Below the pieces are notes generated by a model. It worked only from the letters and a program-made list of their open reading frames with translations, was not told where the DNA came from and did no database searches. Positions 1-42,643 of a stretch of 42,643 nucleotides of DNA are shown here, in pieces (position 1 is the stretch's first letter; each line of letters starts with the position of its first letter). The position numbers and the translations under genes are program-made. The stretch comes from Candidatus Woesearchaeota archaeon (lineage in GTDB: Archaea > Nanobdellota > Nanobdellia > Woesearchaeales > GW2011-AR4). Location: positions 1 to 42,643 of the forward strand of contig JACOUX010000049.1 of the NCBI GenBank assembly GCA_016177615.1, written 5' to 3'.

Positions 1-54
1 AACCTTTTTTATAGCTAAAGCTACTTAAGTCTGTTTGTAACATTTTACACGCTC

Positions 55-87
55 CGAGCATTGGGCAGCTAAAGCTGCCCGCGCTCG
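55..87. terminator. Hairpin followed by a T-run, possible terminator
   Basis: A perfect 8-bp inverted repeat (63-70 with 73-80, loop AA) is enclosed by a second pairing, CGAGC (55-59) with GCTCG (83-87), and is followed by ATTTTTCTT. A smaller relative, TAGCT-AA-AGCTA, lies at 12-23. This could end a transcript entering from outside the window or be a dispersed palindrome. Archaeal terminators depend mainly on T-runs, so the hairpin itself may do something else. Confidence 0.35.
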
Positions 88-152
88 ATTTTTCTTAAGA
101 AAACAAGAATATAGAGTTTATCACTTAATTTGACTTAGCCCATCGGAAGAAA

Positions 153-163
153 CCTTTATAAAT
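153..163 (+). promoter_or_regulatory. TATA box of the rpo7-spt4-rps24e-rps27ae operon
   Basis: CCTTTATAAAT matches the archaeal TATA consensus and lies about 60 bases before the rpo7 start, leaving a leader of roughly 35 bases. The nonamer GCCCATCGG occurs at 138-146 and again at 180-188, on either side of the box. It might be a regulator site, but two copies are too few to show that. Confidence 0.6.
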
Positions 164-222
164 GAAGGATATATCCAAAGCCCATCGGCTAGTCGAAGCC
201 GCTTGACATAAAAGGTTTCAAA

Positions 223-813
223 ATGTTCTACAAGGTACAGCTAAATGACCATATCAGGGTGCCTCCTAACCTGTTTGCTCTTCCCTTGGAAGACGCAGTA
301 ATTCAGAGGATAAAGGCAAAGTACAGCGGCTTTATCTCAAAGGAGTTGGGCATAGTAATAGATGTGTCTGGAATTAAGGAAATAGGCGAAGGAATCATAA
401 TCCCGGGTGACGGCGCAAATTACTATGATGTCTCATTTGAGCTTCTCACTTTCAAGCCCGAGATGCAGGAAGTAGTGGTTGGCAAGATAAAGGATATTGC
501 AGAGTTCGGCGCATTCATCAACACAGGCCCAATAGACGGGATGATTCACATAAGCCAAACAATGGATGATTTTGTTTCTTTCAGCAAGGACAAGACATTA
601 AGCGGCAAGGAGACAAAAAGGGCATTGAAAGTAAATGATTTTTGCAGGGCCAGGATAATTGCAGTCTCATTCAAAGACCCGTTAAATCCAAAAATCGGCC
701 TTACAATGAGGCAGCAGGGCCTTGGCAGGCTGGACTGGATCAGGGAAGAGCTTGAAAAGCCAGGCGCAAAAGAGGACAAAGAGAAAGATAAGGATAAGAA
801 AGAGCGCAAGTAA
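223..813 (+). CDS. rpo7: DNA-directed RNA polymerase subunit Rpo7 (RpoE')
   Basis: This is the Rpo7 (E') subunit, which with Rpo4 forms the stalk of archaeal RNA polymerase and helps in open-complex formation and RNA binding. The first 80 residues match the family N-terminal tip domain (start MFYKV, motif GDGANYYDV). An S1 RNA-binding domain follows at about 83-165 (VVVGKIKDIAEFGAFI). The last 20 residues are a run of Lys, Glu and Asp that most homologues lack. The ATG follows AAGGTTTCAAA, the same leader that precedes spt4 ten bases after this gene ends, so the two are probably co-translated. At 196 residues it is a normal length. Identification is firm. Confidence 0.96.
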   Translation: MFYKVQLNDHIRVPPNLFALPLEDAVIQRIKAKYSGFISKELGIVIDVSGIKEIGEGIIIPGDGANYYDVSFELLTFKPEMQEVVVGKIKDIAEFGAFINTGPIDGMIHISQTMDDFVSFSKDKTLSGKETKRALKVNDFCRARIIAVSFKDPLNPKIGLTMRQQGLGRLDWIREELEKPGAKEDKEKDKDKKERK

Positions 814-822
814 GGTTTCAAA

Positions 823-1008
823 ATGAAGAAAAAGGCATGCAAGAAGTGCAAGATGCTTGTTGAGGGCAGCGAATGCCCCATATGCAAGGCAAGCAATTTT
901 TCAACAAGTTGGCAGGGGCGCATTTATGTAGTTGATCCTGTTAAATCAGTTATTGCAGAGAAGATTGGGCTCAAGGCGAAAGGCGAATATGCAATCAAGG
1001 TAAGGTGA
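823..1008 (+). CDS. spt4: Transcription elongation factor Spt4 (RpoE'')
   Basis: This is the small zinc protein that pairs with Spt5 to keep RNA polymerase processive. At 61 residues it is the usual archaeal size. It has four zinc-ligand cysteines in two CxxC pairs (C6/C9 and C18/C21), the family motif FSTSWQGR, and a hydrophobic VDPVKSVIAEKIG helix region. It sits in the common archaeal rpo7-spt4 pair. The stop codon lies inside the Shine-Dalgarno AAGGTGAG of the following rps24e, which indicates coupled translation. Confidence 0.95.
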   Translation: MKKKACKKCKMLVEGSECPICKASNFSTSWQGRIYVVDPVKSVIAEKIGLKAKGEYAIKVR

Positions 1009-1012
1009 GAAA

Positions 1013-1309
1013 ATGCAGTTATCTAATCTAAGCAGGAAAGAAGAGCCTATGCTGTCAAGGACTATGGTGTTAGGCACCTTGGAATTTGAAAAATCGACCC
1101 CTTCCTACAATGAAGTTACTGCGTTGCTCGCATCGCAGCTGAAAACTGATGAAAAGCTGATAGCCATAAGGCATGTTTACAGCCATTTCGGAGCCAAAAA
1201 GGCAAGAGTGGAAGCTTATCTTTATTCTGACGAGGCCAAGAAGCAGCTTATAGAGCCGAAGGTAAAGGTCAAGAAAGATAAGAAGGCCAAAGAGCCAGCA
1301 AAGAAATAA
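1013..1309 (+). CDS. rps24e: Small ribosomal subunit protein eS24
   Basis: Archaeal/eukaryotic S24e is a small-subunit protein with no bacterial counterpart. The core motif (PSYNEVTALLASQL, then IRHVYSHFGAKKARVEAYLY at about 63-82) is clear, and the C-terminus is the usual Lys-rich tail. At 98 residues the length is normal. It begins five bases after the spt4 stop. The order rpo7-spt4-rps24e-rps27ae is a conserved archaeal arrangement that joins transcription and ribosome genes. Identification is firm. Confidence 0.93.
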   Translation: MQLSNLSRKEEPMLSRTMVLGTLEFEKSTPSYNEVTALLASQLKTDEKLIAIRHVYSHFGAKKARVEAYLYSDEAKKQLIEPKVKVKKDKKAKEPAKK

Positions 1310-1340
1310 AACCAATAATAATAATCAATAATTAATCAAA

Positions 1341-1526
1341 ATGGCAAAAGAAGCTGCAAAGAAAAAATCAAGGGGAAAGTGGAGCCTTTATGAAAAATCA
1401 GGCGACAAGATTAACAGAAAAAACAAGTCATGCCCCAAATGCGGTCCTGGAACATTCATGGCAAAGCACGCAAACAGGTGGTACTGTGGAACGTGTCGCT
1501 ATGTTGAGATGGTTTCAGGGAAATAG
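1341..1526 (+). CDS. rps27ae: Small ribosomal subunit protein eS31 (S27ae)
   Basis: This is the archaeal S27ae, the ribosomal half of the eukaryotic ubiquitin fusion protein. It has a zinc ribbon with C31/C34 (CPKC) and C49/C52 (CGTC), an aromatic spacer NRWYCGTCRY and a basic N-terminus. At 61 residues it is close to the family norm. No Shine-Dalgarno is visible in the AT-rich 31-base gap after rps24e. The gene ends with TAG, which shows that UAG is used as an ordinary stop in this genome. It faces the coiled-coil gene, whose stop lies only ten bases away. Confidence 0.93.
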   Translation: MAKEAAKKKSRGKWSLYEKSGDKINRKNKSCPKCGPGTFMAKHANRWYCGTCRYVEMVSGK

Positions 1527-1535
1527 AATTTTTTG

Positions 1536-2423
1536 CTAATCCTTGCCTAACTTCTGAAACACCAGCAAGTCTTCTGTAGTCAATTTCTGCCTTTTCTTTA
1601 TCTTCTCGTTGACTTGCTCTTCCTTCGATTTCAGGAATAATTCTTCATCACGCCTTCTTTTCTCCCGCTTATCCACAAATATCCTGTCAAGCTGGGATTT
1701 GACTTCATTCATTTTTCTCAATTTATCTTTGAACTGGGAATTAACCTCATTGAACTGCTTCTTGAATTCAGAGAATTTCCCGAATGCGGCTTTTTCCTCA
1801 GCCTTCAAAATATCAATCTCTGCGGACAGCTTTAGTATCTCCTCATGGGCTGCCTGGCTTTTGGCTGCTTTTTCCTGTATTAATTTATGGGTGTCATTGG
1901 CATCTTTTCTTGATCTTCTTGCGTCTTCGGAGCTTTTCCTTATTTCGCTTCCGATTTCCTGGACAGCCGATGCGCTTTCCCGCAGCTTTTTCAGCTCTTT
2001 TATCTTTTTCATCAGCTCTTTTTCCTTTTCAAAGGAAACTGTATCAGTCTCTATTTTGAACTCAAGCTTTTCAATAACCTGCTTGATCCTAGAAGGAGAC
2101 GCTTTGATGCCAAGCGACTTTGAAAGCTCGCCCTTTTCCTTTTTGAGGCCATCAAGCGACTCTAATTTCGGCTTTATCCCTTTATTGAGCGCATCCCTTT
2201 TCTGCTTCAGCTCCCTGACTTCATTTGTAAAGGAATCCCTTTGCGCTTTATTGCTCTTTATCTTCTGTATGCCTGCCCTTATTTTTTTTGAAAGCTCATC
2301 TTTTTTTCTGAACCAGGATTCCTTTTCCCTGTCGAGCTCATTCAGGCTGCCCCTTAATTTGGATACCTCTGCCTTGAGCCTGTTAAGCTCTTCAACTAGC
2401 TCTTTTGCATTCTGTGATGCCAT
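1536..2423 (-). CDS. Archaeal coiled-coil protein (COG1340-like)
   Basis: A 295-residue protein that is almost entirely charged heptad coiled coil, with no signal peptide or membrane segment. Length, composition and the opening pattern (ELVEELNRLKAEVSKLRGSLNELD) resemble the uncharacterised archaeal coiled-coil family COG1340. Near the C-terminus is a basic patch (VDKREKRRRDEELF) and a short end LTTEDLLVFQKLGKD. It is the last gene of the rpl1-rpl10-rpl12 block, 69 bases after rpl12, so it may be transcribed with the stalk proteins. No function is known for the family. Coiled coils attract weak matches to SMC and myosin, which I do not use. Confidence 0.75.
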   Translation of the reverse strand: MASQNAKELVEELNRLKAEVSKLRGSLNELDREKESWFRKKDELSKKIRAGIQKIKSNKAQRDSFTNEVRELKQKRDALNKGIKPKLESLDGLKKEKGELSKSLGIKASPSRIKQVIEKLEFKIETDTVSFEKEKELMKKIKELKKLRESASAVQEIGSEIRKSSEDARRSRKDANDTHKLIQEKAAKSQAAHEEILKLSAEIDILKAEEKAAFGKFSEFKKQFNEVNSQFKDKLRKMNEVKSQLDRIFVDKREKRRRDEELFLKSKEEQVNEKIKKRQKLTTEDLLVFQKLGKD

Positions 2424-2492
2424 GAAATTGACAAAGTGTCATTTGCATTATTGGAGATACTCAAAACCAAAAAAATTAAAAAAATATTGAGC

Positions 2493-2810
2493 TCATCCGA
2501 ACAGGGCCCCGAGGCCCGCGGCAGCCTGTTCCTCTGACTTCTTCTCTTCAGCTGCTTTCTTGCCGGCGTCTGCCTTTGCATCATGCTTGTGCTCTGCTCC
2601 GCCTGCTGCTGGGGCTACCACTGCAACCTGCGCAACTGCTGCCTTTTCTATAGCTTCGTCAATGTTGACCCCTTCCAAAGCTGCCACAAGCGCTTTAGCT
2701 CTCGCATCATCCACTTTTACGTGAGCTGCCTCAAGCACTTTCTTGACATTCGCTTCATCAACTTTCTGCCCTGCTTTGTGAAGCAACATCGCCGTATATA
2801 TATATTCCAT
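2493..2810 (-). CDS. rpl12: Large ribosomal subunit protein P1 (L12)
   Basis: This is the archaeal P1/L12 stalk protein, which dimerises on L10 and recruits translation GTPases. The N-terminal dimerisation domain ([15 protein letters not shown], then [13 protein letters not shown]) is followed by an Ala-rich hinge, a charged Lys/Glu/Ala segment and the C-terminal GTPase-binding motif [10 protein letters not shown]. At 105 residues it is the usual size. The start is fixed by a GGAGG Shine-Dalgarno (complement of 2820-2824) nine bases before the ATG. It follows rpl10 by 30 bases in the standard order L1-L10-L12. Confidence 0.96.
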
Positions 2811-2840
2811 AGTCTTTGCCTCCGTTAGTTTGTTTTGACT

Positions 2841-3947
2841 TTATTGAGATTCCTTTTTATCCTGCTCTTGAATAGCTTTTTTGTGCAAATCATGGTATAT
2901 CTTCTCAACTTCCTTTACTTCCCTTTGCTTTTCCCTCATCTTTATATTTGCTTCCAGCTCCTCTCTTGTTGGTACTTTTATTTCAGCTTGTTCTGTTTTT
3001 TCTTCTTTTTCTTCAGGTTTTGATTCGGCAGTTTTTTCCTCTTTGGCTTCTTCAATTTTTTTTTCTACAACCTGTATATTTGCTGTTGTTTTCAGGCTTA
3101 GCATCTGATGCTCTGCCTTGCCCAGTAATACTTCAATAATTTCAGCATCGAATATGCTCTGTGAAACCCCCAATGCCTTAGCATCATTATATGCCTTGCC
3201 AATCAGCAAATTAATGTTGCCCTTTGTTGGATAAGCAGCATTAAACGCCAGATTGAATGCCCACCTTGCAGCGTTTGACAGTCTGCTTAAGTATTCTTTC
3301 TCATCAACTGAAAGGGTGTCTCTTCCGTATATAACTCCGTTTTCATAAACAGCAACAAGGTCAAGGCCGACTTCCATGGGCTGTATGCCCAGCCTTGTCA
3401 AAATCTCTGCTACCTTTGGCTTTATTTTCTCTCCTGCTTTTACGACAACAGTGTCTTCCTTGATTGCAACTTTCCCCCCTTCCACGCCTGACTTTATGCC
3501 TGCCATTGCCAGCTCCCCTATGATAGGGCCCGGTGCGAATGAAGTTGCTCCCTTGTTCACCATTATATCCCTTGGCGCGGTCTGGCCTGCCTTTGCAGGA
3601 GCCGGGCTTTTGCTTTTTTGCAGAGTTCTGCTCAGCTTGAACGGGTTTTCATTTGTGAATATCAGTGCAGGCATTCCCCCAAGGTGGGCTTCAAGCTTTT
3701 CCACTTCTTTTTTCCTTGATTTTGTCTGCTCAATGGCAAGGTGCATCAATCTTCTCTTTGTCATTGTTATGAAGAATTTGTCTCTTAGCTGCGCCCTCAT
3801 TACCTGAAGCTGCCTGGCTGGCAGGTTTTCCATATTGACTACCCCTATGATAGGGTACTCATTGATGAGGCTTACAAGCTCCTTGACAATCTCCTTCTTA
3901 TATTCCGCTACGTGAGCTTCATGCTTTGTTTCTGCTATTTGCTCCAT
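2841..3947 (-). CDS. rpl10: Large ribosomal subunit protein P0 (L10)
   Basis: Archaeal P0/L10 is the base of the ribosomal stalk. The N-terminal rRNA-binding domain (PIIGVVNMENLPARQLQVMR), the insertion domain with the KSKSPAPAKAGQTAPRDIMV region, and GLDLVAVYENGVIYGRDTL are all typical. After about residue 285 the protein becomes a long, strongly charged Lys/Glu helix ending DKKESQ, with no Gly-Leu-Phe-Gly end. At 368 residues it is somewhat longer than many archaeal L10 proteins. The helical spine that carries L12 dimers should lie around residues 215-290. It follows rpl1 by 19 bases. No L11 or NusG gene precedes the block, unlike many archaea. Confidence 0.94.
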   Translation of the reverse strand: MEQIAETKHEAHVAEYKKEIVKELVSLINEYPIIGVVNMENLPARQLQVMRAQLRDKFFITMTKRRLMHLAIEQTKSRKKEVEKLEAHLGGMPALIFTNENPFKLSRTLQKSKSPAPAKAGQTAPRDIMVNKGATSFAPGPIIGELAMAGIKSGVEGGKVAIKEDTVVVKAGEKIKPKVAEILTRLGIQPMEVGLDLVAVYENGVIYGRDTLSVDEKEYLSRLSNAARWAFNLAFNAAYPTKGNINLLIGKAYNDAKALGVSQSIFDAEIIEVLLGKAEHQMLSLKTTANIQVVEKKIEEAKEEKTAESKPEEKEEKTEQAEIKVPTREELEANIKMREKQREVKEVEKIYHDLHKKAIQEQDKKESQ

Positions 3948-3966
3948 TTTATCTACTTGAAAATTT

Positions 3967-4647
3967 TTATTTTGCTTCTTTTGCCACTTCTATTTTTTCG
4001 CCTATCCTAATAGGCCTTCCCATTGTCAGCTTGATGTAAATGTCTTTTATATTGTGCTTTTCATTCGGCAAAACATGAAGCACGGAATTATAAACAGTCA
4101 AGGCGTTATCAACAAGCTCTTCTGTTTTCATGTCCTCTGTCCCGATACCGCACTGAAGCAAAGGCGCGCTTTTGTTTGTAACCCTTATTGTCCTCTGCAG
4201 CTTTTCATACAATGGCTTTAAGTTTGCATTAGGAGGCACAACACCACCTGATTTCGGGTTTGGCATCTTGCCCCTTGGGCCGAAAACCCTTCCGAACGCA
4301 GTTGCCACCTTCGGCATTATGTTTGCCTGCGCGATGAAATAATCAAAAGAATTCGCTATCTTCTTGACTTCCTTTTTTTCCTTGTACTTTTCAAAAGAGT
4401 CTGATGTGATTGCGGAATCGCAGACCTGCTTTGCCTGCCCCTCAAGCTCCGGCCCGACCAAAGCGCAAACCTTGGCCTTTTTCCCCCTTTGATGCGGCAG
4501 GGTTATGAAAGCATCGACTTGGTGCTCCTGCTTTTTTAGGTCAATTCCGGTAAGGTTTATTATCAAGTCAAAGCTTTGCCTGAAATTCCTTTTGGGAGAA
4601 ACATCCTTTGCCTTTGTTAAAGCCGATAGTATTTGCTCTTTGTCCAT
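3967..4647 (-). CDS. rpl1: Large ribosomal subunit protein L1
   Basis: L1 binds helices 76-78 of 23S rRNA and moves with the E-site tRNA. The typical motifs are present: NFRQSFDLIINLTGIDLKK near the start, FGPRGKMPNPKSGGVVPPNA at about 122-141, and a C-terminal TMGRPIRIGE. At 226 residues it has normal length. The start is set by a strong Shine-Dalgarno, GGAGGG (complement of 4654-4659), six bases upstream, and a TATA-like ATTTAAAAAC lies at about 4706-4714. It heads the stalk block. In some archaea L1 represses its own mRNA; I could not identify a 23S-like L1 site in the roughly 35-base leader. Confidence 0.95.
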   Translation of the reverse strand: MDKEQILSALTKAKDVSPKRNFRQSFDLIINLTGIDLKKQEHQVDAFITLPHQRGKKAKVCALVGPELEGQAKQVCDSAITSDSFEKYKEKKEVKKIANSFDYFIAQANIMPKVATAFGRVFGPRGKMPNPKSGGVVPPNANLKPLYEKLQRTIRVTNKSAPLLQCGIGTEDMKTEELVDNALTVYNSVLHVLPNEKHNIKDIYIKLTMGRPIRIGEKIEVAKEAK

Positions 4648-4780
4648 TTAATGCCCTCCTACGCTAGGTAGTGCGACGGGTAATACTCATGGGATACTAT
4701 TGGGGTTTTTAAATGTAACGAAAATTAATTGGAGTAGGAAAATGAATAATCTTAAATAACTGATTCTTCCCTTACCTCCC

Positions 4781-5233
4781 ATGATTGAAGTAAAGAAGCT
4801 AAGTCCAAAGCGATGGAAGGAATATAAAAACTTACGGTTAGAATCCCTCAGGAAAGACCCAACTGCCTTTGGAAGCTCTTATGAGGAAGAAATTAAACTT
4901 TCAGAAGCGGAATGGAAAAAAAGAGTCAAAAAAACATTGTTTGCCTGTTATAATGGCAAGACGATAGGCATGATAGTTTATTTTTTTAATAAAAAAGAAA
5001 AAATAAAGCACATAGCAAACATATTTGGGTTTTATGTTAAGGAAGAATACAGAAATCAAGGTGTCGGGAAAAAATTAATTGAAAGTGCCCTACATTTTAT
5101 CATGAAAAATAAAGCTGTAGTTAAGATCAGCCTGAATGTAAATTCGAAGCAAAAATCCGCATTAAACCTCTATAAAAAATATGAATTTAATATTGTTGGT
5201 AGGTTAGAAAAAGATTTATTTGTCAATGGCTAA
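4781..5233 (+). CDS. GNAT-family N-acetyltransferase
   Basis: A 150-residue acetyl-CoA-dependent acetyltransferase of the GNAT fold. The acetyl-CoA loop (motif A) is RNQGVGKKL at about 104-112, preceded by the beta-4 strand IFGFYVKEEY. The motif-B region NSKQKSALNLYKKYEF, with the usual NxxAxxLYxKxGF pattern, follows at 131-147. The substrate cannot be told: close relatives acetylate ribosomal proteins, polyamines or antibiotics. A TATA-like CTTAAATAA at 4751-4759 sits about 25 bases before the ATG, so the message is probably leaderless. It diverges from rpl1. Confidence 0.88.
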   Translation: MIEVKKLSPKRWKEYKNLRLESLRKDPTAFGSSYEEEIKLSEAEWKKRVKKTLFACYNGKTIGMIVYFFNKKEKIKHIANIFGFYVKEEYRNQGVGKKLIESALHFIMKNKAVVKISLNVNSKQKSALNLYKKYEFNIVGRLEKDLFVNG

Positions 5234-5285
5234 TTCTATGATGAACTCGTCATGGAGAAATTTCTTAAATGAATAAATTTATTTA

Positions 5286-5486
5286 TCATATTAAGATTCC
5301 TTTTTCCATTTTAATTTCATCAATCAGCCCATTGTTCAGGAAGACAGTAACTATCTTAGAGCCGCCGACAAGCCAAATGTTTTTTCCTTTGGCCTGCTTC
5401 AATTTTTTTGAAAACCCAACAACGGTAGAAACGAATTTGACATTGGAATTATTTTCCTCATTTATTTTTTTATCAAAGATTTTTTC
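5286..5486 (-). pseudogene. Fragment of a RibD/dihydrofolate-reductase-like gene
   Basis: Reading the minus strand from the TAG at 5487-5489 to the TGA at 5286-5288 gives 66 codons containing KGKNIWLVGGSKIVTVFLNN followed by GLIDEIKM. That is the signature of the late Rossmann-like strand and helix of the RibD C-terminal/DHFR family (GKxIWLxGGxxLxxxFLxxGLVDEI). The roughly 100 residues that should precede it and the 30-40 that should follow (PxxLGxGxxLF) are missing, and there is no start codon in a sensible place. I read it as the remnant of a reductase gene. It partly overlaps the small gene at 5462-5644 in another frame. Confidence 0.6.
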
Positions 5487-5644
5487 CTAAGCTTTTTCTT
5501 CATGCTCGAACTTCCTTTCAAGTGCTTGAAGAATTCTATTTGCCTTAGCCTCTTTTCAGCTTCTTTTTTGGTGCTGTAAGTTCCAAACTTCCTGCCTGTA
5601 TTTTCAGATACCACTACATACCTGCCTTTTATTTTTTTTATCAT
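5462..5644 (-). CDS. Small basic protein, unknown function
   Basis: A 60-residue protein: a short strand-rich head (KGRYVVVSENTGRKFGTYST) followed by a helix (KKEAEKRLRQIEFFKHLKG) and a Lys-rich tail. The 'YVVVSE..GRKFGTYsTKKEAEKRLRQIEFFK' pattern resembles very small proteins found in many bacterial and archaeal genomes, but I cannot name the family. The 3' end overlaps the reductase fragment in a different frame, and the tail (KKKLRKKSLIKK) may be read-through into that remnant. No clear Shine-Dalgarno is present. Confidence 0.5.
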   Translation of the reverse strand: MIKKIKGRYVVVSENTGRKFGTYSTKKEAEKRLRQIEFFKHLKGSSSMKKKLRKKSLIKK

Positions 5645-5704
5645 AAATGAAACTATATGTTATAAGTATATAAAATTATTCAAGGCATTACTGAATTGCA
5701 TAAG

Positions 5705-5745
5705 CTTTATAAATATTGGACTAACCTCTTATCATAAAGGGGGTG
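5705..5745 (+). promoter_or_regulatory. dxs TATA box and Shine-Dalgarno
   Basis: A TATA box, CTTTATAAATA, lies at 5705-5715 and would start transcription near 5736. The Shine-Dalgarno GGGGGTG is at 5739-5745, four bases before the dxs ATG. The same GGGGGTG element sets the start of the stomatin-like gene. Archaeal-type promoter signals on dxs argue that this bacterial-type gene is expressed by the host machinery. Confidence 0.6.
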
Positions 5746-5749
5746 CTCC

Positions 5750-7642
5750 ATGGAGCTTCAGCAAAATCACCTTGAGAAGTATAAGATTCTTAATACAATC
5801 AATTCTCCAAAAGACCTGAAAAAAGTAAGCAAAGATAGGCTTCCAGTTCTCGCCCAGGAAATAAGAGACAAGATTCTTGAAGTGGTTTCAAAGAACGGCG
5901 GCCATTTAGGCGGCCCATTGGGCGCAGTTGAGCTGACTTTGGCAGTGCATTACGTTTTTGATGCACCAACAGACAAGATAATTCTTGACACAGGGCACCA
6001 ATGCTACCCTCATAAGCTAATCACCGGAAGAAGGGATAATTTTCACACACTGAGGCAGTACAAGGGAGTGTGCGGATTCTGCAATATATTTGAGTCAGAA
6101 TATGACGTTTTTGGCGCAGGCCACGCTTCCACAGCAATTTCGGCAGCATTAGGAATTGCAAGAGCAAGAGACTTTAAAAAGGAAAACCATAAAGTAGTTG
6201 CGATTGTTGGCGATGGCGCATTGACAGCAGGTCTTGCTTTTGAGGGTCTGAATAATCTTGGCGCTTCAAAGACAGACATGCTGATTATCCTAAATGATAA
6301 CAGGATGAGCATTTCCCCAAACGTTGGCGCAATATCAAACTATCTTAACAGGATTGTCCTGAAGCCAGGCTATTTCAAATTGAGGAAAACCACAAAAAGC
6401 ATTCTGGAAAAAATACCGGGCGTTGGAAAGCCTGAAATTGAAAAAGCTTTTTGGGCAGGGGAAAGGCTCAGGAATCTGGCCAGCGAGGGAATTTTCTTTG
6501 AAAGCCTTGGGTTCCAGTATTTTGGGCCGATAGACGGGCACAACATAGAGCATCTGATAACTGCACTTCAAAATATTAAAGAGCTGAAAGGGCCGGTATT
6601 GCTGCACATCAAGACAGAAAAGGGGAAAGGCTACCCATTTGCGGAAAAAGACATTGAGAAGTACCATGGTATGCCGAAATTCGACCCCATCAATGGGCAG
6701 AAATATGTAACCACGACCAATATAAGCTGGACAGATGCTTTTGCAAATGCACTGATAAGGATTGCTGAGGAAAACGATAAGATAATAGCAATAAGCGCTG
6801 CAATGAAATCAGGAACCGGATTAGGCAAATTTGAAAAGCATTTTCCCGACAGGACAATTGATGTCGGGATAGCGGAGCAGCATGCTGTCACATTTGCTGG
6901 AGGTCTTGCAATTGCAGGAATGAAGCCAGTATGCGCAATCTACTCGACTTTTTTGCAGCGCGGCTTTGACATGATAATCCATGATATTTGCCTGCAAAAC
7001 CTGCCCGTTATTTTTGCGCTTGACAGGGCCGGCCTTGTTGGCGATGACGGCCCAACCCATAACGGTCCTTTTGACATTGCGTATATGCGCATTGTCCCAA
7101 ATATGACTGTAATGGTCCCTAAAGATGAAAACGAGCTGCAGCACATGCTCTACACTGCAACATTGATGAATTCCCCTGCTTCATTAAGGTATCCAAGAGG
7201 AAGCGTTGTCGGCGTTGGATTAGATTCGGAATTTAAAAAAATTGAAGCCGGGAAATCTGAAGTTCTGAAAGAGGGAGGCGATATTTTAATAATCGGAGTT
7301 GGCCCGATACTCTATGACGCAATAAATGCAGTGGAGGAGTTAAAGTGTGATGCTACAATCATCAATGCAAGGTTTGTAAAGCCGCTTGATAAGGAAATAA
7401 TAACACAATATGCCCAAAAAATTAAAAATATAATCACTCTGGAAGAAGGCGTAGTAAATGGCGGCTTTGGCTCTGCTGTTTTGGAGCTATTGGAGGATAA
7501 TGGAATAAAAGCGAATGTCAGAAGAATAGGGGTTCCTGACCATTTTATCGAGCATGGTAAGCCAGAGATACAGAAGAAGTTGGCGGGAATTGATAAGGAT
7601 AGCATTAAAAATGTTATCAATGAAATATTGAGCCAGAAATAA
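5750..7642 (+). CDS. dxs: 1-deoxy-D-xylulose-5-phosphate synthase
   Basis: DXS is the thiamine-diphosphate enzyme that condenses pyruvate with glyceraldehyde-3-phosphate, the first step of the MEP isoprenoid pathway. At 630 residues it is full length. The N-terminal signature HQCYPHKLITGRR is at 83-95, the ThDP/Mg motif GDGA...NDN at 154-184, the transketolase pyrimidine domain with the catalytic Glu in GIAEQHAVTFAGG (E376) follows, and a transketolase C-terminal domain closes the protein. No frameshift or missing block is visible. It opens a same-strand run of MEP genes extending to ispH. Archaea usually lack DXS; the closest relatives are likely to be bacterial, which I infer but cannot test here. 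Confidence 0.96.
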   Translation: MELQQNHLEKYKILNTINSPKDLKKVSKDRLPVLAQEIRDKILEVVSKNGGHLGGPLGAVELTLAVHYVFDAPTDKIILDTGHQCYPHKLITGRRDNFHTLRQYKGVCGFCNIFESEYDVFGAGHASTAISAALGIARARDFKKENHKVVAIVGDGALTAGLAFEGLNNLGASKTDMLIILNDNRMSISPNVGAISNYLNRIVLKPGYFKLRKTTKSILEKIPGVGKPEIEKAFWAGERLRNLASEGIFFESLGFQYFGPIDGHNIEHLITALQNIKELKGPVLLHIKTEKGKGYPFAEKDIEKYHGMPKFDPINGQKYVTTTNISWTDAFANALIRIAEENDKIIAISAAMKSGTGLGKFEKHFPDRTIDVGIAEQHAVTFAGGLAIAGMKPVCAIYSTFLQRGFDMIIHDICLQNLPVIFALDRAGLVGDDGPTHNGPFDIAYMRIVPNMTVMVPKDENELQHMLYTATLMNSPASLRYPRGSVVGVGLDSEFKKIEAGKSEVLKEGGDILIIGVGPILYDAINAVEELKCDATIINARFVKPLDKEIITQYAQKIKNIITLEEGVVNGGFGSAVLELLEDNGIKANVRRIGVPDHFIEHGKPEIQKKLAGIDKDSIKNVINEILSQK

Positions 7643-7739
7643 CTAAATAAAAAAAAATTAAGACCTATACGCTTTCATAAGGTAAAATAGGTAACCCTCT
7701 TACAACTGTAAAGGTAAAAGTAAGTTGTATAGAAGTAAA

Positions 7740-8009
7740 ATGGAAGACAACCACAAAAAAATCAAAAAAGAAGAATGCCCTCACGCTAAAAACATCAAGA
7801 TTACGAAATCCAGTAAAAAAGAATGTGAAGTGTGCAAAGACAAAGAGCATTTGAGAATCTGCACATCATGCGGCTTTGTAGGGTGCTGCGAATCGCACAA
7901 TTCTCATGATACAGAGCATTTTAAAAACACCGATCACCCAATAATAAAGCCGGTTAATTGCGATTATGATTTTACTTGGTGCTATGAATGCAATGCTTAT
8001 CTGGTTTGA
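7740..8009 (+). CDS. UBP-type zinc finger protein
   Basis: An 89-residue protein that is almost wholly one UBP-type (ZnF-UBP) zinc finger: CPHAKNI at 13-19, CEVC at 29-32, CTSCGFVGCC at 41-50, then the His-rich HNSHDTEH (53-60) and TDHPII, ending CYECNAYLV. In eukaryotes this fold binds the free C-terminus of ubiquitin. In prokaryotes small stand-alone versions are common and of unknown role. I chose ATG 7740; an in-frame TTG lies five codons upstream. It is between dxs and ispG on the same strand. Whether it has any part in isoprenoid synthesis or cluster assembly is unknown. Confidence 0.8.
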   Translation: MEDNHKKIKKEECPHAKNIKITKSSKKECEVCKDKEHLRICTSCGFVGCCESHNSHDTEHFKNTDHPIIKPVNCDYDFTWCYECNAYLV

Positions 8010-8047
8010 ATTAAACATTTCGGAATTTCAATAAACATCTATAAACA

Positions 8048-9118
8048 ATGCAAAACACAATCCAAAGAAGAAAATCCCGCAAAGTCAAAATTGGAAAACT
8101 ATTCATCGGAGGAGATGCACCGATACCGATCCAGTCAATGACGACAACAGACACTACAGATGTTAAGGCGACTATAGGGCAGGTTCACGGATTGGAAGAT
8201 GTCGGCTGCGAAATTATCAGAGTTTCTGCGCCTACAATGGATGCTGCGAAAGCGCTCAAAGAAATAAAAGAAAATATCAGCATTCCATTGGTCGTTGACA
8301 TTCATTTTGATTTCAGGATTGCTTTGGAAGCAGTAAAATATGTTGATAAGGTAAGGATTAACCCCGGCAATATAGGAAATCCCGACAAAGTCCAGCAGGT
8401 TGTAAAGGCATGCAAAGATTATGGTGTTCCAATAAGAATTGGAGTCAATCTTGGCTCTCTGGAAAAAGACTTGTATGATAAATATGGCTATGCCCCTGAA
8501 GCTATGTGCGAAAGCGCACTTCGACATGTAAAAATTCTGGAAGATTTGGATTTTTATGATACTATTGTTTCTTTGAAAGCCTCTGATGTTCCAAGAATGG
8601 TCAAGGCTTACAGGATGTTTGCGGAAAAAACTGATTATCCGCTTCATCTTGGCGTTACAGAGGCCGGCTCAAAAATACCAGGAGCAATAAAATCAGCAAT
8701 GGGCATGGGAATGCTTTTGTGTGAAGGAATTGGCGATACGATAAGGGTTTCCCTGTCAGAAGACCCAAGAGAAGAAGTGAAGGTTGCAAAATACATTCTG
8801 CGATCTCTTGGATTGAGGAATGACGGAGTGCAAGTCACATCATGCCCAACATGCGCAAGAACCCATATTGATGTGATAAAGCTGGTTGAAGAAATTGAAA
8901 ACGAGACTGACAAGATCAAGAAGCCGATTCATGTTGCAGTCATGGGCTGCGCTGTCAACGGCCCAGGCGAATCACGAAAAGCAGATTTGGGAATTGTAGG
9001 GGCACCTGGAAATCATCTGCTTTACAGGAACGGCCAGATTGTGAAAAGGATTAATGATAATGAAATCAAAGAGGTTTTGATGAAGGAGATAGAGGAGATT
9101 GCGAATACGGATTCATAA
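8048..9118 (+). CDS. ispG: 4-hydroxy-3-methylbut-2-enyl diphosphate synthase (IspG/GcpE)
   Basis: IspG reduces MEcPP to HMBPP using a [4Fe-4S] cluster, the sixth step of the MEP pathway. The TIM-barrel half contains PIPIQSMTTTDTTDV and VRINPGNIG. The cluster half has the three ligand cysteines C266, C269 (SCPTCART) and C301 with the fourth ligand region MGCAVNGPGE (E308), matching the classical bacterial set. At 356 residues it is the compact two-domain form without the plant-type insert. It needs an electron donor such as ferredoxin or flavodoxin; none is coded nearby. There is no frame damage. Confidence 0.96.
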   Translation: MQNTIQRRKSRKVKIGKLFIGGDAPIPIQSMTTTDTTDVKATIGQVHGLEDVGCEIIRVSAPTMDAAKALKEIKENISIPLVVDIHFDFRIALEAVKYVDKVRINPGNIGNPDKVQQVVKACKDYGVPIRIGVNLGSLEKDLYDKYGYAPEAMCESALRHVKILEDLDFYDTIVSLKASDVPRMVKAYRMFAEKTDYPLHLGVTEAGSKIPGAIKSAMGMGMLLCEGIGDTIRVSLSEDPREEVKVAKYILRSLGLRNDGVQVTSCPTCARTHIDVIKLVEEIENETDKIKKPIHVAVMGCAVNGPGESRKADLGIVGAPGNHLLYRNGQIVKRINDNEIKEVLMKEIEEIANTDS

Positions 9119-9460
9119 GTCATAAACGGAAACATTAAATATAAGTTTACCACAAACAAAAATCCAAAGAGCCTGACAATCAGACCTTTCAACCAGAATG
9201 ACAAAAGAACTATGAATGAAATAGATTTATTTGGGCACAGGGCAAGACTTTTAGAAGGCATACGAAAACAAAACATAAAATTTACACCTGATTGGAAACC
9301 TACGACCCTAACAAAAAATTAATTTTTAACAACCACTTTCCTCTTCTTATTCAGCGGCTCAATAACCAATATGGCGTTTAATGAGCAAGATGAGATATAT
9401 ACTCTGGAATACAAATCCTTAAATAGTAAAAATCCTGTTTTATCTATATTAAGGTGGAAA
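9119..9460. other. Intergenic stretch with one doubtful small ORF
   Basis: The 342 bases between ispG and the DUF5678 gene hold a possible 36-codon ORF (listed separately). A TATA-like CCTTAAATAG at 9418-9427, with AAGGTGG at 9451-9457, serves the next gene. The ispG frame stays open after its TAA down to 9319, so ispG could once have been longer or fused to something. I see no RNA gene or repeat. Confidence 0.5.
9212..9322 (+). CDS. Doubtful 36-residue ORF
   Basis: From ATG 9212 to TAA 9320-9322 the frame encodes a peptide starting MNEIDLFGHRARLLEGIRKQ and ending in TTLTKN. The frame is the same as that of ispG and is open right back to the ispG stop, with plausible codons (NPKSLTIRPFNQNDKRT) before the ATG. 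That suggests a short gene or a decayed extension. No Shine-Dalgarno and no recognisable family. Confidence 0.25.
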   Translation: MNEIDLFGHRARLLEGIRKQNIKFTPDWKPTTLTKN

Positions 9461-9661
9461 ATGGCAGGCAAAAATTTCAACAAATTGGCAAAAATGAGCA
9501 AGGATAAGTACGAAGGCAAATGCATAGGCCTGGCAGACGGCAAGGTTGTTATGGTTAATAAAGATCCAATCAAAGTAATGGACATGTTGATGAAAAACTA
9601 TTCAGACAAGGAAATTCTGGTTACAAGCATACCTAAAAGAAACACTAACTTTGTTCTTTAA
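9461..9661 (+). CDS. DUF5678-like small protein
   Basis: A 66-residue protein whose core YEGKCIGLADGKVVMVNKDP, then MDMLMKNYSDKEILVTSIPK, follows the DUF5678 pattern (YxGkWIAlxdGkVVaxGkdxxEllexxxxxxpdkxxlvxxIP). The function of that domain is unknown, and it often appears as tiny stand-alone proteins in archaea. I start it at ATG 9461 because AAGGTGG lies at 9451-9457 with a TATA-like box at 9418; the longer in-frame ATG at 9371 has no such support. It is between ispG and dxr on the same strand. Confidence 0.7.
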   Translation: MAGKNFNKLAKMSKDKYEGKCIGLADGKVVMVNKDPIKVMDMLMKNYSDKEILVTSIPKRNTNFVL

Positions 9662-9773
9662 TCTATTCACTCATGGCAAACAAAACAATAATCGGCGCCT
9701 TCTGCAATGTCAGATACTGAGTAGTCTAACTCCCTCCTTTCTATAAGGTAATCAAATATTTAAATTTATAGAA

Positions 9774-9818
9774 ACATTTATAACAAAATTAGCTAATTCT
9801 TTTTGAAAGAGGGTGGTG
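9774..9818 (+). promoter_or_regulatory. dxr promoter and Shine-Dalgarno
   Basis: ACATTTATAAC (9774-9784) is a good TATA box, and GAGGGTGGTG (9809-9818) precedes the dxr ATG by seven bases. So dxr-ispDF can be transcribed from its own promoter rather than only by read-through from ispG. The 15-codon frame starting at 9673 (MANKTIIGAFCNVRY) just upstream has no support as a gene. Confidence 0.5.
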
Positions 9819-9825
9819 TTGTTTA

Positions 9826-10977
9826 ATGAAATATCTTTCCATACTAGGCTCAACAGGCAGCATAGGCACTCAAACATTGGGGATTGTAAGACAATTTCCA
9901 AATGAATTCAAAATAGTTGGATTAAGCGCAAACAAAAATTCCGAGCTATTGCTGAAGCAGATAAAGGAGTTCAAGCCAAAGGCAGTTGCGATAATGGACA
10001 GGTCAAAAGTTGATGACTTGTTAAACTTCTCGTCCTGCCAGGTTTATTCAGGCTTGGAAGGATTAAACAAGATAGCAGCTTTGGATGAGGCAGACACTGT
10101 TGTCAATTCCCTTGTAGGCTCTGCCGGAATTGGGCCAACATATAATGCAATAAAAGCGAAAAAAAACATCGCGCTTGCAAACAAAGAGGCATTAGTTGCA
10201 GCCGGTTCAGTAATAATGGATGAAGTCAAAAAAAATAATGTTAAGTTAATGCCGATAGATTCTGAACATTCCGCAATATTCCAGTGCTTAAATGGGGAAA
10301 ATATAAGCGAAGTTGAAAAAATAGCCCTGACCTGCTCCGGCGGCCCTTTCAGGAATTATTCAAGGCAACAGTTTGAAAATGTTACTGCTGCTGATGCTTT
10401 AAGGCACCCTACATGGAATATGGGCAATAAAATAACTATAGACAGCGCAACCTTAATGAACAAGGGGTTTGAAGTAATAGAAGCGCATTGGCTTTATGGG
10501 ATTGAATATGAAAAGATAAATATTGTTGTTCATCCCCAAAGCATAATACACTCTCTTGTTGAATTTCAGGATAAGTCTGTTATTGCGCAGCTTGGCCTGC
10601 CGGATATGAAAATACCAATACAATATGCCTTGTCCTATCCAAAAAGATTTTCCAGCATGCAGAAATCATTGAATCTCGCTGAAATGAAAACCCTTGAATT
10701 CAAAGAGCCTGATTTTGATTTGTTTCCCTGCCTGAAATATGCCTATGAAGCAGGAGAAAAAAGAGGAACCTTGCCTGCCGTGATGAATGCCGCAAATGAA
10801 GCTGCTGTTCACGCTTTTTTGGACAATAAAATCAAATTTTTGGACATTCAAAAACTAATAAAAAAAATGATGGACAATCACAATACAATCAATGATCCGG
10901 ATTTGAATGATATTCTTGAAACAGACAGAAAAACAAAGCAGGAAACAATGAAAATAATTGAAGAAGAAAGAAATTAA
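9826..10977 (+). CDS. dxr: 1-deoxy-D-xylulose-5-phosphate reductoisomerase
   Basis: DXR (IspC) rearranges and reduces DXP to MEP with NADPH, the committed step of the pathway and the target of fosmidomycin. The NADPH loop GSTGSIGTQT is at 8-17. The metal and substrate region IDSEHSAIFQ holds D145 and E147, SGGPF follows, then the flexible-loop sequence HPTWNMG, and MNKGFEVIEAHWLYG carries the third acidic ligand. At 383 residues the size is normal. It ends 18 bases before the ispDF fusion, so the two form an operon. The sequence is intact. Confidence 0.96.
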   Translation: MKYLSILGSTGSIGTQTLGIVRQFPNEFKIVGLSANKNSELLLKQIKEFKPKAVAIMDRSKVDDLLNFSSCQVYSGLEGLNKIAALDEADTVVNSLVGSAGIGPTYNAIKAKKNIALANKEALVAAGSVIMDEVKKNNVKLMPIDSEHSAIFQCLNGENISEVEKIALTCSGGPFRNYSRQQFENVTAADALRHPTWNMGNKITIDSATLMNKGFEVIEAHWLYGIEYEKINIVVHPQSIIHSLVEFQDKSVIAQLGLPDMKIPIQYALSYPKRFSSMQKSLNLAEMKTLEFKEPDFDLFPCLKYAYEAGEKRGTLPAVMNAANEAAVHAFLDNKIKFLDIQKLIKKMMDNHNTINDPDLNDILETDRKTKQETMKIIEEERN

Positions 10978-10995
10978 TTTTAAATAAGCTTCAAA

Positions 10996-12147
10996 ATGAA
11001 CCATGCAGTCATCGTGGCAGCAGGAACTCTGAAGTCTTTTAATGACTGCCGTTCAATTGATGAAATAATTGTCGTGGCACAAAAAAACGATTTTAAAGCA
11101 ATAAATGAAATAAAAAAGAAATATGGGCTTAATAAAATAAGGAACATTGTTGAAGGCGGCAAGGAAAGGCAGGATTCTGTCCATAATGGGCTAATTTCAA
11201 TAAAAAATTCAAAAAATGATGACATAATAATTATCCACAACGGAAGCAACCCTTTAGTGAGGGAAAATGAAATTGCCGATTGCATAACTGCCGCAAGGCA
11301 ATATGGCGCTGCAGCCGTCGGATTTAAATTAAAAGACACAATCAAGAAAATAAACAGTGATTTTGTTGAAAAAACAATTGACAGGAAAGATGTTTATCAA
11401 ATACAAACCCCGCAGGCGGTAAAATACGGCCTGTTGGTTAAAGCATTTGAAAACGCAGAAAAGAAGAAGATTACTACAACAGATGACGCTTCTCTTGTAG
11501 AGGCATTGGGAAAGAAAGTAAAAATAGTTCAGTGCTCATATGAAAACATAAAGATAACAACACAAGATGACTTGAGGATTGCCGAAGGGATATTGATGTA
11601 TAAGAAAATTGAAAATTTTCTGGCCACCAAAAATCCAAAGGATTTTTTAGTGAAAAGAAACGGCATTTCAAGCAATTTCAGAGTAGGATTAGGTCAAGAC
11701 AGCCACAAATTCTCAAGGGATAAAAAGAAAAAGCTGATTTTAGGCGGCTATGCCATTCCAAATGAAGCTGGATTGGAGGCAAATTCTGACGGAGACTTAA
11801 TTCTGCATGCACTGTTCAATGCCATAAGTTCGGCAATAGGGGAACAATCCTTGGGTTTTTATTCTGACCCGATGTGCAAAAAAGGGATAACTGACAGCAA
11901 GGAGTATTTAAAAGTTATATTGGCAAAAATGTATGAGAAAAACCTTAAAATCAATAACGTAAGCATTTCTATTGAGGCAAAAAAGCCAAGGCTTGAGCAG
12001 CATAATGATAAAATAAAGGATTCGTTATCAAGAATATTAAAAATAAGCAAAGAAAACATTGGGATTACCTACAGTTCTGGGGAGGGCCTGACTTCTTTTG
12101 GAAAAGGGGAAGGCATGCAGTGCTTTGCCATTGTTTCTATGGCTTAA
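10996..12147 (+). CDS. ispDF: IspD-IspF fusion (MEP cytidylyltransferase / MEcPP synthase), IspD loop missing
   Basis: This is a two-domain protein for steps three and five of the MEP pathway. Residues 1-200 are IspD (CDP-ME synthase) and about 227-383 are IspF (MEcPP synthase), joined as in the known bacterial ispDF fusions. IspF is complete: metal ligands D235, H237 and H271 (GLGQDSHKF; SDGDLILHAL) and C-terminal GKGEGMQCF. IspD is damaged or unusual. After VIVAAGT (5-11) it passes straight to LKSFNDCRSIDEI, skipping the roughly 25-30 residues that contain the GxRM...PKQ CTP-binding loop. The usual HDAARP is HNGSNP (81-86). NIKIT with K186 remains. The codons are richer in A and T than those of ispE. 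The IspD activity is doubtful on this sequence. Confidence 0.9.
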   Translation: MNHAVIVAAGTLKSFNDCRSIDEIIVVAQKNDFKAINEIKKKYGLNKIRNIVEGGKERQDSVHNGLISIKNSKNDDIIIIHNGSNPLVRENEIADCITAARQYGAAAVGFKLKDTIKKINSDFVEKTIDRKDVYQIQTPQAVKYGLLVKAFENAEKKKITTTDDASLVEALGKKVKIVQCSYENIKITTQDDLRIAEGILMYKKIENFLATKNPKDFLVKRNGISSNFRVGLGQDSHKFSRDKKKKLILGGYAIPNEAGLEANSDGDLILHALFNAISSAIGEQSLGFYSDPMCKKGITDSKEYLKVILAKMYEKNLKINNVSISIEAKKPRLEQHNDKIKDSLSRILKISKENIGITYSSGEGLTSFGKGEGMQCFAIVSMA

Positions 12148-12204
12148 CGCCGTTAACTCTAAAATCAGCAAATATTAATATATCATTAATGTTCTCATAC
12201 ACTT

Positions 12205-13053
12205 ATGGCAGTCAATTCATCAGCTAAAATCAACCTTTATCTTAAGATAGGCAAAAAGCTAAGCTCCGGTTACCATAACATACAATCAGTAATGCAGAAG
12301 ATAGAGCTTAGCGACAACATGGCTTTCGAGGCTTTGGCAGAAGAGAAGGTTGTGGTGGAGTGCACCAACAAGGAGCTTGAGGGAGAGGAAAATCTTGCCC
12401 ATAAGGCAGCCATTTTACTGAAAAAAAAGTACAAGGTAAAACATGGCGTTAAAATTTCAATTGAGAAGAACGTGCCTCTGGAGGCAGGCCTTGGAGGCGG
12501 AAGCAGCAACGCGGCAACAGCACTAACCAACCTCAACAAGCTGTGGGGCCTTAGATTGAAGGAAAAGCAGCTCATAGAGCTTGCCTCTGAGCTTGGCTCG
12601 GATGTTCCTTTTTTCATAGGGGAGAATGCAGCACTAGTTGAGGGTGTAGGGGACAAGATTAAAAGAGTCAAAAAATCATTCAGCATAAACATAGTTCTTA
12701 TCAACCCTGGTTTCAGGGTTTCAACAAAATGGGCATACTCAGCTTTTGACAAGCAGAAGCTGAAGATTAAGACTAAGGCGGACATAAATACGCTAATCAA
12801 GGCAATGGAGAAGAAGGACATAAAAGAAATAGCCAACAACCTCCATAATGACTTTGAGCCGATTGTAATAAAGAAATACAAGATTATCAATGACATCAAA
12901 ATCAACCTTTTGAGGAATGATGCGCTGAATGCATGCGTTTCAGGCTCAGGCCCTACAGTTTTCGGAATCTTCAACAGCATCTATGAGGCAAGGGAAGCCT
13001 TTTTCAAGATTCAGTATGACTATCCGTTCGTGTTTTTGACGAAGACTGTTTAA
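12205..13053 (+). CDS. ispE: 4-diphosphocytidyl-2-C-methyl-D-erythritol kinase
   Basis: IspE phosphorylates CDP-ME with ATP, step four of the MEP pathway. It is a GHMP kinase. The N-terminal SSAKINLYL has the catalytic Lys (K8), the ATP loop PLEAGLGGGSSNAATAL is at 91-107, the catalytic Asp is in GSDVPFF (D133), and the C-terminal motif is VSGSGPTVFGIF. At 282 residues it is the normal size. A TATA-like AATATTAATATATC about 30 bases before the ATG suggests a short or absent leader. It uses AAG and GAG codons more than its neighbour ispDF, so the genes may not have arrived together. Confidence 0.95.
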   Translation: MAVNSSAKINLYLKIGKKLSSGYHNIQSVMQKIELSDNMAFEALAEEKVVVECTNKELEGEENLAHKAAILLKKKYKVKHGVKISIEKNVPLEAGLGGGSSNAATALTNLNKLWGLRLKEKQLIELASELGSDVPFFIGENAALVEGVGDKIKRVKKSFSINIVLINPGFRVSTKWAYSAFDKQKLKIKTKADINTLIKAMEKKDIKEIANNLHNDFEPIVIKKYKIINDIKINLLRNDALNACVSGSGPTVFGIFNSIYEAREAFFKIQYDYPFVFLTKTV

Positions 13054-13343
13054 TCGGGGTTTGGTTTATTTTTAATTATTTTATTATTTTTATAATTATT
13101 ATTTTCATTTTTAAAAAGCCTAATGGACGTCATAGTTATTGGAATTGCGCCCATTGTCCAGCGCAGGAAGAGCAAAATAAATAAAGTGCTTGGCAACAAT
13201 CAGATTATCAGAAAATCATACATTTTAAATTTTTTAATTCCGTTCGCGCTATCGCGCTCACAATATCTAGTGCTCGGCAATAACTTCCCTTTCAATCGTT
13301 ATTGCCTCGCTTATACATTCAAAAAACAAAAAACCAAATAAAA
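13054..13343. other. Intergenic region before ispH with palindromic repeat copy A
   Basis: The first 70 bases are almost pure A and T. A frame starting ATG 13123 (MDVIVIGIAPIVQRRKSKIN) has no recognisable family and runs into the hairpin, so I do not call it. From 13240 the stretch holds CGCG palindromes and repeat copy A (13276-13306), then the TATA-like CGCTTATAC (13308-13316) from which ispH would be transcribed almost without leader. Confidence 0.5.
13276..13306 (+). repeat. Hairpin repeat, copy A
   Basis: A perfect 9-bp stem, GGCAATAAC (13276-13284) with GTTATTGCC (13298-13306), closes the 13-base loop TTCCCTTTCAATC. The same loop with a different stem occurs at 14825-14855. Shared flanks are GTGCTCGG before and CTCGC after. 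The element ends just before the ispH TATA box. Confidence 0.7.
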
Positions 13344-14297
13344 ATGCCAGACATAAAGGTCGCAAAGCACGCCGGCTTCTGCTTCGGAGTCAAGAAAGCA
13401 ATTGAAGTGGCGGAGGATGTCGCAAAAAATAATGATGGAAAGACTTACGTCCACGGCCAGCTAGTCCATAACGAGAAGGTTATCCAGGATCTTGAAAGCA
13501 AGGGAATCGTTTTTGTGGAAAATATTAACGAAATTCCGCAAAATGCAATCACCGTGTTAAGGGCACACGGCGAGCCAGGGACAACATACCAACTTCTAAA
13601 GGAAAAATCAATTACAAAAGGAAATAACCTCAATGATGCAACCTGCCCTTTAGTCACTCTTGTCCATAATGTTGCAATAAAGCTGAAAAACAATGGCTAT
13701 GAGGTTATTCTTTTTGGCAAGAAAAATCATCCTGAGGCTATCGGCACAAGCTATCACCTAAAGGGAAAAAATACTTTTATTGTGGAGCACGAAGATGATT
13801 ACGAACAGGTTCTGGAATACATCAGTTCAAATGTTTTTGATAAGGTTGCTATAATCTCGCAGACAACAATGTCGGTAAATGGATACAAAAAATTAATTGA
13901 AAATATTAATTCAAGATTAGATAAAGAAAAATTTGAATTAATCCCCCTGAGCTTGAAGGAGCTGGACAAGAAATACGGATATGTTGATACAATCTGCAAC
14001 CCAACAAAGCAGAGGCAAAGCGATATTGACGAGCTTGCCATGGACAGGGATATAATAATTGTGATAGGCGGATTGAATTCGTCAAATTCAAAAGAGCTTT
14101 ATGCAAAGGCGAAAGAGTTTGGAGTTGAGTCATATTTCATACAGTCAGCAGAGCAGCTAAATCCGGAGTGGTTTGACGGAAAGGAAAAAATTGGGGTTAC
14201 TGCCGGGGCTTCTACGCCGGATTATTTGATTGATGAAGTGTCGCACAGAATAAAGGAAATAACTTCTGGAAAGCAAGAAGATGAAATAAAAATTTAA
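13344..14297 (+). CDS. ispH: 4-hydroxy-3-methylbut-2-enyl diphosphate reductase (IspH/LytB)
   Basis: IspH converts HMBPP to IPP and DMAPP, the last MEP step, using a [4Fe-4S] cluster. All three ligand cysteines are present: C13 (HAGFCFGV), C101 (NDATCPLV) and C218 (DTICNPTKQRQ). The diphosphate-binding and catalytic residues are also present: H42, H75, H129 and E131 in NHPE, the QTTMSV Thr, SSNS and GASTPD. It is full length at 317 residues. I start at ATG 13344; the TATA-like box at 13308-13316 implies a leaderless message. It converges on rps15, whose stop is one base away. Confidence 0.96.
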   Translation: MPDIKVAKHAGFCFGVKKAIEVAEDVAKNNDGKTYVHGQLVHNEKVIQDLESKGIVFVENINEIPQNAITVLRAHGEPGTTYQLLKEKSITKGNNLNDATCPLVTLVHNVAIKLKNNGYEVILFGKKNHPEAIGTSYHLKGKNTFIVEHEDDYEQVLEYISSNVFDKVAIISQTTMSVNGYKKLIENINSRLDKEKFELIPLSLKELDKKYGYVDTICNPTKQRQSDIDELAMDRDIIIVIGGLNSSNSKELYAKAKEFGVESYFIQSAEQLNPEWFDGKEKIGVTAGASTPDYLIDEVSHRIKEITSGKQEDEIKI

Positions 14298-14298
14298 T

Positions 14299-14754
14299 TT
14301 ATTCCGCAAAAAATCCCATCCTGTCAGCATCGAACTTCCAGGTTTCAGGTATCCTCATTGTCCTCTTGTAATATTTCACAAGCCGGTTTATCTTTGATTC
14401 TGTAAGCTGCAGTCCCCTTTTTGAGGTTTCGTCATGCTTGTTGGCCTCGATGTGCTTTTTTAATGCAGCGTACTTCTTGAACAGCGCAGTCATATCTTCA
14501 GGCACTTCAGGAACGATCTTCTTTTCCTTCAGGATTGCGCTTACTGATTTGCCGCAAAGCGCTGAAATGCTCGGCACACCATAGGCATCTCTCAAAAGAA
14601 TGCCTATCTGGGAAGTGGTTTTGCCTTCCTTTGAAAGCTTTGCAACAAGCAGCTCTACTTCTTTGGCATTGTACCTAATCCATGAAGGCGCTGTCTTCTT
14701 CGCAGGCCTCTTTGAGCCGTGCTTTCCCCTCTTCCTTGAGTGCATGCGTGCCAT
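14299..14754 (-). CDS. rps15: Small ribosomal subunit protein uS15
   Basis: Archaeal S15 binds the central domain of 16S rRNA. The archaeal/eukaryotic N-terminal extension (MARMHSRKRGKHGSKRP) is followed by the S15 core (SQIGILLRDAYGVP, then LTESKINRLVKYYKRT). The C-terminus RIPETWKFDADRM is typical. At 151 residues it is normal for archaea. TTTAAAAATAAATTG, read on the minus strand at about 14772-14786, is its probable TATA region, with hairpin repeat copy B immediately behind it. This gene anchors the end of the MEP cluster in an archaeal genome. Confidence 0.95.
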   Translation of the reverse strand: MARMHSRKRGKHGSKRPAKKTAPSWIRYNAKEVELLVAKLSKEGKTTSQIGILLRDAYGVPSISALCGKSVSAILKEKKIVPEVPEDMTALFKKYAALKKHIEANKHDETSKRGLQLTESKINRLVKYYKRTMRIPETWKFDADRMGFFAE

Positions 14755-15035
14755 TTTGTTTGAATTTGCGCAATTTATTTTTAAATCCGGCTTCGCATAT
14801 TCGCTCAGCCATTATCTTGTGCTCGGCTTTCGCTTCCCTTTCAATCGCTCAAGCCTCGCCTATTTATTCATTAAAATTTAATTATGATTTATTACTGGAA
14901 GAACAAGTTAATGTTATCCAGCATAGCCGAGCTTTCACCAGGCTATCTTTCAATGATTGGGATATTATGGTGATTTATAAAGGTTATTGTGTTTTTGAGG
15001 TGTAAACTTAACGTCTCCTGAAATATAAAAAAATA
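14755..15035. other. Intergenic region with repeat copy B and no clear gene
   Basis: This holds the rps15 promoter, repeat copy B with an outer pairing GGCT...AGCC (about 14789-14810), and a TATA-like CTATTTATT at 14860-14868. Beyond that a short open frame from ATG 14884 (MIYYWKNKLMLSS...) runs 29 codons, and another frame reads FTRLSFNDWDIMVIYKGYC to the TAA near 15003. Neither resembles a family I know; it may be gene debris. Confidence 0.4.
14825..14855 (+). repeat. Hairpin repeat, copy B
   Basis: Stem GGCTTTCGC (14825-14833) with GCTCAAGCC (14847-14855) pairs at seven of nine positions around the loop TTCCCTTTCAATC, identical to copy A. Three stem pairs differ from copy A on both strands in a compensating way. 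The flanks GTGCTCGG and CTCGC are shared. Confidence 0.7.
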
Positions 15036-15176
15036 TTATGATTTTTTCTTTAAGTTTTCTATTTCATTTTGGAGTGAGTCTATTTGATTTACCAATCCTT
15101 CTATTTTATTGTTCATACAATTTCCACAAAATTCCTTAATTTCTTCGCCACATTCTTTACATTTAGTTTTATCCAT
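15036..15176 (-). CDS. Tiny zinc-ribbon coiled-coil protein
   Basis: A 46-residue ORF with CKEC (C6/C9) and CGNC (C17/C20), a compact zinc ribbon, followed by a heptad helix (IEGLVNQIDSLQNEIENLKKK). The stop is TAA at 15036-15038. It starts 31 bases after the stomatin-like gene on the same strand, with GAGG about six bases upstream of its ATG. The four cysteines in CxxC pairs and the clean coiled coil make a real gene likely. It could be an accessory subunit of the stomatin-like protein, but only the position suggests that. Confidence 0.65.
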   Translation of the reverse strand: MDKTKCKECGEEIKEFCGNCMNNKIEGLVNQIDSLQNEIENLKKKS

Positions 15177-15207
15177 TTTTCAATCCTCTTTCTTAATCAA
15201 AATAAAA

Positions 15208-15957
15208 TCATTTCTTCGCCAGCTTCTGGAAAAACTCCATGACTTCAACAGGCAGAGCCATCACGACAGTATTAGATGCAGTCGGCCCTAATCCATCAAG
15301 TGTCTGCAATGTCCTTAATTGCATTGCGCCATGCGATTTTGCCATAACGCCTGCTGCTGCAGCAAGGTTTTTAGCGGCATCCCTGTCTCCCTCACTTTTA
15401 ATGACAACTGCCCTTTTTTCTCGTTCAGCAGCAGCCTGCCTTGACATTATTCTTTTCAAGTCATCAGGAACTTCAATGTCTTGCAATTTAATTACCTGCA
15501 CGTCCAATCCCCATTGGTCTGTTTCCTTGTCAACTATCTTCCTTATTTCATCGCCTATCTTCTGCCTTTCAACCAATATTGTATCTAGGGTCATGCCTCC
15601 AACAACATCTCTTAAGGCAGTCTGGGAATACTGCGCTATGGCATACTGGTAATCCTGGACTTTGATGACTGCATCATCTACCTTGCTGACCTTGAAGAAA
15701 ACAACTCCGTTGACATTTACAGGAACATTGTCCTTTGTCATGACCTGCTGCTTTTCTATGTCAATTGATCTTATTCTCATGTCCACGACAACCATCCTCT
15801 GGATTATCGGAACAACCAGATTAAACCCCGGGTTTCTTATTCCGGTGAATTTTCCCAATGTAAAGACTACTCCCTTTTCATACTGGTCAATAATCCTTAT
15901 AGAGCTGAAGATTACCAGCAGAACAAAAGCAATCAATATGTATAGCAGTATTGCCAT
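15208..15957 (-). CDS. Stomatin-like SPFH (band 7) membrane protein, slipin type
   Basis: A 249-residue membrane protein: one N-terminal helix (ILLYILIAFVLLVIFSSI), then an SPFH domain (QYEKGVVFTLGKFTG...NPGFNLVVP, with DNVPVNVNGVVFFKV) and a C-terminal helical segment (SRQAAAEREKRAVVIKSEGD) that oligomerises. It is the prokaryotic slipin form, which usually pairs with an NfeD gene; no NfeD is nearby. I start at the ATG at 15955-15957 because GGGGGTG (complement of 15964-15970) is six bases upstream. The in-frame ATG five codons earlier overlaps that element. A TATA-like AATTTAAATAAAG lies near 15984-15996. The role is probably membrane microdomain scaffolding. Confidence 0.9.
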   Translation of the reverse strand: MAILLYILIAFVLLVIFSSIRIIDQYEKGVVFTLGKFTGIRNPGFNLVVPIIQRMVVVDMRIRSIDIEKQQVMTKDNVPVNVNGVVFFKVSKVDDAVIKVQDYQYAIAQYSQTALRDVVGGMTLDTILVERQKIGDEIRKIVDKETDQWGLDVQVIKLQDIEVPDDLKRIMSRQAAAEREKRAVVIKSEGDRDAAKNLAAAAGVMAKSHGAMQLRTLQTLDGLGPTASNTVVMALPVEVMEFFQKLAKK

Positions 15958-16057
15958 GATAAACACCCCCATTAATTAGCTTTATTTAAATTATCAAACA
16001 CTATAAGTATTTAAAACTTTAGAAATTATCCAAAGAATTATATACTACCATGGTGGT

Positions 16058-16409
16058 ATGTTTAAAGTTGTTAATATGAAGATTTCCAATTCAATCATAT
16101 GCTTTTTACTTATGTTGTTGGTAATAGTCCCGCTTGTATTATCTGCCGGCAGCGGCGGCGGAAGTGTTCCAACAACATCTTGCACACAAGATACATAGAG
16201 CTGCAACTCATGGAATTCATGCCAAAAGGATGGAGCACAAACGAGGACTTGTTACTTAGTTAATGATTGCCCGAATGTTGAAACGCCAAAGCCAATTGAA
16301 AGTGCCTCCTGCACATATGTATCAGAAATATTGTCTTCATGATTCTTTCAGCGATTTTGAGTCTACAGACGGCCTTGATTTAGCCATGCAAGAACTGGAT
16401 TTAATTTAA
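16058..16409 (+). pseudogene. Broken secreted Cys/Trp-repeat protein gene
   Basis: The frame from ATG 16058 (or 16076) starts with a clear signal peptide (ICFLLMLLVIVPLVLSAGSGG), then SVPTTSCTQDT, an in-frame TAG (16196-16198), and SCNSWNSCQKDGAQTRTCYL. The cysteine repeat is the CxxxWxCxxWxxCxxxxQTRTC type common in archaeal surface proteins, and the TAG stands exactly where Trp is expected (TGG to TAG). After the TGA at 16340-16342 another frame continues with DSFSDFESTDGLDLAMQELD to TAA 16407, suggesting a frameshift as well. It is probably a dead gene. Confidence 0.65.
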
Positions 16410-16430
16410 TGAAAAATTGGAGGGGTAAAA

Positions 16431-16880
16431 ATGAGATTAAGCAATGTATCGGCTATCATGCTTGTTTTTGTGCTGGTTTTGTTAAGCAGCTGTGCACAAT
16501 ATGGGCAACAAACCCAAATTGCAACAACAAATCCTGCTTCTACTGCTTCGGCGACTTATGAAAGCAATCCAGCCAGCCAAGGGGCAGCTCAGAAAGGACA
16601 GCAAGCAGTCAAGGAATTCGAAATTATTGCAAAACAATTTCAATTTAACCCTGCAACAATCGAGGTCAACAAAGGCGACAAAGTGAGATTGATTGTTACG
16701 AGCATTGATGTGCCTCATGGCTTTTCAATCACGGAATATGGCATTAATGAAAGGCTCGATCCTGGAAAGCCAGTTACAATTGAATTCACAGCTGATAAGC
16801 AGGGGACTTTTACAGCATTTTGCTCAGTTTTATGCGGCTCAGGCCATCTCGGAATGAAAGGAGAATTAATAGTAAAGTAA
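16431..16880 (+). CDS. Lipoprotein with CuA-type cupredoxin domain
   Basis: A 149-residue exported protein: signal peptide ending in a lipobox (VLLSSC, Cys21), a Ser/Ala/Gln-rich linker to about residue 58, then a cupredoxin fold. The copper residues follow the CuA pattern: H96 (VPHGF), C131, C135, H139 and M142 in FCSVLCGSGHLGM (CxxxCxxxHxxM). The Glu usually between the cysteines is Val, but there the backbone carbonyl is the ligand. CuA sites carry electrons in cytochrome oxidase subunit II and N2O reductase. No oxidase gene is in the window, so it may be a stand-alone copper or electron-transfer protein. It is 46 bases before a flavoprotein gene on the same strand. Confidence 0.82.
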   Translation: MRLSNVSAIMLVFVLVLLSSCAQYGQQTQIATTNPASTASATYESNPASQGAAQKGQQAVKEFEIIAKQFQFNPATIEVNKGDKVRLIVTSIDVPHGFSITEYGINERLDPGKPVTIEFTADKQGTFTAFCSVLCGSGHLGMKGELIVK

Positions 16881-16926
16881 AGAGGTTTAGGAAAATTTAT
16901 ATTTACAGATGAAAAATTAAGCTCTA

Positions 16927-17850
16927 ATGGCAGAACAAACTTATGACACCATAATAATTGGAATGGGAATGGCTGGACTTTCTGCGGCTGTTTTCACAGC
17001 AAGAGCAAACATAAGAACCCTTGTAATTGGAAACCCCAAAGAATCCCAGCTTGCTTATGCTCAAGTTGTAGGAAATTATCTTGGAGCAGACGCCAAGAGC
17101 GGTATGGAAATTCTTGAGATGGGCAAAGAGCAAGTAGAGAAATACGGAGCAAAGACTTTGCTTATGGAGGTTGTCCACTTAAGAAAGAGTGATGACAACA
17201 CATTTCTTGTAAAAACATCAAATATGGATGAATTTAGGGCAAAAACCCTCATTATAGCAACCGGAGTAGTTTTTAGGCAGGCTGGCATAAAAGGCGAAAA
17301 GGAATTTCTTGGCAAAGGTGTTCATACATGTGTAGCTTGCGACGGCATCTTTTACAAAGGCAAGAAAGTTTTTGTAGTAGGAAATGGCAATCTTGCAGCA
17401 GAAGAATCCTTGCAGCTTCTCGCTTTTACAAAAAATCTTACCATACTTTCAAATGGAAAAGAATTTGAAATTGCAGAAAATTTGAAAGAGCGCCTTTCAA
17501 AAGAGGGAGTAAAGACAACAAAAGATAAAATTGCTGAAATAAAAGGGAATAAGTTTGTAAAAAGCGTCCTGATGAAAAACGGGCAGGAACTTCCAGTAGA
17601 TGGCATTTTTATGGCGATGGGGACTGCAACTGCATTGTTCTTTGCGCAATCACTTGCAATAACCACTGACAAAAATGGATTTATTGTTATAGATGGGGAA
17701 GGCAAAACTGACGTTAAGGGAGTTTATGCTGCTGGAGGCTGCACAGGCGGTTACGAGCAAATTGCAAAAAGCGCTGGAGAAGGATGTAAAGCAGGCATTT
17801 CCGTAATAAGGGAACTAAAAGGACTTACACGATATGCAGACCAGACTTAA
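16927..17850 (+). CDS. Thioredoxin-reductase-like flavoprotein with altered NADPH site
   Basis: A 307-residue member of the TrxR family with FAD loop GMGMAGLSA (12-20), redox cysteines in CVACDG (C135/C138), second nucleotide loop VGNGNLAAEES (about 151-161) and C-terminal GVYAAGGCTGGYEQ. It is odd in three ways. The FAD loop has Met for Pro. The HRRxx motif that binds the NADPH 2'-phosphate is absent (ILSNGKE instead). The family GD near the C-terminus is GG. It may use another electron donor, such as ferredoxin or NADH. No thioredoxin gene adjoins it; the upstream neighbour is the CuA lipoprotein. Confidence 0.82.
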   Translation: MAEQTYDTIIIGMGMAGLSAAVFTARANIRTLVIGNPKESQLAYAQVVGNYLGADAKSGMEILEMGKEQVEKYGAKTLLMEVVHLRKSDDNTFLVKTSNMDEFRAKTLIIATGVVFRQAGIKGEKEFLGKGVHTCVACDGIFYKGKKVFVVGNGNLAAEESLQLLAFTKNLTILSNGKEFEIAENLKERLSKEGVKTTKDKIAEIKGNKFVKSVLMKNGQELPVDGIFMAMGTATALFFAQSLAITTDKNGFIVIDGEGKTDVKGVYAAGGCTGGYEQIAKSAGEGCKAGISVIRELKGLTRYADQT

Positions 17851-17896
17851 GTACAAGAAATGGTTTTAATAATTTATTTTTAACCAGAAATTATAA

Positions 17897-17997
17897 TAGC
17901 CCCGGGCAGATTCGAACTGCCGTCTCAGCCTCCAAAGGGCTGAATGATTGACCGCTACATTCCGCAGAATTACTTTAAATAATTCTTCCACGGGGCT
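17897..17997 (-). tRNA. tRNA-Gln (UUG) with an intron near the D arm
   Basis: On the minus strand the acceptor AGCCCCG/CGGGGCT, T arm GGCAG-TTCGAAT-CTGCC and anticodon arm CAGCC-CTTTGGA-GGCTG (anticodon TTG) form a normal tRNA-Gln. Between AGCCCCGTG and ATGTAGCGGTCAATC there are about 28 extra bases (roughly 17961-17988). These fold into AGAATTA-TTTAAAG-TAATTCT. Removing them gives a 73-base tRNA with the usual archaeal Gln D arm. This is a non-canonical intron position; most archaeal tRNA introns lie at 37/38. The 3' CCA is not encoded. Confidence 0.85.
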
Positions 17998-18054
17998 GTA
18001 AACTACGAATCCGCCGAAGCATTCAGAAAGATTAAAGCGTCTTATTTAAATTTA

Positions 18055-18141
18055 TAGGAAATAACTTTAATTTACGGATATATTTGTTATTTCCTAATAA
18101 GCAAATCACAATAAAAAAATACGATATTAGTGTGATTTGCT
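18055..18141. repeat. Two tandem palindromes of equal geometry
   Basis: The first has 11-base arms TAGGAAATAAC (18055-18065) and GTTATTTCCTA (18086-18096) around a 20-base spacer. The second has 11-base arms AGCAAATCACA (18100-18110) and TGTGATTTGCT (18131-18141), also around 20 bases. They are three bases apart. The arms are unrelated to each other. Both spacers contain a TACG...ATAT core. They lie between the tRNA-Gln promoter and the 3' end of the gene at 18166. Confidence 0.75.
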
Positions 18142-18165
18142 ATAATGATTTATAGTTTTTACTTC

Positions 18166-18621
18166 CTATTTAGAGCCATCTGCTTCCCTTACAAGAACAG
18201 GATTGGAGTTATACTGTTTCCATTTAAGCTCCTCAAATATTCTTTGAATAGCCAACCTTCTTGGCTCATCGCTTTTAGTTGTAATAAAGACGTCGTTAAC
18301 AATATCACAAGTCCATATCACACCGGGCCAAGCGTCTGGAAAATCTATGTTAGCAATTAATCCATCTCCATTTTGTGCAAATTCCACATTGCATATGTGC
18401 CTTGAATTATCGTAATTCACCTTAAAAGTGTGATCGAAGTTTTGGCTCCGGTATACATCAAAAGCATTCATGGCACCGATCAATTCAGGATTAAATTCTT
18501 TCACATCGTAAATTTCAGCAAATGCCAAAGCAACCACTCTTCCCAAGTCGCTTGCCATCCTCCTTGCAGTTTCTCCTGTCAGATTTTGGGAGGGAACACA
18601 AAATTTGTAATCAACCATCAT
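18166..18621 (-). CDS. Hypothetical soluble protein
   Basis: A 151-residue protein I do not recognise. It mixes strands and helices, has no signal peptide or membrane segment, and contains three cysteines (C8, and those in HICNVEF and WTCDIV) without a CxxC. Trp/Phe-rich segments (NIDFPDAWPGVIWTCDIV, then FEELKWKQYN) suggest a compact fold. A TATA-like ATTTAAATAAGG on the minus strand (about 18638-18649) lies about 25 bases before the ATG, so the transcript is probably leaderless. A second ATG directly follows the first. Confidence 0.6.
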   Translation of the reverse strand: MMVDYKFCVPSQNLTGETARRMASDLGRVVALAFAEIYDVKEFNPELIGAMNAFDVYRSQNFDHTFKVNYDNSRHICNVEFAQNGDGLIANIDFPDAWPGVIWTCDIVNDVFITTKSDEPRRLAIQRIFEELKWKQYNSNPVLVREADGSK

Positions 18622-18736
18622 TATCTTCAGATTAAATCCTTATTTAAATTCCTTCCGACACATATGCTTAAATTCCTTAAAAAATGACAAATCCGACAAA
18701 AATCTTTATAAATTGACATATATTTCTGCCAGCGGC

Positions 18737-19321
18737 ATGAAGAAAAGCATAAACGAGTTTGTCTGGAAATTCATTGACACGGACTTGTCCATAAAGAAGG
18801 ATCTTGGAAGAAAGATTGTGAACATAAGGAAGCTTGCAAAGCATATTCTTTCATCGCAAAAGCTGGACACAAGCCTTGATGCGGTCATCAGCGCAATAAG
18901 GAGGTACAATGCAGACATCTCAAAAAAAGAGGAAACTCATTCCGTACATAGCGTGATCAAGCAGGCAAAAGTCTCGATAAAGACAAAAATGTCATCATTG
19001 CTGCTGAAAAGGACAGATTTCGTGAAGACAAAGCTTGGCAGGCCAGACAAGCTGATGGACTTCCAAGGCCATGATATAATCCGGGTTTTGGAAGGGTCTC
19101 AAGCGCTTACCATAGTCTTTGACCAGAAAAATTTTGAAAAGATAAAATCAGCATTTCCAAAAGAAATGATACTCGAAGAAAACAAGAAAGTAGGAATGAT
19201 TGAGATAGAATATCCAAGCATTATTGATGCCCTGATATCTTCCAATGAGCATATACTGATTATTGATGAAGACAAGCTGATTAAGGCGTTTGACTTGATT
19301 TATAATTTGTGCAAGAGTTAA
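18737..19321 (+). CDS. Conserved archaeal protein, possible regulator
   Basis: I start at ATG 18737 because the TATA box CTTTATAAA (18703-18711) is about 26 bases upstream, which fits a leaderless message; the product is 194 residues. The N-terminal 55 residues are helical with the pattern NIRKLAKHILSSQKLDTSLDAVISAIRRY, which resembles a winged-helix-like segment seen at the start of archaeal regulatory proteins. The rest has beta-alpha alternation (ALTIVFDQKNFEKI, then VGMIEIEYPSII), possibly ACT-like. No exact family assigned. It converges on the gene at 19333. Confidence 0.6.
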   Translation: MKKSINEFVWKFIDTDLSIKKDLGRKIVNIRKLAKHILSSQKLDTSLDAVISAIRRYNADISKKEETHSVHSVIKQAKVSIKTKMSSLLLKRTDFVKTKLGRPDKLMDFQGHDIIRVLEGSQALTIVFDQKNFEKIKSAFPKEMILEENKKVGMIEIEYPSIIDALISSNEHILIIDEDKLIKAFDLIYNLCKS

Positions 19322-19332
19322 TGGCAAAAGTT

Positions 19333-19740
19333 TTAATGGGGAGCAGCATTAGTGGCATCAGCCTGTGATTGTATATACTCACTCAACATTTGACCAAATT
19401 GCCTTGCATATATCAAATTCTCATGAGCAAATTTACTCGCTTTAGATTCTTTAGGTAAAACAGCAAAAAGACGATTCAATCTTTCTACAATTTGTCCAAA
19501 TTCACGAGCATCAGAATGTAATAATTCAAATTTTCCTTCATATCTGCTTGCTAAGGTCCTATCCTTATGACCGAGGACGAGTTCGTGTGCCATATAACAA
19601 AATTGTACTGTGGAAAAAATTTCATCGAGCACTCCTTGGTTAATTTTTACAATATCATCAGTAAATGCTCTAGATATTTTATCTAATTCTGCAGATATTC
19701 TTTTTTCAAGCTCCAATGCTGATTCTTCTAGTGTTGGCAT
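19333..19740 (-). CDS. Hypothetical helical protein
   Basis: A 135-residue soluble protein starting MPTLEESALELEKRISAELD, predominantly alpha-helical (KISRAFTDDIVKINQGVLDE, then LNRLFAVLPKESKASKFAHE), with an Ala-rich end. No family recognised. The frame is open for 63 more codons upstream, but those overlap dphB on the same strand and include no good start, so I take ATG 19738-19740. A TATA-like stretch (TTTTTTATATG read on the minus strand near 19825) could drive it. It follows dphB by 100 bases. Confidence 0.5.
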   Translation of the reverse strand: MPTLEESALELEKRISAELDKISRAFTDDIVKINQGVLDEIFSTVQFCYMAHELVLGHKDRTLASRYEGKFELLHSDAREFGQIVERLNRLFAVLPKESKASKFAHENLIYARQFGQMLSEYIQSQADATNAAPH

Positions 19741-19840
19741 TTTATTATACTGCTGTAGGAATTCAGATTCATTTAAAAATCTTTTGTCCCTGTAAAGTTG
19801 TAAGCCATTTGTAAAAATTACATATAAAAAATTAAAAAAC

Positions 19841-20596
19841 CTAGAATCTCCACAAACTAAGTGCCTCTTCCTCCATGAAATGCATTTTGCCCGGAACAAT
19901 AAGGCAATGTACCGGCTTTCCAAAATCAAATTTCAGCAAATCCTTCGCGCTTCCTGACTTTATAATCTGATTTTCGCTTCCTATCCTTGCGCATCCGACA
20001 CATAAAGTTTTTTCAGAAAATAATTTTTCATTTCTTTTTAATTCAACTTTTAATAAATATCTGATTGCGTCATTGACTGTCATAAATTTTTCTTCTTCCG
20101 GATTCAAATCCAGCAAAAACAGCGTATGCAACCCTAAGCTTAAATTCCCTTTTAGGGCATCATAAGGGGCTTCAACATTCTCGTTTTCAAAAGGAATGCT
20201 TGTTGTCTTGCCGAATTTATACAGCTGCAGCCCGGTTATTCCAATGGCATTCATTATTGAGGCATTGTGAATTACGCTGCACTTAATTCCCTTTTTTTTG
20301 GCCCTCAGATATAAGTCAATATGGGTAGTGGCGGCAAATGGATCGCCAATCACAAGAAAAGCAACATTTTTAGTTTTAGAATCATTTATTATTTCATTTT
20401 CATCCGATTCAACCACGTTCCTGTTAGCTAAAATTATCTTTTTATTGTAGAACTTTTCCAAATCTGATTTTGTGCAGCTTAAGACAGAAGTGTAATTCTC
20501 CAAATAAACCAGATCGCACTTCTTAACAGCTTCTAGGCCATTAATTGTTATGTCTTTTTCGCTGTTTAATCCCAAACCGATGAAGTAGAGTGGCAT
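19841..20596 (-). CDS. dphB: Diphthine synthase
   Basis: DphB (Dph5) methylates the precursor of diphthamide, the modified His of elongation factor aEF2, using S-adenosylmethionine. The start MPLYFIGLGLNSEKDIT, the SAM-binding VIGDPFAATTH at about 82-92, and the later ITGLQLYKFGKTTSIPF are diagnostic, as is the end IVPGKMHFMEEEAL. At 251 residues it is normal. Its first 30 bases are repeated at 21128-21157 next to the HAD gene, with a toxin-antitoxin pair between. So the gene has probably lost its original operon promoter and now uses the short gap shared with the antitoxin. Confidence 0.94.
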   Translation of the reverse strand: MPLYFIGLGLNSEKDITINGLEAVKKCDLVYLENYTSVLSCTKSDLEKFYNKKIILANRNVVESDENEIINDSKTKNVAFLVIGDPFAATTHIDLYLRAKKKGIKCSVIHNASIMNAIGITGLQLYKFGKTTSIPFENENVEAPYDALKGNLSLGLHTLFLLDLNPEEEKFMTVNDAIRYLLKVELKRNEKLFSEKTLCVGCARIGSENQIIKSGSAKDLLKFDFGKPVHCLIVPGKMHFMEEEALSLWRF

Positions 20597-20597
20597 T
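20568..20597. repeat. 30-bp direct repeat, copy 1 (start of dphB)
   Basis: This covers the dphB start codon and first nine codons and matches 21128-21157 at 29 of 30 bases. The one difference, T/C at 20591 versus 21151, is silent in the third codon (CCA versus CCG). Confidence 0.85.
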
Positions 20598-20655
20598 ACT
20601 TAAGGGATTTTATAGAAACATTTAAATATTGCTGTTGAGAAAGAGGCATATAAAA

Positions 20656-20847
20656 ATGGCACAAGTTACACTAGAACAAATTAACAGAAATCTGATAGAT
20701 TTAAAGAAAGACGTAGCGGAACTTAAAGAATACATGCGTGAAGATTATGAGTTAACTGATGATGTTCAAAAAGAGATTGAAGAAGCTAAGAATACTTCTC
20801 GTTCTGAATTTATAAAACTGGAAGAGCTAAAAAGAAAATTAGCTTGA
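20656..20847 (+). CDS. Antitoxin-like coiled-coil protein
   Basis: A 63-residue acidic helical protein (LEQINRNLIDLKKDVAELKE, then DDVQKEIEEAKNTSRSEFIK) that ends two bases before a RelE-type toxin gene. The size, charge and partner identify it as the antitoxin; the sequence resembles the short helical antitoxins of archaeal RelE/ParE pairs. I start at ATG 20656 rather than the TTG nine codons upstream. AGAGG lies eleven bases before it. It shares a 59-base divergent gap with dphB, which contains ACATTTAAATATT on this strand. Confidence 0.72.
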   Translation: MAQVTLEQINRNLIDLKKDVAELKEYMREDYELTDDVQKEIEEAKNTSRSEFIKLEELKRKLA

Positions 20848-20849
20848 AG

Positions 20850-21107
20850 ATGTCTTTTGAAATTATTGTTCATCCGAAAGCAGCCAAAATACTGGAAAAA
20901 CTGCCAAAAATTATTTCTGATAGAATAATAAGAAAACTGGAAGAAGTCAAAGAAGATCCGCGAAGATACGCTGAAAAGCTCGTAGAAAGTGATGATTATA
21001 AAATAAGGGCAGGGGATTATAGAATCTTTGTTGGAGTAACCCATAATCCGGATACTTTAGAAGTTTATTCAATCAAACACAGAAAGGAAGCTTACAAAAG
21101 ACATTGA
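20850..21107 (+). CDS. RelE/ParE-family toxin
   Basis: An 85-residue basic protein with the RelE/ParE fold: FEIIVHPKAAKILEKLPKII at the start, DDYKIRAGDYRIFVGV at about 49-64 (the conserved RxGDYR), and VYSIKHRKEAYKR at the end with the typical HR...Y. RelE members cut mRNA on the ribosome and ParE members poison gyrase; which applies is not clear. It follows its antitoxin by two bases. The pair sits between two copies of the dphB start and looks like an inserted cassette. Confidence 0.85.
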   Translation: MSFEIIVHPKAAKILEKLPKIISDRIIRKLEEVKEDPRRYAEKLVESDDYKIRAGDYRIFVGVTHNPDTLEVYSIKHRKEAYKRH

Positions 21108-21127
21108 ATTTTTGAGCATTATTATCC

Positions 21128-21157
21128 AATCCCAAACCGATGAAGTAGAGCGGCATT
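21128..21157. repeat. 30-bp direct repeat, copy 2 (vestigial dphB start)
   Basis: On the minus strand the HAD gene stop TAA is followed by A and then ATGCCGCTCTACTTCATCGG, which encodes MPLYFIGLGL as in dphB, after which the reading is lost. It matches 20568-20597 at 29 of 30 bases. Confidence 0.85.
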
Positions 21158-21826
21158 TTATCTTATAACTTTTAAAACCTCATCTAATTTATAAATCTCA
21201 AATCTTGGCTCTGGAATTTCTGCATTCCGTTTTTCATTTAATCTATTAATCCAGCACACAACAAGACCTGCATTGCTTGCACCTTTAACATCCATCTGCG
21301 AGCTTGCTATATGTAGGACATTTTCAGGATTATATCCAAACGATTTTATTGCAAACTGATAAATTTTTGGATTTGGTTTTGTTGCTTTTACCTCATCAGA
21401 AATAAAAATATAATCAAACTTGATAGGTATTTTAGCTAAACAAATATCAAGCAAATCCCTGGAAGAATTGGAGCAGATAGCTAATTTGTATTTTATTTTT
21501 AATTTATTTAAAGTTGGAATAACTTCTGGAAACGGATCAATTACTTTCCATTTATCAAAAAGAAGCTCTTGATAGTCACCATTTTGGATATTGTATTTTT
21601 TACAAATTTGTAATAATGCCGACTTAATACAGTCCTTGAATGGCACAAACCCGTTTTCTTCAATCAGCTGTCTTTGGATTTTCCTCCATTCTAATGTGAA
21701 GCCAAGAGGAGATATTTTAAGTTTATTTGATTGTGTTATCGTTTGAGAAATTTCTTGCCATAATCTAAGCCAATCAACCAAAGTTCCATAAAAGTCAAAA
21801 TTAATTGCCTTAATGTTCATTTTCAT
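21158..21826 (-). CDS. HAD-superfamily hydrolase, haloacid-dehalogenase type
   Basis: A 222-residue HAD hydrolase. Motif I is DFYGTLVD (nucleophile D11), motif II CSNSSRD, motif III KATKPNPKIY, and motif IV is ASSQMDVKGASNAG. The DFYGTLVD form is typical of the haloacid-dehalogenase-like branch, but most such proteins are phosphatases, so substrate is unknown. Its stop overlaps the vestigial dphB start (TAA-A-ATG), so it was probably followed directly by dphB before the toxin-antitoxin pair intervened. ATTTAAAAC on the minus strand near 21845-21854 is a possible promoter. Confidence 0.85.
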   Translation of the reverse strand: MKMNIKAINFDFYGTLVDWLRLWQEISQTITQSNKLKISPLGFTLEWRKIQRQLIEENGFVPFKDCIKSALLQICKKYNIQNGDYQELLFDKWKVIDPFPEVIPTLNKLKIKYKLAICSNSSRDLLDICLAKIPIKFDYIFISDEVKATKPNPKIYQFAIKSFGYNPENVLHIASSQMDVKGASNAGLVVCWINRLNEKRNAEIPEPRFEIYKLDEVLKVIR

Positions 21827-22213
21827 TGCAGAAATATATCAAAGTTTTAAATTATTTGCACTTTCCTTTAAAACCTATATAAGTCAAAATACATATTCCA
21901 TCCCAGAAATCTTTATAAATTACTTTATGCACTATTAATAAATTAAGAAAAGATTAATTATGAGTTTTTTTGGCGAAAAACTCATCTAAAGCAGCTTTTT
22001 TGGCGAAAAGCAGCTTAAAATCGTTTTGTTTCGTGAATTCTAGTTTTTTAGTACGATAAAAACTATAAAACGCAATTAAATCAGCTTGTTGGCACAAACT
22101 AATTCTAAAGGGAAAAATATAGAAGAGCAATATAAGCATTTCTGTAATGGGAAGTTTATATTGTAAAATATATCATGAAAACCATAGGGCTAGGGGAAAG
22201 GGGGTAGATTAAA
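21827..22213. other. 387-base non-coding region full of hairpins before ftsZ
   Basis: A strong TATA box, CTTTATAAAT (21910-21919), points rightward but no gene begins near it. Downstream of it are the tandem hairpins at 21960-22016, a third at 22021-22071 (CGTTTT...AAAACG enclosing TAGTTTTT...AAAAACTA) and a weaker one at 22083-22100 with loop TGGC. The ftsZ TATA-like AGTTTATATTG (22153-22163) and Shine-Dalgarno AAAGGGGGTAG (22198-22208) close the region. A 61-codon frame on the minus strand here is low-complexity and probably not a gene. Confidence 0.6.
21960..22016 (+). repeat. Tandem hairpins with identical TTGGCG loops
   Basis: Hairpin 1: ATGAGTTTTT (21960-21969), loop TTGGCG, AAAAACTCAT (21976-21985), ten perfect pairs. 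Hairpin 2: AAGCAGCTTTT (21989-21999), loop TTGGCG, AAAAGCAGCTT (22006-22016), eleven positions with one A-A mismatch. They are three bases apart. The stems differ and the loop is the same. Confidence 0.8.
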
Positions 22214-23284
22214 ATGGATTTTTTGGTAGAGGGTGCACTAAGCCAGGCAAAGGACACAAACTTGGGTTTTGAAGTAGGACATGCAAATATAAAAGTCATA
22301 GGCGTAGGCGGATCCGGCAATAACATGGTCGGATGGCTCTATAAGAAGGGAGTAAAAGGCGCTGAAATAATCGCATGCAACACGGACAAGCAGCATCTTG
22401 GGATAATAGATGCTGACAAGAAGTTTCTCATTGGAAAAGGCGTAACAAGAGGGTTAGGGTGTGGCGGCTTTCCTGAGAGGGGATCAGAAGCAGCAAAAGA
22501 ATCCATTCCTGAACTAAAAGAAAGTGTAAAAGGCGCTGACATGGTCTTTGTATGTGCAGGGATGGGCGGCGGAACAGGAACAGGCGCTGCTCCTGTAGTT
22601 GCTAAGCTTGCAAAGGAAACAGGCTCAATTGTGATAGGCACAGTAACAATGCCATTCAAGATTGAAAGAGCAAGGGTTGACAAGGCAGAATTTGGATTGC
22701 ATCAATTAAGGCAGGTTTCTGATACAGTTATTGTGATTGATAATAATAGACTTGTTCAGATTGCTGGCAATTTGCCGATACAGCAGGCATTCGCTGTAGC
22801 AAACGAATTGGTTGCAACAATGATCAAGGGAATTGTCGAGACTATATCAGTCCCATCATTGGTAAATTTGGATTATGCTGATGTGAAGGCAATTATGCAG
22901 AATGGCGGAGTCGCGGTCATCGGAGTCGGCTCCAGCGACACCAACAACAGGGTAGAAGAAGCTGTCAAGGGTGCATTGGCCAATCCATTGCTTGAGGTTG
23001 ACTATCATGGCGCAACCGGCGCCTTGATTCATGTTGTAGGCGGGCCTGACATGACATTAGACGACATCAACAAGGTAGGCGAGATAGCGACAGAAAGCCT
23101 TGATGAAGACGCCAATGTAATCTGGGGCGCAAGAGTCTCTGAGGACATGAAAGGAAGAATTACTGTTATGACAATAATTACAGGCGTCAAGAGCCCATGG
23201 GTGCTTGGCAAAGTGGATTATAAGAAACCCTCGCAAGAGGCAGTTGCCACAAGCCAGGAGCTAGGAATTGAGCTTGTACAATAA
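22214..23284 (+). CDS. ftsZ: Cell division GTPase FtsZ
   Basis: FtsZ is the tubulin-like GTPase that builds the division ring. GTP-binding motifs are present: VGGSGNN (31-37), CNTDKQHL (55-62) and GGGTGTG (118-124). The T7 loop NLDYADVK (217-224) supplies the catalytic acidic residues D219 and D222. At 356 residues it covers the two core domains, but the C-terminal end is short (SQELGIELVQ) and lacks the long linker and conserved peptide that bind ZipA/SepF-type partners in bacteria. It starts after AAAGGGGGTAG. The 380-base leader region is rich in hairpins, and a 15-bp hairpin follows the stop. Confidence 0.96.
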   Translation: MDFLVEGALSQAKDTNLGFEVGHANIKVIGVGGSGNNMVGWLYKKGVKGAEIIACNTDKQHLGIIDADKKFLIGKGVTRGLGCGGFPERGSEAAKESIPELKESVKGADMVFVCAGMGGGTGTGAAPVVAKLAKETGSIVIGTVTMPFKIERARVDKAEFGLHQLRQVSDTVIVIDNNRLVQIAGNLPIQQAFAVANELVATMIKGIVETISVPSLVNLDYADVKAIMQNGGVAVIGVGSSDTNNRVEEAVKGALANPLLEVDYHGATGALIHVVGGPDMTLDDINKVGEIATESLDEDANVIWGARVSEDMKGRITVMTIITGVKSPWVLGKVDYKKPSQEAVATSQELGIELVQ

Positions 23285-23285
23285 A

Positions 23286-23318
23286 CAAAAAATTTCATCT
23301 TGGAGATGAAATTTTTTG
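23286..23318. terminator. 15-bp hairpin after ftsZ
   Basis: CAAAAAATTTCATCT (23286-23300), loop TGG, AGATGAAATTTTTTG (23304-23318): fifteen perfect pairs starting one base after the ftsZ stop, ending in a T-run. It probably marks the ftsZ 3' end, though hairpin terminators are not established as general in archaea. Confidence 0.55.
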
Positions 23319-23339
23319 GCAAAGTCACGATCACCCTTT

Positions 23340-23450
23340 AGTCTTTGTGGTGAGATTGTTTCTTTGCCTTCATTAAGAAAACCACCCCCAACGTTTTTAA
23401 CATGAAGGCAAGCGGTGGCTCGCAAGAGCCACATTTTTTTATTTTTTATG
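23340..23450 (+). ncRNA. Possible structured RNA between ftsZ and the GGR gene
   Basis: Two stable stems follow the ftsZ hairpin. TTGCCTTCAT (23364-23373) pairs with ATGAAGGCAA (23402-23411), with inner GAAAAC/GTTTTT pairing and an exposed C-rich loop near 23380-23392. GTGGCTC (23415-23421) pairs with GAGCCAC (23426-23432) under a GCAA tetraloop, followed by two T-runs. The layout (hairpin, exposed C-rich loop, terminator-like hairpin with T-run) resembles a small regulatory RNA. No homologous RNA family was recognised, and it could simply be a bidirectional terminator. Confidence 0.35.
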
Positions 23451-23467
23451 ATTTTATTCAAAGAAAC

Positions 23468-24553
23468 CTAAAAAGCGAACTTGGAGAACAGCAGGAATCT
23501 TGGCTCTTTGAGCAGCAGATTGGCCACCAACGGAATTGGAGTATCTCTATCGTATTTTTTCAGGATGTTCCTTACTTTTTCCTGGTCCATCAGGCTTAAT
23601 AGCCTGTCATAATCAGTGTCGGAAAATTTGTTCAAAGTGTTTCTTATCCTGAAGTGCAGAAGAAGCTCCCTTCCAGATTTACGCTTAAACTCTTTGCTGT
23701 AATCTTTTCCGTTGGCAATGCAGTCGCATAATGTCTGGGCTGCCTTAAGCGACGGGATAATTCCGCCGCCGGTAGTGGCTTTTGTTTGTGCGGCTGCGTC
23801 CCCAATCAGATAAATGTTGTTTTTTTGTATTGCCTTTTTTGGGTTGTAAACCGGTATCAAGCCGCTTTCCCAGCATAAAACCTCTTTTTTTCCAGTCCTG
23901 CTCTTGAGAAACCTGTTGAAATGCTCCTGCGCATTTTCAAAGCATCCTATTCCGAGCCTTACAGTATCCTCTGACTCGGGCACGCACCAGCCGAAGAAAT
24001 CAGGGAAATCCGACCCGAAGTATGTTTCAAATGAGCTTGTGTCCATTTTCAGCCTGACCTTTGCCTGCATTCCGATATAGTTTCTTGAGCCAGAGTCCAT
24101 GCCGGCTGCTTTAGCGACAGCAGAATAAGGGCCGTCTGCGCCGACAATCAAATCGGTTTTTATTTCCTTCACTTTATTCCTTTTTTGATCCTTGACCTTT
24201 ATTGAATTTCCATTTAACCCGACAAATTTATGGCTCAAAAATAATTTAGCGCCTTCATCCTGGGCCATACCAGCAACAAGCCTGTCAAACAAATCGCGCC
24301 ACATGACGATTTCATCAACATTTGCCTCTATCCTGTTGCTCTTGCTTACAACAATCACTTTGCTCAATCTTTTTGCTATTACCTCCTGCTTAAGCCTAAA
24401 GAATTTTTCAATAGAATGGGTTACAATGCCAGTGCACTGCACAGGAGAGCCGACTGTATTATGCTCTTCAAACAAAGCCACTTCCTTGCCGTTCCTTGCA
24501 AGCAAATAAGCAAGATAAGAGCCGGCAGGCCCTGCGCCTATTATTGATATCAT
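23468..24553 (-). CDS. Geranylgeranyl-reductase-family FAD protein
   Basis: A 361-residue flavoprotein of the GGR family, which in archaea saturates the isoprenoid chains of membrane lipids. The FAD loop IIGAGPAGSYLA is at 4-15, the family signature GSPVQCTGIV at about 36-45, IVGADGPYSAVAKAAG mid-protein, and the second FAD motif is LIGDAAAQTKATTGGGI. The C-terminal third is shorter than in larger digeranylgeranylglycerophospholipid reductases, which have about 390-450 residues, so the substrate might be lipid, quinone or a free prenyl chain. Its position 9 kb from the MEP genes gives a possible use for MEP-derived isoprenoids. It diverges from the gene at 24568. Confidence 0.85.
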   Translation of the reverse strand: MISIIGAGPAGSYLAYLLARNGKEVALFEEHNTVGSPVQCTGIVTHSIEKFFRLKQEVIAKRLSKVIVVSKSNRIEANVDEIVMWRDLFDRLVAGMAQDEGAKLFLSHKFVGLNGNSIKVKDQKRNKVKEIKTDLIVGADGPYSAVAKAAGMDSGSRNYIGMQAKVRLKMDTSSFETYFGSDFPDFFGWCVPESEDTVRLGIGCFENAQEHFNRFLKSRTGKKEVLCWESGLIPVYNPKKAIQKNNIYLIGDAAAQTKATTGGGIIPSLKAAQTLCDCIANGKDYSKEFKRKSGRELLLHFRIRNTLNKFSDTDYDRLLSLMDQEKVRNILKKYDRDTPIPLVANLLLKEPRFLLFSKFAF

Positions 24554-24567
24554 TTGAAGACTCTTTT

Positions 24568-25452
24568 ATGGAACTTGTCGATTTGTATATGCCGACTCAT
24601 GAATCTTTGTTGGAGAAAGAAGATCAGCTCGGCAGGACTGTGAAAAATTACCAGCACATTTCTAATGGAGAGTCAGAATTGGAGAAAGGGGTAAAAGGCT
24701 GGTTTAGTAGTAGAGATAAAAGAACAAGAGATTTTGTCGAAAGATTCGTGCGCAAAGAATTCAGAAATGGTTTGTACTGGCCAGTATCCAATATTATTAA
24801 AGCCCCTGAAAGGACTTTTAGAAGGAGAAAACATCCAAGAGCCAAGAGGTCACACATTAGAAATTACAGGCCAGAAACACCTTATAGAGTCGGAGCACAC
24901 TATCTCCTTTACCCTTCTCGACTTGGGTGCGTTGAACTGTTTCTAGGGTTCCGTGAAGAAGATGGAATAAACGGAGATATGCGTTGGATTCAAAAAAATG
25001 GTAGAGAATATCTTAAAGTCTCTTATGGAGATGAAATCCAGATTTATTTACCTCAAGGAAACAAATTTATTTTAGTAGATAGGCGCACATTGAAGCCATT
25101 GTCAAACTCCGGCATTCAAGCCATTGTAGATTACGAATCAAACCCAGCGTTAATACCTAGATATTCAAGAAAATTCTCCAATGAAGAGCCGCAAACAATG
25201 CCTAAAATCCCGTATCGGGAAATCGGCAGCCATCGCGCTCTGAGTCACGGCCGCTCTAGAAGGCAGTATATGAACTTAAATGAACAGCAGAATGCTGAAA
25301 TAGGATTTAGGAATAATGGGGAGCCAAGAAAAATATCTGGACAGGATAAGGCAAGAGTTTGGACCTACCACTCTCCAAAAGGAAATATCGGTAAGATTAA
25401 TCTTGCATATCAAGGAGAAATGAGGCCATGCGTGCCTAAGTCACCGGATTAG
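24568..25452 (+). CDS. Hypothetical basic protein
   Basis: A 294-residue protein I do not recognise. It starts MELVDLYMPTHESLLEKEDQ at ATG 24568, 14 bases beyond the start of the divergent GGR gene; a longer frame would run into that gene. It is Arg-rich (FRRRKHPRAKRSHIRNYRPE around 80-100), has a strand-rich centre (YLKVSYGDEIQIYLPQGNKF), and a C-terminal third of low complexity with Asn/Gln/Arg. No membrane segment. It might bind nucleic acid given its charge, but that is only a guess. Confidence 0.5.
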   Translation: MELVDLYMPTHESLLEKEDQLGRTVKNYQHISNGESELEKGVKGWFSSRDKRTRDFVERFVRKEFRNGLYWPVSNIIKAPERTFRRRKHPRAKRSHIRNYRPETPYRVGAHYLLYPSRLGCVELFLGFREEDGINGDMRWIQKNGREYLKVSYGDEIQIYLPQGNKFILVDRRTLKPLSNSGIQAIVDYESNPALIPRYSRKFSNEEPQTMPKIPYREIGSHRALSHGRSRRQYMNLNEQQNAEIGFRNNGEPRKISGQDKARVWTYHSPKGNIGKINLAYQGEMRPCVPKSPD

Positions 25453-25486
25453 ATTCCAATTTTGTTCTCACTGTTCAATAACGAAA

Positions 25487-25553
25487 CATTTATATACTAC
25501 CTGTTTTATCTTGCTACTATTGTATCTACTATATAATAATGAAATAATGGGGG
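25487..25553 (+). promoter_or_regulatory. Promoter and Shine-Dalgarno of the surface protein at 25560
   Basis: CATTTATATAC (25487-25497) is a good TATA box and GGGGG (25549-25553) is six bases before the ATG. The leader is about 45 bases. Confidence 0.5.
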
Positions 25554-25559
25554 ATTTTC

Positions 25560-27629
25560 ATGAAAGGCGCGGAAAGTATAACAAGGAAAGTCATGGCTTT
25601 TGCATCATTTTTTTTGCTTTTATTTGGGCTGTTCAGCGGATTCTCATATGCAGGAACAGGTTCTTCAGGATCTTCAAGCTCATTTTTTGACGTTTCTATT
25701 GACAGGGCAAGGCTTAATGGGCAGGTTATAGCCCAGTCCAGCACCAACCTGATAGCCGATTCAAATACGTTTAGCTTATTGGTTGACTTTACTTCTGTTG
25801 GCACTCTGGAAAACGCGCATGTCGAAGCAACCCTAAGAGGCCGCTCAACCGGCAGCACTGTTTCAGACTCAACCTCTACATTTAATCTTGGGCAAGGACA
25901 AAAATCAACAGCCGCTTTAACGCTGGCTTTGATTGACAGGCTTCAGAGGGAAAACGAATACGATCTGACAATTAGGATAATAGATGCAAAGGGGCATTCT
26001 GAGCAAAAGACATTTGGCCTTAGGACAAAGCAGAGGGCAATAAGCGGGAAACTTGATGTTTCAATCGACAGGGTTATAGTGAATGGTGCTGTGGTCGCAG
26101 CTTCAAGCAATAACTTCATAGACAAAAGCAATGATTTTGATGTTTTAGTAGAGATGACTGCACTGGAAACTCTTGAAAATGCGCGTGTTGAGGCAATTTT
26201 AAGGGACTTAAGCAGCGGAAATGTAGTTTCCGATTCAACTTCAAACTTTAACTTAGCACAGAATGCAAGAGCCGCAAGATTGCTTAGCCTTCATTTGATC
26301 GATAATATGAGGAAAAGCGACTCATTTGAGCTTACAATACGGATTGTTAATGCTGACGGGGACTCAATCCAGAAAACTTACGGGCTGAGAAATAAGGGCA
26401 CAGCAGCAGATACTCAGAGAAAGCTGGACATATCAATAAACAGCGTAGACTTTGAAAACAAGAACTTGGCGGAGAATGAAAATAACTTTGTTGTAATAAC
26501 AGAAAACAGGAAAAACTTCAGAGTTGGAGTTGGCCTGACATCGCTTGAAAATATTGAAAATGCCAGAGTCGATGCTGTTTTGATGTTCGAAAATGGAGAC
26601 GTGGTTGCGGACACAACAGGCATATTCAACATAAATGACGGCCAGAGCATACTGAAGGAGCTTGAGCTTCCAATAATCAGCAGGTTCGAGATAAACAGCT
26701 TCAGGCTTAAGGTCAAGGTAACTGATGCCGAAGGCGATTTTGAGGAAAAATTTTATGGCCTGAAAATAAGCACAAAGAAATTTCCTTTTGTTATAGGCAG
26801 CATCTCGTTAAGCAATAGCAATGTTGATGCTGGAAAGAATCTCGGCGTAAAGCTAAGCCTTGAAAACAGCGGCGTAGTTCCTCTCAACGGATTAAAAGCA
26901 ACAGTGAGCATTCCTGAGCTTGGCGCATCATCCTCAAAATTTATAGATGCAAAGAAAAAAAACATGGCCGATTTTACAGAAGAGTTCACGCTTAAAATAC
27001 CCGGCAGTGCCCAAACAGGATCTTATACAGTAAGGTCAGAAATATCGCCTCAGTTTGGAAGCGACATGGAAGTAAAGGAATTGCCTGTCTTTGTCACAGG
27101 AACAGATGACCAAAGCCAGATTAAAGCGGAGAAACTCATTGTCAATGCTCCTGTCTTGAGCCAGGACATGAGGAATGACGGCACAGAATCTGCATTCCAG
27201 CTAATCCTGAAGAATGAGGGAAGCGAAGCGAAAACATATACCTTGATGCTTGACGGCTCAGACTGGGCCAGCATAAGGCTTGCAGAATCAAATGTATTTA
27301 TAATCCAGCCGCAGGAATCAAAAACAATCACCATATATACAGCCTCAAAGCCCGGAATCAGGGGAGAGCATATTTTTATCGCCACAATCAAAAGCAATGA
27401 CAAAACATTAAGGCAGGTCGCTTTCAAGGGGAATGTTGCTGATGTCAAAAGCAGCGCATGGAGCATAAGCCTGAAAAACATTTTGATGCTTATTTTGATA
27501 GGTTCTGTTGCCATGCTGTTCGGAGCAGGCATCCTTATAGGACTAAGGCAGTATGCAAAAGAAGGCAATGGCTCAAAAAGGAATTCAAGTAATTCCGATG
27601 CAGCTGCAGAATCAAAGCCATATTATTAG
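25560..27629 (+). CDS. Membrane-anchored surface protein with three Ig-like repeats
   Basis: A 689-residue exported protein. A signal peptide (FASFFLLLFGLFSGFSYAG) leads into a Ser/Gly linker. Three related repeats of about 110-120 residues follow (roughly 42-155, 164-278 and 288-402), each starting like KLDVSIDRVIVNG, with a central TLENARVEAIL and ending DGDSIQKTYGLR. Two further beta domains follow, CARDB-like (about 405-505, NVDAGKNLGVKLSLENSG) and another with ILKNEGSEAKTYTLML. A single C-terminal membrane helix (ILMLILIGSVAMLFGAGILIGL, about 645-667) and a short cytoplasmic tail end the protein. Repeats 1 and 2 are closer to each other than to 3, which suggests successive duplication. 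Confidence 0.85.
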   Translation: MKGAESITRKVMAFASFFLLLFGLFSGFSYAGTGSSGSSSSFFDVSIDRARLNGQVIAQSSTNLIADSNTFSLLVDFTSVGTLENAHVEATLRGRSTGSTVSDSTSTFNLGQGQKSTAALTLALIDRLQRENEYDLTIRIIDAKGHSEQKTFGLRTKQRAISGKLDVSIDRVIVNGAVVAASSNNFIDKSNDFDVLVEMTALETLENARVEAILRDLSSGNVVSDSTSNFNLAQNARAARLLSLHLIDNMRKSDSFELTIRIVNADGDSIQKTYGLRNKGTAADTQRKLDISINSVDFENKNLAENENNFVVITENRKNFRVGVGLTSLENIENARVDAVLMFENGDVVADTTGIFNINDGQSILKELELPIISRFEINSFRLKVKVTDAEGDFEEKFYGLKISTKKFPFVIGSISLSNSNVDAGKNLGVKLSLENSGVVPLNGLKATVSIPELGASSSKFIDAKKKNMADFTEEFTLKIPGSAQTGSYTVRSEISPQFGSDMEVKELPVFVTGTDDQSQIKAEKLIVNAPVLSQDMRNDGTESAFQLILKNEGSEAKTYTLMLDGSDWASIRLAESNVFIIQPQESKTITIYTASKPGIRGEHIFIATIKSNDKTLRQVAFKGNVADVKSSAWSISLKNILMLILIGSVAMLFGAGILIGLRQYAKEGNGSKRNSSNSDAAAESKPYY

Positions 27630-27653
27630 GTCAAAAATACTGAAAAAAACAAG

Positions 27654-27822
27654 TGGGGACGCGAGGATTTGAACCCCGATTTCGGCTCTTTGCAATTCCT
27701 TACAAAAATCAGCCGGTATCGCCAAATTAATTTCATCGTCTTGCGACTCATCGCTCCAAACTGGAGCCGGCGATAATAGCCAGGATGTACGGACTATTGA
27801 AAATCCTTTATACGACGTCCCC
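27654..27822 (-). tRNA. tRNA-Trp (CCA) with three introns
   Basis: The ends are a clear tRNA: acceptor GGGGACG/CGTCCCC with discriminator A, and T arm CGGGG-TTCAAAT-CCTCG. At 169 bases it is 96 too long. Removing 25 bases from the D loop (about 27780-27804), 43 from the anticodon loop after CTCCAG (27718-27760) and about 28 from the variable region (27681-27708) leaves 73 bases. The result has D arm GTAT-AAAGG-CTATTAT, anticodon arm GCCGG-CTCCAGA-CCGGC and a five-base variable loop, which matches archaeal tRNA-Trp. Each insertion has its own pairing: AGGAT/ATCCT, GTC-GCAA-GAC, and TTTTTGTAA-GGAA-TTGCAAAGA. A TATA-like ATATTTAAATAAC lies upstream at 27851-27863. Exact splice sites are inferred. 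Confidence 0.75.
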
Positions 27823-27901
27823 AAAAAACATCGTGAAGAAATCTGCCTGTTATTTAAATATTTCCAATAAAAATTTAAACAAGCCCGCGGTTTCATATTT
27901 T

Positions 27902-28261
27902 ATGGGCATCAGGAAATTTATTAAGCCAAGCATAATGAAGCTATTAACCTTTATGATTATCTCGTTCTTTTACCTGTATATTGTAGCCGAGAGCATCTGC
28001 GCGGTTGGCTTTTTCTTCCAATTCTGCTATAAGGCATACGGATTTCCCTTCCCTTATCTGGTTACGGGAGATGTGGACAATTCTTCAGGGCACATAAAGA
28101 CATTTTTTCTGGGAAACCATTTCGCAAAATTCGGAAGCTTTATGCTGAACCCGATAACGGCAGCATTTGATGTTATCCTGATCTATCTGCTGTCATGCCT
28201 AGTTTCAACGCTGCTTAAGGGCATGAGAGATAGTATGAGGCTAAAAAGAAAAAATACCTGA
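27902..28261 (+). CDS. Small membrane protein, unknown
   Basis: A 119-residue protein with two hydrophobic helices: LLTFMIISFFYLYIVAESIC (about 13-32) and FDVILIYLLSCLVSTLL (about 88-105), separated by a loop with CYKAYGFPFPYLVTG, and a basic tail KRKNT. The YGFPFPYL motif is frequent in small two-helix proteins of DPANN genomes, without known function. I start at ATG 27902. The frame is open upstream but only through the tRNA-Trp promoter. It converges on the DUF192 gene, with one base between the stops. Confidence 0.65.
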   Translation: MGIRKFIKPSIMKLLTFMIISFFYLYIVAESICAVGFFFQFCYKAYGFPFPYLVTGDVDNSSGHIKTFFLGNHFAKFGSFMLNPITAAFDVILIYLLSCLVSTLLKGMRDSMRLKRKNT

Positions 28262-28262
28262 T

Positions 28263-28604
28263 TCAGAACTCAATTTTGTCGCCTAATCCTGTCCTGGACT
28301 TTTTGATGCAGCCGGCATGCAGCTCAATTGCGTACATGGCTTTTCTTCTTGAGCTGTAAAGCGCAAACGGCCTGAAGCTTTCTTTCTTATCGACAATAGC
28401 CTTATTTTTGTCGAGAAATAAAACATCAATTGGGTGAAAAACAAAAAACATGTGCAGGCTGATTAGCATCTCCCTGTCAAACCTGAAGATCAGCGCACGG
28501 TGCATTTTCCTGGAAAACATAAGCCCCATAAACTTTGGTAAAATGCCGTTGATTATTTCGGATTCGGCTGCAATTACACTTTTCTTAGACAGGTTTTTTA
28601 TCAT
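28263..28604 (-). CDS. DUF192 family protein
   Basis: A 113-residue member of DUF192 (PF02643): LPKFMGLMFSRKMHRALIFR at about 22-41, HMFFVFHPIDVLFLDKNKAIVD at about 51-72, and YAIELHAGCIKKSRTGLGDKIEF at the end. These match the family pattern GLMfR...m.F.v.fPIDVvFLD...V..........VLElpaGt....gi..GD.v. Most archaeal DUF192 proteins are of this size. Their function is unknown. No signal peptide is present, so it is probably cytoplasmic. Confidence 0.88.
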   Translation of the reverse strand: MIKNLSKKSVIAAESEIINGILPKFMGLMFSRKMHRALIFRFDREMLISLHMFFVFHPIDVLFLDKNKAIVDKKESFRPFALYSSRRKAMYAIELHAGCIKKSRTGLGDKIEF

Positions 28605-28793
28605 TTTTTTGCAATAACAACAAAAACTTTAAATATTAATTGATTTCAGAGTTTTTTTTTGGAAAGCTGGACGCATATGCAAATTAAATCCTGACATTAA
28701 TCAAAAGATTTAAATATAGGTTGTTAATTATTTGTTATTTGATTATTGTTTGATATTTGCCACGTATAATTAATCTGATAAAGAGGAGTGCTA

Positions 28794-31700
28794 ATGAAAA
28801 AAGAGGGCTTTGGTGGTGATATTTTGAGTTCTAATAATGGGAAAATAAATTTAGGGCTGTTATTTTCTGTAATTTTGATTATGGTTTCAATGCTTTGGTC
28901 AGTAGAAGCAATAACAATCACTTTGTTTTCTCCAGGGAACCTGACTTATAACAATACTAAAGCATTGAATTTCTCGTTTAATGTTACATGGACACTGCCG
29001 GACGAAGCGGCTACTAATTGCACTCTTTGGATAAATTCAACAGTTAGCGGCTCAGCCACATGGGTGCAAGTTAAGGTAAATGATACTAACAATTCAGGGG
29101 CTGATGATATTATTTTAAACCAGAGCATCAGCTATATGAACTATACTCTTAACTCCTCAGATGGAAATTTTAGCTGGAATGTTGGATGTTATGACAAGCC
29201 ATTAGCAGGCGCTTTGACATTTGCAGCAAAAGGCGCAACCAGCAACAACACAGTTTTAGTTGATACTTTGGCCCCAGCATTGGTTTTGGATACTCCAAAG
29301 GGAACTTTGATGGATGCGACTGAGCATAACATTACTTCCTATGGAACAGCCACTTTCTATGTTAATGTCTCAGATAATTCCACCCGGAATGTTTGGGCTG
29401 TCATAAACAGTCAGGGGACCATAGATTCGGCTGGGAACTCTAACACGGCTGGAGTAAACCAAAGTGTAAATAGAACATTTATAGAATTCGCTGAAATAAG
29501 CGCCCCTGATAGAAAAAGCTTCCTCTTCAATTTGTCCCCTATACTCGATTTTAACAGCACATTTACAAGCCCGGGAGTTCACAGCGTATTTTTCTGCGCA
29601 AACGATTCACAAGGCAGGATAACATGCACAAATCGAAGTGATTTCATCATAAAAGGCATGAATATAACCCAGATGGAGAATATATTCTCCACAATGCAGC
29701 AAGGAACTGGCTTTGCTTTTGGCGGCCTGAATATAACGCTTGGAAATGGAACAGAAATACCGCTTGGCACGTTTATGAATCCTATAGATGGTGTAACAAT
29801 AGGCGGATTAACCCATAAGAATTTCACTTTCATATTCAATTTTTCAAATTTAGTGAAGGTGCATATTGTCGGCGGCAGCGTAGATGAAGGTCAGTTTGCA
29901 AATGCCAGCAATTCAAGGATGAATAGCACCCCAACCACTGAAGTCAGGCAGGCTCTTGGAACAGGGTTTAGAGACAATTTGGCATGGGCTGATATTAGGA
30001 GTTTCATACCAAGCGATGTAAGCTATCTTTATGGGATCATACAAATAGGAGGCACTAGCTACTCAAAGAAAATGTACTGCAATGGGACTTCGATGTCAGC
30101 TCCAAATTGCGGGCCTATAAGCCAATGTAATGGCACAGTATTCGGGATTTATAATCATTCAATTGTAATTCCGCCAGGCAGCGGCTGCTGGCTTGAATCT
30201 GGCGTAATAAATGCGGAAACTTTGACTGATGGATTTACCTATATATTTGTTGATCACTTTTCAGGCGGCCTTGGCGGAGAAGACAGAGGTCCTCCAAACG
30301 CAACATTCGTTTCACCGGCAGATACAAGCTTGCATACTAACAGGTCAACGACCGTTAGCCAATTTATTAACTTTACAGTTGATGATACCAGCAGCACTGG
30401 GCTTAACTTGACTGCCAACAATTCCATAAATGTCACAGTTTCGTTAGGATATAGAAATAGCACTGGAGCGTTTATATCAACAGTAAGCCCGTTTGCATTG
30501 TTTAGCTACTTTAACAGCACTTCAACAAACCTGTCATGCGACAGCGTAACAGACAGAATCTCTTTGCAGAACACAACAAAAATTGTGTGCAATACAACTG
30601 TGAATTTGCTAGGCAATGGAACATATCTCATTAACATAAGCGGAAGGGATACAAGCAATAATAGCAATGCAATGAATTTAACAACTAGTTTTATATTTGT
30701 TACAGTTGATCAGATACCCCCTATAGTTAGTTATGTCAACTTTACGAACGCTTCCGCTTTCAATGCTTCAGGGATTGGGAGCGGCGACAATAACAATTCT
30801 ATACAGCTAGGAACCACTGCCGGCACTTCAAGAGCACAAGGCGATGCAAATACAGGAATGATATATGCAGTGGCAAACTGGACAGATAATTTAACCCAGC
30901 CATACCAAGGCCTTTTGCAAGTATATAATGCAACTTGGCAGACTTTAAACGCTACAAATGTCACTCCATTCGCTAACAGCGGCTGGAGCAACTTTTCTTT
31001 CTTTATAGATAGCGGACACAACTTGTATGAAGGCGCTAATGTAAGCTTTAGGATTATTGCAAACGATACGGTAGGCAATGTAAATTCATCGCCTGAAGTC
31101 AGGAACTTTACTATTTTAATAAATGATACAACAAAGCCGACTTTAAGGGTTACAGTAGTTGATTATGAAACCTTAAATGGCACTAACACAACAGATACAA
31201 CTCCGAGGGTTGTTTGGAACGTCACAGAAGGAAGTGCCTTGAGATACGTCGCTGTACAATTTAATTCGCTTACAGACACTAACTGCAACCAGTTCAGAAA
31301 CTTCACTACAAGCGTAGCATCCAACAGGAACGGCACTTTGACTTTGCTTGACAGCGGCGGTTGCCCAGGCTTGTCAAATGGTACAAATACAATCAGATTA
31401 ACTGCAGAGGACACATACGGCAATTCTGAATTATACATCCACTCTTTTACTGTCCAAAGCGGAAATATTCCAGTTATATCTTTGAAAAATCTAACAACAC
31501 ATGATGTGACTGCCATTTATGGAGCAGCCAACTTAACTAACGTAACAACTAAAATAGGATTCAACTTCAGCGCTGTTGTCCAGACAGGCCAGCTTAAGAA
31601 CTTGACATACACTTCAAGCTGCAATTCCACTCTTCAGGAGTTTGCGCCAGGCCAAGTTGCAACTCAGCAGAATCTGTCGTTTATATGGCCATTTAATTAC

Positions 31701-34031
31701 ACATCCTGCATTGGGGCAGCTGCCAACAGGACATTGACCTTGACTGCAACTGATTTCTCCGGAAACAGCATTGCAAATGTATTCCAGCTTTTTGTAGATG
31801 AAGTTGCGCCTTCATTGGCTGTGAATAACCCCACAGAGGGATTTAATGGCCCAAATGAGATACTAATAAACCTTACAGCAAAGGACAATGCATTAAGAAT
31901 TTCGGCATTTTCATATTATCTGGACGGAAGCAATATTCCTGTACTGCTTAATAACACCTTAAACTTTGATCTTAGCGATGGAGCCAACCTGTCATTAGTA
32001 AACACATCAAACTTTACAGTAGGCAGGCATACTATAAAATTCAGCGTCAATGACTCTTTAGGAAATATGGCAAACAGCAGCAGCATCAGCTTTACAGTAA
32101 CCGGCCCCATTAACTTCCCCGAAAAGGATATAAACACCTCGCTTGTAACCTACCTTACAAACGTATCATTGGCTAATATAACAAACGCGAGCGGCTTCCC
32201 TCTTGAAGATACAAGAAATGTAACCAACCAAGTATTAAATTTAAAGATTGAGCTTAATACCACCCCTGGAAGAATTAATGTAAGCCTGACCTTTAATGCT
32301 TCTGCCGCAAACTGGGACAAATATAACTTCTCTGTCCTGCAGAATAACTCGTTAGTTATAGACGGGATAGTCAGCAACCAAAGCGCCAGAGTTTTGGATA
32401 TAGTAATCTTCAATGACAGCATTAATGAGTTTATACAAGACACAGCATATTTTGGAAGAGTTACATTCCCGATGAATGCGTCAACAACAGACATCGGATT
32501 AACTGTCAAGCTGCAGTGGTATGAGAACTCAAGCAAGCTGAAATCCCCCACTAATATCACTTCGTGCCTTGCGGCTTATGGAAGCTCATTTGCCCCTTCA
32601 ATTGCAGGAATCACAACCCCATGCTGGAACAACACAAATAATGTTTCAATTGACATATTCGTGCCTCATTTCAGCCATATAGTCAAGCTTAATAACTCAA
32701 TTCCACCAACTGTGACAATCAACAAGCCGGCATCAACAGAAGGACTTTCATCATTTATTCCAAACATAACAGTTTCTGATGACACATTGAACTGCACTTA
32801 CTCATATAATTCATCATCCGGGGACCAGTCATCGCAAATATTGATGACTCTTGTGGAAGATGCAGTAATCTCCCAATGTGTAGCCTCATCTGCGATTACA
32901 AACTTGACCAACGGAACAACCATAAACATCACATTCTATGTTTATGACACGGCAAACAACCTGAACCAAACATCCCAGCTAACAGTTATCAATGACTTGA
33001 CCCCCCATACATCAGCTATAAGCGACAGCGGAGGGTCCACAACTGGAACAACAGTAAGCCTGGCTGCAAACGAGTCTGTAAATATGTCGCTAATTTACGG
33101 TGCTGCAGTATCAAGCGCCTGCACTACAATGGGGTCAACCGCAACTCCGGAAACTGACTATTCAACGTCCCAGTCAATTGCAATAACCCTTTCAACTGTC
33201 ACTAGCGCAACTGTGATATGCTATAATGTAACATCATGCGATAAAGCAGGAAACTGCATTACAAACAGTTCTTTCAACTTTACTCAGACAGCAACAACTT
33301 CATCAACAACATCAACATCCTCAAGCAGCGGAGGCGGAGGAAGCGCAGGAGGGGCAGTCTCATCAAATGTAGACTCTTCAGCTGCAAGGCAGTGGGAAAG
33401 TTTAGCAGCAGGAACAAGCGCAGTCTTGAGCATAAATAATGCCAAAATAGCTGTTGTAGGAGTTATAATTGACGTAAAGAACGCGCTTACAAATCCTTCA
33501 TTGACAGTCGACAGCCTGCTCAGCAATCCAAGATCAACTGCGGCAGCAGCCAAGGTTTACCAATACCTGCAGATAACAAGGGCAAATATGCTAGACTTGG
33601 ATGCATCCAAAATTACGATAAGATTCAAGGTGCCAAAATCATGGCTGGCAGCGAATGGAGTAAGCGAGGATAATATTGTATTGTACAGGTTCAGCGATGA
33701 CAAATGGAATGCCCTGCCAACCTCCAAGACAGGCGCTGATGTGGATAATATATTGTATGAGTCAACCACGCCAGGATTCAGCACATTTGCCATAGGAAGC
33801 GGCGAAGCAGCGCCAGTGGCACCGCCAGCAGCACCTGTAGAGCAGCCAACAACGCCTACTGCACCAACAGGAGAGGTAACTACCGCAGCAGCCACCGCTG
33901 AGCAGCCAGCAGCGCCAGCAGAAGCCAAGCCTGGCCTAAGCAAAACAGCAATGGCATGGATAGCTGTTCTTGTCATAGTTGTTGTAGCGGCAATCGGCTA
34001 CTTTGTATGGCAGAAGAAGAAAGAGGATTAG
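28794..34031 (+). CDS. Giant S-layer-like surface protein with PGF-pre-PGF domain
   Basis: A 1745-residue exported protein. The start is ATG 28794, five bases after GAGGAG. A signal or anchor helix (LGLLFSVILIMVSMLWSVEA) is followed by some 1,400 residues of Asn/Thr/Ser-rich beta domains of Ig-like type, dense with NxS/T sequons that could carry N-glycans. Near the C-terminus a Ser/Gly linker leads to a PGF-pre-PGF domain (about 1510-1670: KVYQYLQITRANMLDLDASK ... ITIRFKVPKSWL ... TTPGFSTFAIGSGE). Then come a Pro/Ala/Thr linker, one membrane helix (MAWIAVLVIVVVAAIGYFVW) and a KKKED tail. It is probably a main cell-surface or adhesion protein. Confidence 0.88.
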   Translation: MKKEGFGGDILSSNNGKINLGLLFSVILIMVSMLWSVEAITITLFSPGNLTYNNTKALNFSFNVTWTLPDEAATNCTLWINSTVSGSATWVQVKVNDTNNSGADDIILNQSISYMNYTLNSSDGNFSWNVGCYDKPLAGALTFAAKGATSNNTVLVDTLAPALVLDTPKGTLMDATEHNITSYGTATFYVNVSDNSTRNVWAVINSQGTIDSAGNSNTAGVNQSVNRTFIEFAEISAPDRKSFLFNLSPILDFNSTFTSPGVHSVFFCANDSQGRITCTNRSDFIIKGMNITQMENIFSTMQQGTGFAFGGLNITLGNGTEIPLGTFMNPIDGVTIGGLTHKNFTFIFNFSNLVKVHIVGGSVDEGQFANASNSRMNSTPTTEVRQALGTGFRDNLAWADIRSFIPSDVSYLYGIIQIGGTSYSKKMYCNGTSMSAPNCGPISQCNGTVFGIYNHSIVIPPGSGCWLESGVINAETLTDGFTYIFVDHFSGGLGGEDRGPPNATFVSPADTSLHTNRSTTVSQFINFTVDDTSSTGLNLTANNSINVTVSLGYRNSTGAFISTVSPFALFSYFNSTSTNLSCDSVTDRISLQNTTKIVCNTTVNLLGNGTYLINISGRDTSNNSNAMNLTTSFIFVTVDQIPPIVSYVNFTNASAFNASGIGSGDNNNSIQLGTTAGTSRAQGDANTGMIYAVANWTDNLTQPYQGLLQVYNATWQTLNATNVTPFANSGWSNFSFFIDSGHNLYEGANVSFRIIANDTVGNVNSSPEVRNFTILINDTTKPTLRVTVVDYETLNGTNTTDTTPRVVWNVTEGSALRYVAVQFNSLTDTNCNQFRNFTTSVASNRNGTLTLLDSGGCPGLSNGTNTIRLTAEDTYGNSELYIHSFTVQSGNIPVISLKNLTTHDVTAIYGAANLTNVTTKIGFNFSAVVQTGQLKNLTYTSSCNSTLQEFAPGQVATQQNLSFIWPFNYTSCIGAAANRTLTLTATDFSGNSIANVFQLFVDEVAPSLAVNNPTEGFNGPNEILINLTAKDNALRISAFSYYLDGSNIPVLLNNTLNFDLSDGANLSLVNTSNFTVGRHTIKFSVNDSLGNMANSSSISFTVTGPINFPEKDINTSLVTYLTNVSLANITNASGFPLEDTRNVTNQVLNLKIELNTTPGRINVSLTFNASAANWDKYNFSVLQNNSLVIDGIVSNQSARVLDIVIFNDSINEFIQDTAYFGRVTFPMNASTTDIGLTVKLQWYENSSKLKSPTNITSCLAAYGSSFAPSIAGITTPCWNNTNNVSIDIFVPHFSHIVKLNNSIPPTVTINKPASTEGLSSFIPNITVSDDTLNCTYSYNSSSGDQSSQILMTLVEDAVISQCVASSAITNLTNGTTINITFYVYDTANNLNQTSQLTVINDLTPHTSAISDSGGSTTGTTVSLAANESVNMSLIYGAAVSSACTTMGSTATPETDYSTSQSIAITLSTVTSATVICYNVTSCDKAGNCITNSSFNFTQTATTSSTTSTSSSSGGGGSAGGAVSSNVDSSAARQWESLAAGTSAVLSINNAKIAVVGVIIDVKNALTNPSLTVDSLLSNPRSTAAAAKVYQYLQITRANMLDLDASKITIRFKVPKSWLAANGVSEDNIVLYRFSDDKWNALPTSKTGADVDNILYESTTPGFSTFAIGSGEAAPVAPPAAPVEQPTTPTAPTGEVTTAAATAEQPAAPAEAKPGLSKTAMAWIAVLVIVVVAAIGYFVWQKKKED

Positions 34032-34092
34032 ATTTGATTTTTTTTTGATTTAGTTCTTTTTATTACCCGTTGTCTTTATTATCCTTTGACAT

Positions 34093-34536
34093 TTAAAGCT
34101 GCCTCCATAGAAAATGCCAGGACAAAATTGATATGCATATTGCAAAAACATAAGCCCATGGAATTATTTTTTTATTATAAATCCTTAGCCATGGATAGTA
34201 GTCTGAAAATTGCGTGTAAAACTCCTTTAGCTTCACTGCTGGATTTACAACATACCACATAAAATCCTCTATAACCATGCCTGAGAAATATGCGCTTGCG
34301 ATGATGCCAAATATTCTTGCGTTCCAGCCATGTATCACAAAAGGCAATGTCAGCAACAATGGCCACATGACCAAGAAAACATAAAAATGATAAGCCGGCA
34401 AAACAAACTTTTTTCCCAAATGAATCTTCCAGCCGAGTTTTCTTTTGTCCCATGGGTTTCTCCCCTCAACATAACTCTCCCAAAATGACATAGAAATCAT
34501 TGCCGAGTAAATCCAGGCAAAAATAAGCAGCTCCAT
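34093..34536 (-). CDS. Multi-helix membrane protein, unknown
   Basis: A 147-residue protein with about four membrane helices: LLIFAWIYSAMISMSFW, FYVFLVMWPLLLTLPFVI, ARIFGIIASAYFSGMVI, and PWAYVFAICISILSWHFLW. Charged/aromatic loops include ESYVEGRNPWDKRKLGWKIH and EDFMWYVVNPAVKL. The acidic and aromatic motif EDFMWYVVNP is suggestive of a small conserved membrane family in archaea, but I cannot name it. It is on the same strand as the pilus genes but 68 bases beyond the last pilin, so it might be the end of that transcript. Confidence 0.65.
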   Translation of the reverse strand: MELLIFAWIYSAMISMSFWESYVEGRNPWDKRKLGWKIHLGKKFVLPAYHFYVFLVMWPLLLTLPFVIHGWNARIFGIIASAYFSGMVIEDFMWYVVNPAVKLKEFYTQFSDYYPWLRIYNKKIIPWAYVFAICISILSWHFLWRQL

Positions 34537-34604
34537 TGCTCAAACAAAATGCATGGCCATATAAATAATTTACCAATCAAAAAATACAAAAAAAAATAGA
34601 ATGC

Positions 34605-35066
34605 TTATTCTATCCTTGTCGTAACCTGTCCCTGGCTCGTGTGCTGAACCTGCGTGTCTATGTTGGTGTAAGTGATGTTAACATTGCCGTTGTACTTTGT
34701 TGAGGCTCCATTAACGCAGGTTAAAGTATATGTTGTTGGAGTTGTGGCGCCATTTGAAAGGGTGCCTTGGCTTCCTAAAGCAGTGCATTGCTGTGCCTTG
34801 ACAGCATCAACGGTTATATCATAACCTAAAGAGTTTCTTACACTTACGGCAAGCGTGGTAGCAGTAGCCTTGTGGTCCAAACAGGCAATTCCGGACGGAA
34901 AAAAACACTTGCTTGGCAGGAACTTGTCCGGGCTTAAAACTCCAAAATATGCCAATGCCCCTATTGCAACCAGAACTACAAGTATTGCCCAGCCATAAGT
35001 CATGATAAATTCCAATGCTGCCTGCGACTTTTTGCTTCCTAATTTCTTTATCATTTTTAATGCCAT
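34605..35066 (-). CDS. Type IV pilin-like protein 1
   Basis: A 153-residue protein with a class III signal peptide: a basic head (MALKMIKKLGSKK) before SQAALEFIMTYGWAILVVLVAIGA. Prepilin peptidase cuts such sequences ahead of the hydrophobic helix, close to the SQ pair, leaving Glu near position 5 of the mature protein. The mature part is a short beta domain with C-S-C pairs (CFFPSGIACLDH, CTALGSQG, LTCVNG). I start at 35066, with GAGGTG eight bases upstream. It shares its first 45 mature residues closely with pilin 2, 37 bases upstream, so one arose by tandem duplication. Confidence 0.85.
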   Translation of the reverse strand: MALKMIKKLGSKKSQAALEFIMTYGWAILVVLVAIGALAYFGVLSPDKFLPSKCFFPSGIACLDHKATATTLAVSVRNSLGYDITVDAVKAQQCTALGSQGTLSNGATTPTTYTLTCVNGASTKYNGNVNITYTNIDTQVQHTSQGQVTTRIE

Positions 35067-35103
35067 TATCCATACACCTCTTGTTTTATTATAAAACGCC
35101 TGT

Positions 35104-35559
35104 TTATTCAACCCTAGTGTTTAAATTGCCAAATGCAGTTTTTGTAAGATTAGTTTCTTTTTCAGTATACCCTATTGTTATGTCTCCCTTAAAGCCTTCT
35201 TTGGTGACTCCGTTGTCGCATGCGCCTCCTATGACGAATGTCGAGTCTGTTCCGCTTACCATAGTAGTAGCAAATGCGCCGCTGCAGCTTCCAACGGTTA
35301 TGCTGTTCACAATGATGGTCTTGCCCTTGTTTTGCGCAAGAACAAGCGTTATCTTGCTCGCTTCCACTTTATGGCTTATGCATGCCAATCCAGGCTCTAC
35401 AACGCATTTTTCTCCCAAAAATTTCTCAGGGCTTAACACCCCGAAATAAGCAAGGGCTGCAATCGCAGCAAGAACTACAAGTATGGCCCAGCCATAGGTC
35501 ATAAGAAATTCCATGGCAGCCTGTGATTTTTTTGCTTTTGATGGAGCAGAAATGTTCAT
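35104..35559 (-). CDS. Type IV pilin-like protein 2
   Basis: A 151-residue prepilin: head MNISAPSKAKKSQAAMEF, hydrophobic helix MTYGWAILVVLAAIAALAYFG, then VLSPEKFLGEKCVVEPGLAC, as in pilin 1, and a divergent beta-rich tail with NLTKTAFGNLNTRVE. The start is ATG at 35557-35559, because GAGGTGA lies five bases upstream; a GTG three codons earlier overlaps that Shine-Dalgarno. Conserved cysteines of the head region are shared with pilin 1. Probably a second major or minor subunit of the same filament. Confidence 0.85.
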   Translation of the reverse strand: MNISAPSKAKKSQAAMEFLMTYGWAILVVLAAIAALAYFGVLSPEKFLGEKCVVEPGLACISHKVEASKITLVLAQNKGKTIIVNSITVGSCSGAFATTMVSGTDSTFVIGGACDNGVTKEGFKGDITIGYTEKETNLTKTAFGNLNTRVE

Positions 35560-35622
35560 TAATTTCACCTCATTTTACAATATCAATTCAATAACTAATA
35601 TTTAAATCTTTTTATAATTGCA

Positions 35623-36723
35623 CTAAAAAAACAGATGCACCAACTGCCCGGCAAGGCTTTGTGCTACAAAATAAAGGGTTAATGATATTCCTATAAAAAT
35701 AGGTATGTACTTTATGCCTGACTGGATGTTGCCTTTTTTAATGGTTGAAACCATCATGGCAGAAAATAACGAAGTTAATGCCAATGAAACTATTGCAAAG
35801 GCCTTGAAGTCAGGCTGCGTGACTCCGGAGCCCGAGAATGAGATAGGAAGCCCAGCTGTTGTTGCGGCATTTAATGTGCCGCCAAGGGAGGAGCTGAGGC
35901 TGCCGACAACCTCGATTAATACTCCTGACAACGCAAACAAGAATGGGGCGGCAAACACAGTCGCGAACACAATGAATATGACATAGGTTGTTACATTAGC
36001 GGACATCTCCTTAAGCATTGTTTTTTGCTCCTGTATGTCAAGGGCTATCCTGTTAAGCAAATCGCCGATTTCACCTCCTGCCTCAACGCCTTCATTTATC
36101 ATGCTTATGGATCTTTTTAAGATAGGACTGTTGTACCTTGATGCAAACCTCTCCAATGCAGCCTTTAGGTCAGCCCCGCTTATGGTTTCCTTGGCGATAT
36201 CCTCAATTTCTTTGGCCAATACCCCGAATCTCGGCCTGACAGCATACCATAAAGCCCTGTCAATTGTCATGCCAGCATTTATGTTTGAGGCAGTAAGCTG
36301 CAGAAAGTCCGGCAAAACCTCCTCAATATCGACCTTTCTCCTGAAAATTTTCATGTCAACTGCAATATAAAACATGAACCACAGCGCAATAATCAGAATC
36401 ACGAAGACAAGGGCCCAAAGAACAATCATGGAAGCCACTATTGTGCCCCATGTAATCCCATAAGTTACGGAAAAATAATGTATCAAAAATGCCGATACAG
36501 TAAGATTTATGGCCACAGCAGTGTTGAAGAATGTCCTTTTCAATTTCTTGACGCTTATCTCGAAGCCGGCTTTTGCTATATACTCTTTCAGCCTTTGCTT
36601 CCTGTCCTGCGCCCTCAGCCTTTTCTGCTGGTCTTTACTGAATTTTTTTTTAAGGAATTCAATGCTTTTTTCCTGCTGCGGCGCTTCAGCTTTTTTCTTG
36701 AAAATGCTTTTTATGCTGAACAT
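35623..36723 (-). CDS. Archaeal pilus platform protein (TadC/PilC, T2SSF)
   Basis: A 366-residue inner-membrane platform protein of type IV filament systems. It has a basic cytoplasmic start, paired membrane helices (TAVAINLTVSAFLIHYF, VLWALVFVILIIALWFMFYI), a T2SSF domain (about 135-260: VLPDFLQLTASNINAGMTID, then SMINEGVEAGGEIGDLLNRI) and further helices at the C-terminus (YVIFIVFATVFAAPFLF; FAIVSLALTSLFSAMMV; YIPIFIGISLTLYFV). The family couples the ATPase to pilin assembly. It is one of two adjacent platform genes here, only nine bases from the next. Archaeal Tad-type loci commonly have two. Confidence 0.88.
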   Translation of the reverse strand: MFSIKSIFKKKAEAPQQEKSIEFLKKKFSKDQQKRLRAQDRKQRLKEYIAKAGFEISVKKLKRTFFNTAVAINLTVSAFLIHYFSVTYGITWGTIVASMIVLWALVFVILIIALWFMFYIAVDMKIFRRKVDIEEVLPDFLQLTASNINAGMTIDRALWYAVRPRFGVLAKEIEDIAKETISGADLKAALERFASRYNSPILKRSISMINEGVEAGGEIGDLLNRIALDIQEQKTMLKEMSANVTTYVIFIVFATVFAAPFLFALSGVLIEVVGSLSSSLGGTLNAATTAGLPISFSGSGVTQPDFKAFAIVSLALTSLFSAMMVSTIKKGNIQSGIKYIPIFIGISLTLYFVAQSLAGQLVHLFF

Positions 36724-36732
36724 AGTAAGCTC

Positions 36733-37560
36733 TTAAAACTCAATGGACGGCCTGGAAAACTTCACTATAGATATGAACATAAACTGCACAAATCCAAGGA
36801 AGCCTGCAAGCACAAGCAGTATCGAGAGGCTTAGCTGGAACTTTATGAAGGATGAGAGTATTATAAGCATGGTAACGCCAAGAGACGGCAGAATTACAGC
36901 CACTATCATGTAAAACATTGCCAAAGGATTTAATTTTTTGCCGTACTTGTTGACCTCGGTAATCTGGTCTTTTGTTATCTGGTCCACTACAGAGTAGAGG
37001 GATTTTGCGACATTTGAACCTGTCCTTATCGAGTTTATTATCTGCCATAATACCTTCCTTAAGTCATTTGAAGGAGTGAACTCAACAGCATCATTCAGCG
37101 CATCTTCCATGCTCGTGCCCAAGTCAACCTTGTCCGTGATTTCCTTGAAATACCTTCCAGCTATGCTGAAATTCTTGGAAACATTTATCATGGCGTTGTA
37201 AAGTGGAACTCCTGACTCCAGCTCTATGATTATGAACCTGCCTGCAAATACAATCTCCTTGCTTATTTCCTTCTCTTTTCTTGATATCCTGAGGTCAGGG
37301 AGCTTTATCATGTAAAAAAACATGACGATAAACACAATCGGCACAGCAAAAAACATTGCACTCTTGAGGACATTGAGCTTTGCCAGCACCAGAAAAAAAA
37401 GCACAACTATTGCTGTGGTCATATAGAATGCAGAAATGAATGTCCTTCTTACAAAATCTTCAGGCTTATCTTCCATGCCTGCCTGCTTCAGCTTCATCTT
37501 CATCAGCGGAAATCCCTTTGAAACCCGCTGGAAAAAATTGAATAAGATGCCTGTCTTGAT
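36733..37560 (-). CDS. Archaeal pilus platform protein, second TadC-like, likely non-ATG start
   Basis: A second T2SSF membrane protein: helices near residues 55-95 (AFYMTTAIVVLFFLVLAKL, AMFFAVPIVFIVMFFYMIKL), the T2SSF domain (IIELESGVPLYNAMINVSKN, then NSIRTGSNVAKSLYSVVDQI) and C-terminal helices (FYMIVAVILPSLGVTMLIIL, LLVLAGFLGFVQFMFIS). The first ATG (37501-37503) gives 256 residues but has no Shine-Dalgarno. The frame stays open upstream with typical family sequence (TGILFNFFQRVSKGFPLM). GGAGG (37569-37573) lies eight bases before an ATC codon (37558-37560), which I take as the start, giving 275 residues. ATT at 37564-37566 is the alternative but is too close to the Shine-Dalgarno. Confidence 0.8.
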   Translation of the reverse strand: MKTGILFNFFQRVSKGFPLMKMKLKQAGMEDKPEDFVRRTFISAFYMTTAIVVLFFLVLAKLNVLKSAMFFAVPIVFIVMFFYMIKLPDLRISRKEKEISKEIVFAGRFIIIELESGVPLYNAMINVSKNFSIAGRYFKEITDKVDLGTSMEDALNDAVEFTPSNDLRKVLWQIINSIRTGSNVAKSLYSVVDQITKDQITEVNKYGKKLNPLAMFYMIVAVILPSLGVTMLIILSSFIKFQLSLSILLVLAGFLGFVQFMFISIVKFSRPSIEF

Positions 37561-37580
37561 ATTAATCGCCTCCTAAACTA

Positions 37581-39260
37581 TTAGTCGTTAAACAGCTTGT
37601 TTTTTCTGACATAGCCCATAATGTTTTCCTTGTTCGTGTAATACTCTGCCATAACCCTTCCGACTGTGTCAACAGTGTTGATATTGTGCTTTGACATCCA
37701 TTTAAGTATTGCAACCTTTTCATTAAGGGACATGTTAAGCTCGCTTCTTGTAAATCCGGTAAACAGCTCTATCGTGCTTAGCAATGATTTTGAATTTGCA
37801 ACTTTTTTAAGAACTCCTTTCCTTATGTCCAGCTGGATAAGCACATTCGGCTCAGAATCCGGAAGTATTTCAGATATCTGGAATGTTTTTCTCACTCCTG
37901 TCCTTCTGTTCCTGTACTGCACAACAACCATTGATATTGCGGGCAGCATTGTTTTTGGAATTTCAATAGGCGGGTTAGTGAGCCTTGTTATTGTTTCGTG
38001 GGTGTCGTTTGCATGCACAGTAGCGTAAACAGAATGGCCTGTATGTATTGCCTCAAACAGGACTTCTGCTTCCCTTTTTCTTCTGATTTCCCCAACAATT
38101 ATCCTGTCTGGCCTCATCCTTAAGGAATTGACAAGAAGGTCAAGCATGGAAACCTCGCCTTTACCTTCAGGATTTGGCTGCCTTGTTATCATAGGCACCC
38201 AGTGAAGGAATTTTGGAAGCTGTATTTCCCTTGTGTCCTCTATGCTTATGATTCTCTGGTTTGGAGGGAAGAAATTGGCAACTACATTAAGCATTGATGT
38301 TTTGCCTGTTGCAGTGCCTCCTGATATCAAAGTTGACAGCTCGAACTGCACGCCAAGCCAGATCAGCGCAGCTGCTTCCGGTGATATTGATGAGTCATTT
38401 ATGAAATCCGTAATCGTCCATGGCTTGGCTGCAAATTTTCTCAGGGTTATTGTATTTCCATGAACAGATATCGGCTCGATTGTGGCGTTTACCCTGTCCC
38501 CGCCTCTTAAGTGGGCATCCATCAAGGGCTCCAGCACCGTCAATTGCCTTCCTACCCTTCTTCCAATCATAGAGGCGTAATGCCTGACCTGCTCCTCGCT
38601 TGCAAGCATTATGTTGGTCTTGAGCCAGCCATACTTGACATGATAGACCCATACAGGCTCGTCAGAGCTGTTTACTGCTATCTCTTCAAGATTTATATCA
38701 TCCATCAGTATTTCTATATGGCCAAGTCCAAGGCTTCTTTGTATGAGGTAAGATTCGAGAAAGTTGGCTGTTTTTTCATCTGCATCCGGAAAATGCTTGC
38801 TGATCAGGTTTTTTATGGTATCTATGAATTTTTGCTCTATGACTCCGGTATCTTTTGTGGTGAGGATGTCGACCATGCCAAGGCTGACTTGCGATGTAAG
38901 CTCCTCCCTTATCTTCTCAAGGATAACCTCTGTGTTCTTGCTTATATTTGATATTGAGACATCATATATTGGAACAAATTCACCTTTCTTTTTGTAAATC
39001 TTGATTGTTATCGGGATGTTGTCAGAAACGAAATTGTATGTGCCGAGATTCTTGATATCTTCTTTTTTTGGGGTTTCCAGCCTCACTTCCTTAGGCTCTT
39101 TCCTTGCACCTTTTTCTGCTTTGCCGATTGGCGGCAGCCCTGTGACTTTTACCTCTTCTTTAAATAATCTTTCATGGCCTGAAGGCTTCTTGCCTGCTTT
39201 TTGAATCTTTTTGTCCTTATGACCCAATCTGCTCAAATTATACACCTCTTTTTTTAACAT
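37581..39260 (-). CDS. Type IV pilus/Tad secretion ATPase (PilB/FlaI-like)
   Basis: A 559-residue hexameric ATPase that powers filament assembly. Walker A is GGTATGKT (314-321), the Asp box EDTREIQLP follows at 341-349, the Walker B region is RIIVGEIR (386-393), and the His box is THEAIHTGHS-like (FEAIHTGHSVYATVHAND). An N-terminal domain of about 290 residues precedes it. I use ATG 39260 because it nearly abuts the upstream stop. However, GAGGTG followed six bases later by TTG (39234-39236) could be the true start, 8 codons downstream. It adjoins both platform genes in the usual archaeal order. Confidence 0.93.
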   Translation of the reverse strand: MLKKEVYNLSRLGHKDKKIQKAGKKPSGHERLFKEEVKVTGLPPIGKAEKGARKEPKEVRLETPKKEDIKNLGTYNFVSDNIPITIKIYKKKGEFVPIYDVSISNISKNTEVILEKIREELTSQVSLGMVDILTTKDTGVIEQKFIDTIKNLISKHFPDADEKTANFLESYLIQRSLGLGHIEILMDDINLEEIAVNSSDEPVWVYHVKYGWLKTNIMLASEEQVRHYASMIGRRVGRQLTVLEPLMDAHLRGGDRVNATIEPISVHGNTITLRKFAAKPWTITDFINDSSISPEAAALIWLGVQFELSTLISGGTATGKTSMLNVVANFFPPNQRIISIEDTREIQLPKFLHWVPMITRQPNPEGKGEVSMLDLLVNSLRMRPDRIIVGEIRRKREAEVLFEAIHTGHSVYATVHANDTHETITRLTNPPIEIPKTMLPAISMVVVQYRNRRTGVRKTFQISEILPDSEPNVLIQLDIRKGVLKKVANSKSLLSTIELFTGFTRSELNMSLNEKVAILKWMSKHNINTVDTVGRVMAEYYTNKENIMGYVRKNKLFND

Positions 39261-39263
39261 CAG

Positions 39264-40409
39264 CTATCTCTTGAAAAATGAAGTAAATTTCTTAAGCTCC
39301 TCTTCAAAAAATTTTTTCTTCCTATCGACTTCGTCAAACTTTTTCTCAAGGTCGATCATATCTTTTCCAACATCCCCGCTTTTAGCGCTTAGCTGGAAGG
39401 ACTTGGCTTTTTTTATCAGCTCAATAAGGCTCTTTTCAAGCTCGTCGCGGTCTTTGTTTATCTTATCCACCATATTTACAACTGATAGCTTCTTATCAAA
39501 AAATTGATTAACTTTTTTTGTCATTTCTTTGATGCTAGCCTCATTTTTCTGGCCCTTGGCAAGCTTGCTTACAATCTGCTCCTGAATCTCTATTGCTTTC
39601 TTTTGCTGCTCCTTGCTTTTTTCCATTAAGGGGTAAATCAAGTTTTTTTCCTCTTCAACCTGTTTCTTGATATCCCCCATCATGCTGGTAAGCCTGCTTA
39701 TATGGGCATCGGAATTTTTTATGGAATTATCCTCATCTGATACTTTTTTTTCAATTTTGTTTATAATATTTTTCAAGTTCGCCAGTTTCCTATTTAGCTC
39801 TTTTTCGCTTTCCTCTATCGATTTTGCCTCGGTTTTCTCTTTGGAAAGCTCTTGCTCCTCTTTTTTCACATCAGAGACCAGCTCCTGGTACCTTTTTTGC
39901 TCCCTTAGAATCTGCTTTGCAAGCTCCTCAATTTTGGATTTGGCATCATCCCTTTGGCTTTCAACCTGCTTTTGAAGCTCCTGCTTTTGCCGCTGGAATT
40001 TTTCAAGCTCCTCAAGCTCTTTCCTTACAGTATCAAGCTCCAGCCCAAGCTCATTTTTCAGCTTGTCAAATTCCGATTTAACTCTTTTTAGGTCTCCTGC
40101 CTGCTTTTCAAGAAAGCTTAAGCTTACTTCTGCTTTTCTTACAAATGCGTCTTTCTTGCCTGCAAACTCCTTGGCCTTGCTCTCAACTTCTTTTTTGGTA
40201 AGCTTTCTCTCGACAAGGAAAGCCTTTGTGAGGTTGTACTCTACGCTGATTATCCCCTCTTCCTCAAGAAAATCAACCCACTCTTGCACGACCGTAGTGC
40301 TTACCCCAAGCTCTTTTGCGGCATCGACTAATGCAATCTTTCCCCTTTCTTTGACTATTTTTACAAGCTTGTCAACGCCTGTTTCTATGACGCTTCCCTG
40401 CAGCTCCAT
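39264..40409 (-). CDS. Helix-turn-helix coiled-coil protein of the pilus locus
   Basis: A 381-residue cytoplasmic protein. The first 75 residues look like a winged helix (ALVDAAKELGVSTTVVQEWV, then DFLEEEGIISVEYN), and the rest is coiled coil for about 300 residues (RVKSEFDKLKNELGLELDTV and so on) ending KKFTSFFKR. No membrane segment. It is four bases upstream of the ATPase gene and probably co-transcribed, so it may link the pilus machinery to DNA or to regulation of the operon. The family recurs next to Tad-type ATPases in DPANN genomes as far as I recall, without known function. Confidence 0.7.
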   Translation of the reverse strand: MELQGSVIETGVDKLVKIVKERGKIALVDAAKELGVSTTVVQEWVDFLEEEGIISVEYNLTKAFLVERKLTKKEVESKAKEFAGKKDAFVRKAEVSLSFLEKQAGDLKRVKSEFDKLKNELGLELDTVRKELEELEKFQRQKQELQKQVESQRDDAKSKIEELAKQILREQKRYQELVSDVKKEEQELSKEKTEAKSIEESEKELNRKLANLKNIINKIEKKVSDEDNSIKNSDAHISRLTSMMGDIKKQVEEEKNLIYPLMEKSKEQQKKAIEIQEQIVSKLAKGQKNEASIKEMTKKVNQFFDKKLSVVNMVDKINKDRDELEKSLIELIKKAKSFQLSAKSGDVGKDMIDLEKKFDEVDRKKKFFEEELKKFTSFFKR

Positions 40410-40474
40410 TTTGCATTCCTTAAATATTTTAATTTCACTTTTAATTTTATTTCTTTAAAAATGTTTGTTTATTC

Positions 40475-41398
40475 TTATATTGTCGAATTTATGACTTGAT
40501 AAAAGTCAAGATGCGCTGCATCTATCTTAAACCATTCGGGAGTCTTGTTGATCCTGTAATTCACGGTATTGCCTGTCCCGAAGTAAACTGAATCTACTAT
40601 ACTTCTGTCCTTGATCACAATGCCCTGCTTCTGGAATTTCTCAAGGTTTACAAGGCTTTCAATCCCATAGCTTGAGTTGCCAAGGTTGCCTTGAAGCCTC
40701 ATCAGATAGCTTGGGGAATCAGCATGTGCAATATAATATGATTGGTTCATGTGAAGCACAAGGTTGGAAGTGTCAGCGTTAACCACAAAGCTTGTTATGT
40801 TGGTGATTACAATCGTGCTTGCAATCCTTCCTTTGCTGTTGACAATATACAATGGGTCCTCAAGGCCCAGTATGCTGATTTTTGTAGTCAGGTACCTATC
40901 CCTTATCCAGTAGCTCGTGTTTTTCTTGTCCCTTATGTCAAGAGTTATGTCCAGCCCTATCTCCAGATTCCACGGGTCCGTGTGGTTCAGTTTAACGTCA
41001 TTAATTGCAAAGCTGAATTGTATGTCAATCTTGTCAGCCTGTGCCGAAATTTTGTTGGCCCAGTCGGTAAAAGTTGAGTCTTTCATAAGGCTTAGGGGCT
41101 GATTATTGATTGTTCCGTTAAGGAAAGCTTCTTTGAACTTGCCATTTACATCAGAAATATACGTGCCGTTGGTAGAAATGAACTGGGTGAAGCTTAACAG
41201 TGTTCTGAAGCCAGAAATGTAAACTCCCTTGTTGATGTCTTTTTCAACATCTTTAATGAAAAAATTCACTGTTTCAATCCTCGTCGAAATTGCTTCCATG
41301 CGGTCGCTTAGCCTGTAAGTGCTGTAAGCCGCGTATGTTACTATAATGACTATGGTTAATGCTATTGCCGCAGTGGTGTAAAAGATAGCTTTTTTCAT
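40475..41398 (-). CDS. Pilus-locus protein with one membrane anchor
   Basis: A 307-residue protein with an N-terminal membrane helix (TTAAIALTIVIIVTYAAYS) and a long extracellular domain with several NxS/T sequons (NGT, NHT, NTS, NIT, NQS, NSS, NKT). It resembles exported pilus-associated or pseudopilin-like proteins but has no prepilin cleavage motif (the head is just MKKAIFYTT). The start ATG at 41396-41398 overlaps the previous gene's TAA by one base (TAATG), so translation is probably coupled. An in-frame GTG three codons earlier is less likely. Confidence 0.65.
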   Translation of the reverse strand: MKKAIFYTTAAIALTIVIIVTYAAYSTYRLSDRMEAISTRIETVNFFIKDVEKDINKGVYISGFRTLLSFTQFISTNGTYISDVNGKFKEAFLNGTINNQPLSLMKDSTFTDWANKISAQADKIDIQFSFAINDVKLNHTDPWNLEIGLDITLDIRDKKNTSYWIRDRYLTTKISILGLEDPLYIVNSKGRIASTIVITNITSFVVNADTSNLVLHMNQSYYIAHADSPSYLMRLQGNLGNSSYGIESLVNLEKFQKQGIVIKDRSIVDSVYFGTGNTVNYRINKTPEWFKIDAAHLDFYQVINSTI

Positions 41399-42643
41399 TA
41401 TTCCCACACTCTTATCTCAATTATTGCAGGTCCCCATAGCGAGGGGACTTTTGTGATTGTAAGGGTGCTCACATCAAAGCTGCTTCCGTCAACTTTCACA
41501 TCCAATTTTCCGTTCTTGTCAATGTCAAGGTTGCTGAACATCTCCAATACTGCATTGTCCATTGCATCATTTGCATCATAAGTCTTTGTGAGGTAATTGC
41601 ATGCATCAGCGCCGTTGTAGCTTGAGGGTATTTTTATGGTGGTGCCTGAGTTGTCTTCAAAGCTGACAGTCCATGAGCATCCATCGGATTTTGCAACAAC
41701 GCTGCTGTAATCTGCAAAGCCGTTGAGCAGTAGAGTGTATATAACCCTGTCATCGCTTGAGCCGTTTGTGGAGAATGTTGAGTTGATTCCTGTGCTTATT
41801 GTGAGCGAGTTGTCTCCTTGCCCTATGATGCCTACAGGGATGTTGACGGTAAAAGGATCCCCTAATGTTTGGTACGGATCTATATAGTCGCTGAGCCTAT
41901 AAACATTATTCCCGTTTACGACAAGATTGTCTGTCCACTTGCTGCCGGAATATGATGTTACTTTTGCCTCAAGCACTGACGTGTTTGCATAGACTGGAAG
42001 TGTGCCTGTTGACACATTGTTTCCAAACCTTTCCGTTTCAAACCCAAGAGGCACTTTGTTGAACTGCAAGTCCTGGGCAGTATAATTCAGCTCAATATAG
42101 CCGGAGTGCAGCTTTGTGTTCAATGCTCCGCTTACATTTGCCGTCTGCTCACTAAAGCTGGCGTTGAGAATCTGCTGTGCAATTGTGTTGTAGATCTCAG
42201 CAAGCTGAGTGGCATTGCTGCTTGAGTAGTACTTGCCTTTTCCGCAGGTAGAGATGTTATTCAGCGTCTGGTTGGCTACAGAGCATGAGCTCACAGGGCC
42301 AAATCCAATTGAATAGACTATAGCGTTTGTGGTGTTGTAGGCCCGGCAGGCGTCATGAATTGAGTCATTTGATGCCCTAAAGCTCACGAAATCGCTGCAT
42401 TGAATCACAAGACATCCTCCGCCGGGACAGAAAGAATTGTCATTGCATGCATTTGGGATGCAGCCTATGGTGTTGTAGTTGTCATTCAGGCTGCACTGCA
42501 CATTTGCAAGCCCATCAGTCATAACAATGATGAATTTTTTCCTTGTCGAGTTGCTTTGCTGCTCGAGAATTGTCCTTGCATTTCTTATCGAGCCGCATAT
42601 TCCGGTGGCTCCGCTGGGATTGTACGCGTCAATCTGCGCCTTT
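41398..42643 (-). CDS. VWA-domain exported protein, cut by window edge
   Basis: The minus-strand frame is open to the last base of the window; 414 complete codons are visible. The visible start is in a von Willebrand factor A domain: NARTILEQQSNSTRKKFIIV then MTDGLANVQ, the late VWA strand with the TDG metal-site motif. IVYSIGFGPVSSC and KGKYYSSSNATQLAEIYNTI follow, typical of the last VWA strands and helix. Beyond about 180 residues is a beta-rich domain with many NxS/T sequons, ending EIRVWE. Cysteine pairs are likely disulphides. VWA proteins often accompany Tad pili as adhesins. The true start and signal peptide are outside the window. Confidence 0.8.
   Translation of the reverse strand, partial: KAQIDAYNPSGATGICGSIRNARTILEQQSNSTRKKFIIVMTDGLANVQCSLNDNYNTIGCIPNACNDNSFCPGGGCLVIQCSDFVSFRASNDSIHDACRAYNTTNAIVYSIGFGPVSSCSVANQTLNNISTCGKGKYYSSSNATQLAEIYNTIAQQILNASFSEQTANVSGALNTKLHSGYIELNYTAQDLQFNKVPLGFETERFGNNVSTGTLPVYANTSVLEAKVTSYSGSKWTDNLVVNGNNVYRLSDYIDPYQTLGDPFTVNIPVGIIGQGDNSLTISTGINSTFSTNGSSDDRVIYTLLLNGFADYSSVVAKSDGCSWTVSFEDNSGTTIKIPSSYNGADACNYLTKTYDANDAMDNAVLEMFSNLDIDKNGKLDVKVDGSSFDVSTLTITKVPSLWGPAIIEIRVWE

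Follow-up and report, generated by a model that had tools for sequence, protein, structure and literature searches.

The window analysed here is the whole 42,643-nt stretch of contig JACOUX010000049.1, part of a Woesearchaeota genome bin (G000). On its minus strand, positions 27822..27654 hold a 169-nt tRNA-Trp(CCA) precursor that consists of four exons and three introns. Exon 1 (27808..27822) covers tRNA positions 1-15, with the 5' strand of the acceptor stem, U8, C9, the D stem and A14 A15, and is followed by a 23-nt D-loop intron at site 15/16 (27785..27807; AGGATTTTCAATAGTCCGTACAT). Exon 2 (27761..27784) covers positions 16-37, with the anticodon CCA at 27764..27762, and ends at a 43-nt anticodon-loop intron at the canonical site 37/38 (27718..27760; TTTGGAG...GGCGAT). 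Exon 3 (27710..27717) covers positions 38-45 (A38, CCGGC, TG). A 29-nt variable-region intron at site 45/46 (27681..27709; ATTTTTGTAAGGAATTGCAAAGAGCCGAA) separates it from exon 4 (27654..27680), which contains the remaining variable loop, the T arm, the 3' strand of the acceptor stem and the discriminator A73. The acceptor stem is perfect (GGGGACG/CGTCCCC, followed by the discriminator A), the T arm is intact, and removal of the 95 extra bases leaves a standard cloverleaf of 74 nt including the discriminator (GGGGACGTCGTATAACCTGGCTATTATCGCCGGCTCCAGACCGGCTGATCGGGGTTCAAATCCTCGCGTCCCCA). A TATA-box-like TTTAAATA was seen by eye upstream of the gene (27851..27858, minus strand), as it was upstream of many of the genes in related genomes.

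The intron boundaries follow one rule, namely a 4-bp H helix formed by the last exon bases before the bulge and the 3' end of the intron, with cuts at NN|N in both bulges. In the D-loop intron, the H helix pairs GTAT (exon) with GTAC (intron), the bulges are AA|A and AT|C, and the hairpin is GGATT/AGTCC. The variable-region intron has the H helix CGGC (exon)/GCCG (intron), the bulges TG|A and AA|A, and a 9-bp hairpin with a GGAA loop. All four H-helix pairs form in both of these introns, and neither has an outer helix. The anticodon-loop intron forms a complete BHB, with the anticodon stem as outer helix and three of four pairs in the H helix. When the precursor was folded without constraints, the D and variable-region half-motifs were recovered, and the stability of the fold was above that of dinucleotide shuffles (z = -3.5).

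A first-pass annotation had placed a tRNA-Trp gene with three separate introns and a perfect acceptor and T arm at 27654-27822. The coordinates, both arms and the length of the anticodon-loop intron stand, and the three-intron structure is borne out by the comparative evidence below (parses of related loci, covariation and the lack of an intronless copy). Because of the BHB bulge rule and of relatives that lack single introns, its remaining figures are revised here: the D-loop and variable-region introns measure 23 and 29 nt instead of 25 and 28, the extra bases add up to 95 instead of 96, and the spliced product has 74 bases instead of 73.

ARAGORN and Rfam (at the gathering threshold) both missed the tRNA-Trp gene and listed a tRNA-Gln as the sole tRNA of the window, and ARAGORN found no tRNA in the syntenic loci of relatives. 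The multi-intron structure accounts for the failure of standard tools to find these tRNAs in DPANN genomes, and estimates of completeness and claims of missing tRNAs are therefore affected. The tRNA-Gln(TTG) gene of the window (17897-17997, minus strand) itself has an apparent D-arm intron of ~28 nt (AAGAATTATTTAAAGTAATTCTGCGGAA; H helix CCGT/GCGG), and the 5' part of its ARAGORN call (17896-17972) is wrong. In the whole bin, only 15 RF00005 matches pass the cut-off, many fewer than a normal set of tRNAs would give.

To compare the gene with its relatives, we searched 147 whole genomes of the same order, which yielded 47 tRNA-Trp loci. A parser with a single rule and four fixed sites (15/16, 37/38, 45/46 and 59/60) recovered a tRNA-Trp of 73-75 nt from 41 of these, and gave one parse for the window gene. 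In 1.1 Mb of real sequence, read on both strands, every parse fell inside loci that had been fetched for tRNA-Trp or for its neighbouring gene, and 5.5 Mb of shuffled sequence gave zero parses. When the window introns were shuffled 200,000 times each, the observed helices were matched by 83 shuffles of the D-loop intron and by none of the variable-region intron. This rarity, together with the lack of parses in shuffled sequence, excludes a chance origin of the motifs. Six loci gave no parse (L060, L027, L028, L043, L045 and L051); L060 runs off the end of its contig, and in L027 and L028 the inserts seem to lie elsewhere in the T arm. In relatives, no tRNA was detected by a synteny search that reached 1 kb from the neighbouring ORF; the gene there lies ~1.5-1.7 kb away. 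Pattern searches for T arms and T-loop introns gave many chance matches relative to reversed controls, and genome-wide counts from them were excluded.

The parsed genes contain 41 anticodon-loop, 22 D-loop, 9 variable-region and 11 T-loop introns. Three of three outer-helix pairs form in 41/41 anticodon-loop and 11/11 T-loop introns, which holds by construction as the parser requires these stems. Only 0-1 of three pairs form in 22/22 D-loop and 9/9 variable-region introns. As the outer helix is missing, these latter introns represent relaxed HBh' motifs. Their helices covary among relatives. In the D-loop intron, the H-helix pair at position 13 is U-G, U-A or C-G, and the first pairs of the hairpin switch from GG/CC to CC/GG in a compensatory manner; in the variable-region intron, the H helix occurs as CGGC/GCCG, CGGT/GCCG and CAGC/GCTG. 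The spliced window product is identical at 74 of 74 positions to that of relative G009 (L017), whose gene precisely lacks the D-loop intron, and in G025 and G027 the variable-region intron is absent and the variable loop reads TGAT, the same as in the spliced form of the window gene.

These observations bear on whether the D-loop and variable-region segments are removed at all. If the anticodon-loop intron alone were spliced, both hairpins would be retained in an enlarged mature tRNA, and a retained D hairpin would part A14/A15 from G18G19. The hairpins are stable, and their motifs are missing the outer helix on which cleavage by alpha4 enzymes is said to depend (PMC4033280), both of which would fit retention. 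However, both segments follow the BHB bulge rule and covary, and their removal yields the exact sequence of relatives that do not carry them, so that we consider retention improbable.

The bin contains a second tRNA-Trp locus (G000:C14:788-976; L046/L066), which has four introns. Contig C14 is 7.2 kb long and repeats the neighbour order of the window (a DUF192-like protein, a large surface protein and a pilin-like protein) at 41-57% protein identity, and its pilin is 87% identical to that of another member of the genus. C14 is probably a contaminant from another species of the genus; the bin, which comprises 67 contigs, is rated 99% complete with 3.6% contamination. To judge C14, the bin was also searched for another copy of the neighbouring ORF, and none was found. 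Such a second tRNA-Trp-like locus is what would be expected if the window gene were a decayed pseudogene and tRNA-Trp were supplied by another gene, and an intact second copy had been named at the outset as grounds for that view. The only other copy carries four introns on a contig that probably belongs to another species, and no intronless tRNA-Trp was found in the bin, whether or not C14 is counted as a contaminant. As the spliced stems of the window gene are also intact and its product matches that of G009, decay is very unlikely. There is next to no chance that the segments are group I or II introns, mobile insertions or an assembly error, as 23-43 nt is far too short for such introns, Rfam gave no intron match, and the same sites recur across many independent assemblies. 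A permuted or split tRNA was rejected, since all parts lie in order within one locus.

In three relatives, D-loop, anticodon-loop, variable-region and T-loop (59/60) introns occur together in one tRNA-Trp gene, which is thus divided into five pieces (G005, JAGVXS010000038.1; G010, JACOZN010000010.1; G015, JAHFQA010000007.1; identical genes were located in the named loci). Removal of the four introns again leaves a standard cloverleaf. Both the 37/38 and the 59/60 intron interrupt a 7-nt loop between its sixth and seventh positions, and the stem of that loop (anticodon or T stem) serves as outer helix; structurally, site 59/60 corresponds to 37/38. Among relatives, the T-loop intron has TTCG/CGAA or TTCA/TGAA as its H helix. 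Beyond tRNA-Trp, at least six tRNA genes of the bin likewise have T-loop introns of 16-28 nt (C7:18909-19002, C12:541-651, C27:17313-17425, C45:6085-6186, C57:1130-1241 and C57:1755-1864; loci L068, L069, L082, L085 and L078). Because the T-loop sequence is universal, an identical H-helix site is available in each tRNA, and this may account for the spread of these introns.

The anticodon-loop intron of the window has features of a guide RNA. On the minus strand, the element TGGAG (27754..27758) is complementary to C32-A36 and precedes a putative box D' (ATGA, 27748..27751), so that the fifth base upstream of the box faces C34; a putative box C' (CGATGA) follows at 27733..27738. The 43-nt intron does not hold the full set of boxes C, D', C' and D, and D' and C' alone are recognisable by eye. 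Of the 41 anticodon-loop introns, 36 conserve the block TGGA-NNN-NTGA, a count that rests on the D' block only, as the automatic assignment of C' was misregistered in some introns. Judged by these sequence features, the intron probably still carries one half of a box C/D guide (D'/C') that would direct 2'-O-methylation to C34. In Haloferax and other Euryarchaeota, the pre-tRNA-Trp intron contains a nested box C/D guide for C34 and U39, as far as the work is cited in PMC4090602 (Clouet d'Orval 2001, Singh 2004). Like the window intron, it lies at 37/38, and in its guide stretch C34 is faced by the fifth base upstream of D'. The window intron differs in having D'/C' only and in its length of 43 nt, versus a median of 65 nt in PMC4090602. 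Position 39 of the window tRNA-Trp is C, and the U39 target is therefore absent, unlike in the Haloferax/euryarchaeal case.

Next, we consider the enzymes that would process this precursor. The bin has one EndA gene (L001:1474-2079, minus strand), which encodes 201 aa with PF02778 and PF01974 and the catalytic Y/H/K residues; searches of the bin with both families did not find a second endonuclease subunit. The same layout, as expected of an alpha4-type EndA (one gene of ~180-200 aa with N- and C-terminal domains and the Y/H/K triad), is seen across the relatives, and PF01974 is over the cut-off in 131 of 147 of them, nearly always in a single gene. Among solved structures, the best sequence matches of EndA are chain 3iey_A of the Nanoarchaeum equitans endonuclease and 1a79, the alpha4 enzyme of M. 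jannaschii. In 2cv8, one loop bears the residues KPK, and we read this stretch as the CSL from the description in PMC12397907; EndA has a 10-residue gap opposite it, and no relative has an insertion at this position in the family alignment. EndA does not carry the insert with a lysine that, in enzymes with a CSL or ASL, lies between the YG motif and the LSL helix. The subunit type, which the first-pass annotation had proposed to identify, thus looks like a single-gene, alpha4-like enzyme without CSL/ASL, judging from its sequence. Loops of the CSL/ASL type have been tied to broad specificity (PMC12397907). The inference that a triple-intron gene implies a relaxed endonuclease holds in that the D-loop and variable-region motifs have no outer helix, but the only enzyme found is of a class reported to cut canonical BHB motifs only (PMC4033280). 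No match to rtcB, which encodes the ligase, was found in the 67 contigs of the bin. As RtcB is present in 134 of the 147 genomes searched, a gap in the bin is the likeliest reason.

The rtcB genes of six relatives contain inserts of 30-33 nt, mostly with in-frame stops (G001, L150; G003, L147; G009, L148; G006, L149; G016, L152; G101, L153). These inserts interrupt the conserved MPDGHWGYGFPIGG motif (GHWGYGFPIGG) at two points close together. Once the NN|N rule of the tRNA introns is used to excise them (for example, GGGG AT|T...CCCT TG|A), the frame is restored and the motif reads as in the intronless genes of G005 and G013. The H helix has four of four pairs at one point (G001, G003, G009 and G101) and three of four at the other (G006 and G016). 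Inspection by eye showed additional inserts at SPGGI|GFD (G001 and G006) and GFDI|NCG (G016 and G101). The restored frame is an independent hint, drawn from sequence comparison, that relaxed BHB motifs may be spliced in this clade. We found no report of BHB introns in rtcB in the open-licence literature. In Crenarchaeota, cbf5 mRNAs carry introns (PMC2738675), which is similar in that a BHB intron interrupts a protein-coding gene; there the interrupted gene is cbf5, whereas in these relatives it is rtcB, whose product completes splicing.

We regard it as very likely that the window holds a functional Woesearchaeota (DPANN) tRNA-Trp(CCA) gene with three BHB-type introns that are spliced by EndA and RtcB. 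This is supported by the 41 parses, the identity with the G009 product, the compensatory changes, the lack of an intronless copy, the EndA gene, the presence of RtcB in relatives and the frame repair in rtcB. Against it stand the failure to find rtcB in the bin, the canonical-only specificity described for the alpha4 class (PMC4033280) set against introns without an outer helix, and the 3/4 pairing of the anticodon-loop H helix. At each intron, EndA would cut the 3-nt bulges behind their second base, and RtcB would join the exons into a normal 74-nt tRNA-Trp. The 37/38 intron would be the old archaeal tRNA-Trp intron, probably still with its half guide for C34. The D-loop and variable-region introns would be lineage-specific additions on relaxed motifs, and the T-loop intron a fourth intron in close relatives. 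We lean slightly towards a broader proposal, in which the alpha4-like EndA of Woesearchaeota, without a CSL, would cut relaxed BHB motifs genome-wide, both in tRNA genes that hold as many as four introns and in the rtcB mRNA of several species. If this is true, RtcB ligase would be needed for its own mRNA, which makes splicing capacity dependent on its own product. It would also break the proposed rule that relaxed cleavage requires a CSL/ASL loop or a beta subunit.

Triple-intron tRNA genes had been described at the outset as known mainly from Thermoproteales, which agrees with PMC8450103 and PMC4033280. However, PMC11291895 also reports many multi-intron tRNA genes in the Asgard Atabeyarchaeia and Freyarchaeia. 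The thermoproteal examples include tRNA-Glu(UUC) of Pyrobaculum calidifontis and tRNA-Pro(UGG) of P. islandicum (PMC4390854), and like the window gene they are single genes with several short BHB introns, some at canonical and others at non-canonical sites. They differ in that the window lineage belongs to Woesearchaeota, seems to have a single alpha4-like EndA without CSL, and has relatives that reach four introns per gene. The Atabeyarchaeia and Freyarchaeia of PMC11291895 resemble the window lineage in their many introns at non-canonical sites outside Thermoproteales, but belong to another phylum. By itself, the window gene is an already known kind of gene in a new lineage, whereas the combination of four introns with an alpha4-like enzyme extends this kind by a new variant. 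The published maximum per archaeal tRNA gene is three introns ('up to three' in PMC8450103, 'maximum of three' in PMC4033280, and PMC4390854). Four introns in one gene exceeds this maximum as found in the open-licence literature, and we do not claim a first. Published surveys tie three-intron tRNA genes to endonucleases with special loops. A lineage with four introns and a plain-looking endonuclease thus offers a direct test of what makes splicing permissive.

The tRNA-Trp gene of G008 (L058) has an unusually long anticodon-loop intron of 186 nt, and that of G044 (L042) an unusually long T-loop intron of 100 nt. The rtcB genes of G019, G025, G060, G112, G119, G136 and G144 have open frames of ~980-1020 aa, which suggest inteins.
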